Assembly: GCF_000591035.1 (NCBI RefSeq)
Contig: NC_022521.1
Coordinates: 992,001-1,056,000 of the forward strand
Direction of reading: 5' to 3'
Source of the DNA: Aeropyrum camini SY1 = JCM 12091
Lineage (GTDB): Archaea > Thermoproteota > Thermoprotei_A > Sulfolobales > Acidilobaceae
DNA length: 64,000 bases
In this document: positions 1-64,000 of the stretch, one piece after another
How positions within the stretch are numbered: position 1 is the first letter of the stretch
Layout: each line of letters starts with the position of its first letter
Made by a program: the position numbers and the translations under genes
The notes under the pieces: model-generated
Databases searched by the model: none
Told to the model about the DNA's origin: nothing
What the model saw: only the letters and a program-made list of their open reading frames with translations

Positions 1-357
1 ATACTCACTGTTCAGAGGCCAGACGGGTCTAGCCTTGGCGTTGAGGACCTGAGGAGCGCGGTTAGGGGGAACCCGAGGTTCTCTATGCTCTACAATATAT
101 ACAGGGACCTGAGGGAGAGGGGGTTTGTTGTTCGGAGCGGCCTCAAGTTCGGCGGCGACTTCGCGGTATACAGGCTGGGCCCCGGCATCGACCACGCCCC
201 CTTCATAATCCACGCTTACAGCCCTGAGGACGCTATGGACCCTGTCGAGATTGTTAGGGCGGGTAGGCTCAGCCATAGTGTTAGGAAGAAGTTCGTCTTC
301 GCGATAGCGAGGGGGAGGGACGTCAACTATCTCATGATAGACTGGTTCAAACCCTAG
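1..357 (+). CDS. endA: tRNA-intron endonuclease, C-terminal part (partial at window edge)
   Basis: This is the C-terminal catalytic domain of the archaeal tRNA-splicing endonuclease, which cuts pre-tRNA introns at the bulge-helix-bulge. The frame is open from base 1, so the N-terminal part lies outside the window. The visible part has the family pattern [18 protein letters not shown], then FIIH, then VRKKF; these supply the Tyr, His and Lys of the catalytic triad known in the family. It ends four bases into the convergent flavin prenyltransferase gene. Function is confident. Whether this is the catalytic or the structural subunit cannot be fully settled from a fragment, but the intact triad favours the catalytic one. 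Confidence 0.9.
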
Positions 358-947
358 TCACCCTCCTCTGGGCCTCTCCACCTCCTGTAGATGTCGACTT
401 TAACCCCCAGGGCGTCGAGGACCTTACCCGCCGCGAAGTCAACTAGATCCTCAACGCTGGAGGGTCTAATGTAGAATGAGAGGGTTAGAGGCACGATTAT
501 CCCCCCCATCCTCGCTATAGCGAGCAAGTTCTCAAGTTCGGCGGTGCCGAGGGGCGTCTCCCTGGGCGCCACCACCAGCCTCCTGCCGAGCCTAAGCACT
601 GCGAGGGCAGCCCTGGCGGGGAGGCTCGAGGGTATACCCCTGGCTATCAGGCCGACCGTCTTCATGCTCGCGGGCACTATAGCCATGGCATCCGGCTGGT
701 TGCTGCTGCTTGCGAGGGGGCTGGCCATGTCGTTCTCCATGTATAGCGGGGCGTAGGATCTTAAGAGCCTCCTGAGGTCCTCACGCCCCACCCCCTCCTC
801 ATACCTGGCAACCTCCTCGGCGCCCCGGGTCAGTATGATGCCCCTTATCTCCACCTCCCCCTTCAGCGCCTCCAGCAGCCTAAGGGCAACCCTTATCCCG
901 CTGCTGCCCGTTATAGCTATACTAACCGAGCTAGGTCTGCAGGACAA
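354..947 (-). CDS. ubiX: UbiX/Pad1-type flavin prenyltransferase
   Basis: A 197-residue flavoprotein of the UbiX family, which makes prenylated FMN, the cofactor of UbiD-type decarboxylases. The N-terminal [10 protein letters not shown] is the FMN-binding turn, and the later segment [13 protein letters not shown] matches the family's conserved PRE-PL stretch. Length is normal for the family. The chosen TTG start at 947 sits just after a GGAGGGTGG ribosome-binding site and overlaps the end of the macrodomain gene by 31 bases, so it is probably co-transcribed with the two genes upstream (Grc3-like kinase and macrodomain protein). No UbiD partner is in the window. Family assignment is confident; the in vivo client is unknown. 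Confidence 0.82.
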
Positions 948-1510
948 TCTCCACCCTCCACCCCGAGCGCATCCCTAACCCCAGCCTCCATAGCCCTGTA
1001 AGCCTCCTCCCCCCTGGCCACCAAGACCACGTACCTCGGCCACCTCCCCCTGAGTATAGAGGCAGCCATGGCCGCCTCCCTGGCGACGTCGGCCACACTC
1101 AACCCACCCACTCCAGCCCCCATAGCGGGCATAGCCACACTCTCGATTCCAGCCCCAGACGCGAGCCTTAGAGCCGCGTAGGAAGCTTTGAAGGCGTTCA
1201 CAAGGGGTATCCTCATCCCCGGCTCCTCCATGGTGGGTGCGTGTATTACGAACCGGGCGGGAAGGCTGCCGCCACCCGTTATAACAGCCTCTCCCACAGG
1301 CACCGGAGCCTTTCGCATCGCCTCCTCCTCGATCACCCGGCCCCCCGCCCTTTTCAGGGCCCCAGCCGCCCCACCGCCCATTATCATCAGGCTGTTGGCT
1401 GGGTTGACAACGGCCTCAACCCTAACCTTCGTTAGATCCCCCGTAACAACTGCTAGAATCCTACCCCCCAGACTCCAGCACTTCAACCCTGGGCCGACCC
1501 CCGTATACAT
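917..1510 (-). CDS. macrodomain protein (ADP-ribose-binding or -processing)
   Basis: A single macrodomain of 197 residues. The ADP-ribose pocket is recognisable: an [17 protein letters not shown] stretch near residue 37 and the phosphate-binding [10 protein letters not shown] loop in the second half. Members bind ADP-ribose and may remove ADP-ribose from proteins, deacetylate O-acetyl-ADP-ribose, or dephosphorylate ADP-ribose 1''-phosphate, a by-product of tRNA splicing. The ATG start lies 5 bases after the Grc3-like kinase stop codon, so the two are very likely one transcript. The setting with an RNA kinase and a tRNA endonuclease gene hints at a splicing-related role; that is inference. Confidence 0.85.
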
Positions 1511-1515
1511 TAATT

Positions 1516-2808
1516 TTAGACTAGTATCCGGCCCCTAATTTCCTCGTAGTACTCCTCCCCCAGCTTAACCCTGCCGAATATAACCTTCTTCACCTCGCCC
1601 TGGAACCTGGTTTTGAACCTGGCTTTCATGCTGTCTAGGTCAACGTCCAGCAGTAGAGCCGGGTGCTCAACCCCCTCCTCGTCGACAAGAGCCGCCAGGA
1701 CCCCCTTCATGCTACCCCTGGAGACCACGATGACCTCGCCCCCCGCTATCTTCCTTGCAGCACCCTTAATCTCGTGGGGCTCTACCTGCCTCTCCGCGTC
1801 AACCACTATGCACACTCCCCCGGGGTATCTAGTCATCAGCTTTACGGGGCTCCCTAGCTGGGACTCTATGCTCGACTTCAGCCTCTCATCCTCGAATGGA
1901 GCACCCCCTATGCATGCTCCCTGTATCTTCACGCTCTTCAGGCTAACCTCCCTCTCACCCCCCTCTAGGAATCTGATGTAATTCTCGCTCCTCAGCCTCC
2001 TCCTATCCTCGACTCTCCTCACAGCCTGGACTGAGGGGCTTCTGACGTAGTATACGCTCGACTCCAATGACTTCTGAAGGAAGCTGTAGAGCTCCGGATC
2101 GCCGACGACAACGACGGCGTCGGCATTCACACCGCGGGCCAGGTCTATCTTGTACTCGAGGGCGCCCCAGCCCCTAACCCACCCGTCGGTGTCGACCGCT
2201 ACAAAGGCCGCACCCTCCCTCCTAGCCCTAGCCCTGAGCGACGCAACAGCGGTCACAACCCTGCCCGCCACGGGGCCCGGCTCGATGGAGCCGACGAACC
2301 TGAGGGCAACAGGCTCTAGCAGTCTAAGCCATATCACCCAGCTTCCAGGCAGGCTGAGGCTGACGAACCCTGGAGGACCTATGTCCGCCTGGCCTATGTC
2401 AGCGTCTATAATACCCGTAGGTATACCCCTGGCTAGGCTCCTGTTAGCAAGCACGGCGGTAAGGGAGGTCTTACCCGCCTCCACAGGGCCCATGACCACG
2501 GCTGTGCACTCTCGCCCACACTCCTGTAGTATCTTGTCTGCAATGTGTATCCACTCCTCCAGAGGCTCCTCCCCGTTTCCAGGTATTTCAACGCGAGCCC
2601 TACCGGACATGGAGACGCGGAGCCTAGCTGGCTTCAGGGCCTTAGCCAGGTAGCTCCTGTACTCTCCTATATCAACCCGGTCACCCTGCGAGAGCTCGGC
2701 CCCCAGTATGGTTACAAGCCCCTCCTCAACCTCAACCCCGGCCGGTCCGAAAATCCTAACGCCCTCGCCCTCCCCCAGATCCAGGGTTACTACTGCCACG
2801 CCGGGCAC
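1516..2808 (-). CDS. Grc3/Clp1-family polynucleotide 5'-hydroxyl kinase
   Basis: A 430-residue P-loop protein of the Clp1/Grc3/Nol9 family, which phosphorylates 5'-OH ends of RNA. An N-terminal beta-rich domain (about 1-90) precedes the kinase core. Walker A is GPVEAGKTSL (107-116), followed by IDADIGQADIGPPG, the family's second conserved block, and DTDGWVRG, which fits the lid/base-recognition segment. A C-terminal domain ends the protein. The GTG start at 2808 is the first plausible one. It is the first gene of a leftward operon with the macrodomain and UbiX genes. The AT-rich element at 2883-2894 may serve promoters in both directions. Archaeal members are active RNA kinases; the natural substrate here is unknown. 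Confidence 0.82.
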   Translation of the reverse strand: MPGVAVVTLDLGEGEGVRIFGPAGVEVEEGLVTILGAELSQGDRVDIGEYRSYLAKALKPARLRVSMSGRARVEIPGNGEEPLEEWIHIADKILQECGRECTAVVMGPVEAGKTSLTAVLANRSLARGIPTGIIDADIGQADIGPPGFVSLSLPGSWVIWLRLLEPVALRFVGSIEPGPVAGRVVTAVASLRARARREGAAFVAVDTDGWVRGWGALEYKIDLARGVNADAVVVVGDPELYSFLQKSLESSVYYVRSPSVQAVRRVEDRRRLRSENYIRFLEGGEREVSLKSVKIQGACIGGAPFEDERLKSSIESQLGSPVKLMTRYPGGVCIVVDAERQVEPHEIKGAARKIAGGEVIVVSRGSMKGVLAALVDEEGVEHPALLLDVDLDSMKARFKTRFQGEVKKVIFGRVKLGEEYYEEIRGRILV

Positions 2809-2882
2809 CCACTCTCATTCTAGAAATCCCCAGGCTGATACGCTTGCACGATCAGCTGGCGAATCCACACCCTACAGTATAG

Positions 2883-2894
2883 TATATATAAATA
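2883..2894 (+). promoter_or_regulatory. TATA box, radical SAM operon (possibly bidirectional)
   Basis: TATATATAAATA, the clearest archaeal TATA element in this gap. Initiation about 25 bases downstream would give a leader of roughly 70 bases with a GGAGGTG site before the ATG at 2987. The element also reads as a TATA box on the other strand, about 75 bases from the Grc3-like start. Confidence 0.6.
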
Positions 2895-2986
2895 ATTGTA
2901 CAATACTTACCCATCCGTTCCACTACAGTCTAGAGAATACCAAACTCCAAAGGCCGTTAAAGAGTGGAGGGAGGTGCGGGGGGCGG

Positions 2987-4156
2987 ATGATACCTGTCAC
3001 CCGAATGGCTTCGGGTAAGGGTACGGTGAGCACGAGGATAAAGGGCCTCCGGGGCAGGAGGCCTAGCAGCTTCGCTGACACCATGAGACCTGTGGTCTTC
3101 TGGAACATAACCAGGGCCTGCAACCTGAGGTGCCTGCACTGCTACATATCCGCGGGGCCCCAGCCGTCGCCTGGGGAGCTCTCCACAGGGGAGGCTATCC
3201 ATGTTGCCGAGCAGCTTGTGGAGCACGGGGTTCCTCTCGTCACGCTGACGGGTGGAGAGCCGCTTGTCCGCAGGGACTTCTGGGAGATAGCCAGGGCGCT
3301 TTCAGGGCATGAAACACCCAAGCTAGCGCTTAGCAGTAACGGCACCTTGATAACCCGAGAGGTCGCCGCCAGGCTTAGGAGGCTTGGGTTCAGCTATGTA
3401 GGCATTAGCCTCGACAGCGTTAACCCCATGGTCCACGACAGAATCCGGGGCTCTCCCGGCGCGTTCAAAGCTGCCCTAAGGGGGGCTAGGAACGCGTTGG
3501 AGGAGGGCCTGGACGTCGGGTTCAGGCTCACCATAACCAGGTATAACCTGGAAGACGCCCCCAAGATCATAAGGTTCGCCAGCGAGGTTGGCGTGCCCCG
3601 GGTTGCTATATACGTGGTAGACCTTCTGGGCCGCGCGACGCCGGACCTCATGCCCAGCCCCGAGGACCTCCGCAGGGCAATCGACGCCATACTTGACGAG
3701 TCTACTAGACATCAGGACAGGGTGGAGGTGCTGCTGGTTAGGGCCAACTTCGCCGGAGTCTACCTCGCCGACAGGCTCGCCAGGACTAGGGACGAGTTCC
3801 TGCAGCTCCTCAGCATACTCGGCAGCCACGGGGACTGCGGGAGGAGGTCTATAAGCATATACCCCGACGGCACCGTACGGCCCTGCCAGTTTCTCGAGGA
3901 CGTTATAGTAGGGGACCTAAGGAGGCAGAGCCTGCGGGAGATACTCTCCACCGACAACCCCCTCCTGAAGCCCTTCGTAACGGTGGGCTCTATGCTAAGA
4001 GGGCCTAAATGCGGGGAATGCCCCTTCCGGGGGGTCTGCGGCGGCGGCAGCAGGATGAGGGCCCTCAGAACCTCGGGGGACTTCTGGGGGGACGACCCCC
4101 TCTGCTTCCTAGACCCCCGGGTCATAGCGGAGAGGTGGGGCTATAGTGCGGGGTAG
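2987..4156 (+). CDS. radical SAM/SPASM protein, candidate AhbC-like heme biosynthesis enzyme
   Basis: A 389-residue radical SAM enzyme. The CxxxCxxC cluster site is ACNLRCLHC (Cys45, 49, 52), followed by the SAM-binding TGGEP. The C-terminal SPASM region supplies more cysteines (GDCGRRSISIYPDG, then KCGECPFRGVCGGGS and a final CFLD), as expected for auxiliary Fe-S clusters. I chose the ATG at 2987 because GGAGGTG precedes it; the frame stays open much further upstream through the divergent gene. It overlaps the next radical SAM gene by 11 bases. In heme-making archaea, paired radical SAM/SPASM proteins AhbC and AhbD act on didecarboxysiroheme and Fe-coproporphyrin. That role is inferred here; peptide-modifying SPASM enzymes are the alternative. 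Confidence 0.72.
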   Translation: MIPVTRMASGKGTVSTRIKGLRGRRPSSFADTMRPVVFWNITRACNLRCLHCYISAGPQPSPGELSTGEAIHVAEQLVEHGVPLVTLTGGEPLVRRDFWEIARALSGHETPKLALSSNGTLITREVAARLRRLGFSYVGISLDSVNPMVHDRIRGSPGAFKAALRGARNALEEGLDVGFRLTITRYNLEDAPKIIRFASEVGVPRVAIYVVDLLGRATPDLMPSPEDLRRAIDAILDESTRHQDRVEVLLVRANFAGVYLADRLARTRDEFLQLLSILGSHGDCGRRSISIYPDGTVRPCQFLEDVIVGDLRRQSLREILSTDNPLLKPFVTVGSMLRGPKCGECPFRGVCGGGSRMRALRTSGDFWGDDPLCFLDPRVIAERWGYSAG

Positions 4157-5357
4157 ATGGCCCTACGAGGAGAAGCCACTCATAGTTTTCTGGGAGTCTA
4201 CTAAGGCGTGCCTCCTTGCTTGTAAACATTGTAGAGCAGAGGCTCTTGTGGAGCCCCAGCCGGGAGAGCTGTCTACACGCGAGGCCTTCGACCTCATAGA
4301 CCAGGTAGCCGAGTTCGGTAAGCCCTATCCGATACTCGTGATAACAGGTGGAGACCCGCTGATGAGGAGCGACTTTTGGGACATCCTCGAGTACGCCGTC
4401 AGCCAGGGGCTAAGGGTTGCTGTGGCCCCGAGTGTGACTCCCCTCCTCACGAGGGAAGTAGTAAGGAAGATGGCTAGGGTTGGTGTGGCGAGAATCTCGA
4501 TCTCTATAGACAGCGGCCTCCCCGAGGTCCACGATGCGATACGAGGGGTGCCAGGCACTTTCAAGGCCAGCGTCAGGATAGTGAGGGAGGCGCTGTCAAC
4601 AGGGCTGCCCGTCCAGATTAACACCACCGTTATGAGGCCCACCGTAGACAGCCTTCCTGAGACGTTGAAACTGCTGCTTGACCTAGGTGTGGACGTGTGG
4701 GAAGTCTTCTACGTAGTCCCCACCGGTAGGGCGGCGAGGATGCTTGATCTGACCCCCCAGGAGTGGGAGGATGTGGGCAACTACCTCTACGACGCCTCGA
4801 GATACGGGGTTCTAGTGAGAACTGTTGAGGGCCCCATGTTTAGGAGGATAGCCCTAACCCGCAGGGTTCTCGAGAGCGTGGGAGGGGACTGGAGGATCCA
4901 CCTCAGGCCGGGCAGCCTCTACCGCAAGCTCACATTGAAAACAGTGGAGCTTCTCGGAGAGCCTCAGGGCGGGGCGAGGGCTCAGACCACCGGCACCAGG
5001 GATGGGAAGGGTGTTATATTCGTGTCGAACAGAGGCGTAGTCTACCCCAGCGGCTTCCTGCCATACCCGGTGGGGGACGTGAGGAGGTCTAGGCTAAAGG
5101 AGATCTACAGGTCTAGCCCGGAGCTTGACAGGCTGCGGGGGGCTGTGTTCGAGGGGAGGTGTGGCTACTGCGAGTTCAGCCAGCTATGCGGCGGCAGCAG
5201 GGCTAGAGCCTACTCCTACACAGGCAACCCTCTAGCCGAGGACCCGGCCTGCGCCTATAAGCCAGGGGAGTTTAGCAGGTTGCTCCACGAGCTCGGGGTG
5301 GGTGAGGCTAGCGTCTACGAGCTCGTGGAGAAGCTCGGCCACGGCAGGATACTCTAG
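4146..5357 (+). CDS. radical SAM/SPASM protein, candidate AhbD-like heme synthase
   Basis: A second radical SAM/SPASM enzyme of 403 residues. The cluster motif is ACLLACKHC (Cys22, 26, 29), with TGGDP following, and the C-terminal cysteines are CGYCEFSQLCGGS plus a late CAY. The GTG start at 4146 overlaps the end of the preceding radical SAM gene, which indicates translational coupling. Its general shape (short N-terminus, PQPGELST, the late EDPACAY segment) resembles archaeal proteins often annotated as AhbD or TIGR04053, which turn Fe-coproporphyrin III into heme. The organism clearly uses heme (cytochromes and heme A synthase are in this window), which supports the idea. The family is certain; the exact reaction is inferred. 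Confidence 0.72.
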   Translation: MRGRWPYEEKPLIVFWESTKACLLACKHCRAEALVEPQPGELSTREAFDLIDQVAEFGKPYPILVITGGDPLMRSDFWDILEYAVSQGLRVAVAPSVTPLLTREVVRKMARVGVARISISIDSGLPEVHDAIRGVPGTFKASVRIVREALSTGLPVQINTTVMRPTVDSLPETLKLLLDLGVDVWEVFYVVPTGRAARMLDLTPQEWEDVGNYLYDASRYGVLVRTVEGPMFRRIALTRRVLESVGGDWRIHLRPGSLYRKLTLKTVELLGEPQGGARAQTTGTRDGKGVIFVSNRGVVYPSGFLPYPVGDVRRSRLKEIYRSSPELDRLRGAVFEGRCGYCEFSQLCGGSRARAYSYTGNPLAEDPACAYKPGEFSRLLHELGVGEASVYELVEKLGHGRIL

Positions 5358-5377
5358 GGGGGTGGAACCAGAAATAT

Positions 5378-6028
5378 ATGTTGCAAACCGGTATAACCCT
5401 CCTCAGGAGAAGCCGGGGGCGTGTAAGAGTGTTCTACACTCCTAGGGGGCCTATCGAGAAGAGCGTCATGTCGGATGTTGCCGAGGTCCTCAGAACCCTC
5501 TATGAGAGGGGTCTGGTCCAGGCTATGGGGGGCAACGTCTCCGTCCTCCATAACGGCCTCGTCTACATCTCACCAACGAGACTCTTTAGAGGCGGGCTCC
5601 GCTGGCTTGACGTGGCCGTGATGACCATGGACGGTAGGGTAGTTAGGGGGAGGCCTAGTAGTGAGTGGAGGATGCACATAGCCATCTACAGGCGGCTGAA
5701 GGGTGTCACCGCTGTGGTACACGCACACCCGCCTGCCCTACTAGCCGCGGACGCCGCCGGGCTGAGGCTCGAGGCCAGCCTACTCATGGAGGCTCAAGCA
5801 ACTGTAGGCTGCATCGCCTCAGTACCGCGTGTCAAGCCCGGCACCTGGGAGCTGGCGGACGCTGTGGCCACGGCCCTCGAAGCATCGGGCTGCAGAGCTG
5901 CCGTGCTCAGGAATCATGGTGTTGTTGCCGTTGGGGGGAGCGTCTGGGAAGCCCTCAACATGGCCGAGGCTGTTGAGGACCTCGCCAGAATAAGCCTGGG
6001 TATCGGGGGGAGGGTTGTCGGTGGCTGA
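5378..6028 (+). CDS. class II aldolase/adducin-family protein
   Basis: A zinc-dependent class II aldolase-family protein related to fuculose-phosphate and ribulose-phosphate aldolases. Visible marks are GGNVS near residue 54, PSSEWRMH (the usual catalytic glutamate region), the metal-binding VVHAHPP and a later LRNHGVVAVG that supplies the third zinc histidine. Length (216) is normal. The ATG at 5378 follows GGGGTGG; an internal ATG at 5468 begins where most relatives start, so the first 30 residues are uncertain. It follows the radical SAM pair in the same direction and overlaps the aldo/keto reductase gene. The substrate is not evident. Confidence 0.8.
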   Translation: MLQTGITLLRRSRGRVRVFYTPRGPIEKSVMSDVAEVLRTLYERGLVQAMGGNVSVLHNGLVYISPTRLFRGGLRWLDVAVMTMDGRVVRGRPSSEWRMHIAIYRRLKGVTAVVHAHPPALLAADAAGLRLEASLLMEAQATVGCIASVPRVKPGTWELADAVATALEASGCRAAVLRNHGVVAVGGSVWEALNMAEAVEDLARISLGIGGRVVGG

Positions 6029-7025
6029 GGCGAGGCTAGGTAAAGCTGGCCCTAAGGTCTCTAGGGTGGGCCTGGGCCTCTGGCAGTTCGGCTCGCCCAT
6101 GTGGGGCGGGAGAGGTCTCAAGGTTGAGACCCTAGTTGAAGGCCTCTCCATAGCTCTGGAGGAGGGTGTTAACCTCCTTGACACCGCCGAGGTTTACGGG
6201 CTGGGTGCCTCAGAGAGGATGCTGGGTGAAGCGCTTAAAAGGCTCAACGCGAGGGAGGCTTTCGTCATAGTTAGCAAGGTAGCGGGTTTCAGGAGCACTC
6301 CCGGCGATATAGAGAGGGGGGCACAAGGGATAGTGAGTAGGCTCGGCTCTCCCCCCGACGTTATACTGCACCACTGGCCCCCTCCCGTCTACGCCAGTCT
6401 CTGCAGCGTGGTCAGGGGGCTCGAGAGGGCGGTGGAGAGGGGGCTTGCCAGCTACTACGGATTCTCCAACTACGGTGAGGACACGCTGGAAGACGCTCTA
6501 TCCTGCTCAAGGAGGATTGAGCCGGTTGTAGACCAGATACTGTATAACCTGGCTTATAGAATACCGGAGCTCAGACTGTTCCCCCTTCTACGGGCCCACG
6601 GTATGAGCCCCATAGCCTGGAGCCCTCTGGCGAAGGGCGCCCTAGCCGGTTTCAAGGGGGAGCCCAGTAGGGCTCAGGCCGGGGATCCGGTCTTCAGGGC
6701 CGCGCTGGGAGATCGGAGGCTTCAGGAGGCCCTCGATTCTGTGGCCCGGCGGCTCGGCGCTTCAAAGGCGTCGGTAGCCTTGGCCTGGGTAGCGTCCAAG
6801 GGTGCCGTGCCTATAGTGGGTTGGAGGAGGCCGGAGAGGGTTAGAGACGCCGCCGCGGCCGCCCGGCTGGAGCTGGGGGAGGAGGATATAGCCCTGCTCG
6901 ACGAGGCTAGCGAGCACTATTTGAGGCTGTGGGGATCCAGGTATGACCCCCCGGGCCTCCGCAGGATAAGGCTAATCCCCGGGGCGCTGCAGCGCCTGGC
7001 GATAAGGATGTGGGGGGGTATCTAG
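6015..7025 (+). CDS. aldo/keto reductase
   Basis: A 336-residue NAD(P)H-dependent aldo/keto reductase with a TIM-barrel fold. The catalytic tetrad can be read as LLDTAEVYG (Asp, Tyr), IVSKVAG (Lys) and ILHHWPP (His). The cofactor end shows AWSPLAKGAL and, later, VGWRRPERV. A TTG at 6015 or GTG at 6021 starts it inside the aldolase gene, so the two are translationally linked; together they may handle short sugars or aldehydes, but no substrate is named by the sequence. The end overlaps the convergent CoA-binding gene by four bases. Confidence 0.85.
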   Translation: MSVAEARLGKAGPKVSRVGLGLWQFGSPMWGGRGLKVETLVEGLSIALEEGVNLLDTAEVYGLGASERMLGEALKRLNAREAFVIVSKVAGFRSTPGDIERGAQGIVSRLGSPPDVILHHWPPPVYASLCSVVRGLERAVERGLASYYGFSNYGEDTLEDALSCSRRIEPVVDQILYNLAYRIPELRLFPLLRAHGMSPIAWSPLAKGALAGFKGEPSRAQAGDPVFRAALGDRRLQEALDSVARRLGASKASVALAWVASKGAVPIVGWRRPERVRDAAAAARLELGEEDIALLDEASEHYLRLWGSRYDPPGLRRIRLIPGALQRLAIRMWGGI

Positions 7026-7468
7026 GCCTGCCCTCCGCCAGTCATCCTCCTATGCTCCTCCATCATGCACCTATCCACGACAACATCCAACCCCTCCTCC
7101 AGCAGCTTTTTCACCGCCTCCTCAGACGCCGTGCCCTTCTGGAACCAGACGACAATCCTCCTTCCCGTCCTCCTGGCGAGCCTTACAGCCTGCTCTGCAA
7201 CGGCCAGAGCCTCCCTGGGAGGCCTGAAAACGTCGACTACATCCACCTCTCGGGCTATCTCATCCGGTATATCGTCTAGACTGGGGTAGGCTTTCTCCCC
7301 CAGTATCTCTTCGGCGGAGGGGTTTACTGGTATGATCCTGTAGCCAGCCTTATTAAGATACTCTGGAACCTTGTAGGCGTCCTTCTCGGGATTCCTGCTG
7401 GCCCCGACGACAGCCACCACCCGGGCTGTTTTGAGGACCTCGAACGGGTCTCTTATAGAGCCCTTCAC
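7022..7468 (-). CDS. CoA-binding-domain protein (YccU-like)
   Basis: A 148-residue single-domain Rossmann protein of the CoA-binding/YccU family. The N-terminal VVAVVGASRNPEKDAYKVPEYL is the nucleotide-binding turn seen in succinyl-CoA synthetase alpha subunits; it continues with GYRIIPVNPSAEEILGEKAYPSL and VDVVDVFRPP. The stand-alone form has no assigned enzymatic activity. The ATG at 7468 is preceded about 35 bases upstream by CTTAAACC on the same strand (7503-7510), a possible TATA box, so this gene and pth2 are divergently transcribed from the same 100 bases. Confidence 0.85.
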   Translation of the reverse strand: MKGSIRDPFEVLKTARVVAVVGASRNPEKDAYKVPEYLNKAGYRIIPVNPSAEEILGEKAYPSLDDIPDEIAREVDVVDVFRPPREALAVAEQAVRLARRTGRRIVVWFQKGTASEEAVKKLLEEGLDVVVDRCMMEEHRRMTGGGQA

Positions 7469-7517
7469 AGAGACTCACCCACATAATCCTTAGGATGGCC
7501 CCGGGTTTAAGTCCTCC

Positions 7518-7526
7518 AATATAAAC
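7518..7526 (+). promoter_or_regulatory. TATA box for pth2
   Basis: AATATAAAC in the short gap between divergent genes. Initiation near 7545 would leave a leader of about 20 bases before the ATG at 7566. Confidence 0.5.
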
Positions 7527-7565
7527 ATCTATCTAGAGTCTCGGGCTCGAGAGGTTGCAGCCCCC

Positions 7566-7940
7566 ATGAGCAGAGAGGAGTATAAGCAAGCTATAGTCGT
7601 GAGGAGGGACCTCGGCATGGGCAGGGGGAAGGCGGCGGCCCAGGCTGCCCACGCTTCCTGCGGGGCAGTGTTCCTCATCATGGAGAGCGGTAGGCCTGAG
7701 TGGAGGAGGTGGCTTGAATCGTGGAGGCGCCAGGGCCAGGCTAAGGTGGTTCTGAGGGTTGATAGCCTGCACGAGCTCCAGGAGATATACAGGAGGGCGG
7801 TGGAGGAGGGCCTCCCAGCCTCCTTCGTGAGGGATGCTGGGAAGACGCAGCTAGAGCCGGGCACCCCTACTGCTGTTGCCGTGGGCCCAGCCCCCTCTAG
7901 GCTGGTCGACAGGATAACCGGGAGCCTCAAGCTGTTTTAG
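7566..7940 (+). CDS. pth2: peptidyl-tRNA hydrolase, archaeal/eukaryal type
   Basis: Releases peptides from peptidyl-tRNAs dropped by the ribosome. At 124 residues it is typical of Pth2. The family's N-terminal signature is present as QAIVVRRDLGMGRGKAAAQAAHAS, with the conserved basic and alanine-rich helix, and the C-terminal half shows ASFVRDAGKTQLEPGTPTAVAVGPAP, the other conserved block. It is a lone gene with its own TATA box and converges on pyrI, leaving only four bases between stops. Confidence 0.95.
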   Translation: MSREEYKQAIVVRRDLGMGRGKAAAQAAHASCGAVFLIMESGRPEWRRWLESWRRQGQAKVVLRVDSLHELQEIYRRAVEEGLPASFVRDAGKTQLEPGTPTAVAVGPAPSRLVDRITGSLKLF

Positions 7941-7944
7941 CCGT

Positions 7945-8424
7945 CTATGGAGATATCAGGTCGTGTATCTCCTCGCCCCTCACCGTGGTCCCGCAGTAGA
8001 CGCACCTATATGCCGGCGGGTCGTGGGAGACGAGCACCATCTTGGAAACAGCCTTCTCCCTCTCCTTCCTAGTTATACAGGTGGGGTTTGGACATCTTAG
8101 CACGCCCTGCGAAACCTCAGGCAGCTTTAGCCTGAGCTTCTCCACAACCCTGTAGTCCTCTATCACGTTGAAAGTCGCCCCCGGAGCTATTATGCCGAGG
8201 ACCTCCAGGTCCCTCCGCCGCGGCTTGTAGCCCTCGATCTTCAGTATATCCTTCCTCCCCAGCTTGGAGCTCTCGGCGTTAATGACCACCGCTATCCTCC
8301 ACTTATACCCCCTTGGCGGGAGGAGGCCCAGGGCCTTAAGCATTGTGAACGCCCTCCCCGGGGGTATATGGTCTATAACAACCCCGCTCCTAATCTTCCT
8401 GACCAGCAGGCCCTCGCCCTCCAA
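7945..8424 (-). CDS. pyrI: aspartate carbamoyltransferase regulatory chain
   Basis: Regulatory subunit of aspartate transcarbamoylase, which binds nucleotides and gives allosteric control of pyrimidine synthesis. Length 159 is normal. The N-terminal nucleotide-binding domain is followed by the zinc domain, whose four cysteines appear as CPNPTC and CVYC near the C-terminus. It starts 5 bases after the pyrB stop, giving the usual pyrBI operon in which the two chains are made together for the c6r6 enzyme. Confidence 0.96.
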   Translation of the reverse strand: MEGEGLLVRKIRSGVVIDHIPPGRAFTMLKALGLLPPRGYKWRIAVVINAESSKLGRKDILKIEGYKPRRRDLEVLGIIAPGATFNVIEDYRVVEKLRLKLPEVSQGVLRCPNPTCITRKEREKAVSKMVLVSHDPPAYRCVYCGTTVRGEEIHDLISP

Positions 8425-8429
8425 CCCTC

Positions 8430-9368
8430 TTACCCCCCCATAACCAGGCTCAAGAGGGCCATCCTAACTTTCACGCCGAGCCTGGCCTGGAGGAAGTACG
8501 CCTGGTATTTGCTGTTGTCGACGGAGAAGTCTATCTCGTCAACGCGGGGCAGCGGGTGTAGCACCTTCAGCGTCTCCTTAGCAGAAGACTCTAGAAGATC
8601 TAGGGTTACCCTGTAGCTGCCCTTGAGGGACTCGTACTCCCTCGGGTCTGGTATCCTCTCCTTCTGTATCCTCGTCACGTAGAGTACATCCAGCTCCCCC
8701 AGCACGTCCTGCAGCTTCTCAACCTCGGTATACGGGATGCCGAGCTCCTCCAGGACCTCGAGGACCTCCCTCCTAGCCCTGAGCTGGGGAGGGCTTACGA
8801 GGTATATGTGCCTAGGCTTAAAGAGGGTGAGGCCTAGTATGAAGCTGCTGGCGGCCCTACCATAGCGTAGGTCGCCTAGCACGCCGTAGGTGAGGCCGTC
8901 TACGGAGCCGAAGAGCCTGTAGACTGTGTAGAGGTCTAGCATCGCCTGCGTAGGATGGTGCTGACGGCCGTCTCCACCGTTTATGACAGGCTTCTCCGCA
9001 ACCTCAGCAGCGTAGAGGGCCGCGCCCTCGTATCTATGCCTAATAACTATGGCGTCGGCGTACGAGTCCAGCATTGTTATTGTGTCGGCCAGGTTCTCCC
9101 CCTTAGCAACGCTTATCGCCTCCTCCCCGCTTATAAGGAGTGTAGAGCCTCCAAGCCTCTTCACGGCAGTCTCGAAGCTTAGCCTAGTCCTGGTGCTCGG
9201 CTCGAAGAAGGCTAGAGCAACTACCTTACCCTCGAGAGGTTTGGACTTTGCTCTAGACTCTATATTATCGGCCTCTATAAAGAGCAGCTCCAAGTCTCCC
9301 CTGGTGAAGTCTGTTATGGATATCACGTCCCGCCCCTTGAAAGGGTTCCCAGCCACCCGGCCAGCCAC
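8430..9368 (-). CDS. pyrB: aspartate carbamoyltransferase catalytic chain
   Basis: Catalyses carbamoyl phosphate + aspartate to carbamoyl aspartate, the committed step of pyrimidine synthesis. It has the signature [11 protein letters not shown] (carbamoyl-phosphate site) near residue 56, [11 protein letters not shown] in the middle and HPLPRV near the end, all expected. Length is 312. The upstream HD-domain gene ends 29 bases away. CCTAAAAACCC on the coding strand just before the start could be a TATA-like element, giving a nearly leaderless pyrBI message. Confidence 0.97.
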
Positions 9369-9397
9369 CAGAAGAGTCTTCCCAGGCCTAGGGGTTT

Positions 9398-10204
9398 TTA
9401 GGGGAACATGAGCTGTAGGGGCTCTTCGCCCTCCTTACCTATTATGTATGGCGCGATCTCGACGTACTCCCTTATCACGGATGTCTCTATCTTGGGGAGG
9501 AGGACCCTCTCGACCTGGAAAAAGCCGGCGTAGCTCAGCATCTTGACCTCTATCCTCACGGGCCTCATCGACCCCTTGCTAATTAGTACCTGCTTTATGC
9601 TAATCGCGCTCAAGCTATGCATATCCAGCTTGCCCTTCAGATAGGGTATCCTAGCTCTCCCCTCGGCCATATCGGTAGCATCGGCCACCTTGACAGCTCC
9701 CGCCTCGACAGTGAGGGCCCTCACATTCGGTGCCGTGGCGTATATAGCGTGCATAACCTCAGATTTGAAAAACACCTTTTTCCTAGTGCTCCAGTCGGGG
9801 AACACTCTAGATACTATCCTGTCTATAATCCTCTCCGACATGATAGCCCCTATCAGCTCGTGGTTGTCTCTGTGAACACTGTTTCCTATATCGTGGAGGA
9901 AAGCCGCCAGCAGGACCACCGCCTTAGCTTCATCAACACTCTCCAGCGTTCCCTCCGAAAGTGTTGAGGGGGTCACCCCGCTCTCCAGGAGCCTGTCGAA
10001 TATTTCCAGCGCTGAGCCAGCTATTATCCTGGCGTGTACTGGCCCGTGGTCGTTGTAGAGCAGCCTACCCACGGCCATAACGTTGGACATGCGGAGTAGC
10101 GCCTGCACCTCCTGGTCTTCCTCGATGAGACTGTAAATCTCCGAGAGGACCTCGCTCTCCCTAACCTTCTCCCTGACAAGGGTGGGTGTGACCTGTACAG
10201 ACAT
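9398..10204 (-). CDS. HD-domain metal-dependent phosphohydrolase
   Basis: A 268-residue HD-superfamily protein. The metal-binding residues are visible as [19 protein letters not shown] (the HD pair), and histidines in NHELIGAIM and [11 protein letters not shown] prefer the ATG at 10204 because GGAGGAGG precedes it and it falls 5 bases after the cutA stop; the longer frame to 10240 would overlap cutA. The substrate is unknown: relatives act on (d)NTPs, cyclic nucleotides or phosphomonoesters. It is transcribed with cutA and possibly continues into pyrBI. Confidence 0.82.
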
Positions 10205-10209
10205 CCCCC

Positions 10210-10530
10210 CTAGCCTCCTCCAACCTCTTTTACAACCCACTCTATGTAGCTCTCGTTACCCTTGGATACGTCGAGCGCCAGTATCTCGGGCACGCTGTAG
10301 GGGTGGATCTCCCTGACTGTTTTTATGAGTGTATCCAGCTTCTCCTCACTAGTCTTTATAATAAGCAGATCCTCGTCATCGAGATTTATAGACCCCTCCC
10401 ACCAGTAGTAGCTCTTTATCCCCCGGACCACGTTCACGCAGGCGGCAAGCCTCTGCTCGACAATCTCCCTCGCGAGCCTCTCCCCATCACCTTTAGGAGC
10501 GGTGACCAAAACGACTTTCACTCGAGGCAT
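10210..10530 (-). CDS. cutA: CutA1 divalent-ion tolerance protein
   Basis: A 106-residue trimeric CutA1-family protein. It opens with VKVVLVTAPKGDGERLAREIVEQRLAACVNVV, the conserved start of the family (broken here by the usual loop), and contains SYYWWEGSINLDDEDLLIIKT and HPYSVPEILALDV, both diagnostic. CutA1 was linked to copper tolerance in bacteria, but its molecular function remains unsettled. It heads a leftward pair with the HD-domain gene. Confidence 0.95.
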   Translation of the reverse strand: MPRVKVVLVTAPKGDGERLAREIVEQRLAACVNVVRGIKSYYWWEGSINLDDEDLLIIKTSEEKLDTLIKTVREIHPYSVPEILALDVSKGNESYIEWVVKEVGGG

Positions 10531-10610
10531 AGAGCATCAACCCCTCCAGAACACGGGCTCCCTAAGTGATTATCGAGAGGTGAGGTAAAAATTATAGTTT
10601 GCCGGCGGTG

Positions 10611-12014
10611 CTAGCGTTTTGCCGCGCCCCTGCGTAGAATGTAGTGGATGGGCTTCTCGAGCGCTAGCTCCGCGACCTCCTTCAACGCCTCCGAAACGCT
10701 GGGGTGGGGGTGTATCGTGAGGGAGAGGTCCTCTAGCGTGGCTCCCATCTCGATAGCTAACGCCGCCTCGGCTATTATCTCCGATGCATGTGGCGCCGCC
10801 ACGTGGAAACCGAGCACCGCGCGGCTGCTCTTCTCGTAGACTACCTTCGCGAAGCACTCCCTACAGCCCTCGATAGCCCCTACCCTGGGCAGGCTAGCGA
10901 GGGGCAGTCTGGCCTCCGCGGCTTCAATGCCAGCCGCCTTAGCCTCGTCTAGCGTCAGACCCACTGTGGCCAGCTCGGGGTCTGTGTACACCACGGCCGG
11001 CACTGCTTTCGCGTCGAAGGCCGCCGTGGAATCGCCTGCAGCTCTCTCAGCCGCCACCACAGCCTGTAGGAATGCCCTGTGGGCTAGAAGGGGCGGCCCT
11101 GTGACATCCCCGCTCGCGTAAACCCCCGGAACCCCGGTCTCCAGGGTCTCCTTATCGACCTGTATATACCCCGCCTTATCCAGCTTCACCCCCAGCCTCT
11201 CAAGACCCACACCCCGTGTGTTTGGCCTTCTTCCAACAGCGACGAGTATGGTGTCGAACTCCATCCTACCCACACCAGATATGTCGGCTATGGCGTAGCG
11301 TTCACGCCCCTCAACCGACTCGACCCTCGTCTTCGTGTGTATGCTAACCCCCTCGCTCTTGAGCCTCCTCTCGACAACCCTGGAGAAGTCTCTCTGCATA
11401 GTTGGGAGGAGTCTATCGAGAAGCTCCACAATAGTGACCTCAACCCCCAGCCTGGCCATGGCTGTGGCGTACTCAACTCCTATGTAGCCTCCGCCTATTA
11501 TCAGCATCCTACCAGGCTTCCTCCTCAGGCCGAGTATAGTCCTGTTGTTATGCACAACCTCTCCATCCGGCTCAAGCCCTGGTATAGAGGCCGGGCTTGT
11601 GCCAAGAGCGAGAACAAGCTTTGAATAGCCTATGCTACCCACACTGTCAACCTCGACAGCGCCGTCACCTATAGCCGCCCGCCCCTTCACAACCTCCACA
11701 CCATAACCCTTAAGGAGCGTTGAAACACCCTTCGACACGCTCTTAACAACATTGTCTACCCAATCCATAAGACCCTTAAAGTCGAAGTCTACACTGGCTC
11801 TCGCGAACTCCAGCCGCGCGAGCGAGGCAGCAAGCCCAGCCGGGTGTAGAAGTGCCTTAGTCGGTATGCACCCGTAGTTCGTACACTCGCCGCCCAGGCT
11901 ATCCATCTCCACCAGAGCGACGCTCAGCCCCTCCTGGGCAGCCCTAACCGCGGCAGGATACCCCCCGGGGCCTCCGCCGACAACGACTAGGTCAAACTTC
12001 TCCACGCCGACCAC
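10611..12014 (-). CDS. lpdA: dihydrolipoyl dehydrogenase (E3)
   Basis: FAD-dependent E3 of a 2-oxoacid dehydrogenase complex; it reoxidises the lipoyl group with NAD+. At 467 residues it is typical. The N-terminal FAD motif is VVGGGPGGYPAAVRAAQEG, the redox-active disulfide is GGECTNYGCIPTKALL, the NAD motif is IIGGGYIGVEYATAMARLG, and the C-terminal catalytic region reads TIHPHPSVSE. It is the last of four adjacent leftward genes E1alpha-E1beta-E2-E3, with 84 bases after E2. A complete set of this sort in an archaeon implies lipoylation, but no lipoyl synthase or ligase is in the window. Confidence 0.95.
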   Translation of the reverse strand: MVGVEKFDLVVVGGGPGGYPAAVRAAQEGLSVALVEMDSLGGECTNYGCIPTKALLHPAGLAASLARLEFARASVDFDFKGLMDWVDNVVKSVSKGVSTLLKGYGVEVVKGRAAIGDGAVEVDSVGSIGYSKLVLALGTSPASIPGLEPDGEVVHNNRTILGLRRKPGRMLIIGGGYIGVEYATAMARLGVEVTIVELLDRLLPTMQRDFSRVVERRLKSEGVSIHTKTRVESVEGRERYAIADISGVGRMEFDTILVAVGRRPNTRGVGLERLGVKLDKAGYIQVDKETLETGVPGVYASGDVTGPPLLAHRAFLQAVVAAERAAGDSTAAFDAKAVPAVVYTDPELATVGLTLDEAKAAGIEAAEARLPLASLPRVGAIEGCRECFAKVVYEKSSRAVLGFHVAAPHASEIIAEAALAIEMGATLEDLSLTIHPHPSVSEALKEVAELALEKPIHYILRRGAAKR

Positions 12015-12098
12015 CTAGAGAGCCTACATTCACTCCAAACACCGCTTCCTCGTGCCAACTATCCTTGGCTTCAGGTTAAAAACGGTGTTTTAGAAGGT

Positions 12099-13346
12099 CT
12101 ACTGGAACTCGTAGTCCTCGGCGAACAGTAGCGCCGGGTTTTCGAGAAGCCTCTTAACCTCCATCAGGAACCTGGTTGCATAAGCCCCCTCCAGCGCTCT
12201 GTGGTCGAAGCTTAGCGACACAAACCCTATCTTCCTGGGCTTGAGCTCCCCGTCCACGTAGACAGGCTTCTCAACCAGTCTATGCAGGCCGAGTATGGCG
12301 ACGTTCGGCGGGTATATCACGGGGAAGCCTATGACGCTGCCGATGCTGCCTACGTTGGTTATCGTGAAAGTAGCGCCAGAAACCTCATCTAGGCTCAGCC
12401 TCATATCCCTTGCCTTGGCTGTAAGTTCCGCTATCTCCCTGGCTATAGCGAACAGGCCCTTCCTCTCTACGTTCTTAACAACGGGCACCACGAGGCCGTG
12501 TGGCGTGTCCACTGCAAAACCGACGTTCACGGTCTTCTTAACAACTATCTCCATCTTCCCCTCGTCGAATTCCGCGTTGACGAGCGGGTACTTCTTTATA
12601 GCCTTAGCCACAGCCTTAAACACGAAGGGCAGGTAAGTAAGCTTCACTCCCTTCTCCTCAGCATCCTTCTTTAATGCTTCTCTAAGCTTGGAAAGCTCGG
12701 TGAAGTCCACCTCCTCAGCTATGTAGGCGTGAGGTATTTTGGATTTGCTCAGGGTCATAGACTGGACCATGGACTTCTTAATACCTCTTACAGGTATCCT
12801 CTCCTCCTCGATTTGTACTGGCGGGAGTGCGGCCGGTGGAGGGGCCGCGGCTAGCATGGCAGCCGCCCTCCTGACATCCTCTTCCGTAATAGCGCCTCTG
12901 GGGCCTGTGCCCCTGACCTTGGTTAGGTCGACGCCTAGCTGTCTAGCCAGTCTCCTAACCCTGGGGGGCGCCCTCACCAGTACAGCCGTAGTAGCTAGCG
13001 GAGTCTGCGCGGCCGCCTCGGCAGGCCTTCTCTCCTCACCCCTTCTTGCTGCCTCCCCGGCCAGCTCAGCTTTCTCCGGCTGCGGCTTGGTAGCCGCTCC
13101 CTCTTCGACCTCAATTTCGACTATAGGGTCTCCGACCCTGACGACGTCGCCAGGCTTGGCCAGAAGCCTGACAACCCTGCCTGTATATGGTGAGGGTATT
13201 TCGACTGTAGCCTTAGCTGTGAGCACCCTGACGAGGGGGCTGAACTGCTTTACAACAGCCCCCTCCTCCACTAGCCATTCTACAATCTCGCCCTCGGCTA
13301 TACCCTCCCCGATGTCTGGCAGTTTGACCTGGACAATCCTGCCCAT
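12099..13346 (-). CDS. 2-oxoacid dehydrogenase complex E2 (dihydrolipoyl acyltransferase)
   Basis: The 415-residue core acyltransferase. Order: one lipoyl domain (about 1-77, with the acceptor Lys45 in LTAKATVEI), an Ala/Pro/Glu-rich linker, a peripheral subunit-binding domain (about 130-165, RVRRLARQLGVDLTKVRGTG) and the catalytic domain. The catalytic histidine is His382 in DHRALEGA. Most relatives have HRxxDG; here the aspartate is glutamate. The lipoyl site has Ala where Asp usually precedes the lysine. It lies 15 bases after E1beta. E1 type and neighbours suggest branched-chain substrates, although several acyl groups may be accepted. Confidence 0.92.
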   Translation of the reverse strand: MGRIVQVKLPDIGEGIAEGEIVEWLVEEGAVVKQFSPLVRVLTAKATVEIPSPYTGRVVRLLAKPGDVVRVGDPIVEIEVEEGAATKPQPEKAELAGEAARRGEERRPAEAAAQTPLATTAVLVRAPPRVRRLARQLGVDLTKVRGTGPRGAITEEDVRRAAAMLAAAPPPAALPPVQIEEERIPVRGIKKSMVQSMTLSKSKIPHAYIAEEVDFTELSKLREALKKDAEEKGVKLTYLPFVFKAVAKAIKKYPLVNAEFDEGKMEIVVKKTVNVGFAVDTPHGLVVPVVKNVERKGLFAIAREIAELTAKARDMRLSLDEVSGATFTITNVGSIGSVIGFPVIYPPNVAILGLHRLVEKPVYVDGELKPRKIGFVSLSFDHRALEGAYATRFLMEVKRLLENPALLFAEDYEFQ

Positions 13347-13361
13347 CGCGTACCTCCCTCC

Positions 13362-14339
13362 CTACCACTGCATAACGTCTGACACAGCCCTGTATATCTT
13401 GGCGATGTTTGGAAGGTAGAGCTTCTCGTGTGCCAGGGGGTATGGCGTGTCATAGCTTGCCACCCTCTTTACCGGGCCGCGGAGCAGCTCTATATGGTTC
13501 TCGCTTATGTAGGCCGCTATCTCCGCGCCGGGGCCCAGTATCCTCCTGGCCTCGTGGACTATCACAAGCCTCCCAGTCTTCTCTAGGCTCTTCACCACGA
13601 TATCCTTGTCCCAGGGCTGGAGCGTTCTAAGATCTATGATCTCCACGCTCCAGCCCCTCTTATCCCTGAGAAGCTCTGCAGCCTCCTTAGCCAGATGAAC
13701 CATAGCGCCCCATGTTACAAGGGTTACGTCTGATCCCTCCTGGACGACTCTTGCCTGGCCCAACGGTACGGTATAGTCCTCCTCAGGCACATCCTCCCTT
13801 ATAGTCCTATATATGCTCTTGGGCTCGAGGAATATCACGGCATCGTCGCTCCGTATAGACGATTTTAGAAGCCCCTTGGCGTCGTAGGGCGTGGAGGGCA
13901 TAACGACGTAGAGGCCCGGTGTGTGTATGAAGTAAGACTCGTTACTCTGGCTGTGGTGCATACCACCTCTTATCCCGCCGCAGCAGGGCCCCCTTATCAC
14001 CAGGGGGACGCTATACATCCCGCCGCTCCTGAATCTATACCACGCTGCATTGTTAACTATCTGGTCGAACGCCTCGTATATGAAGTCGATGAACTGTATC
14101 TCCGCCACCGGCCTGAGACCGTACATAGCCATGCCTATGGCGAAAGCCACTATACCCATCTCAGTGAGAGGCGTGTCTATAACCCTCTCCTCTCCAAACT
14201 CGTCTATCAGCCCCTCAGTGACAAGGAAGACACCGCCCCTTCTACCCACATCCTCCCCAAGCACCACGACACGCTTGTCCCGCTTCATCTCCTCCCTCAG
14301 AGCGGTGTTAAGCGCCTCGACCATGTTCATAACAGGCAT
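13362..14339 (-). CDS. 2-oxoacid dehydrogenase E1 component, beta subunit
   Basis: The 325-residue beta chain of a heterotetrameric thiamine-dependent E1. It has LGEDVGRRGGVF near the start, DTPLTEMGIVAFAIGMAMYGLRPVAEIQF, and HHSQSNESYF, all family hallmarks, with the C-terminal transketolase-type domain beginning near SDVTLVTWG. It follows E1alpha with 13 bases between and precedes E2 with 15. The alpha2beta2 arrangement is shared by branched-chain and some pyruvate/acetoin enzymes, so the neighbourhood has to decide specificity. Confidence 0.94.
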   Translation of the reverse strand: MPVMNMVEALNTALREEMKRDKRVVVLGEDVGRRGGVFLVTEGLIDEFGEERVIDTPLTEMGIVAFAIGMAMYGLRPVAEIQFIDFIYEAFDQIVNNAAWYRFRSGGMYSVPLVIRGPCCGGIRGGMHHSQSNESYFIHTPGLYVVMPSTPYDAKGLLKSSIRSDDAVIFLEPKSIYRTIREDVPEEDYTVPLGQARVVQEGSDVTLVTWGAMVHLAKEAAELLRDKRGWSVEIIDLRTLQPWDKDIVVKSLEKTGRLVIVHEARRILGPGAEIAAYISENHIELLRGPVKRVASYDTPYPLAHEKLYLPNIAKIYRAVSDVMQW

Positions 14340-14352
14340 TGCCCTCCACCCC

Positions 14353-15540
14353 CTACTCCCTGTAGCTCAGGCCGAGCTCCTCCATCGTTCTGAGCGTTTC
14401 CTCAAGGTCCCGCTCCTCCTCCAGTATGAACCACGGTTTCTCACTGTAGACGTTCTGGAAGAACACGTTCTCCGGCAGCGGCGGCTTAGCCAACACCCTC
14501 CTAACTATCTCTTCAACCCTGCTGTTCCACTCCTCCTCTAGAGCCAAGGCCTCCTTCTCCGTCATTATACCCATGCTATCCATAAACTTCCTCATCCTCC
14601 TCAACGGCTCATACCTCTCCATAACCTTCTCCTCCTCACTCTTCCTATACCTCGAAGGATCGTCCGCCGTGGTGTGGGGGCCAAGCCTGTATGTAACCGC
14701 CTCGACCAGAGTAGGCCCTCCACCCCTCCTAGCCTTCTCCGCTGCATCGCTGACAACCTTGTAAACAACCATGACGTCGTTGCCGTCAATTCTTATCCCG
14801 GGGACGCCGTAGGCGAGGCCCTTCACCGCAAGCGTGGGGGCGGCCGTCTGCCTGGCCCTCGGAACGCTTATAGCCCACTGGTTGTTCTGTATAACGAGGA
14901 CTGCGGGAACCTTGAAGACGCCAGCAAAGTTCAGCCCCGCGTGGAAGTCGCCCCTGCTGGTCGCACCGTCCCCGAAGAATGTGAGGGTAATCGTATCCCT
15001 GCCAAGATACTTCATCGCATACGCAGCACCAACCGAGATGGGGATCTGGTTGCCCACGGGGACAGGGGCGGGGACGAGGTTATACCTCCTGTTGCCGAAT
15101 ATCGCGAAGTCGCTCCCCTTGAGGGGGTCGTCGGCGTTCGCCAGGGCCCTGTCTAGGATTTCCTCCTCGCTCATACCCCTAACCAGGTAAGCGCCGAGCT
15201 CCCGGTAGCTGGGGAAAACCCAGTCATCCCTCCTCAGCGGTTTCGCTGCGCCTACCGCAACAGCCTCCTGCCCCTTGTTTGGAGCGTGGAGGGCTACCTT
15301 GCCCATCCTCTGCAGCTTGAGGAGCCAGCTGTCGATAACCCTGGCTCTAACCATGTATGTGTAGATCTCTATAATATCACCCTCGCTAATCTTTGGCAGG
15401 AGACCCTCGTCTACGACCCTTCCTTCCTCGTCCACAGCTCTCTTAAACCCCATAGCCTCTTCGAGAAGTGCCTTATACTCCTCAACAACACTACCCTCAA
15501 CAGGCTTGAAAGGAATATCCATAAGGCCCGTTTTACTCAT
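14353..15540 (-). CDS. 2-oxoacid dehydrogenase E1 component, alpha subunit
   Basis: Thiamine-diphosphate-binding alpha chain, 395 residues from the ATG at 15540. The frame continues open to 15744, but a TATA-like ATAAAAAG about 35 bases upstream of 15540 and ordinary family length support the shorter start. The ThDP motif is GDGATSRGDFHAGLNFA...QNNQWA, and a late TYRLGPHTTADDPSRYR matches the phosphorylation-loop region of branched-chain E1 subunits. It is the first gene of the E1alpha-E1beta-E2-E3 operon and is divergent from the acyl-CoA dehydrogenase. Branched-chain specificity is likely but not proven by sequence. Confidence 0.92.
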   Translation of the reverse strand: MSKTGLMDIPFKPVEGSVVEEYKALLEEAMGFKRAVDEEGRVVDEGLLPKISEGDIIEIYTYMVRARVIDSWLLKLQRMGKVALHAPNKGQEAVAVGAAKPLRRDDWVFPSYRELGAYLVRGMSEEEILDRALANADDPLKGSDFAIFGNRRYNLVPAPVPVGNQIPISVGAAYAMKYLGRDTITLTFFGDGATSRGDFHAGLNFAGVFKVPAVLVIQNNQWAISVPRARQTAAPTLAVKGLAYGVPGIRIDGNDVMVVYKVVSDAAEKARRGGGPTLVEAVTYRLGPHTTADDPSRYRKSEEEKVMERYEPLRRMRKFMDSMGIMTEKEALALEEEWNSRVEEIVRRVLAKPPLPENVFFQNVYSEKPWFILEEERDLEETLRTMEELGLSYRE

Positions 15541-15574
15541 ATTAAGGCCCGTCTTAACACTAATTGCAAGTAAT

Positions 15575-15582
15575 CTTTTTAT
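15575..15582 (-). promoter_or_regulatory. TATA box for the 2-oxoacid dehydrogenase operon
   Basis: ATAAAAAG read on the minus strand. Initiation about 25 bases away would fall within some ten bases of the ATG at 15540, giving a nearly leaderless message. Confidence 0.5.
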
Positions 15583-15686
15583 CCGTCCTAAATACAGTCT
15601 TATGAACACAGCCACACATTTAGACCACCAGCCTAAAACCAGCCCCACGCCACACAAGCCTTTGCAAGAGAGGTGCCTAGAGGCTG

Positions 15687-15719
15687 GTAGCTGTGGGTTG
15701 TAAAGACCCTCCAAGCTAC
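15687..15719. other. inverted repeat in divergent promoter region
   Basis: GTAGCT (15687-15692) and AGCTAC (15714-15719) flank a second nested pair GGGT/ACCC, giving a two-step hairpin or an operator-like dyad. It lies 52 bases before the acyl-CoA dehydrogenase start. It could be an upstream leader hairpin or a regulator site; nothing in the sequence decides. Confidence 0.3.
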
Positions 15720-15770
15720 AATCCTCTAATAACTCCCTCCACACCCTAGAGTACCCTAGGTGCAGATAGG

Positions 15771-16940
15771 GTGTCTATCAGCCAAGCCTCGCTCCCCTGG
15801 GAAAGCGATAATGTAAGGGCCGTGAGGGAGAGTGTTAGAGAGTTTGCGGAGAAGAAGGTTGCGCCTAAGGCTAGGGAGATTGACGCTACTAACACGGTGC
15901 CCGAGAGCCTCTTGAGGGAAGGCGCTGAGATGGGGTTCTTCGCGCTGAGGGTGCCTGAGGAGTATGGGGGGCCAGGTCTTAGCCTTCTTGAGAGCGTTGT
16001 GGCTATTGAGGAGCTTTCTAGGGCCAGCAGCGGATACGGCCTGATTTCCGTGGTCAGCGGCTCGATGGTTGTGCACCCCATCCTTAAGTTCGCAGGGGAG
16101 GAGGTGAAGGAGAAGTACCTATCGAGGCTGGCTAAAGGAGCGATAGGTGCTTTCGCCCTGACAGAACCTTGTTGTGGAACCGATGTGGCCTCCCTACACA
16201 TGACCACGGCTAGGAAGGAGGGGGGCGAGTATGTGGTGAGCGGGCAGAAGATTTTCATAACGAACTCCGCGTACGCCGACTTCTTCATAGTGGCCGCGCG
16301 CACCGGCAGGCCAGAGGAGAGGCATAGGGGTATCTCCCTGCTGGTCGTGGACAAGGGCAGCTGTGTTGAGGTTTCCAAGCTGGAGATGATGGGGTATAGG
16401 GGCAGCGGGACCTCTATAGTCTACTTCAACGACTGCAGGGTGCCGCCAGAGAATCTTATAGGCCAGGAGGGCGGCGGTTTCAAGCTAGTCATGCATACCC
16501 TCAACGAGGGGCGGATATCCACGAGTGCAAGCGGCCTGGGTGTCATGCAGGCCGCCTTCGACGCCGCGGTTAGGCATGCGAGCGAGAGGGAGAGCATGGG
16601 GAGGCCCATAATAGAGCACCAGATGGTATCCAGCATGATAGCTGAGATGCTCGTTAAGCTGGAGACAAGCAGGCTCCTAGTCTACACCTCAGCACACAAG
16701 CTAGACTCGGGGAGCCCCGACTACATAAAATACGCGAGCATGGCCAAGCTCCACACGGCCACGGCAGGGGTGGACCTCGTTAGGATGGCCATGCAGGTCC
16801 TCGGGGGGATAGGATATAGTAAGGATAGCGACGTCGAGAGGTACTATAGGGACATAAAGATGATTGAAATAGGTGATGGGACGAACGAAGTGCAGAGAAT
16901 GGTCCTCACAAAGTTCCTGCAGGGTAGAATAAGGCCCTAG
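15771..16940 (+). CDS. acyl-CoA dehydrogenase
   Basis: A 389-residue FAD enzyme that introduces a trans-2 double bond into acyl-CoA. Visible marks are AFALTEPCCGTDVASL and KIFITNSAYADFFIV (flavin/substrate region), and RYYRDIKMIEIGDGTNEVQRM at the C-terminus. Where most family members carry the catalytic base glutamate in an EGT context, this one has Asp369 in GDGT. Length is normal. The GTG start at 15771 opens directly after the divergent promoter region. Next to a branched-chain oxoacid dehydrogenase and an isobutyryl-CoA-mutase-like enzyme, a short-chain or branched-chain acyl-CoA substrate is the natural reading. Confidence 0.92.
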   Translation: MSISQASLPWESDNVRAVRESVREFAEKKVAPKAREIDATNTVPESLLREGAEMGFFALRVPEEYGGPGLSLLESVVAIEELSRASSGYGLISVVSGSMVVHPILKFAGEEVKEKYLSRLAKGAIGAFALTEPCCGTDVASLHMTTARKEGGEYVVSGQKIFITNSAYADFFIVAARTGRPEERHRGISLLVVDKGSCVEVSKLEMMGYRGSGTSIVYFNDCRVPPENLIGQEGGGFKLVMHTLNEGRISTSASGLGVMQAAFDAAVRHASERESMGRPIIEHQMVSSMIAEMLVKLETSRLLVYTSAHKLDSGSPDYIKYASMAKLHTATAGVDLVRMAMQVLGGIGYSKDSDVERYYRDIKMIEIGDGTNEVQRMVLTKFLQGRIRP

Positions 16941-16998
16941 ACTCTACGCCCCTCGTCCAATAGCCTGTCTGCACAATATTTTGCACTCGCCAATGCTC

Positions 16999-20120
<3,122 letters not shown>

Positions 20121-20143
20121 CTACCCCGCGATCACACAACCGC

Positions 20144-20153
20144 CTATATATAG
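20144..20153 (-). promoter_or_regulatory. TATA box for the mutase operon
   Basis: CTATATATAG, palindromic. Its centre is about 28 bases upstream of the GTG at 20120, predicting a leaderless transcript for large subunit, small subunit and meaB. Confidence 0.6.
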
Positions 20154-20252
20154 CTCTCCCATCCAAACAGGTTATTATTGTAGAGCCAAGACGATTATAA
20201 CACGTGGCTGGATACCCTATCCAAACCCAGAGCCTGGGGGTGCACATCCAAC

Positions 20253-21080
20253 TTGGAGGGAGTGAGAGTAAAACTCTACTCTGAGGTCCTCAACAGGGAA
20301 GTGGAGGTGCCGGAGACTCCTCAGAGGATTGTGAGCCTCAGCCCGGCTATCACCGAGACGCTGTATATGCTCGGCCTGGAGGATCGTGTTGCGGGCGTGA
20401 GCGTCTACGACCATAAGCCGCCGAAGGCTAGGGAGAAGCCCAAGGTCGGCAGCTACTACAAGGTTAATATGAAGCTTCTAGACCAGCTTAACCCGGACCT
20501 CATACTAGTGACTACGGGCGCGCAGAGGAGGGTGCTCGAGGACCTCAGCAGCCGCTACCCTGTCTACCCTATACCGCTGCCGGTTAGCGTTTCCGGAATA
20601 ATAGACCAGGTCGTGCAGGTCGGCATTGTAACGGGGGCTCTAGAAGAAGCTTCGAGGCTTGAGGCGGAGCTGGCTCGAAAGGCCTCAGAACTAAGGGGTG
20701 CGGGCGGGGGGTTGAGAGTATACTACGAGGTCTATCTCGGCGGCCCCGTCACGGCCGGTGCACACACCTATATATCAGACGCGTTCAGGATAGCCGGGGT
20801 GGAGACGCCGTTTATACGCGATAGAACAACATGGATCTACCAGCCGCCCGCGGAGAGGATCAACAGGTTCAAACCCCACTTCATACTGTACGAGTACAGC
20901 GCCTACGCTCCCACATCAGCCGAGAAGGTCAAGCGGGAGTTGGAGGAGAGGGGGGTGGAGATTGGGGGTGCTGAGCTTGTCCTCCTAGAGCCTGACACCC
21001 TGGCGCACTATGGCCCCAGCTTCATAGAGACTATGCTAAGCCTCCTCGAGACCCTGAGGGAGAAGGCTAGAGCCGGTTAG
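20253..21080 (+). CDS. BtuF-like helical-backbone metal/cobalamin-binding protein without signal peptide
   Basis: A 275-residue protein of the type III periplasmic-binding family (BtuF, FhuD). It opens straight into the mature-domain motif VPETPQRIVSLSPAITETLYMLGL, then shows PDLILVTTGAQ and a long second lobe ending RFKPHFILYEYSAYAP. No signal peptide or lipobox is visible from the TTG at 20253, and the upstream sequence is not an obvious N-terminal extension. No permease or ATPase is adjacent. It is divergent from the B12-dependent mutase operon, so a cytoplasmic cobalamin-binding role is an attractive inference; siderophore or other metal-chelate binding is the alternative. Confidence 0.78.
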   Translation: MEGVRVKLYSEVLNREVEVPETPQRIVSLSPAITETLYMLGLEDRVAGVSVYDHKPPKAREKPKVGSYYKVNMKLLDQLNPDLILVTTGAQRRVLEDLSSRYPVYPIPLPVSVSGIIDQVVQVGIVTGALEEASRLEAELARKASELRGAGGGLRVYYEVYLGGPVTAGAHTYISDAFRIAGVETPFIRDRTTWIYQPPAERINRFKPHFILYEYSAYAPTSAEKVKRELEERGVEIGGAELVLLEPDTLAHYGPSFIETMLSLLETLREKARAG

Positions 21081-21568
21081 GCGAGGGCTTTCGAGGGGAG
21101 AGAGGTGTCGTAGTAGACCTTCATCGTCCTCAGCCTGGCGAGGACCTCGCCCATAAACCTCTCAACCCGTGCCCACTCCCCCGGAGGAACTCTAGTCTCC
21201 CGGAGATGCTCCATGACCCTGGCGTAGCTTTTCATCCTCTCGTTAAGCAGAGTCCAGTTGACGCCCGCCAGGAGCTTCTCGACACCGCTATCCCTAGGTA
21301 GGAGGCCTGCAACCATCATGAGGGAGAGTATAGGGTAGCCTATGTAGCCTCTAAACCTGGTGCCGTTGTCGTCGCTATACGCGTAAACCACCCCCGCTCC
21401 CCGGGGCTCCACAACCACTAGATACTCCCTAGGCCTACCCGAGCTAGAGACCTTAGCCGCCCATACGCCGCCTGAACCTCCGGTGAGGATCCTCACTCTC
21501 CCGTCTCCCAGGGCGGCCGCGGCTTCCAGGATTTTAATCGCTGGGGGCCTCCTTAGCGGCTTGACCAT
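21077..21568 (-). CDS. conserved hypothetical protein
   Basis: A 163-residue protein I do not recognise. It has a basic start, a beta-rich first half containing LTGGSGGVWAAKV and YLVVVEPRGAGVVYAYSDDNG, and a helical second half rich in Arg and Glu. No metal or nucleotide motif is evident and no membrane segment stands out. Its start overlaps the DUF309-like gene by 35 bases, and its end overlaps the convergent BtuF-like gene by four, so it is probably the second gene of a two-gene operon. Confidence 0.6.
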   Translation of the reverse strand: MVKPLRRPPAIKILEAAAALGDGRVRILTGGSGGVWAAKVSSSGRPREYLVVVEPRGAGVVYAYSDDNGTRFRGYIGYPILSLMMVAGLLPRDSGVEKLLAGVNWTLLNERMKSYARVMEHLRETRVPPGEWARVERFMGEVLARLRTMKVYYDTSLPSKALA

Positions 21569-22163
21569 CGCATGACAGCACCTCGGTTAAGTATTCTGCG
21601 CTGCAGAGTTTTGACCTTTCAAAGCACGAGAGTATGTCGCCTGAACCCTCCCTCCATGCTTTCTCAACAGCTCTAAGTAGGCAGTCATAGTCCAGGAGGC
21701 CCTCCTCTATAACGTCTCTACTGATCCTGCTCAAGAGTCTTTTAGCCCCCTCCAGAAGCCCCTCCTGGGCTTTAGCCGCGGCTGCCGCCGCGAGGAGAAG
21801 GGCTCTAACTCGCTCGTCCCGCCCGCTTCTGTAGTAGAGGTCCTCGAGGGCTTCATGCGCCTCCCAGTACCGCGCTTCCCTCACTAGGTCCTCAACGTTC
21901 AAAGCAGTGGAGGCTTTCTTACCATAGACGAGGTATATGGTTTCTAAACCGCTTAGAACCCTGCGAAGCTCCTTCTCGAGGTCCCGGCAGCGATGTATGG
22001 CGTCCAGCTCAACATGGGTATCAGCTACCCTAACGTTAACGCTCCTCACGCAAGGGATCCCAGTCTTAATGGCTTTCTTGAGCCTCTGCGCATCCCTCCA
22101 AGGCTTCAGCCCCGGGTTGGAGAGAAACAGTAGCGTCCTCACGGTGGAGCCTTCTTCACCCAA
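21534..22163 (-). CDS. DUF309-like protein
   Basis: A 209-residue protein. Residues around 95-105 read YWEAHEALEDLYYR, matching the HExxE-type signature of the DUF309 family, whose helical bundle may bind a metal; the rest of the C-terminal half is helical and ends in several cysteines. The N-terminal 85 residues form a separate alpha/beta segment (TLLFLSNPGLKPWRDAQRLKKA) not typical of the minimal family. An internal GTG at 22142 is an alternative start. Biochemical function is not known. Confidence 0.65.
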   Translation of the reverse strand: MGEEGSTVRTLLFLSNPGLKPWRDAQRLKKAIKTGIPCVRSVNVRVADTHVELDAIHRCRDLEKELRRVLSGLETIYLVYGKKASTALNVEDLVREARYWEAHEALEDLYYRSGRDERVRALLLAAAAAAKAQEGLLEGAKRLLSRISRDVIEEGLLDYDCLLRAVEKAWREGSGDILSCFERSKLCSAEYLTEVLSCDGQAAKEAPSD

Positions 22164-22184
22164 GTTTAAACGCCCCTGGTAGTG

Positions 22185-23009
22185 CTAGCCTAAGGCCGTG
22201 TCTAGATATAGCATTATTATGAAGCCTGCGAAGAATCCTAGTGTAGCCAGCTTCTCGTTGCCACTCCTGTGCGACTCGGGCAAAGCCTCATAGCTAACCA
22301 CAAACACCATAGCCCCTGCTGCGAAAGCTAGGGCTGAAGCCAGTAGTCCAGGGCTGTATCCAATTATCGTTGCAACGATTATTGCAGCGATCACTTCGCT
22401 AAAACCACTCAGTATTGCGACTAAAATTGCTAGGAGTAAGTTGCCGGAGGCTGCAAACACCGGGAGGGAGACTGCCAGGCCCTCTGGGAAGTCCTGAGTA
22501 CCTATAGCAAGAGCCACCGCCAGCCCTTCGGATAGTGCGTAGGAGGCTGCAGCCCCTATCGACATGCCCTCCGGCAGGTTATGGATAATTATGGCTGTGG
22601 CCACTAGCCATGCGGCCTTAACCTTCCTCCTAAGCGTCGGGGGCCCCTCATAGCCTTTAAATAGGTGCTCGTGGGGTATTACCTCGTTTATCACATACAC
22701 TGTTAAAGCACCTAATATGAAAGATAATATAACAACACTGGTGCTCGATAGCTCGAGAGCGGGTATGAGGAGGCTAGTGAAACTCGCAACTATCATTATC
22801 CCGCTGCTAAACCCCATACCAACGTCTAGTAGGACGTCAAGCCTCTTCCTACTCTGGAACCTTGCAGCCAACACTAGAAAGCCTCCAAGGCTCGTCATTG
22901 CAAAGGCGTAGAGGGAAAGTATGAAGGCCGCTTTAACGGGGCTGCCCCCCGAGAGAGCCTCTAGCTGAGCCGCTATGGACTCCAGTATCTGGATCATATA
23001 GCCAAGCAC
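22185..23009 (-). CDS. ZIP-family divalent metal transporter
   Basis: A 274-residue membrane protein with about eight transmembrane helices, related to ZupT and GufA. The metal path is visible in helix IV (IIIHNLPEGMSIGAA) and helix V (GTQDFPEGLAVSLP), whose His, Asn, Glu and Asp residues line the binuclear metal centre in the family. It probably imports zinc or another divalent metal into the cytoplasm. It is a single gene, divergent from pyrophosphatase across a 230-base gap. Confidence 0.92.
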   Translation of the reverse strand: MLGYMIQILESIAAQLEALSGGSPVKAAFILSLYAFAMTSLGGFLVLAARFQSRKRLDVLLDVGMGFSSGIMIVASFTSLLIPALELSSTSVVILSFILGALTVYVINEVIPHEHLFKGYEGPPTLRRKVKAAWLVATAIIIHNLPEGMSIGAAASYALSEGLAVALAIGTQDFPEGLAVSLPVFAASGNLLLAILVAILSGFSEVIAAIIVATIIGYSPGLLASALAFAAGAMVFVVSYEALPESHRSGNEKLATLGFFAGFIIMLYLDTALG

Positions 23010-23196
23010 CTCTACCGCGCCGCAGCAACATCACACTCCCAGACGCTCCTCCTCGATAAACTTACTAAGCACCCCGGGTTTCAAGTGAAAACCGGAGTTC
23101 ATAATTGACTCAACTACCAGCTATAAACTAAGCCAGATATTTTGCATGAATTTGAGACACTCCTCCCTTTATGGAGCTGGTTTACTCCAGGCTTAG

Positions 23197-23204
23197 CTTT
23201 ATAA
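23197..23204 (+). promoter_or_regulatory. TATA box for pyrophosphatase gene
   Basis: CTTTATAA. Initiation about 25 bases downstream fits the ATG at 23243 and argues against the longer open frame that starts upstream at 23171. Confidence 0.5.
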
Positions 23205-23242
23205 CTCGACCTGCTAAACTATCGGTTAGACGGGTGCTCTCA

Positions 23243-23770
23243 ATGTCCGCCTGCCTGAGGATAGGGCCCGGGGAGAAGGCTCCGGATGTTGTTAACGTTA
23301 TTATAGAGATCCCTATGAACAGCTCCGTAAAGTACGAGTTCGATAAGGAGGCGTGCATTGTCAAAGTCGACAGGTTCCTCTACACCAGCATGGTTTATCC
23401 TTTCAACTACGGGTTCATCCCGGGAACTCTGGAGGAGGATGGGGATCCTGTGGACGTTCTAGTCATAAGCCGCGAGCCTGTGGCCCCCGGCTCTCTTATA
23501 GAAGCCGTCCCTGTTGCCGTTCTGGATATGGAGGATGAGGAGGGGCCTGACAGTAAGATTGTCGCCGTGCCTAAGGCTAAGCTTGACCCCCTCTTCGCCA
23601 GCTACAAAGACGTAGAAGATATACCGGAAGCCCTAAAATCCAAGATAAAACACTTCTTCGAGCACTATAAGGAGCTAGAGCCTGGGAAGTGGGTTAAAGT
23701 GACAGGTTGGAGGCAGGCAAGGGATGCGAAGGAGATTATAAGGAAGGCGATAGAAAGGTACTCGGGGTAA
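23243..23770 (+). CDS. ppa: inorganic pyrophosphatase, family I
   Basis: Soluble Mg2+-dependent pyrophosphatase that pulls biosynthetic reactions forward by hydrolysing PPi. At 175 residues it has the usual length from the ATG at 23243. It shows [24 protein letters not shown] and the active-site signature [29 protein letters not shown] completes the family pattern. The start was chosen by family length and by a TATA box located inside the longer frame. Confidence 0.96.
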
Positions 23771-23811
23771 ACAGCGTACGGGCCGGCCCCAGCTGGGGGA
23801 GTGTAGCGCCA

Positions 23812-24627
23812 TTGAAGACTCTCAGCCACACCACCGTTCCCATCTTTTTAACAATACTAATGGCAGTACTACTCTTGCCCGCGGCATCCACGTATACGAC
23901 ATTCGCGCTTGCACCTTCAGGCCCTCTTCTGTACGCTCTAGATGTTGTGGTTGTCGACGCCAGCACCAGCTCCGTCCTAGGGTTCTCCCGGTATGTAGTG
24001 ACCGTCTACGATGGTGTTGTTAGCGATGTTGGCGTTATCTACTCCTCGGGCATCTCAGTATCGAGAGCTAGCTTGGAAAAGCTCCTAAACGGTCTTTACG
24101 AATCGGCGGAGACCGGGGAGGCGAGGCCGCTCTCCGAGCGGCCCCCCGCATTCTTGCTCCACGACCGCATAGTGTATAACGTGGACGGTGTGCCCTACAC
24201 ATGCAAGCCAGGTGGCTATACAACCCTGTCGTTCGTCTGGCCCACCAGAGCTGGCCCTATTACTGTGGAGGGTCACGTACTCCTCTCCCAGGATGTAATA
24301 GCCAGCTTCTACCTCGTCTCCCAGCATGCCACCTTCACCCTGCCTAGAGTGGGGGAAGTTCCAATTAGGATAGAGGTCTCGGGGTTCCTAACCAGCTCCA
24401 GCTCCCCGGTGTGCGGCGAGCCCCTGGTGAGCGGTTTTGACAAGGCAGTCCTCGGTGGTTTTACCCTGGCCACGCTCGTTTTAGCCGCAGCAAGCTATAT
24501 GCGTAGAGGATCGTTGATAAGAGAAGCCCTCTCCTCCGCACCCCCATTCCAGCCAGGCACCACCGCCTCGCCGTCTAGCCCCTCCTATTTAAGTCTCGGA
24601 AGCGAAACTCCTGAAACCAGGGCGTGA
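23812..24627 (+). CDS. secreted, C-terminally membrane-anchored protein of unknown function
   Basis: About 271 residues from the TTG at 23812, which follows a GGGGGAGTG site; the frame is open further upstream inside the pyrophosphatase gene. An N-terminal signal peptide (VPIFLTILMAVLLLPAAS) leads into a beta-rich extracytoplasmic domain with two cysteines (YTCKPGG and SPVCGEP) that could pair, then one C-terminal transmembrane helix (GGFTLATLVLAAASYM) and a Ser/Pro-rich cytoplasmic tail. I do not recognise the family. It ends eight bases before heme A synthase, so it may be co-transcribed with it and assist oxidase or heme work, but this is only positional. Confidence 0.6.
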   Translation: MKTLSHTTVPIFLTILMAVLLLPAASTYTTFALAPSGPLLYALDVVVVDASTSSVLGFSRYVVTVYDGVVSDVGVIYSSGISVSRASLEKLLNGLYESAETGEARPLSERPPAFLLHDRIVYNVDGVPYTCKPGGYTTLSFVWPTRAGPITVEGHVLLSQDVIASFYLVSQHATFTLPRVGEVPIRIEVSGFLTSSSSPVCGEPLVSGFDKAVLGGFTLATLVLAAASYMRRGSLIREALSSAPPFQPGTTASPSSPSYLSLGSETPETRA

Positions 24628-24634
24628 GCAAGCA

Positions 24635-25087
24635 TTGCCGCTCCCCTCAGCAAAAATCCAGGTATATGCCTACGCCGGAGTAGCACTCCTATTCCTCGCA
24701 GTAACCATAGGAGCCTTCACCAGGGCATATGGAGCTGGCATGGGCTGCGGACCGGACTGGCCGACGTGCAACGGCGAAATAGTGCCGCTAACCGCCAACA
24801 CCGCAACATTACTGGAATACTTCCATAGAGTGGCCGCAGGCCTAGGCTTCGTTCTAATAACATACACCGCCTACCTATCCTTGAAGGCTTCAGGCGACAG
24901 AGGGGTGAAGCTCTGGGCCACAGCAACCATTATCGCTCTAGTAACCCAGATAATACTCGGAGCGGTCGTCGTCTGGTACCACCTCAACCCCCCGCTATCC
25001 GCCCTACACACAACCCTAGCCATAGTAACAGTAGCACTGGCAACGGGCATGGCAGTTAAACTCAGCCACACCAGGGTTAGAGGCTAG
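24635..25087 (+). CDS. ctaA: compact (half-size) heme A synthase
   Basis: Converts heme O to heme A for aa3-type or ba3-type oxidases. Bacterial CtaA/Cox15 has eight helices in two similar halves; this protein has only 150 residues and four helices, the compact archaeal form previously described for Aeropyrum. The heme-ligand histidines appear in EYFHRVAAG and LSALHTTLA, and the extracytoplasmic cysteine pair in GMGCGPDWPTCNG. It probably acts as a dimer. The TTG start at 24635 follows the previous stop by eight bases. No heme O synthase is in the window. Confidence 0.92.
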   Translation: MPLPSAKIQVYAYAGVALLFLAVTIGAFTRAYGAGMGCGPDWPTCNGEIVPLTANTATLLEYFHRVAAGLGFVLITYTAYLSLKASGDRGVKLWATATIIALVTQIILGAVVVWYHLNPPLSALHTTLAIVTVALATGMAVKLSHTRVRG

Positions 25088-25158
25088 TGCAAACCCGCTT
25101 CCGCCTAGAGGATAAACTAATTAAAACAAAAGCACTCACAATAGTAAAGCCATGAATG

Positions 25159-25309
25159 GATGCTGCCCCGGGGAGACCCCCGCATCCCGGGGGAGCTATG
25201 ACCCGGGAGGGCTCCACCCTAGGCACCAAACCCTTCCTAACTCCTCTGGGAGTTAGGGCGTTACCTTTTACCCCCGGCTAAGGAGACCCTTCTATAGTGG
25301 GTGGTGCCT
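25159..25309 (+). ncRNA. structured leader upstream of gcvT (candidate riboswitch or translational control element)
   Basis: The gap before gcvT can fold strongly. Upstream part: GATGC (25159-25163)/GCATC (25182-25186) enclosing GGGG/CCCC, then GGAGC (25192-25196)/GCTCC (25211-25215). Downstream part: AGGCACCA (25221-25228) pairs perfectly with TGGTGCCT (25302-25309), extended by CCC/GGG after a two-base bulge, and encloses the perfect hairpin CCTAACTCC (25236-25244)/GGAGTTAGG (25249-25257) with loop TCTG plus a small AAGG/CCTT hairpin (25280-25291). The closing stem covers the GGGTGGTG just before the TTG start, so it could block translation. It is not a class I recognise. It could also be an independent RNA that ends near 25270. 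Confidence 0.5.
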
Positions 25310-25313
25310 TAGA

Positions 25314-26441
25314 TTGTCTATCCGGAAGCATATCCTCGAGGACCTCCACAAGAGCCTTGGGGCTACTTTCGGCGAGTTCGCAGGATGGAGCGTGCCAATG
25401 TCCTATGAGGGGACGTTGAAGGAGCACATGGCCGTTAGACGTGAGGCGGGTATATTCGATATCAGCCATATGGGGAGGATGGTGGTTAAGGGTGAGGGTG
25501 CCACCGAGCTCCTGGAGAGGATCTATACTAAGAGGGTCTCCAAGACTAAGGTTGGCTTCATGAGCGGCCCTACTCTCGCTCTAAACGAGTATGCTAGGGT
25601 TAAGGATGATGAGATGCCCTATAGGCTCGGTGAGGACGAGTGGCTCATAGTCCCTAACGCCGCCGTTGCCGATGCCATGCTAGAGTATTTCAGGGGCGTC
25701 GCCTCGAACATGGGGATAAACATCTCAATAACGGACTTGAGGGACAGGTATGCTCTACTGGCCCTCCAGGGTCCACGTTCGACGGAGGTTATGGAGAGGC
25801 TGGGTGGAGGCGATCTTCTCGATCTCAAGCCGCTACAGTTTAAGGAGAATGTCAGTATTGCTGGAGCTACAGCCTACATAGTCAGCAGGAGCGGCTGGAC
25901 TGGAGAGGACGGTTTCGAGATAATCGCTGAGGTCGAGGAGGCTAAGAAAATTTTTAGGGCGGCTGTGGAGGCCGGGGCTAAACCAGCGGGCATAGCTGCC
26001 AGAGACACCCTGAGGATTGAGGCTGGCTTCGTCCTAGGAGGCCATGAGTACGGCGAAGACCCCCTAAGGTGGCCGTGCGCTGTGAGCCTACGCTACGGCC
26101 TCGGGGCTATAGACTGGGGGAAAAAGGGGTTCATAGGCGAGGCTGCCCTCAGGGCTTGTAGAAGAGAGGGTGTTAGGTGGATAAGAGTTGGTCTTGTTAT
26201 GAAAAAGAAGTATGCTAGAATGATACCCAGAACCGGTTACAGGCTATACATAGACGATGTTGACGTAGGCTGGGTAACCAGCGGGACTTTCAGCCCAGTG
26301 ATAGAGAGGGGCGTGGCCCAGGCCTACATAGACACCAGGTACGCCTACACAGGCGATACCATAGAAGTTGACGTTAGAGGCAGGAGGGGCGAGGCTAGGC
26401 TACAGGAGTTCCCCCTAGTACCACTTGGATCAAGAGGCTAA
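25314..26441 (+). CDS. gcvT: glycine cleavage system T protein (aminomethyltransferase)
   Basis: Tetrahydrofolate- or tetrahydropterin-dependent aminomethyltransferase of glycine cleavage. At 375 residues it is typical. It has GEFAGWSVPMSYEG near the start, REAGIFDISHMGR (folate-site region), SRSGWTGEDGFEI, and AARDTLRIEAGFVLGGHEYGED, all diagnostic. The TTG start at 25314 is preceded by GGGTGGTG, which is paired in the leader structure described at 25159-25309. GcvH and GcvP are not in the window. It is followed 17 bases later by a small QueD-like gene. Confidence 0.95.
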   Translation: MSIRKHILEDLHKSLGATFGEFAGWSVPMSYEGTLKEHMAVRREAGIFDISHMGRMVVKGEGATELLERIYTKRVSKTKVGFMSGPTLALNEYARVKDDEMPYRLGEDEWLIVPNAAVADAMLEYFRGVASNMGINISITDLRDRYALLALQGPRSTEVMERLGGGDLLDLKPLQFKENVSIAGATAYIVSRSGWTGEDGFEIIAEVEEAKKIFRAAVEAGAKPAGIAARDTLRIEAGFVLGGHEYGEDPLRWPCAVSLRYGLGAIDWGKKGFIGEAALRACRREGVRWIRVGLVMKKKYARMIPRTGYRLYIDDVDVGWVTSGTFSPVIERGVAQAYIDTRYAYTGDTIEVDVRGRRGEARLQEFPLVPLGSRG

Positions 26442-26458
26442 AGCGGTGTCCCCGAGGG

Positions 26459-26806
26459 ATGGGCCAGGAATTCTTCGAGGTGTGTAGCAGCACCGAGATA
26501 AGCGTTGCAGTGACAGCGGAGAAGCTAGGATATAATAGCCTCCACGGGCATGATATCACTGTCACAGCCTGCTACTGCGGCCCCCCGCTTGATACGGAGA
26601 GGATAGCAGCAGCCCTGGACGAAGCCTTGGCTCCAGCCAGAAGAGCAAGCCTGGAGGAGGCGATTGGCGAGAGAGGAGCTATAGCCGAGGACCTCCTAGT
26701 ATGGCTCGCTAGCAGGCTTCCCGACCGCATCGAGGCTTCAAGACTCTGCCTTCTAGAGGCCAGGTGGAGCAGGCTGCCGAGGATTGTCAGGCTCAGGCTA
26801 CAATAA
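26459..26806 (+). CDS. divergent 6-pyruvoyl-tetrahydropterin synthase/QueD-like protein
   Basis: A short (115-residue) T-fold protein. LHGHDITVTACYCG matches the HGHxY core of the PTPS/QueD family and IAEDLLVWLASRL the following helix, with a conserved-type ending EARWSRLPRI. The first zinc histidine of the family, normally in an AAH context near the N-terminus, is not evident (VTAEKLGY stands there), so metal binding and activity may differ from the standard enzyme. The ATG at 26459 lies 17 bases after gcvT, so co-transcription is likely. A role in archaeosine or pterin metabolism is possible, not proven. Confidence 0.6.
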   Translation: MGQEFFEVCSSTEISVAVTAEKLGYNSLHGHDITVTACYCGPPLDTERIAAALDEALAPARRASLEEAIGERGAIAEDLLVWLASRLPDRIEASRLCLLEARWSRLPRIVRLRLQ

Positions 26807-26814
26807 TCGCTTCT

Positions 26815-27423
26815 CTACGTCTTCATGTATGGGGGCATGCACTCGAAACCTAACGCGGCGATCTTGAACTGTCCCCCGCCGAACTTAGCTGAATAGCCCG
26901 GGGGTAGCGCTAGAGGGCCGCTCAGCCTGTCTGCAGCGTCTATCCTACCGGAGAGTAGGTGAGACCAGATCTCCAGGACCTCCCTGTCTTCAACTACCCT
27001 TACACCCCCTTCCCCCCCGGCAGCTAGGCCTACGAGGAGCCTAGCACTGTAGAATCTTGATATCGGAGAGTCCCCACACCTGCTATACAGAATAAGGCCT
27101 CCATAGACGGTTGCATAGGCAGCGGCCCTCTCGTACTCGCTATCAAGATTCTCGATAGCCTCGAAGCCCTCCAGGAAGGCTCTAAGCCCCGCCTGTAGAG
27201 GCCTTGACACATGCTCATAAGCCTCCCCCTTCACGAGACCTGAGGTGACTCTCAAAACGCCTGCTACTAGGAGACAGCTGCTCTCAACACCCGCCACAAT
27301 GGGTAGGGATACCCTGCACAGGGCATCCCCAATCCTCACCGTAGAACCCGGCAGGAGCGTCTCCGCCAAAACACCGCACCCACAGCGAGGCCCGCTCTTA
27401 CACCTACATGTAGCCCTCCTCAA
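26815..27423 (-). CDS. hypothetical protein with N-terminal cysteine cluster
   Basis: A 202-residue protein I do not recognise. The first 20 residues carry four closely spaced cysteines (CRCKSGPRCGCG), suggesting a small zinc or Fe-S site, followed by a domain with further cysteines and a helical centre (YERAAAYATVYGGLILYSRC). There is no membrane segment. The TTG start at 27423 overlaps the preceding leftward gene by 20 bases. It ends eight bases from the convergent QueD-like gene. Part of a three-gene leftward run that backs onto the suf genes. Confidence 0.5.
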   Translation of the reverse strand: MRRATCRCKSGPRCGCGVLAETLLPGSTVRIGDALCRVSLPIVAGVESSCLLVAGVLRVTSGLVKGEAYEHVSRPLQAGLRAFLEGFEAIENLDSEYERAAAYATVYGGLILYSRCGDSPISRFYSARLLVGLAAGGEGGVRVVEDREVLEIWSHLLSGRIDAADRLSGPLALPPGYSAKFGGGQFKIAALGFECMPPYMKT

Positions 27424-27907
27424 CCCCCCTCGGCGTCCTGGCTGTTTGGGAGATCTGGTTTAGCTTGAGGACGGTGAACAGGAACATGTTTACCAGGGTT
27501 ACCGAGGCGTCCATGAGGGCTTGCCTGGTTATATCCTCGGAGTAGAGCTCTCTTGATATGAGTATTGTGTGTAGGTCACGGGGGTTAGGCTGGGCCACTA
27601 CCCGGCAGTGGGGGCACATGGCCATCAGCTCTGTTAAAAGCGTGACGGCGAACTCCTCCCTTGCTCCGGGGCTAAGCTTTGAGAGAGCCTCCCTGTGTTT
27701 AGGCGAAAGCGCTATACCTATCGTGACGGCCACCACATCCCTCCCCCTAGGCTTCTGGACTACCAGCGCCACCTTCACCGGCGCCTGGGTCTCGGCCTTG
27801 ATAGCCCAGTCTAGGGGGGCATTCTTGGGGAGGCTCTTCACACTCACATTAAACTCGTCGGCCAGCCATGCGAGAACCCTGTTCTTAAGGTCTACAGGCC
27901 CATCCAT
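27404..27907 (-). CDS. conserved hypothetical protein (possibly DUF2299-like)
   Basis: A 167-residue soluble alpha/beta protein. The N-terminal part (NRVLAWLADEFNVSVKSLPKNAPLDW) and the central VALVVQKPRGRDVVAVTIG strands, followed by a helical region with CPHC and a final helix pair, look like the archaeal DUF2299 group, but I hold this only weakly. It overlaps its upstream neighbour by 16 bases and its downstream neighbour by 20, so the three leftward genes are translationally coupled. Confidence 0.5.
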   Translation of the reverse strand: MDGPVDLKNRVLAWLADEFNVSVKSLPKNAPLDWAIKAETQAPVKVALVVQKPRGRDVVAVTIGIALSPKHREALSKLSPGAREEFAVTLLTELMAMCPHCRVVAQPNPRDLHTILISRELYSEDITRQALMDASVTLVNMFLFTVLKLNQISQTARTPRGVEEGYM

Positions 27908-28644
27908 TCTTCATCACCCAGTATAGCCGCCTGCTCCCTCTCCACTCTCCTTATCAGCGCGGGGCCTGTCTTCAACAGGAAATCTTCAGCCTCGCCTACC
28001 TCGGGATAGCCGGCAACAAGCCTGGGGTCAGCGGGGAGTCCCACCCTTCCGAGGCTGCCCTTGGCCAGAAGCCATAGCCTAAACCCGCCGGAAGAGACTA
28101 TCAACTCCAGCTCGCCTGGATCTAGTGAGCCGCCGCGCGCCCACCATAGCTCCCTAACAAAGCCCATTGCCAGTGCTCTGGCAAGCTTGCCGCTCCACTC
28201 TGCGTAGAGGCTGTCAGCCCTTGCTCCAACAGCCTTGAGGACCTCGCCAGGGCTGACCCCAGAGAGGGGGCTCCTCACCGCAGCGGAAGCTAGATTCTCG
28301 TCCAGCACCGGATCTAGGCTGCGGGAGAGTACGGCCATGCTGGAGGCTAGACTGCTGTGGAGAACGGCCTCCATAAAAGCCTCAACGACATCGCCAACGC
28401 CGATCCTGGACCCCTTTAGGGCAGACTCCACCACGCCCAGGTCTACAGGATCCCCCGCGAGGACCTCACTGTCGAGGAGTACCCAGGGCACACTCCATAT
28501 GAGGCGGCCGCCCGAGTCCGTCGGGCCCTGAGCCTCCACTATCTTCACGCTATCCAGGAGACCCTTCTCCTTGAGGCCTCTGAATAGGCTGTAGCTCGAG
28601 GCGCAAGTCTTGTGCACATAGATCTTAACCCTTATCCCCTGCAA
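27892..28644 (-). CDS. thioredoxin-fold N-terminus protein, function unknown
   Basis: A 250-residue protein whose first 70 residues resemble a glutaredoxin/thioredoxin fold: VKIYVHKTCASSYSLFRGLKEKG with a single-cysteine CxxS site, then a cis-Pro-like WSVPWVLLDSEVLAGDP. The remaining 180 residues are helical and unfamiliar. A monothiol CxxS active site is compatible with Fe-S cluster or glutathione-type chemistry. It starts 90 bases from sufC on the other strand, so the two are divergent; a link to Fe-S assembly is plausible but only positional. Confidence 0.6.
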   Translation of the reverse strand: MQGIRVKIYVHKTCASSYSLFRGLKEKGLLDSVKIVEAQGPTDSGGRLIWSVPWVLLDSEVLAGDPVDLGVVESALKGSRIGVGDVVEAFMEAVLHSSLASSMAVLSRSLDPVLDENLASAAVRSPLSGVSPGEVLKAVGARADSLYAEWSGKLARALAMGFVRELWWARGGSLDPGELELIVSSGGFRLWLLAKGSLGRVGLPADPRLVAGYPEVGEAEDFLLKTGPALIRRVEREQAAILGDEEWMGL

Positions 28645-28733
28645 GAAACAACCCCTTACCCTGGGGTATGAATTAGAGTTTTTAGCACTAAACCCTATAC
28701 TTTAACAGTGGTTAAAATAAGGGGTGCACATGT

Positions 28734-29495
28734 ATGGGTCTCGAGGTTAAAGGCCTGACGGCCAAGATCGGGGAAAAGATCGTGTTAAACAATGTTGACT
28801 TCGACCTCAACTATGGAGAGGTACACGCTGTAATGGGCCCCAACGGCAGCGGCAAGTCGAGCCTCGGCTACGTCATAATGGGTCGGGAGATCTACGAGGT
28901 CGTAGAGGGCGACATACTTCTCGACGGGGAGAGTATAAAGGATCTCCCGCCGGAGGAGAGGGCGCTTAAAGGCGTCTTCATGGCTCAGCAAGATCCCCCC
29001 CAGATCCCGGGTGTGAGGCTCAGCAGCCTCATAATAGCCTTCGTCAACAAACGGCTAGGCGCTCAGGACCTCAGCAAGCCTGCCGATCCGAAGATAATCA
29101 GGAGGATGTACGAATACGCCTCTAAACTCGGCCTCGACAGGGAGATACTGAACAGGGAGGTCAACGTAGGCTTCAGCGGCGGGGAGAAGAAGAGGAGCGA
29201 GCTGCTGCAGGCAATGATCTTCGACCCCAAGATCGTCATACTTGACGAGCCAGACTCCGGTCTCGACATTGATGGGCTAAAGATAGTCGCAGAGTTCATA
29301 AAGCAGCTTAGAGAATCCGGGAGAGGTGTAATGCTCATAACCCACTACGCCCGCCTGCTAAACTTCGTCGAGCCCGACAGGGTCACAGTGCTCTACAGGG
29401 GCTCCGTGCTGGCTAGGGGTGGGCCCGAGCTCGCCAAGGAGGTAGAGGAGAAAGGCTACGCACAGCTCTACAGGATGCTCGCCAGGAGCAAGTAA
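28734..29495 (+). CDS. sufC: Fe-S assembly ATPase SufC
   Basis: The ABC-type ATPase of the SufBCD scaffold, 253 residues. Walker A is GPNGSGKSSLGYV, the signature is NVGFSGGEKKRSELLQ, and Walker B is IVILDEPDSGLDIDG; KKRSE is characteristic for SufC. The ATG at 28734 follows GGGGTG. It leads a rightward sufC-sufB-sufD set, although sufB has its own TATA-like element. No SufS, SufE or SufU gene is adjacent, so sulfur must come from elsewhere. Confidence 0.97.
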   Translation: MGLEVKGLTAKIGEKIVLNNVDFDLNYGEVHAVMGPNGSGKSSLGYVIMGREIYEVVEGDILLDGESIKDLPPEERALKGVFMAQQDPPQIPGVRLSSLIIAFVNKRLGAQDLSKPADPKIIRRMYEYASKLGLDREILNREVNVGFSGGEKKRSELLQAMIFDPKIVILDEPDSGLDIDGLKIVAEFIKQLRESGRGVMLITHYARLLNFVEPDRVTVLYRGSVLARGGPELAKEVEEKGYAQLYRMLARSK

Positions 29496-29534
29496 GGGAG
29501 AGAGTATATGTTGTGATTAAAGGGGGATGCGGTC

Positions 29535-29546
29535 TAGTATATTTAA
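29535..29546 (+). promoter_or_regulatory. TATA box for sufB
   Basis: TAGTATATTTAA, centred about 28 bases before the ATG at 29568, suggesting that sufB can be transcribed separately from sufC as a leaderless message. Confidence 0.5.
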
Positions 29547-29567
29547 CGGGGTTAAAGGTGGTGTGTT

Positions 29568-30998
29568 ATGGGGGAGATGGTAGAGCTTAAGAAGGAGCTC
29601 CTGAGGGATGTGGACCTTGCCGAGAGGCTTCTCGGGAGAGAGAGGCCTGTTAAGACCGAGATCGAGATCAGGGGTAAGATCACTAGGAGCACTATAGAGG
29701 AGATAAGCAGGATTAAGAAGGAGCCGGAGTGGATGAAGAGGCTGAGGCTTAGGAGCCTGGAGCTTTTCTACAAGCTTCCAACACCCAAGTGGCTAGCCGG
29801 GATAGATGTGATAGACCTTGAAGAGATGATTGTCTACTCGAAGCCCGAGACAGACAGGGCCTCGAGCTGGGATGAGCTGCCTAAGGAGATTAGAGAGTTC
29901 TATGAGAGGCTTGGCCTGCCCGAGATAGAGGCTAGGTTCCTGAGCGGCCTGAGCGCTGTTTTCGACAGCGAGACGGTGTATGCTAGGGTGAAGAAGTATC
30001 TCGAGGAGAAGGGAGTTATAGTCATGCCTATCGAGGAGGCAGTCCAGAAGTATCCAGACCTTGTTAAGAAGTATTTCATGAGGGTCTTCCCGCCAAGCGA
30101 CCACAAGTTCGCGGCACTCCACGGCGCCCTCTGGAGCGGCGGCACATTCATATACGTCCCGCCCGGTGTTAAGATCAGAGAGCCTATAGAAAGCTTCTTC
30201 CTGATAGGCAAGAGTGGCGAGGGCCAGTTTGAGCACAGCCTCATAGTGGCTGACGAGGGGGCCTACGTCGAGTGGATCGAGGGCTGCAGCGCTCCAAGGC
30301 TCACGAAGTTCAGTTTCCACGACGGCATGGTAGAAGCGTACGCCCACAGGAACGCTACTATAAAGATCATAACGGTCCAGAACTGGAGTAAGGACGTGAT
30401 AAACCTGAACAACAAGAGGGCTATAGCCGAGGAGGGGGCCAGGGTTGACTGGGTAGAGGGTAGCATTGGCAGCAAGATGACCTTCGTCTACCCGAGCACT
30501 ATACTCAAAGGCGACAACAGCTCCAGCAGGAGTGCTGTGGTGACAATAGCCAAGGGGCCCTACCTGAAGGATAGCGGTAGCAAGATGATACACGTCGGCA
30601 GAAATACTAGGAGTCAAGTTATAAACAAGACCATTAGCGCCGATGGCGGCATCAACGTCTACAGGGGTATAATAAGGATAGTGAAGGGGGCTAAGAACGC
30701 TGTGGCCAATGTCGAGTGTGAATCCCTAATACTCGACGACAAGAGCAAGGCCCATACCTACCCGCACAACCAGGTGGACGAGCCAACGGCAAGCGTAAAC
30801 CACGAGGCAACCACAGGAAGGCTCACAGAACCGCAGCTCTTCTACCTAACCAGCAGGGGCCTAACAGAGGATGAGGCGAAGAGCCTAATAGTCCTGGGGT
30901 TCCTGGAGGACGTGCTCAAGGAGCTGCCATTCGAATACGCCAACGTGCTTACTAAAGTCGTCAGGCTGGAGTTCAGCGAGTACGGAGCATTCGGCTGA
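29568..30998 (+). CDS. sufB: Fe-S scaffold protein SufB
   Basis: Core scaffold subunit on which Fe-S clusters are built with SufC and SufD. 476 residues, typical length. It contains HGALWSGGTFIYVPPGVKI, the parallel beta-helix with SLIVADEGAYVEWIEGCSAP, and, near the C-terminus, NVECESLILDDKSKAHTYP and NHEATTGRLTEPQLFYL, the most conserved blocks of the family, including the candidate ligand cysteine in VECES. It is 72 bases from sufC and 47 from sufD. Confidence 0.97.
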   Translation: MGEMVELKKELLRDVDLAERLLGRERPVKTEIEIRGKITRSTIEEISRIKKEPEWMKRLRLRSLELFYKLPTPKWLAGIDVIDLEEMIVYSKPETDRASSWDELPKEIREFYERLGLPEIEARFLSGLSAVFDSETVYARVKKYLEEKGVIVMPIEEAVQKYPDLVKKYFMRVFPPSDHKFAALHGALWSGGTFIYVPPGVKIREPIESFFLIGKSGEGQFEHSLIVADEGAYVEWIEGCSAPRLTKFSFHDGMVEAYAHRNATIKIITVQNWSKDVINLNNKRAIAEEGARVDWVEGSIGSKMTFVYPSTILKGDNSSSRSAVVTIAKGPYLKDSGSKMIHVGRNTRSQVINKTISADGGINVYRGIIRIVKGAKNAVANVECESLILDDKSKAHTYPHNQVDEPTASVNHEATTGRLTEPQLFYLTSRGLTEDEAKSLIVLGFLEDVLKELPFEYANVLTKVVRLEFSEYGAFG

Positions 30999-31045
30999 GC
31001 CGGAGTAAACCTCGAGCCGCTCCAAGTGTCAGGCGGTGGCGAGCC

Positions 31046-32221
31046 ATGGCTTCCACTATAATAGCTAGGGATGAGCTTAGGAAGCTAGTTAAAGAGCTTC
31101 CGTTTCAGGAGATAGCTGACACTCCGACGGTGAAGTACTACACCGACTGGAAGGTCTACGAGAGGCTTATGGACCTAGACTATGCTGACTCCACTGACAC
31201 CCTACCGGAGCACCTGGCCAATAACGTACAGCAAAAACCCGCCATCACGCTGGGCACCGATCTTACTGTGGGTGTACTACCAAAAGGTGTTAAAGCCGAG
31301 AAGTTTGACTTGGAGAGCGCGTCAAGCCTGGAGGGTCTGAAGCCCTTCACCCTAGTTAGGGCTGACGGGGGCAGGATGCAGGCTTACCACGTGCTAAGGT
31401 TTAACCTTGGTGTGAAGGTGACTGTGGAGCCTGGAACGGATTTCGGGAGCCTTGTTATAGCCAGCCTAGGAGGCCCGGGTTACCTAGGTCACCACATAGT
31501 TGTGGAGGTGGGTGACGGCGCTAAGGGGGAGATAATCTATATTGACTATGTCACATCACCCGGGCTGAAAACCACTGTTTTAGAGGGCAGGGTTGGTAAG
31601 GATGCGGAAGCTAGTGTAACCAACATTGTTATCCACGGCAGTAGAAGTGCAGTTTACACTCTCAGAGCCTTTGAAGCCCTGGATAAAGCCTCCATACAAC
31701 AGTATTACCTGATAAGCGGCGGCCGCATGACTAGATTCCAGGACGACAATCTCCTCGACGGCAGGCTCTCTAGCCTCAAGGCCCTTGCCAGCACGGTAGC
31801 CAGGCCAAACACGGCTAGCGACGTCATAATAAGCAGCCTCCACAGAGGACCGGAGAGCGAGGGAGAGGTGAGGGCTAGGGGCGTTGTAGTAGGCAACGGC
31901 TACCTAGCGCAGCGCGGCGTAGCTATGCTTGGTGAGACAGCTAGGCTAGCGGCTTCGGAGGTGGAAAGCTACATATTCCTCTTGAGCGAGAAGGGCAAGG
32001 GCTATGCAGTCCCCGTGTTAGAGATACATACAGGCGAAATAACCAGGGCTGGGCACTCAGCCGCCGTAGCGAGCCTAGCAGAGGACACTATATTCTACTT
32101 GAAGAGCAGGGGACTAGACGACAAGGACATTGTAACCCTCGTAATGGAGGGTATAACAAGGTTCTCAGGCGTTCTCGAGAAAATGGAAATACCCTTCAAC
32201 TGGCTCATAAACCTCGAGTAG
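31046..32221 (+). CDS. sufD: Fe-S assembly protein SufD
   Basis: Beta-helix partner of SufB, 391 residues. It is more divergent than SufB, as usual: an N-terminal helical region, a central beta-helix (TLVRADGGRMQAYHVLRFNLG, VEVGDGAKGEIIYIDYV) and a conserved C-terminus with LEIHTGEITRAGHSAAVASL and FYLKSRGLDDKDI. The conserved histidine in RAGHSA corresponds to the family's cluster-assembly site. It ends 44 bases before the convergent coiled-coil gene. Confidence 0.92.
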   Translation: MASTIIARDELRKLVKELPFQEIADTPTVKYYTDWKVYERLMDLDYADSTDTLPEHLANNVQQKPAITLGTDLTVGVLPKGVKAEKFDLESASSLEGLKPFTLVRADGGRMQAYHVLRFNLGVKVTVEPGTDFGSLVIASLGGPGYLGHHIVVEVGDGAKGEIIYIDYVTSPGLKTTVLEGRVGKDAEASVTNIVIHGSRSAVYTLRAFEALDKASIQQYYLISGGRMTRFQDDNLLDGRLSSLKALASTVARPNTASDVIISSLHRGPESEGEVRARGVVVGNGYLAQRGVAMLGETARLAASEVESYIFLLSEKGKGYAVPVLEIHTGEITRAGHSAAVASLAEDTIFYLKSRGLDDKDIVTLVMEGITRFSGVLEKMEIPFNWLINLE

Positions 32222-32265
32222 AAGACTAAAAACAAGAACAAGCAAATAAAGTGGGTTTTAGAAAA

Positions 32266-34653
32266 CTACTCCCTCAGCCTCTCTTTAGCCTGGTCGAGCT
32301 TTTCCTCAGCTTCTTCTAGCAGGTCCTCGGCCTGGCTTATATCATCCCTAGCCTCGCTCACGCTGCCAGAGCTCAGCTTGTCAATAGCGTCCTGCAGCTT
32401 CTCGAGAGCCTCAGCGATTTTGCTTCTCGCCTCCTCTATAAGTCTAATGGCCTCATTGTCGCCCATTCTCCTAGCCTTGGCTTCGAGCTTGGCAGCTTTG
32501 CTGTTGAGCTCGGCCGCCTTCTCCCGGAGTTCTTCTATCATATGATGCAATTCCTCTATTAAATCTCCTACAGCCTGCTCTACCATATCCCTAATCTCGC
32601 TCGCCGTGGACGCGACCTCCTCTATTAAATCTATAGCCTCTCCGATTTTCTGTCTAGCACTCTCTATATCACCATCTCTCGCGAGGCTTGCCGCTTCCTC
32701 TAGCAGGCTCTCAGCCTGGTCTAGCTTCTGGAGAGCCTCCTCTATGGCCGCCTGGATATCTTCGGTGAGCATACCAGCCTTTCTAGCCTTCTCGGCTAGG
32801 TCCTCGATCTCATCGCGCAGCTCTTCCACTCTGTCGAGCAGCTCTTCAACCTGGTTTAAGAGTTCGGAAGCAGCTTCATGAGCGGCTTCTATAGCCTTCT
32901 CAGCTAGCTTTTCGGCCTCCTCCGCGGTAGATGCAGCCTCCTCGGCCAGGGTTATAGCCTCGCTATAGCGGCCATTCCTGTAAGCCTCCTTTGCGGCCTC
33001 TAGCTTCACTCTCGCCTCCTCCAGCTTGTTAACAGCCTCCTCAACGGCTTCCGAGCCGGATAGCTGGGCGGCTATCTGTAGCTTGGTCTCTGCTTTAGCC
33101 AGCTTATTCTCAGCCTCTTCTATGGCCTCCCTAGCCTTCTCAGCATACTCCTCGATAACCTCTAGTACAGCTTCAGCTGTGTCAAGCTTGTTATCAGCCC
33201 TCTCCACTGCAGCCTCTGCCTGAGCTATTCTCTCCTTAGCCTCCTCGATCTTCCCCTCATCTAGCAGACTTCTGGCCTCCGCCAGCAGGGTGGAAGCTCT
33301 ATCCAGGAGGGCTCTAGCCTCATCGAGCATCTCCTGTACATAGCTCTGGCCTGCAATAGCTGCTTCCTGCTCCAGCCTGTCAAGCTCCTCCTGGAGCTCC
33401 TCTATCTCAGCCTCAATCTTGGCCATCTCTGCTAGAACCTCCGTTTCAACAGACTCCTCGGCCTCTTCTGCAGTGGTGGTAGTCGTTGTGGTAGTAGTAC
33501 CAGTAGTACCGGTGGTCTCGGTAGCTGTCGGCGTGGCGGTGCCAGTCTCACCCCCGCCACTGAGGAGGACTACCTCTGCTGCTGAAGCCAGAGCCTCCGC
33601 TTTGGCTAGGTAGCCTTGTGCCCTAGCAATCTCCCTCATGATCTCGCCTACCTTAGCTCCTTCCTGCAGCAGTGCATTGGCTGCGTCTAGCCTCTCCCTA
33701 GCTTCCGCTAGTGCTTCTTCAGCCTCCTCTAAGAGTTTCTTTGCCTCAGGGTTCTGGTCGAGCTCGGTGCCATACTCTCCCTTAATAGCATCTATCTTGG
33801 CACTTATATCCTGGTATATGACCTCAAGTTTTTGTATCCTCGCCTCTATTATCCTCTGTACCACAGCCTTACCGACACCACTTCCATGGTCGCCGAGGGC
33901 TGTGGTGGAGGCTGCAATGCTCTCTAGTATCGACCTTGCCAGTAGCACACCACTCAGGGCGCTTTCGAGGGCAACCTCCGCCTCTCCACCGTCTTCCGCC
34001 TCGATCTCCGCTTTCAACTGTTCAAGCTTGGAAGCCACCCCGCTGAGAATCTCTATAGCCCTTTCCACACCCACGGCCTGGGTTGAGCCTACTGCTGCAA
34101 CCTCTATTGCACCCTCAGACTCAACTGTAGCCTCAGCAGCGGCGAGTACGTTTATCGCCTTAGCCGGGTCTCCCCTCGCCGCCTCCCTTAGAGCCTTAGC
34201 TAGGTCGATCAGAATAGGGTCTCCTCTATCCCTTCCAAGCTTCTCCAGAACTATTGAAGCCCTTGCCAGGACCTCCCTTGTTTTAACCTGGCTGACAGCC
34301 TCTTCGTCTATCCTCTCCGCTATCATCTGTCCTATCTTCTCATTAACGGCTATCCCTAGCTGTGCAAGCCTTCCAGCCTCGCTAGGCGAAAGGGAGCGTG
34401 GATCTTCCAGTGCAGCTATCTCCTCAACAACACCCCGCTCGTCCTCGTCAAGCATCTGGAGGAGCCAACTATGCTTCTCTAGCACTAGCCTGAAGTTGAT
34501 GGAGAGAACTTCTAGAACAATGTACGGACTAACGGCAAGGTTCATGCTGGTGTTAACGCTTTCCTGGGCAGCTGCAACAGCGGGGGCCACTGTTGGCAGT
34601 AGTATAGTAAACACGAGAGCAATTCCAGCCAGTTTTAGTCTCCAGAAGCTCAC
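32266..34653 (-). CDS. large secreted coiled-coil protein
   Basis: A 795-residue exported protein. A signal peptide (KLAGIALVFTILLPTVAPAVAAA) is followed by a helical region (about 35-370), a Thr/Glu-rich linker containing nine consecutive threonines (about 375-400), and a second, very regular helical region to the end built from Glu/Ala/Lys/Leu-rich heptads with recurring LLEEA and AEEAE units, most probably long antiparallel coiled coils. No transmembrane anchor is visible at the C-terminus and there are no cysteines. The family is unknown to me. It is divergent from a membrane-bound winged-helix regulator across a palindrome-rich promoter region, which suggests co-regulation. It might be a surface-layer-associated stalk or sensor. 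Confidence 0.72.
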   Translation of the reverse strand: MSFWRLKLAGIALVFTILLPTVAPAVAAAQESVNTSMNLAVSPYIVLEVLSINFRLVLEKHSWLLQMLDEDERGVVEEIAALEDPRSLSPSEAGRLAQLGIAVNEKIGQMIAERIDEEAVSQVKTREVLARASIVLEKLGRDRGDPILIDLAKALREAARGDPAKAINVLAAAEATVESEGAIEVAAVGSTQAVGVERAIEILSGVASKLEQLKAEIEAEDGGEAEVALESALSGVLLARSILESIAASTTALGDHGSGVGKAVVQRIIEARIQKLEVIYQDISAKIDAIKGEYGTELDQNPEAKKLLEEAEEALAEARERLDAANALLQEGAKVGEIMREIARAQGYLAKAEALASAAEVVLLSGGGETGTATPTATETTGTTGTTTTTTTTTAEEAEESVETEVLAEMAKIEAEIEELQEELDRLEQEAAIAGQSYVQEMLDEARALLDRASTLLAEARSLLDEGKIEEAKERIAQAEAAVERADNKLDTAEAVLEVIEEYAEKAREAIEEAENKLAKAETKLQIAAQLSGSEAVEEAVNKLEEARVKLEAAKEAYRNGRYSEAITLAEEAASTAEEAEKLAEKAIEAAHEAASELLNQVEELLDRVEELRDEIEDLAEKARKAGMLTEDIQAAIEEALQKLDQAESLLEEAASLARDGDIESARQKIGEAIDLIEEVASTASEIRDMVEQAVGDLIEELHHMIEELREKAAELNSKAAKLEAKARRMGDNEAIRLIEEARSKIAEALEKLQDAIDKLSSGSVSEARDDISQAEDLLEEAEEKLDQAKERLRE

Positions 34654-34694
34654 ACCACCTCACCTCCAGGCTTCCGCAAACCTTGTCCGGCTTA

Positions 34695-34762
34695 GTTCCT
34701 AATTTAAAACCCTATGGAACATCAACTCTAGAACCAGGTTCCATTGGATTTAGGAACGTTCC
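34695..34762. promoter_or_regulatory. cluster of GGAAC/GTTCC palindromic sites in divergent promoter region
   Basis: Half-sites GTTCC (34695-34699) and GGAAC (34716-34720) flank AATTTAAAAC (34701-34710), which reads as a TATA-like element for the leftward coiled-coil gene. GAACCAGGTTC (34731-34741) and GGAACGTTCC (34753-34762) are complete palindromes. Six half-sites in under 70 bases are unlikely to be chance and fit a dimeric regulator; the divergent winged-helix protein is the obvious candidate. A separate TATA-like CATTAAAAC (34797-34805) serves the rightward gene. Confidence 0.6.
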
Positions 34763-34840
34763 GCCTCTTGGAAAGTATCGGTCTATCGGCTGGTGGCATT
34801 AAAACTCTCAGGCCAATAAGGTGCTCGGGGTGCTACCCGA

Positions 34841-35785
34841 ATGACCAGCTGGAGGGGTGAAACTGCTTCGGGACGTGCAGCAGTGTTACTAATACTCGTG
34901 CTAGCAGGGATCCTGATCGCCAGTCACACAGCCTTGGCGCAGGAAGAGGCTGGCATAACTGATGTCGAGGTGACTATTAGGAGCGATGGGGTGGCGGAGG
35001 CTAGGGTCTGGGCTGAGGCTGGACCTGGCCTAGCTAGTATCCAGCTCCCTACCCCCCCAATTTTAGCCACTATACTGGTTACAACAGCTGATGGTGGTAG
35101 TATACCTCCTATAGTCGAGGGAAACACACTTATAGTACCCCTTGAGGAGAAGACCCTGCTGGAGATAACTTACCTCGTGGACACAAGGGCTAGCGATGGT
35201 GTTTTCAGCTTTGACGTGACCCCTCCAGGTGTGCCCGTGACGCTTGTTGTGGAGCAGGGAATAATCCTCTTGGGCCTCCCCTCCGGAATAACTTCCTATG
35301 ACAAGAAGGACAGTACTCTCGAGATAGTGTTTAGCGAGCCCTCAACCATATCCTTCGTCCCGGCAGAATACGCCACCAATACAGCAGCAGTTGGAGGAGG
35401 CGCCGGGACTAACAATACACCTACTGAAGCTGAGGCTAGAGAGGGATGGGGACTACTCCCGGTTATAGTAGCCATTATTCTTGGCGTCATACTATTGGCC
35501 GGGGGAGCGGCATTCTACGTGTATAGGCGGGGGAGCGGCGGTAATAATGTTGAGGCAGTTGTTACTACCCTAGATTCAACTGATAAGCTCATACTTGACA
35601 CCCTGAAGAGCTCCGGGGGCACTTCCGAGCAGCCTGCCCTGCTGAGGGCTACTGGCCTCCCCAAGTCGACGCTCTGGAGGAGGCTGAAGAGGCTGGAGTC
35701 TCTTGGTTACGTCAGGATTATAAGGAAGGGTAAGACAAATGTCGTAGAACTTGTAAAGCATTACGAGGATGAGAGCAAGAATTAG
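34841..35785 (+). CDS. membrane-anchored winged-helix regulator with extracytoplasmic domain
   Basis: A 314-residue one-component membrane regulator. A signal sequence (about 10-33, ending in ALAQ) is followed by a beta-rich extracytoplasmic domain (about 35-195), a Thr/Asn-rich linker, one transmembrane helix (about 206-228, PVIVAIILGVILLAGGAAF) and a cytoplasmic winged helix (about 245-308) in which LLRATGLPKSTLWRRLKRLESLGYVRI is recognition helix plus wing entry. This MarR/ArsR-like DNA-binding end on a membrane protein is known in archaea (COG2512-type). It is divergent from the secreted coiled-coil gene, whose product could be its ligand or target. The ATG at 34841 was chosen. Confidence 0.78.
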   Translation: MTSWRGETASGRAAVLLILVLAGILIASHTALAQEEAGITDVEVTIRSDGVAEARVWAEAGPGLASIQLPTPPILATILVTTADGGSIPPIVEGNTLIVPLEEKTLLEITYLVDTRASDGVFSFDVTPPGVPVTLVVEQGIILLGLPSGITSYDKKDSTLEIVFSEPSTISFVPAEYATNTAAVGGGAGTNNTPTEAEAREGWGLLPVIVAIILGVILLAGGAAFYVYRRGSGGNNVEAVVTTLDSTDKLILDTLKSSGGTSEQPALLRATGLPKSTLWRRLKRLESLGYVRIIRKGKTNVVELVKHYEDESKN

Positions 35786-35863
35786 GCATCGTTTTCTTTG
35801 GCTAAAAGCTTCATACGATAGACGGGTATATACGTTAGGGGTTTTCCAAGTAAACAACTCCAC

Positions 35864-35874
35864 ATTTAAATATA
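35864..35874 (+). promoter_or_regulatory. TATA box for citrate synthase
   Basis: ATTTAAATATA, centred about 34 bases before the ATG at 35903, consistent with a very short leader. Confidence 0.55.
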
Positions 35875-35902
35875 GTAAATTTGGCTACTGTGGTGGTTCC
35901 TC

Positions 35903-37087
35903 ATGAGCCAGCAGCCAGAGTGTAGGGTTGAGGGTAACTATATAGTCGTCCCAAAGGGCTTGGTTAACGTTATCGTTGACGAGACTAAGATTAGTGGTGT
36001 TGATCCCAAGGGCGAGGCCACGATATATAGGGGGTATACTATAGAGGATATCGGCGAGCACGCCAGCTTCTACGAGGCGGCGCATCTGATACTCTTCGGC
36101 AGGCTCCCATGCGACGAGGAGCTGAAGGAGATAAGGTCTAAGATAGACAAGTATAGGGGTCAGATCCCTGAGAAGCTGTTTGACGCTATGAAGCACGTCC
36201 CGGTAACCCACCCTATGTTCTACGGGATCTATGGTACGGCGCTCCTCGGCCAGTACTACGCCCCTGAGTGGAGGTTCGACGAGGACTTCCTATACGACCA
36301 TGCCCTGAGGCTCGCAGCACAGCTGCCTGTTATCTTCACCACAGGCTGGAACCTCGCTCACCACGGCACATTCCTGAGGCCCGACCCGAGCAGGGACCAC
36401 GCCTGGGATGTGCTCAGAATGATAATAATGAGGGAGCCGAGCGATATCGAGGCGAGAGCTTTTGAGTCGACGCTAGTGCTCTACATGGACCACGGCTTCA
36501 ACGCATCTACATTCACCACAAGAGTTATAGGGAGCACGCTCAGCGACCTCTACAGCGCTGTAGCAGGAGGTATAGCAGCCCTTAAGGGCCCACTACATGG
36601 AGGAGCCAACGAGAAGGCTATGGAGATGTTCCTTGACGCGATGAAGAAGGCCGAGGAGAAGGGTGTGCCACTATACGACTACATCGAGGAGTATATTAAG
36701 GAGAAGCTCGCCAGGAAGGAGAAGATAATGGGCTTCGGCCACAGGATCTACAAGCTACACGATCCAAGGACCGACGTCGCAGCCAAGTTCGTCGCCAAGC
36801 TCAAGGACGGGGAGTTCTGGATGAAGGTGCTGAAGAAGGCGGAGGAGGTTATGTGGAGGGAGAAGAAGATACCCGCTAACATAGACCTATACACAGCAGT
36901 CCTCTACTACCAGCTAGGCATACCCATACCCATGTACACGCCGATATTCGCCATGGGCAGGGTGGTCGGCTGGAGCGCACACTATATAGAGCAGGTTCTA
37001 AACAACAAGCTGATAAGGCCCACAGAGAAGTACGTGGGCCCGACCGGCCTCAAGTACCAGCCTATCGAGGAGAGATGTAGGAGGTAA
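35903..37087 (+). CDS. gltA: citrate synthase
   Basis: Condenses acetyl-CoA and oxaloacetate to enter the citric acid cycle. The 394-residue length fits the archaeal dimeric type. The active-site regions are clear: GPLHGGANEKAMEM (first catalytic His), GFGHRIYKLHDPR (second His) and the preceding NASTFTTRVIGST. It is a single gene with a TATA box and converges on the CitG-like gene. 2-Methylcitrate synthase activity is a common side reaction of such archaeal enzymes. Confidence 0.95.
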   Translation: MSQQPECRVEGNYIVVPKGLVNVIVDETKISGVDPKGEATIYRGYTIEDIGEHASFYEAAHLILFGRLPCDEELKEIRSKIDKYRGQIPEKLFDAMKHVPVTHPMFYGIYGTALLGQYYAPEWRFDEDFLYDHALRLAAQLPVIFTTGWNLAHHGTFLRPDPSRDHAWDVLRMIIMREPSDIEARAFESTLVLYMDHGFNASTFTTRVIGSTLSDLYSAVAGGIAALKGPLHGGANEKAMEMFLDAMKKAEEKGVPLYDYIEEYIKEKLARKEKIMGFGHRIYKLHDPRTDVAAKFVAKLKDGEFWMKVLKKAEEVMWREKKIPANIDLYTAVLYYQLGIPIPMYTPIFAMGRVVGWSAHYIEQVLNNKLIRPTEKYVGPTGLKYQPIEERCRR

Positions 37088-37168
37088 GAGTTGGACCCGA
37101 GCCCCCACACTATAAATCTTTTTACCTTATGATACCTTTTGATACACACCGTACCCAGGCCGGATATC

Positions 37169-38074
37169 TCATCGAACGTCACGATCGCCCTCCAACCTAG
37201 GGATTGTTATAAGCAGAAAGCCTGCAGCCACAGCCAGTACATCAAGGGCGGCCCCTGGGTTCCACCCACGGGTTCTCCAGAGGCGCTCTAACCATTCGAC
37301 GGCATATTTAACTCCCCTCCTCTCGGATATTCGGAGCGCGGCCCCAGCCTCATCTCTAGCCCTCTTAAACGCTCTCCCCCCAAATTTTTGGTATATGAGT
37401 GTGTCGCCGTGGTCTGCCAGTAGTTTGAGGAGGGCCTCTAGCAGAGCCTCCTCTATGCTACGCCCCTCAATAACCTTGTCTAGAGAGCGTTTGTAAGCTT
37501 CAAGAGCTAAGGGGTAGCCTTCCGCCAGCTCCCTATGGACCATGTCCCACGAGTTGAGCTTCAGGAGGAGAGGGTATGGTGGTATGCCGCTCGTGTCTCC
37601 CGAAGTCACGTCGGGCAGCTTCCCCGCATACCTTCCAAGGTGTGAGGGTGCTAGGCGTCTTAGTATGGAGTAGTGAAGAAGGCTCTCCCTTCGGCCTGTA
37701 CAGCAGTAGATTATCTCCCTTGCGACCCTCGCCAGCACCTCGGGCTCCCCACTGGCCGATAAGGCTGTCGCTACAGAGAGGGGGGCCATGAGCATGAATG
37801 TCCCGTAGGCTATATTCCCCTTAAAACGGGGGGCAACCTCCTTTAGATACCTCTCCTTTACGGAGGCTATTACGCCTGACGGCCCCCTCTCCTTAGCCTT
37901 TAGACACCCCCATGCTACTATGGTGGAAGAGAGGGATGCGTGGAGTATGAAATCGCCGAAGCTCTTACCACCTTCACTCACATAGGGGGTGACTCCCCCA
38001 GGCTTAGGATGTATGTAGGGCTCCAGCACTGCTCCGTAGCTGAGCGTTGTAGCTAGGCTACAGTCACCAGTCAT
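37169..38074 (-). CDS. CitG-family triphosphoribosyl-dephospho-CoA synthase-like protein
   Basis: A 301-residue member of the CitG/MdcB superfamily. It shows EPYIHPKPGGVTP near the N-terminus, FGDFILHASLSS, and the late HGDTLIYQKFGG that matches the HGDT motif of the family. In bacteria these enzymes make the prosthetic group of citrate lyase or malonate decarboxylase, but archaea like this lack those enzymes, so the reaction here is probably different, possibly another ribosyl or phosphoribosyl transfer. A single gene convergent with citrate synthase. Confidence 0.78.
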   Translation of the reverse strand: MTGDCSLATTLSYGAVLEPYIHPKPGGVTPYVSEGGKSFGDFILHASLSSTIVAWGCLKAKERGPSGVIASVKERYLKEVAPRFKGNIAYGTFMLMAPLSVATALSASGEPEVLARVAREIIYCCTGRRESLLHYSILRRLAPSHLGRYAGKLPDVTSGDTSGIPPYPLLLKLNSWDMVHRELAEGYPLALEAYKRSLDKVIEGRSIEEALLEALLKLLADHGDTLIYQKFGGRAFKRARDEAGAALRISERRGVKYAVEWLERLWRTRGWNPGAALDVLAVAAGFLLITIPRLEGDRDVR

Positions 38075-38143
38075 CCCGGTTCAATCCACAGACTATACCT
38101 ATTACTGCCCGGGGGGATAAGCTAGATCTGGGCGGCGGTCTCT

Positions 38144-38458
38144 ATGGCTGAAGAAAAGGGGTGCAGTATTCTAGAGAGGCTTAGGGAGATAGCCCATATA
38201 GAGCTTGTGGGGGATGAGAAGGAGATAGTCTGCAGGGATATAGAGAGGATCGCAGACTATCTAGGCCAGGTTTCCAGCGCTCTAGAGGAGCTGGGCGTCG
38301 ACCCAGAACCCCTGTACCACGTTTGGGAGACGCAGTCGAGGATTAGGGATGGTCTCGACAGGAAGAGGATGGTTAGTGTAGAAAGCTTCCTAGAACCCGG
38401 CAGGCTCGACGGCGAAGGAAGGGTTAGAGTACCCTGGAGGGAGGTTGGAGGGCGTTGA
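38144..38458 (+). CDS. gatC: Asp/Glu-tRNA amidotransferase subunit C
   Basis: Small 104-residue subunit that belts GatA to GatB. It has the two-helix GatC pattern, including [17 protein letters not shown] and [25 protein letters not shown], followed by the extended C-terminal arm. It overlaps gatA by four bases. In archaea GatCAB typically amidates Asp-tRNA(Asn), since Gln-tRNA is made by GatDE. Confidence 0.92.
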
Positions 38459-39897
38459 GGCGTATCCACACGGTTAAACAACTTCTAGAATCCTATCGTG
38501 CGGGCGACATTGACCCTGTGGAGCACGTATCCGAGGTTCTCGAGAGGCTGAGGAGGTGGGAGGGAGAGGTTAACGCCTTCATCTCGCTAGAGGCCGAGGA
38601 GGTACTCCTAAACGCTGCCGAGGAGTCTGCTAGGAGGTGGAAAAGGGGTGAGGCTAGAAGGCTGGAAGGAGTGGTTGTTGGTGTCAAGGACAACATATCG
38701 ACAAGCTTCCTCCCCACAACAGCCGGGTCTCGCATGCTAGACGGCTACATACCCCCCTTCAACGCCACAGTGGTTGAGAGACTATTGAGTGAGGGTGCTA
38801 TAATAATTGGCAAGACGAACCTGGACGAGTTCGCCATGGGGTCTACAGGCGAATTCAGCGCCTTCGGCCCCACCAGGAACCCCTGGGACCTCTCCAGGGT
38901 TCCCGGGGGAAGCAGCAGCGGTAGCGGAGCCTGTCTAGCCTATGGTGGCTGTGATGTTGCGCTGGGCAGCGACACTGGGGGTAGCGTTAGGCTGCCGGCA
39001 GCCTACACCGCCACTGTAGGGCTTAAACCTACTTACGGCCTCGTCAGCAGGTATGGCCTCATTCCATACGCTAACAGCCTCGAGCAGATAAGCCCTATGG
39101 CTAGGAGCAGCTGGGATGCGATGATCCTCTTGGACGTCATAGCTGGGGTTGACGAGTACGACGCTACCAGCATCCATTTTGGTACTGCAGCCGAGGGCGA
39201 GGGAGGGTTGGAGCCGGAGGACCTCTCGTTCTGCATACCGGAAGGGCTGGTGGAGCACTCGGAGGAGATTGTGAAGAGAGCCTTCTACAACACCATGGGG
39301 GAGCTGGAGGGCCTGGGGGCTAGACTTGAGTACATAAGCCTTGGAGGGGTGGAGTCGTACGTTCTTCCAACATACTATACTATAGCCCTCGCCGAAGCCG
39401 CCTCCAACCTCGCCAGGTACGATGGAACCCTCTACCCTGTCCGGGGTAGAAGCGGCGACTATTGGAGGCAGGCTGCAGAGGCTAGGGCCAAGGGCTTCGG
39501 GCTCGAGGTTAAGAGGCGTATACTGATGGGAGTGTACGTTTTGAGCGAGGGATATAAGGACGAGTACTATCTCGCTGCAACCAAGCTTAGGCGCATCATA
39601 AGGGATACTATGCTTAAGACTGTCGGAAAATGCCTTGTGGCGACCCCAGCCAGCCCAATAATGCCGCCCAGGATAGGGGAGAGGGTGGACGACCCCCTGA
39701 AGCTCTACGCGATGGACATATACACTGTTCTAGCAAACCTTTCAGGCCTACCAGCTATAGCCCTCCCAGTAGATATACGCGGAAGCCTCCCAATCGGAAT
39801 TCAGCTAGTCGGGCCTAGGATGGGTGAGAGGCTTCTTGTAGGCGCCGCCCGCATAATAGAGGGCATCACAGGCCTGGCGGGGGTGGTTGCTGGTTGA
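38455..39897 (+). CDS. gatA: Asp/Glu-tRNA amidotransferase subunit A
   Basis: Amidase-signature subunit that releases ammonia from glutamine or asparagine. The Ser-cisSer-Lys triad is visible: VVGVKDNIS (Lys), [13 protein letters not shown] (cis-Ser) and [11 protein letters not shown] (nucleophile Ser). 480 residues, normal. The TTG start at 38455 overlaps the end of gatC, and its end overlaps the gatB start by four bases. Confidence 0.97.
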
Positions 39898-41354
39898 AGG
39901 GTAGCGGTGTTAACGTCAAAATAGGGCTAGAGATACATGTCCAGCTCTCGAACGCGGGCTCGAAGCTCTTCTGCGGCTGCGACAGCGAGTACAGGAGCTA
40001 TAAGCCCAACACGAACGTTTGCCCTGTCTGCCTAGGCCTACCAGGGGCTCTTCCCGTCCCGAGTAGGAGGCCCATAGTGCTGGCCCTGGCAGCATCTATA
40101 GCCCTGGGCTGTAGAGTCCCCCGGAACATTATTTTCACTCGGAAGCATTACTTCTATCCGGACCTCCCAAAGAACTACCAGATAACACAGTTCGAAAAAG
40201 CGGGCGGAGCGCCCGTCTGCATGGGAGGGCTCCTAGAGTATCTCGACACCGACGACTGGAGCTGGGAGAGGGTTAGGATAAGGAGGATAAACCTCGAGGA
40301 GGATCCTGGGAAGACGTACTATGAGGGCAGCATACTCACCAGCAGGTACGCCCTAGTTGACTATAATAGAAGCGGAGTACCCCTTCTGGAGATAGTTACC
40401 GAGCCGGATATCCCCAGTCCCCGCCACGCCAGGATGCTCGTTGACTACCTCCTCCTCACCCTCGAGTATATCGGGGCTACTAATCCCAGGCTCGAGGGAG
40501 TGTTCCGGGTCGACGCGAACATCAGCATAGCAGGGGGCGAGCGCGTTGAAGTTAAAAACATAGGTTCGACCCAGGACGTGGAGAAGGCGTTGAAATTTGA
40601 GATATCGAGGCAGAGGCTTATAGTCGAGAAGGGAGGCAGGGTGGAAAGGGAAACCAGGCATTGGGATGCGGAGAGGGGTATGACAAAGCCGCTGAGGGTT
40701 AAAGAGGAGGAGGCTGACTACCTATACTTCCCCGACCCAGACCTCCCCCCAGTAGAGATTACGGAAGCCATGCTCGCAGAGGCTGAGAAGCTCGCTTCAA
40801 GAACGCCGGGAACCGTCTACAGGGAGATAGAGTCTATGGGGGTTAGGAGGGAGATAGCGTGGAGCATAACAAGCACACTCCCAGCAGCCCGCCTATTCCT
40901 GGAAGCCGTTAAGCTCGGGGCTGACCCGGGGATAGCGGCCCGGCTTGTTGGTGTAGATCTGAAGGGCGAGCTTAAGGAGGTGGGGAAGGACCTCTACAGC
41001 CCTGGCAACTGGCCTCCGCCAGAGTCTATTGTAGTCCTCTCAAACCTAATAGCCAAGGGAGACTACACCTACGATAGTATAAAGGGTCTAGTAGTGCCCA
41101 AGCTTGCAGCTAACCCGGAGGCCGATGTTAGAAGCCTCCTGCCGGAGAAGGTTGAGGATATCGAGAGTCTGGTCGAGGATGTTTTGAATAGGGAGAAGCA
41201 GGCTGTCCAAGACTACCTGGCTGGGAAGAAGAAGGCACTTAACTATCTCGTAGGCCAGGTTATGAGGGCCGCCAAGGGCAGGGCGCTGGACCCGCGTCAA
41301 GCCAGGGAGATCCTTCTCCGAAGGCTTTCAGCTATAAAAGAGGAGGATAGTTAA
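39894..41354 (+). CDS. gatB: Asp/Glu-tRNA amidotransferase subunit B
   Basis: Kinase/amidotransferase subunit that phosphorylates and amidates the tRNA-bound acid. 486 residues. It opens with [12 protein letters not shown], then the zinc cysteines FCGCDSEY and [31 protein letters not shown], and the C-terminal tRNA-binding YqeY-like tail ([22 protein letters not shown]). All are diagnostic. Third gene of the gatCAB operon. Confidence 0.97.
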
Positions 41355-41396
41355 GAGGGTGAAGAAATATATACTGGACTGCACTGCCACACCCTC
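41355..41396 (+). promoter_or_regulatory. TATA element between inverted repeats, before cytochrome c gene
   Basis: GAGGGTG (41355-41361) and CACCCTC (41390-41396) flank an AAATATATAC element (41367-41376). As RNA this is a 7-bp stem after gatB; as DNA it encloses the most TATA-like sequence ahead of the cytochrome c gene. It may be terminator, operator or both. Confidence 0.4.
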
Positions 41397-41470
41397 TAAT
41401 AGCTTATTTTCCCTTCAATACCAATCCATAGACTCATGGGTCTAGATTCTAGATTGAGGTGGCTACAGCT

Positions 41471-42043
41471 ATGAGGGTAAGGGCGACTGCGTTCGCTATG
41501 GTGTCAATCATTATGCTTTCAGTCTTCGCCCTAACCGGCTACCTAATGTACGCTCAGCCCAGCGAGGAGGAGGCTAGGGCTACTTTCGAGAGCATCGGTT
41601 GCGTGAGCTGTCACAACGGAACAGTAGCGGCAACATGGGACGAGATCGTTAATGAGCTTAAAGAGGTTCCAGAGAAGTACGGTGGAGATATAGATGCGTT
41701 TGCCAGGGATGTGGCGTACTTCGGCCAGAAGGGAGCTTTCAACACTTGGGATGACCTTATGGCTACTATGGCGCAGAACGTTGGAAAACAGCCTAGTGAC
41801 CCTGACATACAGAAGATAAACGAGTTCTTCCTATCCATCGCGGGTGTGAGCGGCGGCGAGACAACGCAGACCGAGACAGCCCAGGAGACCACAACCCCAC
41901 AGGCCACCACCGGGGAAACTGAAACCGTGGAGACGCAGACCGAGAAGGCTGAGGCGGGTATACCCTTCGGCCTGGCAGCAGCTATAGCGCTGCTGATCGT
42001 GGTCCTTATAGCGGCTGCAGCGTACATGTTCGCCAGGAGGTAG
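41471..42043 (+). CDS. membrane-anchored monoheme cytochrome c
   Basis: A 190-residue exported protein with a c-type heme site CVSCH (Cys44, Cys47, His48). It has an N-terminal signal/anchor (FAMVSIIMLSVFALTGYLMY), the heme domain to about residue 125 with methionines in LMATMAQNVG that could give the sixth ligand, a long Thr/Glu-rich linker, and a C-terminal transmembrane helix (GLAAAIALLIVVLIAAAAYMF). I chose the ATG at 41471 over the GTG at 41459 because GAGGTGG lies nine bases before it. Covalent heme c is uncommon in crenarchaea. The downstream CuA subunit suggests it delivers electrons to a terminal oxidase. Confidence 0.82.
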   Translation: MRVRATAFAMVSIIMLSVFALTGYLMYAQPSEEEARATFESIGCVSCHNGTVAATWDEIVNELKEVPEKYGGDIDAFARDVAYFGQKGAFNTWDDLMATMAQNVGKQPSDPDIQKINEFFLSIAGVSGGETTQTETAQETTTPQATTGETETVETQTEKAEAGIPFGLAAAIALLIVVLIAAAAYMFARR

Positions 42044-42052
42044 AGCATATAT

Positions 42053-42065
42053 TTTACACTGTAAA
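42053..42065. promoter_or_regulatory. palindrome after cytochrome c gene
   Basis: TTTACACTGTAAA, a perfect 6+1+6 dyad 10 bases after the cytochrome c stop. It could be an operator for the downstream oxidase genes or a weak terminator hairpin. Confidence 0.35.
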
Positions 42066-42085
42066 TAATGGCCAGACCCGCGTAT

Positions 42086-42105
42086 TGTTTTAACATTTTA
42101 AAACA
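42086..42105. promoter_or_regulatory. palindrome upstream of oxidase subunit genes
   Basis: TGTTTTAACATTTTAAAACA, two perfect 8-base arms around CATT. It is 45 bases before the small oxidase-type gene and directly upstream of a T-rich TAGTTTTTATT stretch that may be its TATA region, so an operator overlapping the promoter is likely. Confidence 0.45.
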
Positions 42106-42150
42106 TAGTTTAGTTTTTATTGGCAGAGAGAAAATCTGGGGTGCTGTAGG

Positions 42151-42285
42151 GTGGGTGAGAGGGCTAACTCGGGTGCTGGGAGAGGGGCATTCGCTGTCAT
42201 GGCAGTCTGGACCGCACTGCTTATACTAGCCTGGATATCCGTTGCCCTCATCATGGTTGAGAGGGGATTCTTCAATGGCGCGTAA
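42151..42285 (+). CDS. 44-residue single-helix protein, candidate oxidase subunit IIa
   Basis: A very small gene: GTG at 42151, stop at 42283-42285. The product has a charged, glycine-rich N-terminus and one transmembrane helix (MAVWTALLILAWISVALIMV) followed by ERGFFNGA. It overlaps the start of the CuA subunit gene by 11 bases, so the two are translationally coupled. In ba3-type oxidase operons of Thermus a 34-residue one-helix subunit IIa is encoded immediately before subunit II; the size, topology and position here match that arrangement. No sequence motif exists to prove it. Confidence 0.65.
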   Translation: MGERANSGAGRGAFAVMAVWTALLILAWISVALIMVERGFFNGA

Positions 42286-42865
42286 CGGGCTTGTCTACGA
42301 GTACATGTTTATAGCGATAATTGTTGCCGTTCTAGCAGGGTTTATATCGAGCTTGGCGTACTATAGCTACGCGCTCAACGTGAACCCTGCGTGCGAAGCG
42401 ATAAAGGCTGACCAGCAGGCTCTCGATGACATAGTTCGGAAGGCGCAGACCACGCCTGTAGTGGAGAAGGCCGAGGGTGTCTACGAAGTGTACATAGTAG
42501 GGAGGCAGTTCGTATGGATACCCTCAAACATAGTGCTCAAGGATCCCAAGCAGGTGACGTTCTATGTAGCAACTACCGACGTTATACACGGCTTTGAAAT
42601 TGCGGGCACAAATGTCAACTTCATGGTCATCCCCGGCTATATAGCAAAGTTCACGTGGTATCCGCCCAAGAACGCGGAGGGTGAGTACCTTATACTATGT
42701 AACGAGTACTGCGGCGTCGGCCACCAGTTCATGAAAGCAAGCCTGGTTATAGAGAGAAGCCAGCAGGCATTGTCAGAGAGTGAGGCAGGAGCTCAACAGA
42801 TAATAGCAGGCATGGTGGACACCCTCTCAGCCACTACGGGGCTTACGCTGGTTCCAACGTCATAG
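42275..42865 (+). CDS. heme-copper oxidase subunit II (CuA)
   Basis: A 196-residue subunit II with one N-terminal helix (MFIAIIVAVLAGFISSLAYY) and an exterior cupredoxin domain. All CuA ligands are present: His105 in VIHGFEI, then Cys142, Cys146, His150 and Met153 in CNEYCGVGHQFM, with the bridging Glu between the cysteines. The short single-helix form is like ba3/B-type oxidases. I took the ATG at 42275, inside the preceding small gene. No subunit I gene follows; the next gene is the copper-insertion factor Sco. So subunit I must be encoded elsewhere. Confidence 0.93.
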   Translation: MARNGLVYEYMFIAIIVAVLAGFISSLAYYSYALNVNPACEAIKADQQALDDIVRKAQTTPVVEKAEGVYEVYIVGRQFVWIPSNIVLKDPKQVTFYVATTDVIHGFEIAGTNVNFMVIPGYIAKFTWYPPKNAEGEYLILCNEYCGVGHQFMKASLVIERSQQALSESEAGAQQIIAGMVDTLSATTGLTLVPTS

Positions 42866-42986
42866 GCTCCAAACCGGGAAAACTCTTAAGAAGATCTAGT
42901 GGAGCCCGCCTCTTCTTTGTTCCCTCAAATTATAATGAAGAAATAATCAGCTTCACACGTCTAATCCAGCTCCATGGGTACCAAAA

Positions 42987-43751
42987 GTGGTAGACCGTAG
43001 AACAGCTTTTATTGCAGTTGGCGTTGTATTAGTAGCTTTCGCCATTAGTGTCGGGGTGGCGCTGATAGTCGCATCTACAGTCATAACCAAGCTTGTCGGC
43101 AACACAAGCATAGCATCCTACAACAGTTATGTAGCGGCTATAGAGTACAACAAGCCCTTGGAGCCTGTGGAGGCGTTGAGCAACGAGGGGGAGATAAGAA
43201 TACCTGTTGAAGGTGTGGTCAATATCGTCGTCCCCCAATATGTGAATTGTCCCGACGTCTGCCATTGGGAGTCGGCTATCATGCTCTATCTCATGGGAGA
43301 GCTTGTTGACAGGGGCCTACAGGATAAGGTTGTCTTCGTGACCATAGGCGTAAACCCGTACTACGAGACTATAGCGGATGGCGAGAGGTATATGGAGAGC
43401 GTGGCAGGAGACTACCTCGAGAAGGGGGTAAGGTGGATATGGGTGCTCGACAGCGTCGAGAAGCAGGAGAAACTCTGGGACATGTTTGGAATAGCCGTCA
43501 GCCTCTATTGTGTTAAGAAGGACGGCAGCATAGTTAACCAGCTAACGTACGAAGACTACCTAAGCCTGAAAAACTCGGGAGAGTGCAGGTTTATAGGGGT
43601 GAATCACACTGCAGGGTTTATAATAGTTGACAGCCAAGGCGTGTTTAGATATTTCATAAGCCCTACCGACGAGGGGTGGCAGCGGGGTCAGAAGCAGGTT
43701 GCAGAGGCTATTCTCCAATATATTCTAAATTTGGTGGAGGAGAGCGGCTAG
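42987..43751 (+). CDS. Sco1/SenC-family CuA assembly protein
   Basis: A 254-residue thioredoxin-fold copper-binding protein anchored by an N-terminal helix (AFIAVGVVLVAFAISVGVALIV). The copper site is Cys88 and Cys92 in NCPDVCHWE with His207 in GVNHTAGF, as known for Sco proteins, which metallate or reduce CuA. The GTG start at 42987 is the first in frame. It lies 121 bases downstream of the CuA subunit and 59 before the thioredoxin-CcdA fusion, so it belongs to an oxidase-assembly group. Confidence 0.9.
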   Translation: MVDRRTAFIAVGVVLVAFAISVGVALIVASTVITKLVGNTSIASYNSYVAAIEYNKPLEPVEALSNEGEIRIPVEGVVNIVVPQYVNCPDVCHWESAIMLYLMGELVDRGLQDKVVFVTIGVNPYYETIADGERYMESVAGDYLEKGVRWIWVLDSVEKQEKLWDMFGIAVSLYCVKKDGSIVNQLTYEDYLSLKNSGECRFIGVNHTAGFIIVDSQGVFRYFISPTDEGWQRGQKQVAEAILQYILNLVEESG

Positions 43752-43810
43752 ATTACATAGGAGATCATATTGCTCCCTCCATACTAGTATAGGTATAGCG
43801 GGGGACTGGG

Positions 43811-44980
43811 ATGGGAAAGGGAGGGAAGAGCCAGCTTAGGATCTCGAGAAGCTCGAAGACCGTATCTCTAGGTGTTATGCTTAAGCTCGCCACCATAATA
43901 TTCGTGGCCGTGGTTATCCTCTCCTTCATGGTGACCGAATCTAGTAAGAACGAGAACATTATATTCCTTGATAATCCTAAGGATTATTGGAGTGTAGTGA
44001 GAAGCTATGATAAGGTTCTCGTTTACGTAGGGCAGACAGGCTGTCTCGGCTGTAAGAAGATAGACCCAGCAATAGAAAGGTTCGCGGCTGAGCAGAACGA
44101 AGTCAAGGTGGTGAAAGTATGGCTCGACACCCTTATAAAGGTCGATGCAGAGTCTACCTTCGACCTCCTCACCAATCTTGGTGTTGAGGGGACACCTACA
44201 CTCATACTCTACAAGAATGGAGTAGAGGTGGCCAGGCACGTATCTACCTTCGGGTTCGGAGACCAGTATGGTCCCTTGAAGGAGTTCGTGGAGAAGAGCC
44301 TAAGCGGAGAGGTATTTATGATAGACTACTCTACACCAGGCCAGGCGTATCTTGTTAAAGACACATTCGACCCCAAGTTGATAGCTTCTCTTACAGTGGT
44401 AGGATTCTTACTGGGCCTTGTAGCCGCGTTCTCCCCGTGCAGCCTACCCATGGTGGCAGCCTTTGCATCGCAATCAGTCTCCGAGTCGCTCCGCTTCAAA
44501 AGCTATGTTATAAACCTCACTGGCATAATGGCAGCAGCCATTGGGCTCGGCACCATACTTTCCCTCCTCTACCTGGTCTCGATATTCATCCCCGTAAACA
44601 TATACCAGCTCATGATATACTACGCCGCGTCCGTGATAATAGCGTGGGGCGCTCTAACGCTAGCTGGGAGGGATGTATTGATAAGAAGCGGTGGCAAGGC
44701 AAAAATCCTGCTACCAGTGCTTGGCCTACAGTGCAGCCTTCCATTCCTCCTAACAGCAATAGCCTTAGCAAGCAAGGCGCCACACCTGGTCATAGCCAGT
44801 AGCATAGCCTTTGCAGCAGGATATGCTCTCCCCTACTCTCTAGCTGGCGCTATAGGAGCCTCAGCCGGTGTTAAAATCGAGAAGATTATGAGAGCTAGCG
44901 CCATGAAGTACCTACAGGGAATATTGTTAATAGGAGCGGGAGCCTATCTCATCTACTATAACCTCCCCGCCATATTATAG
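43811..44980 (+). CDS. thioredoxin-CcdA fusion (DsbD-like, reversed order)
   Basis: A 389-residue membrane thiol-redox protein. Order: basic N-terminus, one transmembrane helix (about 24-42), an extracytoplasmic thioredoxin domain (about 50-165) with active site GCLGCKK (Cys78, Cys81) and cis-Pro GTPTLILY, then a six-helix CcdA domain (about 190-389) with its two redox cysteines in FSPCSLPM and LQCSLPF. In bacterial DsbD the thioredoxin-like gamma domain is C-terminal; here it precedes CcdA. It would carry electrons from the cytoplasm to keep cytochrome c cysteines or CuA/Sco thiols reduced. Confidence 0.88.
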   Translation: MGKGGKSQLRISRSSKTVSLGVMLKLATIIFVAVVILSFMVTESSKNENIIFLDNPKDYWSVVRSYDKVLVYVGQTGCLGCKKIDPAIERFAAEQNEVKVVKVWLDTLIKVDAESTFDLLTNLGVEGTPTLILYKNGVEVARHVSTFGFGDQYGPLKEFVEKSLSGEVFMIDYSTPGQAYLVKDTFDPKLIASLTVVGFLLGLVAAFSPCSLPMVAAFASQSVSESLRFKSYVINLTGIMAAAIGLGTILSLLYLVSIFIPVNIYQLMIYYAASVIIAWGALTLAGRDVLIRSGGKAKILLPVLGLQCSLPFLLTAIALASKAPHLVIASSIAFAAGYALPYSLAGAIGASAGVKIEKIMRASAMKYLQGILLIGAGAYLIYYNLPAIL

Positions 44981-45035
44981 TTATTATAGTTTATCTCCCA
45001 GACAATAACAGCTTGTTAGAGAAAGTATCAAAACA

Positions 45036-45045
45036 ATTATATTTA
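45036..45045 (+). promoter_or_regulatory. TATA box for the PCuAC-like gene
   Basis: ATTATATTTA. It lies inside the longer open frame starting at 45013, so a promoter here implies that translation begins at the downstream TTG (45082), which also has GGAG seven bases before it. Confidence 0.5.
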
Positions 45046-45081
45046 GTCTCCCTACTTATCCGTACTCCAAGGAGAGCCGCC

Positions 45082-45558
45082 TTGCAGGCCTCTATAAATA
45101 GCAAGTCAGTATTCTTCCTTGCCCTCATAGCATCACTTCTACTCGGGGCAGCCATAGGCTTTGCAGCCCATAGCGTTATAGGCGGAAACAAGGGGGTTGT
45201 TGTAGCTACTTCAAAGGCGGTATCCACTGGATCATCTATAGGCGTCTATCTCACAGTGGCAAATAACACCAGTAAAACCACATGCATCGTAGGCGCCGAT
45301 ATCGCCGAAAGTGTTAATGGCAACGTTGTAGTAGATATACACAAGACCGTTGAAGAGGAGGGAAGGGTTGTAATGCTGCCCGCAGGCCCTATATGCCTGG
45401 GGCCGGGGGAGACACTGGAGATGAGGCAGGGGCCGGGCAGCTACCACGTAATGATAATGGGGGATAGAAGCGCCATAGATAAGATAGTGGAGGATGGAAC
45501 TGTAGAGATTAAAGTTCTGGTGGAGCAGGAGGTAGCTGCACCCCTAGAGGAGCCGTAA
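45082..45558 (+). CDS. PCuAC-type copper chaperone
   Basis: A 158-residue exported protein with an N-terminal helix (VFFLALIASLLLGAAIGFAA) and a cupredoxin-like domain of the PCuAC family. The copper ligands are present in the expected arrangement: His87 (DIHKTV), Met98 (VVML) exactly ten residues later, and His122/Met124 (YHVMIM). IGVYLTVANNTSKTT and LGPGETLEMRQGPGSYHVM match the family. In bacteria PCuAC delivers Cu(I) to CuA with Sco, both of which are encoded just upstream. I chose the TTG at 45082 because of an AAGGAGAG site and the TATA box within the longer frame. Confidence 0.82.
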   Translation: MQASINSKSVFFLALIASLLLGAAIGFAAHSVIGGNKGVVVATSKAVSTGSSIGVYLTVANNTSKTTCIVGADIAESVNGNVVVDIHKTVEEEGRVVMLPAGPICLGPGETLEMRQGPGSYHVMIMGDRSAIDKIVEDGTVEIKVLVEQEVAAPLEEP

Positions 45559-45590
45559 GCCGTAGGCATCCTCGAATGCCAGCTTCATGT

Positions 45591-46202
45591 TCATGTTTTA
45601 TGTGGCGTTTTAGACGCGAGAAGCAAGCCAGCTGGAGTGGGTAGAACCACGGGCTTCCACGGCTCCTTCGATACCATGCTAAAGAATTTGGATGGCGGGG
45701 GAGGTTGAAAGGCGTTGTGGAAGGCGGCTACACCTCCAGTTACCAGCAGATTTTCAAGCTTAGCTAAAGCATTGGGGTAGTCCCTCTTCTCTATATCCAC
45801 AAATGCCATATCAAAAGCCTCCCCTCCTTTAGATTCTAGGTCCGAGAAATAGTCTAGAGCATCGCCCTCTACAACCTCAAACTCTATCCTCCCCCCGAAC
45901 ATATCCCTGGCCCCTTCAAGCTTCCTCGAGAGAATGTTAGCCAGTTCCCCCTCATACTCGATAGCAATTATCCTACAAGCCATCTCCAAACACCTATGGT
46001 AAGCTCCGTAGGCTATCCAGACGGTCGAATAGCCGATGCCAGCGCCAGCATCAACATAAGTCCTCTTTCCGCCGCCAACCAAATATGCTATGGAAGCTAG
46101 TATAAGGCCGTCCTCAGGGTCTATAGCAGGAATGCCAAGCTCAATACTAGCCCTCCTAATATTTTCCGAGAATACTTGGAACTGCCTGGCTTCGCTAATC
46201 AT
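45591..46202 (-). CDS. class I SAM-dependent methyltransferase, O-methyltransferase-like
   Basis: A 203-residue Rossmann methyltransferase. YVDAGAGIGYSTVWIAYG is the SAM motif I, RIIAIEYEGE motif II, and EGDALDYF and DMAFVDIEKRDYPNALAKLENLL follow as in caffeoyl-CoA/catechol O-methyltransferases. The acceptor is unknown. It converges on the copper chaperone gene with 32 bases between and is not obviously part of the respiratory set. Confidence 0.8.
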   Translation of the reverse strand: MISEARQFQVFSENIRRASIELGIPAIDPEDGLILASIAYLVGGGKRTYVDAGAGIGYSTVWIAYGAYHRCLEMACRIIAIEYEGELANILSRKLEGARDMFGGRIEFEVVEGDALDYFSDLESKGGEAFDMAFVDIEKRDYPNALAKLENLLVTGGVAAFHNAFQPPPPSKFFSMVSKEPWKPVVLPTPAGLLLASKTPHKT

Positions 46203-46586
46203 AGTTTATGCCACCGCTCGCTCGAACCGCTGTTTCATAAATTCGCTATTAGCGTTTTATATCTGCTACTGCAGCCAGAGTATCTTCAAGCATCCAGTAG
46301 TGTCTAGTACATAGTCTACATGATCCCAGCGGGCTTCGAGTCACGCAGATATTATCAGCCTAACCCAGAAACTAACCCTTGCTAAAAGCCTCCTACCAGA
46401 AGACATGCTATATTCCACTATATCGGCTGGCTAGAATGCAGTAGAGGCTCCTACTTAAACACTTCTAACTAAAGCCACATGAATTATATTGTTCAATATA
46501 TAGGATGCTTCTGGAGAAGAGAGTTAGTTGTTCGACTATATTTAAACCTTGTACAGGCTGACTAGACCGCCTGGGGGAGTAGGGGT
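46203..46586. other. non-coding gap with inverted repeat and promoter for Rieske/cytochrome b
   Basis: This 384-base gap separates divergent genes. I see no convincing small gene, tRNA or stable long hairpin in its left half. In its right part are an inverted repeat TATATTGTTCAATATA (46485-46500) and, 36 bases further, a TATA box CTATATTTAAA (46536-46546) that would start transcription near 46570, shortly before the Rieske TTG at 46587. The repeat is well placed as an operator. Confidence 0.45.
46536..46546 (+). promoter_or_regulatory. TATA box for Rieske/cytochrome b operon
   Basis: CTATATTTAAA, giving a predicted leader of about 15-20 bases that holds GGGGGAGTAGGGG before the TTG start at 46587. 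Confidence 0.6.
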
Positions 46587-47384
46587 TTGGCTGTTAAGCT
46601 TAGGAGGAGGGATTTTCTAAAGCTTGTCGGGGCTGCTGGAGTTGCCGTATCGCTCCTAGGAGTAGTTCCGCCTATAGTTAGGTATACGGTCCCGCCGATA
46701 CTTAGGGGGGAGATGCCCAGGAGCAAGCTGGTCTGGGAAGACTGTAGCCCGGTCAAGGCTTCGGAGCTGGAGGCTAACACTCATTACCTCTTCTACTATC
46801 CTCTTGTGGATACTATAAATACTCTTCTAAAGCTCGAGACTCCCAGCGGGAAGCCTATTAGAATACCCGAGATGAGGGTTCCCAGCCAGATGAACCCCGC
46901 TATGGAGCCTCCGGCGTGGCTTGACGGTGATTTAAGCGATAGCGAGATAAGGAGACTCGAAGAGATTGCGACGGGAGGCGGGTTCTTCATTTACCCGCCC
47001 GGCGTTGGTCCAGACGGCAACATAGTGGCCTACAACCTAATATGTCAGCACCTGGGCTGCCCCTACCCAGCCCTCAGATACTACCCTCCGGGCACACCAA
47101 TAACAACAAACCCACCCGACGTGGGGGCTAAAGGGGGCGTGCTGCATTGTATGTGCCACGGATCGGCCTACGACCCCTCAAGAGGCTCCATAGTGCTAAC
47201 ACCCCCCACAGTAAAGCCTTTGCCCGCCATAAAGCTCGAGTGGGACCCGGCGACTGACGAGCTTTATGCGGTCGACGTTGTGGGCCCCACCATACTCGGC
47301 AAAGTCTGCAACACATGCGGAAAGCTAGTAGGCTCCACGGTTGTAGTGGGTGTTAACAGGGAGCCCGAGAAGGTTCAGTGCTAA
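46587..47384 (+). CDS. Rieske iron-sulfur protein with Tat signal
   Basis: A 265-residue Rieske protein of an archaeal bc1-like complex. The twin-arginine signal LRRRDFLKLVGAAG begins at residue 5, so the folded protein is exported with its [2Fe-2S] cluster. Cluster ligands and the disulfide are in ICQHLGCPYP and LHCMCHGSAYD. A C-terminal extension carries an extra CNTCGK pair. The TTG start at 46587 follows a G-rich site. Cytochrome b begins 23 bases downstream, so these form a quinol-oxidising pair; no cytochrome c1 is next to them, though a cytochrome c is encoded 5 kb upstream. Confidence 0.93.
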   Translation: MAVKLRRRDFLKLVGAAGVAVSLLGVVPPIVRYTVPPILRGEMPRSKLVWEDCSPVKASELEANTHYLFYYPLVDTINTLLKLETPSGKPIRIPEMRVPSQMNPAMEPPAWLDGDLSDSEIRRLEEIATGGGFFIYPPGVGPDGNIVAYNLICQHLGCPYPALRYYPPGTPITTNPPDVGAKGGVLHCMCHGSAYDPSRGSIVLTPPTVKPLPAIKLEWDPATDELYAVDVVGPTILGKVCNTCGKLVGSTVVVGVNREPEKVQC

Positions 47385-47406
47385 CCATGGGAAGGGGTGT
47401 GGGGCT

Positions 47407-49122
47407 ATGGCTGCTAGGATGCTTGCGAGGAAGGCTTGGGAGTGGATATACGAGAGGGGTGGCTTAGGCCACCTTCCATTCTATAGGGTGCCCTACAGCT
47501 ATTTCACGCTAGACATATGGCTGGGGGCTATAGTCGCCTCTAGCTTCTTCTGGCTTGCCCTAACCGGCCTTCTGCTGCTCTTCTACTATAGGCCCACGGA
47601 TCCGCTGGAGTCTAGTAAGGCTATAATTTTCGAGAGGCCGTTCGGCGCCCTCCTGCTTACAAGCCATCTCTACGCAGCCCACTTCATGCTAATAGGGGTT
47701 TTCGCCCACGCTTTCAGAAACCTGTTCAAGGGAGTATACAAGAGGCCTAGGGAGCTGGTGTGGATAGTCGGTGTTGCAACAGGCTTCCTAGCCCTCCAGA
47801 CGGCGTTCTTCGGCTACAGTCTTGTCGGGGATAGGATAGCTAAGGAGGCTGTAAACATCGGCTCAGCACTCAACCTCAGGAGCCTCGGAGAGGAGCTGGG
47901 GCTCTATGTTGTTGCAATACTCTTCGGCCTAGACCCCGCCGAAAGGTACTTCAGGATAACCGCCCTCCACGTGCTCCTCGCCGCCACAGTATTCCTCCTC
48001 TTCCTACTCCACTTCGGCCTCTTCGAGGTCCACGGCCCAGCCCCGAAGGAGGAGGAGACGGGCTGGAAGGCCGAGCCTGCGAAGATACCGCAGGATAGGA
48101 AGGACCTGGCGCCGTGGTTCCCGGTCAACCTCGTCTTCATACTGGCAGTCACCCTTATGACGTGGGGCTTTATAGTCTTTACCGCTGGCATGGCTCAGAG
48201 GTTCGCAGACCTACTACCACCCCTTTTCAAGCCATACCCTGTTGAGGCTGAGGACTTCACACCAATGCCCCCATGGTTCTTCCTCTACACCTACAGGATC
48301 TTCCAGATGACTTTCCTGACACTCAGCCTGGAGAACACGCCCCAGCTGCTCCAGTTTATAGTGGCGCTCGTCCTACCGCCGCTGATATTAATGCTCATAC
48401 CCTTCGTGGATAGAAAGGTTTCCACAAACCCTGTTGACAGGCCTTGGATAACCGGCCTGGGCATAATACTGCTAACCGGCTATATGCAGCTGACCATTTG
48501 GTCTATGATAGAGCCTGGTATACCTATAAGGCTGGTGCAGCTGCTCACCGTAGCGAGCCCACCACTGGCTATTACAATAGCAGGCCTCTACCTGCTCAGG
48601 AAGGTTAGGGTGGGTGAGGACATAACGCCTGGAGACTTCATAGCCTCCTCAGGCCTGCTGGCGGCGGCCACAGCTCTACCCCCGCTACTTGGTATGGCGC
48701 TTGGCGTGCCGGAGCTTCACCAAGAGGTTGCAGTGGGCTTCCTAGGCCTGGCGTTCGCCGCGGTAATACTTGGCTGGATAGCGGCTAAACTTAGGGTGGA
48801 GCCCGAGGGGGAGCTACAGCCCGTGCAAGACCCGGACACCTCCATACCCTGGTACCTGCTGCTGGCAGCGCTTGGCGAGGTGGGTATAGCTGCGTTCTCC
48901 CTAATAGCACTGACGGCGATAGCCATCATAGACCCTGTAGCCTATGCAATGCAGGCCACAGTACTAACAGGGCTTCTACTACTATCGGGTGGAGCACTCG
49001 CGCACGCACTCTTCAGGGCGCTCGCCGCAGAGTGGATACCGCGTGGAGACGTGGTCAGCGAGCTTAAAGTCCACTGCCTACCCTACCTAGCTCTAGCCCT
49101 AGCTGCAATCTTCGTACTGTAG
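47407..49122 (+). CDS. cytochrome b of a bc1-like complex
   Basis: A 571-residue polytopic di-heme cytochrome b. The two H-x13-H pairs are His87/His101 (SHLYAAHFMLIGVFAH) and His188/His202 (ALHVLLAATVFLLFLLH), as in the bc1 family. The C-terminal half has more helices than mitochondrial cytochrome b, probably reaching 12 or more in total. The quinol-site motif, normally PEWY, reads PPWF (288-291), so the glutamate is missing. I chose the ATG at 47407, after GGGGTGTGGGG; the longer frame would overlap the Rieske gene. Functions with the Rieske protein in quinol oxidation. Confidence 0.9.
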   Translation: MAARMLARKAWEWIYERGGLGHLPFYRVPYSYFTLDIWLGAIVASSFFWLALTGLLLLFYYRPTDPLESSKAIIFERPFGALLLTSHLYAAHFMLIGVFAHAFRNLFKGVYKRPRELVWIVGVATGFLALQTAFFGYSLVGDRIAKEAVNIGSALNLRSLGEELGLYVVAILFGLDPAERYFRITALHVLLAATVFLLFLLHFGLFEVHGPAPKEEETGWKAEPAKIPQDRKDLAPWFPVNLVFILAVTLMTWGFIVFTAGMAQRFADLLPPLFKPYPVEAEDFTPMPPWFFLYTYRIFQMTFLTLSLENTPQLLQFIVALVLPPLILMLIPFVDRKVSTNPVDRPWITGLGIILLTGYMQLTIWSMIEPGIPIRLVQLLTVASPPLAITIAGLYLLRKVRVGEDITPGDFIASSGLLAAATALPPLLGMALGVPELHQEVAVGFLGLAFAAVILGWIAAKLRVEPEGELQPVQDPDTSIPWYLLLAALGEVGIAAFSLIALTAIAIIDPVAYAMQATVLTGLLLLSGGALAHALFRALAAEWIPRGDVVSELKVHCLPYLALALAAIFVL

Positions 49123-49211
49123 AGAGGCGAGAACGGTTTTTCCATGTTTTGACACATTCTCAACCCCGCAGCCCCGTCGAGATGATACAACCACCTATTT
49201 CTCCCCTAGCT

Positions 49212-49221
49212 CCCTATAAGC
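49212..49221 (+). promoter_or_regulatory. TATA-like box for VKOR gene
   Basis: CCCTATAAGC centred about 25 bases before the ATG at 49241, indicating a leaderless transcript. Confidence 0.5.
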
Positions 49222-49240
49222 CTACATCACGGGTTGTGCG

Positions 49241-49684
49241 ATGGTAGATGCAGATCCACTAAACATTGTATACCTGGCCTTACTGACAGTAGGCTGGCTA
49301 GCCAGCATAGGCGGCTTCATCGAATTTAGGAGAAGCCTTATGGGGGGCGGTTTCGTCTGCAAAGCCGAAAACAAGGGTTGGATAAGCTGTAGGTCAGCCT
49401 ACGTCATACCCCAGGCGTTCATAGCCGGGCGAATCCACCTCTCGGAGCTCGCCCCCATATACTTTACCGCCACGCTTGCAGCCGCCCTCCTGGGGGTGCT
49501 CCTAGACATAGGCCTTCTACTCGGTATTTCACAACTGCTCACGGCTGCTGGAGCAGCTGCTGTGCCGTATCTCGTATACCTTGAGGTGAGGGTTGCAAGG
49601 GCAATATGCCTGTGGTGCACTGTAATGCACATCTCCCTAATACTAGCCCTAGCGGCAGCGGCGGCGGAGGTTTTAGGAGGTTAA
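49241..49684 (+). CDS. vitamin K epoxide reductase (VKOR)-family disulfide-forming protein
   Basis: A 147-residue four-helix membrane protein. The quinone-linked active site is CLWC (Cys123, Cys126) in ARAICLWCTVMH, and the loop cysteines Cys40 and Cys50 lie between helices 1 and 2 (GGGFVCKAENKGWISCRS), exactly the VKOR pattern. It passes electrons from protein thiols to quinone and so creates disulfides, as DsbB does in bacteria. Aeropyrum VKOR homologues have been studied as disulfide-forming enzymes. The ATG is directly after a TATA-like box. No DsbA-type partner is adjacent; the side of the membrane on which it acts cannot be fixed here. Confidence 0.9.
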   Translation: MVDADPLNIVYLALLTVGWLASIGGFIEFRRSLMGGGFVCKAENKGWISCRSAYVIPQAFIAGRIHLSELAPIYFTATLAAALLGVLLDIGLLLGISQLLTAAGAAAVPYLVYLEVRVARAICLWCTVMHISLILALAAAAAEVLGG

Positions 49685-49700
49685 GAGCCCTGATCAAAGC

Positions 49701-49709
49701 TGTTATATA
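49701..49709 (+). promoter_or_regulatory. TATA box for ABC importer operon
   Basis: TGTTATATA, about 23 bases before the ATG at 49728; predicts a leaderless transcript for the three-gene importer. Confidence 0.55.
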
Positions 49710-49727
49710 GCGGAGGTAGCCCCTGTA

Positions 49728-51287
49728 ATGGCCTCCCAAAACAGGACTACCTACATTTTAATAGCAGGCCTTCTGCTCGTCGTGATAGTCGTCGGGGCCG
49801 CTCTACTCCTCCGACCAGGCGGCGAAGAGACGGCGACCACCACCCCTGTAGAGACAGAGGAGACCGGGGTAACAACAGAGGCAACGGGTGTAACGACAAC
49901 CACGGCGACGACTACAGAGGGGGGTGTTGGAGGAGGTGCGGAAACCACGACCGAGACAAAAGTCGAGACAGGGCCAGTAGTGTTAAGGGTTCTGACCCGC
50001 CATCCAGGGGAGATACAGCTGGCGGCGAAGGAGGAGTTCCTTAAGAGTGATATAGCTAAGAGGTATAATATCGTTGATATAAAGTTCTACTCCGTGCCGC
50101 CCGTGAGCTGGATAAGCGCCATAGAGAGTAGAGGCGATATAGACGTCGCCTGGGGAGGCGGCCCAACCCTATTCGACCAGCTATACCAGGCGGGCTACCT
50201 AGCCCCCCTCACCAGCGACGCCGCCCTCAATGCCGCTGCACAGATCCCAGACCTCTTTGCCGGTGCCCCTATGAAGCGTGTAGACAGCGAGGGAAGGATA
50301 TACTGGGTTGCAGCCAGCGTCGCCAGCTTCGGCTTCACGGTGAACCATGACGTGCTAAACCAGTACAACCTACCTGTTCCTAAGAGGTGGGCCGACCTTG
50401 CGTCACCCGTGTACGCCGGCCCTCTTGTCCTCGAGAACAGACCAGTGATTGCGATAGCAGACCCAACTAGGTCTACAAGCAACACTAGGATGTACGAGAT
50501 AATACTCCAGGCCTACGGCTGGGAAGAGGGCTGGAGGGTCCTCACTGGAATGGCGGCTAACGCCCTGGTTGAAGGCGGTAGCGCGGAGGTTAGGGACGAT
50601 GTTATCCAGGGTAGGGTGGCTATAGGGATAACAATCGACTTCTACGGCTACACAGCTATGAAGGCCAACCCGGCTACAGAGTATATCATACCTGAGGGGG
50701 AGACCATCATAAACGGCGACCCCATAGCCCTCCTCACAACTTCCAAGCACCCCGAGGCGGCACAGGCTTTCATAGCGTGGGTGCTAACTGAGGGCCAGAA
50801 GATATGGTTCAGGGAGGACATCAACAGGCTGCCCTCTAACCCGAAGGCTTTCGAGCTGCCCGAGGGCAGGGAGAGGCAGGACCTCAAAACAATATACGAC
50901 AAGCTCTCCCAGGCTAAGTCTATGGAGTTCAGCGACGAAGAGGCACTTAAAATAGAGTCGGCTATGCAGCTCTACTTCAAGGCAACACTGGTAGACCTGA
51001 ACGGGATACTTAAGGAAGTGTGGATGACTATGGTCCAGCTTCTCATGGAGGGCAAGATAGACGAGCAGACTTTCAACGACTACATGTCCAGACTCGGGTC
51101 GCCTCTAAAGTATCTCGACCCAGCCACCGGCGAGGAAAAGGTGTTTACAGAGGAGGACGCAGCAAGGGTTACTGGCGTGCTTAGGGAGAACCCGAGGCTT
51201 AAGGATGCTTACATCTCGGCGTGGAGGGAAGCTGCTATAGCGAAGTACGAGTCCCTCCTCGACGAGCTCTCCTCGCTAGGGGGCTGA
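49728..51287 (+). CDS. ABC transporter substrate-binding protein, ferric-iron type
   Basis: A 519-residue membrane-anchored binding protein. An N-terminal helix (TYILIAGLLLVVIVVGAALLL) and a Thr/Glu-rich linker (about 35-80) precede a bacterial-type cluster D binding domain, with DVAWGGGPTLFDQLYQAGYLAPL, FGFTVNHDVLNQYNLPVP, YAGPLVLENRPVIAIADPTRS and DPIALLTTSKHPEAAQAFIAWV, as in Fe(3+)-binding AfuA/FutA relatives. Helix-plus-linker anchoring is typical of archaeal binding proteins. It is followed after nine bases by the permease. Iron is the likeliest cargo; other anions or thiamine-type ligands cannot be excluded. Confidence 0.85.
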   Translation: MASQNRTTYILIAGLLLVVIVVGAALLLRPGGEETATTTPVETEETGVTTEATGVTTTTATTTEGGVGGGAETTTETKVETGPVVLRVLTRHPGEIQLAAKEEFLKSDIAKRYNIVDIKFYSVPPVSWISAIESRGDIDVAWGGGPTLFDQLYQAGYLAPLTSDAALNAAAQIPDLFAGAPMKRVDSEGRIYWVAASVASFGFTVNHDVLNQYNLPVPKRWADLASPVYAGPLVLENRPVIAIADPTRSTSNTRMYEIILQAYGWEEGWRVLTGMAANALVEGGSAEVRDDVIQGRVAIGITIDFYGYTAMKANPATEYIIPEGETIINGDPIALLTTSKHPEAAQAFIAWVLTEGQKIWFREDINRLPSNPKAFELPEGRERQDLKTIYDKLSQAKSMEFSDEEALKIESAMQLYFKATLVDLNGILKEVWMTMVQLLMEGKIDEQTFNDYMSRLGSPLKYLDPATGEEKVFTEEDAARVTGVLRENPRLKDAYISAWREAAIAKYESLLDELSSLGG

Positions 51288-51296
51288 GCAAAGGCC

Positions 51297-53081
51297 TTGC
51301 CCAGGCGGCTAGACCCGAGTGCCCTCATATTCACAGCATTCCCGCTAGCCTTTTTCACCCTCCTGCTCATAGCTCCACTGGCCCTCCTGCTCTACAAGCC
51401 CCTCGTCACCCTCGTATCCATCGACTACCCCCTGGGGGGCCTCCTCGACTATCCTTTCGTTAGCAAGAGGCCGCTTGGCTCCCACTTCAAGTATATAGAC
51501 CTCCCCACCGGTCCCGACAAACTCATAATTTCTCTAAAGGACTACGGCGTCATAGTCAACACAGTAATAGTGGCAACCCTAGTAACCCTATTCTCCACTA
51601 TTGTAGGCACAGCAGCAGCACTCCTAACATCCTCATACTATTTCCCAGGGAGGGATGTGGTGAGGATAGTGATGATGCTGCCGCTTCTCTACACCCCCTT
51701 CGTAAACGCGTTCGTAGTCTACAACCTCTTCGGCAAGGACAACGGGGTTCTAGCGTCGATCACCGGGTCACTCTTTGGAGTGTCAGTCTACTTCCAGGGC
51801 CTAGCCGGGGTCATCCTAACACAGACCCTCATGTTCTGGCCTATAGTCTATGTTAACGCGTTTGCAAGCATGGTACAGATAGACCCTAGCCTCAAAGAGC
51901 AGGCCGAAAACCTTGGCGCGCGGGGGCTGAGGCTCCACAGAACAGTAACCCTACCCCTCGCCATGCCGGGTATAACGGCTGGCGCCGCCCTCGTCTTCAT
52001 ATTTAGCATGGAGGACCTCGCAGCGCCCATAGCATTCAGGGTGGACAACGTTATCTCCAGGTGGATAGTCAACGAGATTCTGGCCTCGCCGAGCGTCGAG
52101 GAGATCTCTGTGGACACCCTGATACTAGCCCTGATTCTTGTGAGTACAGCCAGCCTCTGGTTCGTCACCGTGAAGAGGTACCTCAGCCTACGCCAATACG
52201 CTATGCTTCAGAAAGGCGGTGTTAGAGAGCGTAGGCTCGAGGAGCCGGGGCCCCTTGCGAAGGCCCTCATATACCTCATCCTTATACCCTGGATACTCGT
52301 AAGCATCTCACCCCAGCTAGGAGTCGTCGTGTACGCCTTCAGCGAGAGCTGGATTGGCACCGTGCCCCAGGGCCTCACCCTGGATCACATGAGGGAGGTC
52401 CTGAGCGACGGTCGAGTGGTGAACGCCTTTAGGAATAGTGTGACCTACGCCCTACTCGCCTCGATCATCTCAATAGTAATAGCTGTGACAACATCGTATT
52501 CGGTTGAGAGGCTTAGGACGAGGCTCTCGGAGCCCCTAGACGTCCTGGCGACAATACCTATAGCCCTCCCCGGCCTGGCCCTAGCCCTCGGGTTCCTCAT
52601 AATGTTCTCAACAGACTTTACCAAAGGCACGATACTAGACCCCTACGAATTCCCAGCCCTCTTCCTGGTCCTGGCATACTCGGTTAGGAAGAGCCCCTTC
52701 GCCACCAGAGCAGCCTTCGCCGGGCTGAAGCATCTCCACAAGAGCCTGGAAGAGGCTGCGATGAACCTTGGGGCCAGAAGACTTAGGGTTATACGGGACA
52801 TAACGGTGCCTCTCATAGGCATAAACCTCCTGGGTGGTGTGCTCCTAACTTTCGTCTACAGCGTCACAGAGGTGAGCACCAGCATAACGATAGGCGGTCT
52901 CAACGAAGACTACTCTCCCATAACATACATAATCTACGACTACGTAACCGGGGGTTATGGGGGAGGAGCTTTCGTGCACCTGGCAGCATCCATAGTGGTT
53001 ATATTGATGGCTATACAGGTAGCGGCTATAACTTTCGTGAACGTGGCGTTGAAGCAGAGGTACGCATTCATAGGGGTGTGA
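51297..53081 (+). CDS. ABC transporter permease, two fused domains (FbpB-like)
   Basis: A 594-residue permease with about 12 transmembrane helices, made of two homologous halves as in FbpB/AfuB. Each half carries an EAA loop for ATPase contact: [20 protein letters not shown] (first) and [20 protein letters not shown] (second). The TTG start at 51297 follows the binding-protein stop by nine bases. The gene ends seven bases before the ATPase gene. Cargo is inferred from the binding protein. Confidence 0.92.
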
Positions 53082-53088
53082 AGCACCC

Positions 53089-54165
53089 GTGGCTGGCATA
53101 AATCTGGAAGGGGTGACAAAGAGGTTCGGCACCACTGTAGCCCTCGACAGTGTCAGCCTTGAGATCAGCGATGGAGAGATCTTCACGCTCCTAGGCCCCA
53201 GCGGCTGCGGGAAGACAACTACCCTGAGAGTTATAGCGGGCTTCGAAACCCCCGACGAAGGGAGGGTCTACATAGGGGATAGGGACGTTACAATGCTGAA
53301 ACCTTATGAGAGGAACACTGCTATGGTTTTCCAGAACTACGCCCTCTGGCCTCATATGAGGGTGTTCGACAACATAGCCTACGGCCTAAAGCTCCGCAAG
53401 CTGCCTAGGAGCGAAATTGTCAGGCGTGTTAGGTGGGCTGCCGAGCTTCTCGAGATCGACCATCTTCTGGACCGCTACCCCCACCAGCTGAGCGGGGGGC
53501 AGCAGCAGAGGGTGGCGGTGGCGAGGGCTATAGTGACGGAGCCCGAGGTCCTCCTCATGGACGAGCCTCTAAGCAACCTAGACGCCCACCTCAGGCTGAA
53601 GATGAGAGAGGAGATAGTTAGGCTTCAGAAGAGGCTCGGCGTCACCATAGTCTATGTGACCCATGACCAGGAGGAGGCCCTTAGCATAAGCCACAGGGTG
53701 GCAGTTATGAACAGGGGTAGGGTAGAGCAGGTGGGGACGCCTGTGGAAGTCTATGAGAAGCCGGCTACATATTTCGTGGCAACATTCATAGGGAGGTCCA
53801 CTGTTCTTGAGGGCATTGTCTCCGAGGTACTGGGCAGCGGTATGGTTAGGGTCATGATTGAGGGGGGCCTTTCCATAGTGGGGACCGACATGGAGGGGGG
53901 CCTTAGGGAGGGTGAGAGGGTCAGGGTGGTAATTAGGCCTGAGAGGGTCAAGGCAGGCAGCGAGTATAACGGGGAGAATGTGTTCGAAGGAACAGTCTCT
54001 CTAGCCATGTTTCTAGGCTGGAGAACACAGCTCAAGGTAGAGGTCGGGGGCCAGGAGATCACAATATACTCTGACCCGCGTAGAGCACCGGCGCCAGGCC
54101 AGCCCGTGAGGTTCTACGTGGACCCTGAGGAGGCTAAGGTCTACAGGCACACTGGCAGCAGCTAG
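53089..54165 (+). CDS. ABC transporter ATP-binding protein with TOBE domain
   Basis: A 358-residue ATPase of the FbpC/PotA/MalK type. Walker A is [16 protein letters not shown], the signature is [17 protein letters not shown], Walker B is [12 protein letters not shown], and the switch histidine is in VTHDQEEA. The last 110 residues form the TOBE/OB regulatory domain ([22 protein letters not shown]). The start codon at 53089 is seven bases after the permease. It completes the importer. Confidence 0.94.
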
Positions 54166-54701
54166 CACTTCCTACATGGCCCCGGTATGCCAAGCCCCGC
54201 GTCGACCCTATCCCAAACTATGTTAACAAGTGCTGGGGCGACATTGAGTGGAGCGGGGGTGTAAACCCGCTCTGCAGCCCCCGCCTCGCTGCACAGCTTA
54301 TCGCCGTAAACCGCCCTTCTATACGCTGCAAGCTTCTCTTCATCCCGCCATACTCCCCCGCCTGCGTAGTCTACGCAGAGCAGCTCCTCCGGCTTCACGC
54401 CGATGTAGCTCATCACATCCCTAACCCCCCCTTGTATGAGGGAGGCTCCCAGGGGTCGGCCCCTCAAAACCGCTTTAACCCACCCCTCTAGACTGTCTGC
54501 GTCGGGGTAGAGTCTTCTCACGTCGGAGGACCTCGCGAGTATCCACCTAGCCCCAAGCCTCACAGCAGCAAGAACTCCCTGCCTGACTCCATGGGACAGG
54601 AGGAGGCTTGAGGAGATGAACACTCCGGCTTCGAGGGGGGTGCCAGCTGCTCCTATGTGTATCCTGCCGGCCTCCAACCCATCCCCCCAGGATATGTGCA
54701 T
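54162..54701 (-). CDS. putative TrmY-like SPOUT methyltransferase
   Basis: A 179-residue protein of uncertain identity. [57 protein letters not shown] and the ending [12 protein letters not shown] resemble, in order and spacing, the conserved blocks of TrmY, which makes N1-methylpseudouridine at tRNA position 54. The usual SAM-knot glycines are weakly matched ([13 protein letters not shown]). The assignment is therefore tentative. It starts nine bases after srp54 on the same strand and ends in a four-base overlap with the convergent ABC ATPase. Confidence 0.5.
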
Positions 54702-54710
54702 CTAGATCTC

Positions 54711-56036
54711 CTAGATCTCCATGCCCAGCCTTCTCAGGAGCCGTTTGTCGCGCTTCAGCTTCTTCATCATTGTCTTAAGGTTCTTGTAGTAGGTTAGCAG
54801 CTCCCTCACGTCCTCAACGCTTGTGCCGCTGCCTATGGCTATTCTCCTCATCCTCCTCTTGTCAATGATATCAGGCCTGTCTAGCTCCTCGTACGTCATA
54901 CTCTCTATTATAGCCATCCACCTCCTCATCTTCTCCTCACCCAGCTTTAGCGCCCCCTCGTCTATGCTAGCCAGCATGGAAGCACCCGGCAGCATCTGGA
55001 GGACCTTGCCCAGGGGCCCCAGCTTTCTCATAGCCTTAAGCTGTCTATATATCGTGCGCATCGTTATCCTCCCCTTCAAAACATCTTCAGCCGCCTTATC
55101 GAGCTCGCTAGCCTCCTCCAAGCTCCTTATCCTTTCAAGGAGGCTCTCCAGATCGCCCATGCCCAGTATCCTGGCGACGAACCTCCTAGGTGCAAATGGC
55201 TCCAGCTCGCTCAGAGTCTCTCCTGTACCTATGAACTTTATCCTCGCCCCCGTAACGGCTGCCGCTGTAAGGGCGCCGCCGCCGCGGGCTGTGCCATCCA
55301 TCTTAGTTATTATTATGCTGCCTATGGGGGTTGACTTATGGAACCTCTCAGCCAGGGACATAGCCTTCTGGCCTATACTCGCGTCTATAACCAGGGCCAC
55401 CTCATCAGGTCTTACCTTAGAGGCTATAGCCCTCATCTCCTCGAGCAGCTTGGCCTCCTCGCCGTGCCCGTGACGGCCAGCGGTGTCAACTATCACTACC
55501 TCGGCCCCCCGCTGGAGAAGCTCCTCCAAACCCCTCCTAGCTATATCCGCCGGGTCCCCCTCCTTCTCGCCGTAGAACATAGCCCCCGCCTCCTCAGCCA
55601 GCCTCTTGAGCTGCTCGTATGCTCCTGGCCTGTGGGTGTCGCTGCTGACCAGGCCCACCTTATAGCCGCGCCTCACATAGTAGTATGCCAGTTTTCCGGC
55701 GGTCGTAGTCTTACCCGAGCCCTGAACTCCGACGAGCAGTATGACCCACGGCGTCTTAGGCGGCTCCACCTGGGGCTCCTGCTCGCCCCCGAAAAGCTTC
55801 ACAAGCTCCTCATAAACTATCTTTATCATCCAATCCCTCCTAGTGACGCCCGGAGGGGGCTCCTCCTTGAGCGCCCTCTCCCTTATGCTCCTAGTGACGC
55901 TCAGCACCAACTTTACATTCACGTCAGCCTTTATCAACTCCCTCTGCAGATCCCTGAGGAAGGCGTCAACGGCCTTCTCATAGACTCCCCCTCCCTTCAA
56001 GAACTTGGCTACAGCCCTCCTAACGCCCTCCATCAT
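54711..56036 (-). CDS. srp54: signal recognition particle GTPase SRP54
   Basis: GTPase that targets ribosomes making membrane or secreted proteins, about 441 residues. Order: N domain helices, G domain with GVQGSGKTTTAGKLAYYY, DTHRPGAYEQLKRLA, DTAGRHGH and TKMDGTARGG, then the Met-rich M domain that binds SRP RNA (KMRRWMAIIESMT, RIAIGSGTSVEDV). I prefer the ATG at 56036, which begins in the family's usual way; a GTG at 56054 overlaps its own GGAGGTG site. Confidence 0.95.
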   Translation of the reverse strand: MMEGVRRAVAKFLKGGGVYEKAVDAFLRDLQRELIKADVNVKLVLSVTRSIRERALKEEPPPGVTRRDWMIKIVYEELVKLFGGEQEPQVEPPKTPWVILLVGVQGSGKTTTAGKLAYYYVRRGYKVGLVSSDTHRPGAYEQLKRLAEEAGAMFYGEKEGDPADIARRGLEELLQRGAEVVIVDTAGRHGHGEEAKLLEEMRAIASKVRPDEVALVIDASIGQKAMSLAERFHKSTPIGSIIITKMDGTARGGGALTAAAVTGARIKFIGTGETLSELEPFAPRRFVARILGMGDLESLLERIRSLEEASELDKAAEDVLKGRITMRTIYRQLKAMRKLGPLGKVLQMLPGASMLASIDEGALKLGEEKMRRWMAIIESMTYEELDRPDIIDKRRMRRIAIGSGTSVEDVRELLTYYKNLKTMMKKLKRDKRLLRRLGMEI

Positions 56037-56104
56037 AGGCAGCGCCAACCCCACCTCCTAAGAGTAGGAGGCTGCAGGGGATAAAGGGCATGTAGAGGCT
56101 TGTA

Positions 56105-56214
56105 CCGGAAAGCTAAAGCCCCAGGGAGGCCACATACCACTGACACTTGGGCTGTGAGGCCGTTCCGGCGGCTCCGGAGCCGCTCTGGCTGTGGGAGCGG
56201 CTGTGGGGACCGCT
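56105..56214 (+). ncRNA. candidate structured RNA between srp54 and rps13
   Basis: A GC-rich stretch that folds in several consecutive ways and codes for nothing visible. CCGGAA (56105-56110) pairs with TTCCGG (56163-56168), enclosing AGCCCCAG (56117-56124) with CTTGGGCT (56146-56153), seven of eight paired, so a two-stem hairpin with an asymmetric internal loop. Next is a perfect 16-base palindrome GCGGCTCCGGAGCCGC (56168-56183), then competing hairpins CCGCTC/GAGCGG and AGCGG/CCGCT up to 56214. It does not show SRP, RNase P or tRNA signatures. An H/ACA-like guide is possible from the pocketed hairpin. Strand is assumed. Confidence 0.4.
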
Positions 56215-56234
56215 TCGCTGGGCCGAGCCTCTAA

Positions 56235-56243
56235 CCTATATTA
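56235..56243 (+). promoter_or_regulatory. TATA box for ribosomal protein operon
   Basis: CCTATATTA; initiation near 56262 would give a short leader before the TTG of rps13 at 56279. Confidence 0.5.
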
Positions 56244-56278
56244 GGCCTTCCCCCATGTTGGAATACAGGGATTAGGCG

Positions 56279-56731
56279 TTGGCTGAGGAGACTAGCTTCA
56301 AATATATAGTCAGGATAGCGGGTGTCGATATAGATGGAGATCTAAAGCTGCCCTACGGGCTGGCCAGCATTAAGGGCATCGGATATACCACGGCCATGGC
56401 TGTAATCCGTATGCTAGGCCTCGACCCCGAGAAGAAGGTAGGTTTCCTGACGGAAGAGGAGATTAGAAGGCTGGACGAAGTCCTGAGGGATATAACCCAG
56501 CTCGGCCTTCCTAAATGGCTCTACAATAGGAGGAGAGACTACGAGACTGGAAAGGATCTCCATCTCATAGGCAACGAGCTGATATTCTACGCTAGGAGGG
56601 ATATAGAGAGGGAGATGAAGATCGGGTCGTGGAGGGGTATAAGGCATAAGTACGGGCTGAAGGTCAGAGGCCAGAGGACGAGGACCACGGGCAGGCTGGG
56701 CATGACAATAGGCGTCCGCAAGAAGAGGTAG
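56279..56731 (+). CDS. rps13: 30S ribosomal protein S13 (uS13)
   Basis: Head protein of the small subunit that contacts tRNA and L5. 150 residues. It has [31 protein letters not shown] at the N-terminus (helix-two-turn-helix), and the conserved C-terminal [21 protein letters not shown]. The TTG start at 56279 is the first one after the TATA box. It leads the archaeal alpha-operon-like cluster S13-S4-S11-Rpo3. Confidence 0.97.
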
Positions 56732-56750
56732 CCCTCGGGGGTGGGGGGTT

Positions 56751-57266
56751 ATGGGCGATCCCAGGAAGCCTAGGAAGAAGTGGGAGGGCCCGAAGCACCC
56801 GTGGATAAAGGAGAGGCTGGAGCGTGAGAGGGAGCTTATGGGGCGTTACGGGCTGAGGAATAAGAAGGAGCTTTGGAAGGCCGAGACGCTGGCTAGGAGG
56901 TTTAGGCATAGGGCAAGGAGCCTGCTAGGGCTGCCGCCGGAGGTTAGGAGAGAGGCTTCGCGGGTACTTGTCGAGAGCCTGTACAGGATGGGGCTGATAG
57001 ACAACCCGAATGTAGACATCGACGAGGTCCTGGGTATAAACGCTGAGAAGGTTCTGGAGAGGAGGCTCCAGACGATAGTGTATAAGAAGGGGCTGGCGAA
57101 TACCATATACCAGGCCAGGCAGCTTGTGGTACACGGCCACATAGCCATAGCTGGCCGGAGGGTCACAAGCCCCGGCTACCTGGTCAGCAGGGAGGAGGAG
57201 AAGCTAATAGATTATGCCCCTGGAAGCCCGTTTAAGGAGAAGGCGGAGGAAGCTGCACAGGCGTAG
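56751..57266 (+). CDS. rps4: 30S ribosomal protein S4 (uS4)
   Basis: Assembly-initiating small-subunit protein, 171 residues. It opens with [41 protein letters not shown], typical of the archaeal form, and has the S4 RNA-binding domain in [36 protein letters not shown] start preceded by GGGGGTGGGGGG. Second gene of the operon. Confidence 0.97.
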
Positions 57267-57281
57267 AGGGGGTGTTGAGTA

Positions 57282-57683
57282 TTGGCTATGTACCCGAGGG
57301 AGCTTAAGTGGGGTGTAGCCCACATTTATAGTAGCTTCAACAACACGCACGTCCACATCACAGACCTCACAGGGGCTGAAACGGTAGCCAGGGTGACTGG
57401 GGGTATGGTTGTTAAGGCCGATAGAGAGAAGCCAAGCCCCTACGCAGCCATGATAGCCGCCAGCAGGGCGGCTCAGAAGGCTATGGAGCGCGGTATAGCG
57501 GCTATACACATTAAAGTCAGGGCGCCCGGCGGCCACGGCCCCAAGACCCCGGGGCCTGGGGCCCAGGCCGCTATAAGAGCTCTAGCCAGGGCTGGCTTCA
57601 TAATAGGCAGGATCGAGGATGTAACGCCGATACCCCACGACACCACGAGGAGGCCGGGCGGCAGAAGGGGTAGGAGGGTATAG
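57282..57683 (+). CDS. rps11: 30S ribosomal protein S11 (uS11)
   Basis: Platform protein of the small subunit, 133 residues. It shows [36 protein letters not shown], and the basic conserved tail [23 protein letters not shown] with [18 protein letters not shown]. The TTG start is 15 bases after S4. Confidence 0.98.
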
Positions 57684-57765
57684 CCTCCGGGAGACTCATG
57701 CCCATCGGCCAATATGTTTTCACCGGGTTTAGCACCAGCCAGCATGGTTGCGGGGTGTCTATTCG

Positions 57766-58985
<1,220 letters not shown>

Positions 58986-59014
58986 GCCTAGGGTCATCGG
59001 GATAGTGTGGGGGT

Positions 59015-59488
59015 TTGAGTCTGTTGGCCGGCGATGGAGAATCTAGGGAGATCGTTGTTGACGGGTCCGGCATGATAATGGGCCGCCTGGCCAGCCTGGT
59101 GGCCAAGCTCCTGCTGGCCGGGTGGAGTGTGAAGGTGGTTAACGCCGAGAAGATAGTGTTGAGCGGCGACCCGAAGATGGTTGTGGAGAGCTATAGGAGG
59201 ACGGTCCTGGGGGTTAAGAGCCGCTTCAGCCATAAGTGGAGGCCTAAGAGGCCTAGGACCCCCCAGAGGCTGTTTAAACACGCTGTGAGGGGGATGCTGC
59301 CCAGGAATAAGGCTAGGGGTAGGGTGGCGCTTTCAAGGCTTAAGGTGTATGTGGGTGTGCCCGAGGAGCTTAAGAACAGGGAGTTGGTTAGGTTCCCCGA
59401 GGCCGATGCATCAAGGCTCGGAGCCCACTTTATCGAGCTCGGAGCCGTGGCCAGGCAGCTCGGGTGGAAGGGGGGTGTTGAGAAGTGA
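59015..59488 (+). CDS. rpl13: 50S ribosomal protein L13 (uL13)
   Basis: Large-subunit protein needed early in assembly, 157 residues. EIVVDGSGMIMGRLASLVAKLLLAGWSVKVVNAEKIVLSG and RTPQRLFKHAVRGMLPRNKARGR are family hallmarks. Either TTG at 59015 or 59024 may start it. Overlaps S9 by four bases. Confidence 0.96.
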   Translation: MSLLAGDGESREIVVDGSGMIMGRLASLVAKLLLAGWSVKVVNAEKIVLSGDPKMVVESYRRTVLGVKSRFSHKWRPKRPRTPQRLFKHAVRGMLPRNKARGRVALSRLKVYVGVPEELKNRELVRFPEADASRLGAHFIELGAVARQLGWKGGVEK

Positions 59489-59958
59489 GCGCCGAGCAGG
59501 CCCCACCGGTTGAGAGGATAGTGATATCCACGGGGAAGAGGAAGAGGGCCATAGCGAGGGCTGTGATAAGGCCTGGCAAGGGTAGGGTGTGGATTAACGG
59601 TGTCCCCCTCGAGATATATCCGATAGAGATGGCGAGGATAAAGATGATGGAGCCCCTGCTAATAGCGGGTGAGAGCGTAAGAAACCTCGTAGACATAAGA
59701 GTTAGAGTAGAAGGAGGAGGTGTAATGGGGCAGGCCGACGCCGTGAGGATGGCGATAGCCCGCGGGCTCGTCGAGTTCTTCAGGTGTGAGGAGAGCGACG
59801 ATGAAGTGTGTAGGAGGATGGACAAGATAAGCAGAGACCTTAAAACGGCGTTCTTGGAGCACGACAGGACCATGCTCGTGGGTGACCCTAGGAGGACGGA
59901 GCCGGAGAAGTACATGAGGTATAGCGCCAGGAGGAGATGGCAGAAGTCGTACAGGTGA
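59485..59958 (+). CDS. rps9: 30S ribosomal protein S9 (uS9)
   Basis: Small-subunit protein whose C-terminal tail reaches the P-site tRNA, 157 residues. ISTGKRKRAIARAVIRPGKGRVWINGVPLEI and VRVEGGGVMGQADAVRMAIARGLVEF match; the end PEKYMRYSARRRWQKSYR is the archaeal type. The GTG start overlaps the L13 stop. Confidence 0.97.
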   Translation: MSAEQAPPVERIVISTGKRKRAIARAVIRPGKGRVWINGVPLEIYPIEMARIKMMEPLLIAGESVRNLVDIRVRVEGGGVMGQADAVRMAIARGLVEFFRCEESDDEVCRRMDKISRDLKTAFLEHDRTMLVGDPRRTEPEKYMRYSARRRWQKSYR

Positions 59959-59964
59959 CACGCC

Positions 59965-60198
59965 ATGCTACCCCCCGTCAGGTGTTTCACGTGCGGCAGG
60001 CCCTTAGGCCACCTCTGGCCCAGGTTCAGGGAGCTGGTGGCCTCGGGGAAGACCCCTGGCGAGGCTCTTGACGAGCTAGGCGTCGACAGGTACTGCTGCA
60101 GGAGGACGCTGTTCACCAGCGTGACGTACATAGAGCAGGCCGCAAAATATAGGGTCGGGATACCTGTTCCTCCAGAGAGGCTTAAGATCTGGGGGTGA
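59965..60198 (+). CDS. rpo10: DNA-directed RNA polymerase subunit N (Rpo10)
   Basis: Small zinc-binding polymerase subunit, 77 residues. The zinc ligands are RCFTCGRPLGH and YCCRRTLFT, the atypical C-x2-C...CC motif known for Rpo10/Rpb10. Placement six bases after S9 and before S2 is standard in archaea. Confidence 0.97.
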   Translation: MLPPVRCFTCGRPLGHLWPRFRELVASGKTPGEALDELGVDRYCCRRTLFTSVTYIEQAAKYRVGIPVPPERLKIWG

Positions 60199-60206
60199 AG
60201 TAGGCC

Positions 60207-60824
60207 GTGAGCACACAGGTTAGGGAGACGCTTGTCCCCGCGGAGCTCTATAGAAAGGCTGGCGTGGTATACGGCACCCAGATATGCACTAGGTATATGA
60301 GGCAGTTTGTCCACAGGATACTGCCTGAGGGGTACTACCAGCTAGACTATCTCAAGATCGATGAGAGGCTGGCGATAGCGGCCAAGTTCCTCTCAATGTT
60401 CGAGCCTGAGAAGATAGCTGTGGTCAGCGTCAGGATATACGGTCAGAAGCCTGTGAGGATGATGTGTGAGAGGATAGGGTGCAAAGCCATAACCGGCCGT
60501 ATAATACCGGGCACCTTCACCAACCCGAACCTAGAGCACTATGTAGAGCCGGACGTTGTCATGGTCACAGACCCCAGGATGGACAGGCAGGCCGTTGTGG
60601 AGGCCAGCAAAGTAGGCGTCCCTGTAGTAGCCCTAGCAGACACAGACAACAGCATAGAGAACCTCGACCTAGTCATACCGGCTAACAACAGGGGGAGGAG
60701 GAGCCTAGCCCTCATCTACTGGATACTGACGAGGGAGATACTGAGGAGGAGGGGTGTGCTAAAGCCTGACGAGGACCTCGACGTGAGCTACGAAGAATTC
60801 ATGGCCAGGAAAGTGTTCAAATAG
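60207..60824 (+). CDS. rps2: 30S ribosomal protein S2 (uS2)
   Basis: Small-subunit protein, 205 residues, archaeal SA-type. [53 protein letters not shown], and [34 protein letters not shown] are diagnostic. Last gene of the rightward operon. Confidence 0.97.
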
Positions 60825-60851
60825 CCACAATACCCCCAGGGGCCACCCTCT

Positions 60852-60874
60852 CTCCAGTCACTGATAAACTGGAG
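60852..60874. terminator. hairpin between convergent genes
   Basis: CTCCAGT (60852-60858) and ACTGGAG (60868-60874) form a perfect 7-bp stem between rps2 and the convergent UPF0201 gene, with T-rich ATTTTACTTTTACT near 60900. A terminator role for the ribosomal operon is plausible. Confidence 0.4.
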
Positions 60875-60908
60875 TCTCGAGGACCTCGCCGGGATAGTTA
60901 TTTTACTT

Positions 60909-61361
60909 TTACTCGGGCATCCTCCTCTCGAAGACTGGCCTCCCCCTGACAGTGGGGGGCGCGAGCCAGTCTATAACCTCCCTCACGTTGGGGTGTTCTA
61001 TCGTGATCCTTATAGCTCCCATGGGGCTCTCGTGGTCGCTTGACACGAAGCTTAACCTGCCCTTGTAAGCGGCCTGCTTGTGGAGGTGTATAATCATCCT
61101 GTCAGGGCCCTGCAGGCCCTTCTTCATTGCCCCCCTGGCCGCATCCAGTATCCTCTCAGCCCGCAGTATGCTGTGCAGCCTGGAGAGGCTTGCTAGGGTT
61201 GACGACTCCCCCACGAGTATCTCCGTGCTCCCGATCTTCTCAAACCTGACTGTATCGGGCTCCACCACGTTCCTAACGGCTTTCAAAACCTTCTCCCTAT
61301 CCTCGGTAGGCCTGACCTCGGCCTCCACAGTCACCCTAACCCTACTACGGGTCCCCTCCAC
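60909..61361 (-). CDS. UPF0201 family protein
   Basis: About 150 residues from the GTG at 61361, which follows GAGGGTGG; the frame is open to 61400. It has the family pattern RVRVTVEAEVRPTEDREKVLKAVRNV, LRAERILDAARGAM, and HLHKQAAYKGRLSFV, a small alpha/beta fold thought to bind RNA. It overlaps the UPF0200 kinase-like gene by 17 bases, an association seen widely in archaea. Its function is undetermined. Confidence 0.85.
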   Translation of the reverse strand: MEGTRSRVRVTVEAEVRPTEDREKVLKAVRNVVEPDTVRFEKIGSTEILVGESSTLASLSRLHSILRAERILDAARGAMKKGLQGPDRMIIHLHKQAAYKGRLSFVSSDHESPMGAIRITIEHPNVREVIDWLAPPTVRGRPVFERRMPE

Positions 61362-61908
61362 AGGCCGCCACCCTCGCAGCCCTTCTAGCCTCGAGCTCAA
61401 GGTCCTCCAGGCTCCCAGTATTTACTATTAGATAGTCCGAGAGGGCTAAAGCCTCACCCACCCCGAGCTTTAGGTTGCTGGCGTCCCTAAGAGCCAGGAC
61501 CTCCTCTAGAGTCTCGCCGGCCCTCCGCCTCCTCATAAGCCTCTCAAGCCTCCTCTTCCTCGGCGCGTACACGCCAACCACGAACACCCGCCACCCGGCG
61601 CTGGCGAGGACCTCAGCCTCCTCAACGCTTCTAAGCCCGTCTAGGACATAGGACCTCCCGGGCTCTAGCCTTTCTATGAGGAGTCTCGCTACTGCAGCCC
61701 TCCCAAGCTCCTCCCTGAGCGTCCTTGCAACCCTCTCAACGTTCTCGGGCGTCGGCTCCAACCCTCTTCTAACCGTCTCCTCCCTAACCACATCACCCAT
61801 AACTCTAACCTCCACCCCAAGCTCCTCAGCGATTATCCTGGCTGCAACGCTCTTACCACTTCCCGGAAGCCCGGTAACGGCTACTATGAGCCCCTGGGGC
61901 GGGGCCAA
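61345..61908 (-). CDS. UPF0200 P-loop kinase-like protein
   Basis: A 187-residue nucleotide-kinase-like protein. Walker A is AVTGLPGSGKSVAARI, with VRVMGDVVREE and LDGLRSVEEAEVL following, and a basic lid region RKRRLERLMRRRRAGETLEE. It resembles dephospho-CoA and adenylate kinases, but its substrate is not known. It lies seven bases after the aminotransferase gene and overlaps UPF0201. Confidence 0.85.
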   Translation of the reverse strand: MAPPQGLIVAVTGLPGSGKSVAARIIAEELGVEVRVMGDVVREETVRRGLEPTPENVERVARTLREELGRAAVARLLIERLEPGRSYVLDGLRSVEEAEVLASAGWRVFVVGVYAPRKRRLERLMRRRRAGETLEEVLALRDASNLKLGVGEALALSDYLIVNTGSLEDLELEARRAARVAACGGDP

Positions 61909-61915
61909 AGCCTCC

Positions 61916-63091
61916 TCACCCGCCGAACTCCTCCAGGGCCTCTAGCAGCGCGTCCAGGTCCTCGCTAGAGTTGTAGAAGTGGATTGAAACCCTGATGCTC
62001 CCGGGCCTGACGGACGCCACTATACCGCGGGACTCGAGGAACCTGCCTAGCCTTTCCGGCTCCCTATGCCTGAAAACCACTATACCAGCCGTCATGCCCC
62101 GTGGGGTCACAGTCTCTACCCCCATGCTGGCTAGCGAGTCTATGAGCCGCTGGACCAGCCTTCCCGTGTGGCTGTTGTAGAGGCCGGGCGCGTCGTAGAC
62201 GGTGAGGAGCTTTAGAGAAGCCTTTAGGCTCACGAACGCTATGGCGGGCCATGTCCCCCACTCCAGCACCTTAGCGTCTCTCGCCCTCCTAAACTCTGAG
62301 AGGTCGAAGGGCCTCGAGAAGAGGGGCTCCCCCCTCGCAAGCCTCTCCATCACAGAGTCGTCGATAGCCATCCAGCCGGAGAACATGGGGTCGAGGCTTG
62401 GGAGGAGCTCCTGGGAGACGTAGGCGAAGCCGCCTCCGTGGAGGCCTAGGAGCCACTTGTAGCTCCCTGTAAACGCCGCGTCAAGCCCTAGCTTCTTAAC
62501 GTCGAGAGGGTGGACGCCCGCGGCGTGGAAGACGTCGCTCACCATCAACGCACCGTGGCTGTGGGCCAGCTCGGCGAGGGCCCTCAGGTTCTCCCTACAC
62601 CCCGTTATCCAGGAGACCATGTCCACGTATACTATGGAGGTGTTGTCGTCAACAAGCCTCTCGAACCCATCGAGGCCCACGCAGCCGTCGGTGGCGCGGG
62701 CTATCCTCACCTCTCGTATAAGCCCCCTCCTAGCCATGGCGTGGAACGTATAGACGCCGGTGGGGAAGTTGGTCTCGCTCACCACAACGTTAGACTCCCG
62801 CGGGAGCTTCAGGCTGGAGAGGAATGCGTTAAGCCCGTATGACACCCCGGGTACGGCAGCCACCTCCTCCAGCTTCGCCCCCACCATAGAGGCGAAAAGC
62901 CTCCTCGCCTCCACTATGTCCTCCAGAGCCTCGCCCCAAGGCTCCCCCTCTCTGTTCCACAGGTCGAGGAAACCCTCTACAGCCTCCTTGACGTCGAGCG
63001 TCAGGGGGCCAGCGCCGGCGGTGTCGAGATATATCTTCCTGGAGAATATGGGGATCCGAGACCTAACCTCTGTTAGCCAAGAGCTGCTCAA
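61916..63091 (-). CDS. class V aminotransferase (cysteine desulfurase/kynureninase-like)
   Basis: A PLP enzyme of about 391 residues. The PLP lysine is in TGSYKWLLGLHGGGFAYV, the Asp that contacts the ring in LMVSDVFHAAGV, and the N-terminus reads KIYLDTAGAGPLTLDV, all of the class V fold. I chose the TTG at 63091 because GAGGTG precedes it; GTGs at 63097, 63100 and 63118 are alternatives. No obvious active-site cysteine loop of a SufS/IscS was identified, so desulfurase activity is uncertain. It is transcribed with UPF0200. Confidence 0.82.
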   Translation of the reverse strand: MSSSWLTEVRSRIPIFSRKIYLDTAGAGPLTLDVKEAVEGFLDLWNREGEPWGEALEDIVEARRLFASMVGAKLEEVAAVPGVSYGLNAFLSSLKLPRESNVVVSETNFPTGVYTFHAMARRGLIREVRIARATDGCVGLDGFERLVDDNTSIVYVDMVSWITGCRENLRALAELAHSHGALMVSDVFHAAGVHPLDVKKLGLDAAFTGSYKWLLGLHGGGFAYVSQELLPSLDPMFSGWMAIDDSVMERLARGEPLFSRPFDLSEFRRARDAKVLEWGTWPAIAFVSLKASLKLLTVYDAPGLYNSHTGRLVQRLIDSLASMGVETVTPRGMTAGIVVFRHREPERLGRFLESRGIVASVRPGSIRVSIHFYNSSEDLDALLEALEEFGG

Positions 63092-63183
63092 ACACACCAC
63101 ACCTCTAAGGCCTGACACTATTGTGAGGAGGCCAGGCTAGAAAACGGTTGAGAGCGGGCCGTACGGGGGGCTCTCTCGGGTGG

Positions 63184-64000
63184 CTACATTTTTTCCAGGG
63201 GCTCGACGCCCAGGAGCCTGAGCCCCTCTCCTATGACGCTCTTCACTAGGAGGACGAGCGCGGCCTTGGCGTGCCTGGCCCCCTCCCACTCCTCGTGTAT
63301 AACACTGTCCTTCTGGTACCACGAGTTGAACATGTCGGCGAGCCTCAGCAGGTAGGATGCTAGGTCCTCTGGAGCTAGGTCGTCGGCAGCTTTTGCCGAT
63401 ACTAGGGGGAACCGGAGTGCCTCCACGAAGATCTCCCTCCTAGCACCCTCTTCCAGGCTGGCCGGGTGGGCCTTGAGATAGTCTATCTCACCGTGTTTCT
63501 CCAGGATGCTCGAGGCCCTGGCGTGCGTGTACTGGAGGTAAGGCGCTGTGTTCTCCTTCAAGTCTAGTATCCTCTCCACGTCAAGCGTTATCGGCTTCAG
63601 CCTACCAGGCCTAACCAGGGCGAACCTTATGGCCCCCACTGCGATCTTCTCCGCAGTAGCCTCTATCCACCCCCTATCGGCGCCGGGGTTCCTGGACTCG
63701 ACCTCCCTAACGCTCCTGGCCTTCGCCATATCCAGGAGCTCGTCCAGAGTCACATACTCCCCCCTCCTGCTGCTCATCCTCCTCCCGGGGAGGCTGACTA
63801 TCTCGTAGTCATAGTGCATCATGTTGAGGGCCTCCCTCCTGTAGCCCAGCCCCAGGAGGGCCAGCCTTATCTGGAGCTGGGGCAGCCTCTGGTCAGCCCC
63901 TATCACGTTTATAACCCTGTCGGCCCCTGTCACCCTAAACTTGTACACGCTATAAGCCAGATCTCTCGTCGTGTAGAGCGTGGTGCCGTCGCTCCTCACA
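63184..64000 (-). CDS. argS: arginyl-tRNA synthetase, C-terminal part (partial at window edge)
   Basis: The last 271 or more residues of class I ArgRS; the frame runs off the right end. It contains DGTTLYTTRDLAYSVYKF, INVIGADQRLPQLQI, and RRMSSRRGEYVTLDELLD, where MSSRRG stands in the place of the KMSKS loop, as is common in ArgRS. ENTAPYLQYTHARASSILEKHG begins the anticodon-binding domain, which ends with the typical final residues of the family. Partial but confident. Confidence 0.95.
   Translation of the reverse strand, partial: VRSDGTTLYTTRDLAYSVYKFRVTGADRVINVIGADQRLPQLQIRLALLGLGYRREALNMMHYDYEIVSLPGRRMSSRRGEYVTLDELLDMAKARSVREVESRNPGADRGWIEATAEKIAVGAIRFALVRPGRLKPITLDVERILDLKENTAPYLQYTHARASSILEKHGEIDYLKAHPASLEEGARREIFVEALRFPLVSAKAADDLAPEDLASYLLRLADMFNSWYQKDSVIHEEWEGARHAKAALVLLVKSVIGEGLRLLGVEPLEKM

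Follow-up and report, generated by a model that had tools for sequence, protein, structure and literature searches.

Gene layout at the locus

Two divergent open reading frames (ORFs) occupy positions 32266-35785 of the window (the whole 64,000-nucleotide stretch of Aeropyrum camini SY1 = JCM 12091 DNA that was analysed). The window spans contig positions 992001-1056000, and its source species belongs to the Acidilobaceae (Thermoproteota). The minus-strand gene at 32266-34653, referred to here as the partner, encodes 795 aa from a GTG start codon with GGAGGTG 5′ of the start (partner start codons are mechanical calls), and its product was classed as an exported helical, coiled-coil protein from sequence, hydropathy and a structural model. 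The plus-strand gene at 34841-35785, the regulator, encodes a membrane-tethered winged helix–turn–helix (wHTH) protein of 314 aa, identified by its ORF, Pfam and AlphaFold. The divergent arrangement and the exported 795-residue coiled-coil protein reported in the first-pass annotation are both present. The pair is flanked by the SUF genes sufB and sufD (29568-32221) and by citrate synthase (35903-37087), and these suf and citrate-synthase surroundings are also kept across members of the Aeropyrum genus.

Architecture of the regulator

Sequence and the AlphaFold model gave the order signal-peptide-like segment, beta domain, low-confidence Gly/Thr linker, transmembrane (TM) helix and C-terminal wHTH, with two hydrophobic segments in the protein. 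The exterior beta domain (residues 38-174; 34952-35362, plus strand) was modelled by AlphaFold with pLDDT mostly >95. The membrane helix (residues 206-232; 35456-35536, plus strand) was located by sequence and AlphaFold, and the Arg pair of YRRGSGG lies at its inner end (positive-inside). The cytoplasmic winged helix (residues 246-304; 35576-35752, plus strand) was assigned by Pfam and AlphaFold; the Pfam scores were 34.8 bits for HTH_24 (curated cut-off 21.9, E 1.2e-8) and 30.7 bits for DUF7343 (curated cut-off 27.6, E 2.9e-7). The AlphaFold layout and these two Pfam matches agree with the earlier description of an exterior beta domain, one membrane helix and a cytoplasmic DNA-binding domain. 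Within the wHTH, the recognition helix KSTLWRRLKRLESL (35663-35704, plus strand) carries a Trp that predicts the DNA motif TGRAAC.

Searching the PDB with the regulator sequence gave no significant match. In fold, the ectodomain weakly resembles the M1 aminopeptidase N-terminal beta domain (Foldseek E ~1e-4, probability 1.0, identity 5-14%). Identification as an M1 aminopeptidase was rejected, the catalytic HEXXH-containing domain being absent from the 314-aa sequence, and the resemblance is one of fold only.

The secreted helical partner

A signal peptide was assigned to the partner from the hydropathy of an orthologue, and no second membrane segment was present in orthologue L062. The N-domain (residues 31-372; 33538-34563, minus strand) is the portion homologous to proteins of other families (type B, see below), as judged by profile-profile matches; it was modelled as all-helical, with thirteen helices and a mean pLDDT of 82. 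An HMM restricted to residues 30-285 lost most distant relatives, and profile-profile comparison was required instead. A Thr-rich linker follows at residues 378-394 (33472-33522, minus strand): the poly-Thr linker described earlier exists in this protein, but outside A. camini it can be recognised in the closest species alone and not in the other four genus members. The remainder (32269-33471, minus strand) consists of C-terminal helical-hairpin repeats, seen as repeated matches of profile columns ~250-350, whose copy number differs by species. Partners in the genus are 739 to 1625 aa long; over all families the lengths are 302 to 1625 aa.

In Pfam and NCBIfam the partner matched only coiled-coil background (EzrA, SMC, Rad50). 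Assignment as EzrA was rejected, the best Pfam match scoring 32.9 bits against a curated cut-off of 39.6 and covering the coiled-coil region only. Foldseek with the N-domain found no significant match. Assignment as a SlaB-like S-layer stalk was likewise rejected: these end in a C-terminal transmembrane anchor, and the partner ends in KLDQAKERLRE.

Candidate operators in the partner promoter

The operator region between the two genes (34695-34762) contains the half-site GTTCCTAA (34695-34702), TGGAAC (34715-34720), GTTCCA (34738-34743) and GGAACGTTCC (34753-34762), of which TGGAAC/GTTCCA and GGAACGTTCC are palindromes. TTTTAAAT (34702-34709, minus strand), which adjoins the TGGAAC/GTTCCA site, is the partner's TATA-like box, and the partner promoter reads GTTCCA-TAGGG-TTTTAAAT; CATTAAAA (34797-34804, plus strand) is a possible TATA-like box of the regulator gene, judged from sequence. 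The palindromes that had been noted in the shared promoter region are real, with GGAAC/GTTCCA enriched in the same region of all six genus genomes: across the Aeropyrum-genus intergenic region it is the most over-represented 5-mer (30 seen, 2.25 expected) and occurs in 6/6 genomes. Searched genome-wide in five Aeropyrum-genus genomes, TGGAACN(1-20)GTTCCA had its sole copy at this locus in three; the closest relative contains two copies and A. camini seven, and a few further targets are therefore possible in A. camini.

Repeats of GTGAAAC and TGGAAC in divergent pairs of other families gave the consensus TGRAAC. Clade-B partner promoters contained 65 copies of TGRAAC against 3.8 expected (17-fold), and clade-A partner promoters 4 against 3.1, the motif having been defined after some in-sample promoters had been viewed; GGGAA, by contrast, was found 45 times in clade-A partner promoters against 5.4 expected. 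Clade-B loci unviewed at motif definition (L079, L080, L081, L085, L111, L124, L125, L128, L135, L137, L138, L142, L084, L090 and L146) still contained 35 copies of TGRAAC against ~6.4 expected. Outside the order, promoters beside Trp-type regulators contained 66 TGRAAC (10.6 expected) and 11 GGGAA (15.1 expected), and the dyad TGAAAC-N5-GTTTCA was frequent. No TGRAAC was found in the partner promoter of family f13.

Distances between neighbouring TGRAAC sites peak at 9-12 bp, about one helical turn. In 14/28 promoters (null 12%), and in 13/23 out of sample (null 17%), a site is followed 6-9 bp later by a TATA-like element. Upstream of regulators with a separate promoter there was no enrichment (3 sites seen, 3.4 expected), which held for both TGRAAC and GGGAA, nor was the narrower GGAAC enriched upstream of regulators outside the genus. 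The AT-content profile around the sites was uninformative, and sigma-70 promoter and terminator scans were set aside as not applicable to archaea.

Conservation and linkage of the pair

The regulator family, searched with a 25-row alignment, was present in 145/157 genomes of the order and in 192/299 genomes of the phylum sample, corresponding to 83/129 genera. All six genomes of the Aeropyrum genus keep the divergent pair. A secreted helical neighbour was defined as a protein of at least 300 aa with a hydrophobic segment at its N-terminus, no more than two TM segments, helix propensity above strand propensity and P+G below 12.5%, helix being called by composition. Such a gene lay at most two genes from 40 of 88 regulators in the order (45%), with 3/666 ORFs four or more genes away following the same rule, and from 39 of 60 regulators in an independent set outside the order (65%; background 3/287), shared ancestry meaning that these linkage counts and the motif counts above are not phylogenetically independent. 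The background rate of secreted helical genes was ~1%. By family, the neighbour was found in 19/29 (f1), 4/4 (f2), 6/10 (f3), 2/3 (f4), 2/5 (f6), 1/16 (f7), 4/6 (f8), 0/12 (f9), 2/2 (f10) and 0/1 (f11), and among named reference loci in 29/44, some of which repeat the same genomes. Families f7, f9 (Sulfolobaceae-like), f19 and f28 are mostly without a recognisable partner.

Across families the pair is codirectional, divergent or convergent, and because the orientations differ, the linkage is not one inherited promoter arrangement. Regulator and partner genes overlap by 1-8 bases in family f13, which presumably corresponds to Nitrosopumilaceae. Conservation across Thermoproteota had been named in the first-pass annotation as a check on the pair, and unlinked genes in all relatives as grounds for abandoning it; linkage is kept well outside the genus and in all orientations, and the pairing survives with the 40 and 39 linked regulators given above.

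Partner families, regulator clades and motif specificity

HHalign profile-profile comparison of N-terminal regions split the partners into type B and type A families. Type B matches to Aeropyrum had probabilities of 99.5% (Geothermarchaeota), 98.5% (f2), 97.6% (f3) and 96-97% (f8); type A matches to Geothermarchaeota A reached 99.9% for the f1 genera g11 and g12 and 97.5% for g5. Most cross comparisons of equally helical proteins, used as controls, gave 0-13%. A few comparisons fell in between (geoA with f2, 79%; geoA with f8b, 75%), so types A and B may be distantly related. Every type A or B profile match in the examined loci fell at most two genes from a regulator, and both pairs stand side by side in the Geothermarchaeota loci L081, L085 and L111. 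On the 106-row regulator tree, one change suffices to explain the partner label A or B. An order-wide genome search with the partner N-domain found most type-B partners of genus g36 (one member of which may be Ignisphaera aggregans) unlinked, some near purine genes; these unlinked genes retain TGRAAC (12 seen, 2.1 expected). The partner neighbour in two genomes was a regulator-like protein with ectodomain and TM helix that lacks the wHTH.

The residue aligned with the Trp of PKSTLWRRL matches the motif class in 51/51 scorable loci, Trp pairing with TGRAAC and Tyr with GGGAA; the rule is strong in pattern and reflects few independent events, because residue and motif each switch only twice on the tree. 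The 51 loci include ten whose partner fits neither family, and the basal clade-B loci L084, L090 and L146 combine Tyr and GGGAA with a type-B partner. The motif follows the DNA-binding residue and not the partner family. Out-of-sample regulators all have Trp except for five with His, and the Tyr half of the rule rests on in-sample loci.

Proposed mechanism and alternatives

The best overall explanation, to which we assign a probability of about 0.75, is an ancient one-component signalling pair in which the regulator binds TGRAAC from the membrane and sets transcription of the partner. Direct control of the partner gene by its linked membrane-tethered regulator, taken separately, is predicted with high confidence because linkage, the partner-promoter motif and the residue-motif match agree, and physical binding of the regulator to the candidate TGRAAC operators is very likely. 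The regulator would cross the membrane once, with the beta domain outside and the winged helix in the cytoplasm, and from there would bind TGRAAC arrays or dyads ending 6-9 bp upstream of the partner TATA-like box. Arrays spaced one helical turn apart, together with dyads, suggest several wHTH units on one DNA face, which would fit clustered membrane receptors. Bound regulator would set transcription of the secreted helical protein, which would accumulate outside beside the regulator's exterior domain; for this reason the pair is probably an outside-in homeostat whose regulator receives feedback from the state of the envelope or from the partner. That the regulator senses the envelope or the partner is plausible. 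The partner, as the conserved companion that shares the ectodomain's compartment, is an attractive source of this feedback, an idea put forward tentatively. The earlier proposal that the regulator controls both genes agrees with the sites in the partner promoter but not with the lack of enrichment upstream of separately promoted regulators; because of that lack, dual control is plausible only for pairs with a common promoter, as at this locus.

The direction of control was judged from site position. Sites directly upstream of BRE/TATA suggest that the regulator is an activator of the partner gene, which we favour somewhat. Repression of the partner gene (and of the regulator itself), released by an exterior signal, appears unlikely. 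It would account for the position of the operator in the shared divergent promoter and for the extra half-site at 34695-34702, which touches the partner TATA region in Aeropyrum; against this, sites in most families end 6-9 bp before the TATA-like box and do not lie over the box or start site, the usual position for an archaeal activator, and no site occurs at the regulator gene in convergent or separate-promoter arrangements. The mode of action from the membrane was weighed against regulated proteolysis, in which an intramembrane cut would release a wHTH fragment. The flexible Gly/Thr-rich linker before the TM helix and the Gly-rich linker after it would suit such a cut, but no protease gene was linked to the pair in the loci inspected, and we hold proteolysis to be improbable, more so than repression.

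A stronger competitor, though one we rate somewhat short of even odds, is that the regulator controls the partner in response to an unrelated cue (heat, salt or a small molecule), the partner being simply an output such as a surface stalk or adhesive protein. The great variation of partners in sequence and length, set against one recognisable pattern held by the regulator ectodomain, speaks for this; exclusive pairing of one regulator with one target across the phylum is instead what would be expected of a feedback pair, and partner family and regulator clade match. We consider it very improbable that the two genes are neighbours only through inherited gene order or because surface-protein genes cluster by chance, with the regulator acting elsewhere. 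Conserved suf and citrate-synthase surroundings within the genus and the unlinked partners of genus g36 would be consistent with inherited order, but surroundings and orientation shift between families while the pair stays, and the ~1% background argues against chance. Action elsewhere is opposed by the motif, which is restricted to the promoters of partner genes and persists where these are unlinked, and by the locus being the only full site in 3/5 Aeropyrum-genus genomes. Going beyond the one-component signalling pair, we raise with considerable reserve the idea that an envelope homeostat dates back to an ancestor shared by Thermoproteota and Geothermarchaeota. Its membrane-tethered transcription factor, serving a single secreted helical protein, may have been duplicated with it into two pairs whose DNA specificity was split by a single Trp/Tyr change in the recognition helix, and would directly gauge, through its beta domain, how much of its product is present outside.

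Comparison with known systems

Almost nothing is known of envelope sensing in such archaea, and the pair spans the whole phylum, including families that resemble hyperthermophiles and ammonia oxidisers. No published account of the pair was found in the open-licence literature, and that on COG2512 and DUF7343 held nothing relevant. With a decoded candidate operator, a predicted specificity residue and a single obvious target, a signalling route widespread in archaea can be tested directly, and a large, so far unannotated family of secreted helical proteins becomes accessible through the pair.

CpxP and Spy with CpxA, and ZraP, are small secreted helical proteins controlled by a membrane sensor, and CpxP feeds back on its sensor; these belong to two-component kinases, the proteins are unrelated, and the analogy is functional only. 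SlaB-type S-layer stalks are exported coiled-coil proteins with Thr-rich stretches that end in a membrane anchor. The partner shares the exported coiled coil and the Thr-rich stretch but has no C-terminal TM helix. ToxR and CadC carry their wHTH at the N-terminus, whereas in the regulator it is C-terminal and membrane entry is by a signal peptide. Membership of the ToxR/CadC family (N-terminal OmpR-type wHTH, TM helix, C-terminal periplasmic domain) was rejected, the domain order being reversed; Pfam lists no OmpR-type domain for the regulator.

Described membrane-bound archaeal regulators in the literature searched were ArnR and ArnR1, HTH activators of Sulfolobus acidocaldarius (PMC6396743). 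ArnR has an N-terminal HTH, HAMP-like and sensor domains and two C-terminal TM helices, and its boxes (TCGAC-N5-GTCGA) precede the BRE/TATA of flaB, a surface-protein gene and its target, at -43 to -84 (PMC6396743). The regulator resembles ArnR in being archaeal and membrane-bound and in having sites upstream of BRE/TATA, and by analogy this box position would favour activation here too. Assignment to the ArnR family was rejected, the layout of signal peptide, beta domain, TM helix and C-terminal wHTH being the reverse of that in ArnR.

According to the available part of a survey of transmembrane transcription regulators (TTRs; PMC10269533), these proteins (ToxR, TcpP, CadC and others) are one-component regulators that unite DNA-binding domain and membrane segment in a single chain, several bacterial members have an adjoining companion gene (ToxS, TcpH), and TTRs were counted in Thermoproteota; that part gives no description of a pair with a secreted helical target. 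The regulator has a predicted DNA-binding domain and at least one transmembrane region in one protein, and promoter motifs point to transcriptional control from the membrane; it is a probable TTR that, as in the systems covered there, would be one-component and, like some of them, has a companion gene. This companion, unlike those of other TTRs, is a large helical protein that is secreted and at the same time the predicted regulatory target. TTRs were already known, and the pair is a new and ancient form.

Variant regulators and partners

At the position of the recognition helix otherwise held by Trp or Tyr, His was present in the regulators of related loci L241-L244 (family f19) and L248. A secreted helical neighbour of the L241-L244 regulators was sought by composition and hydropathy criteria and none was found; a third DNA specificity is therefore possible. 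The soluble proteins of L068-L072, which carry an N-terminal winged helix resembling that of the regulator and whose genes adjoin a multi-TM transporter-like gene, are a separate family.

Regulator-type ectodomains with a TM helix and without a winged helix were encoded at L179 (3577-4380), L186 (4229-4873), L142 (6846-7763) and L173 (5474-6268), in each case adjoining partner or regulator genes; these proteins could be co-receptors or decoys.

The C-termini of some partners (L079, L081, L084, L128 and L136) were Asp/Glu-rich or His-rich, and this composition suggests metal or cation binding by the tails outside the cell. Orphan type-B partner genes in genus g36 (L180-L183 and L190) adjoined purine-biosynthesis-like genes and retained TGAAAC sites near a TATA-like box. 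In the Sulfolobaceae-like family f9, homologues of the regulator that lack a long helical partner (L156-L158, L161, L163, L169, L170, L172 and L176) stood beside one or two small secreted proteins of a recurring type (about 160-230 aa), possibly a different target for the same regulator family.
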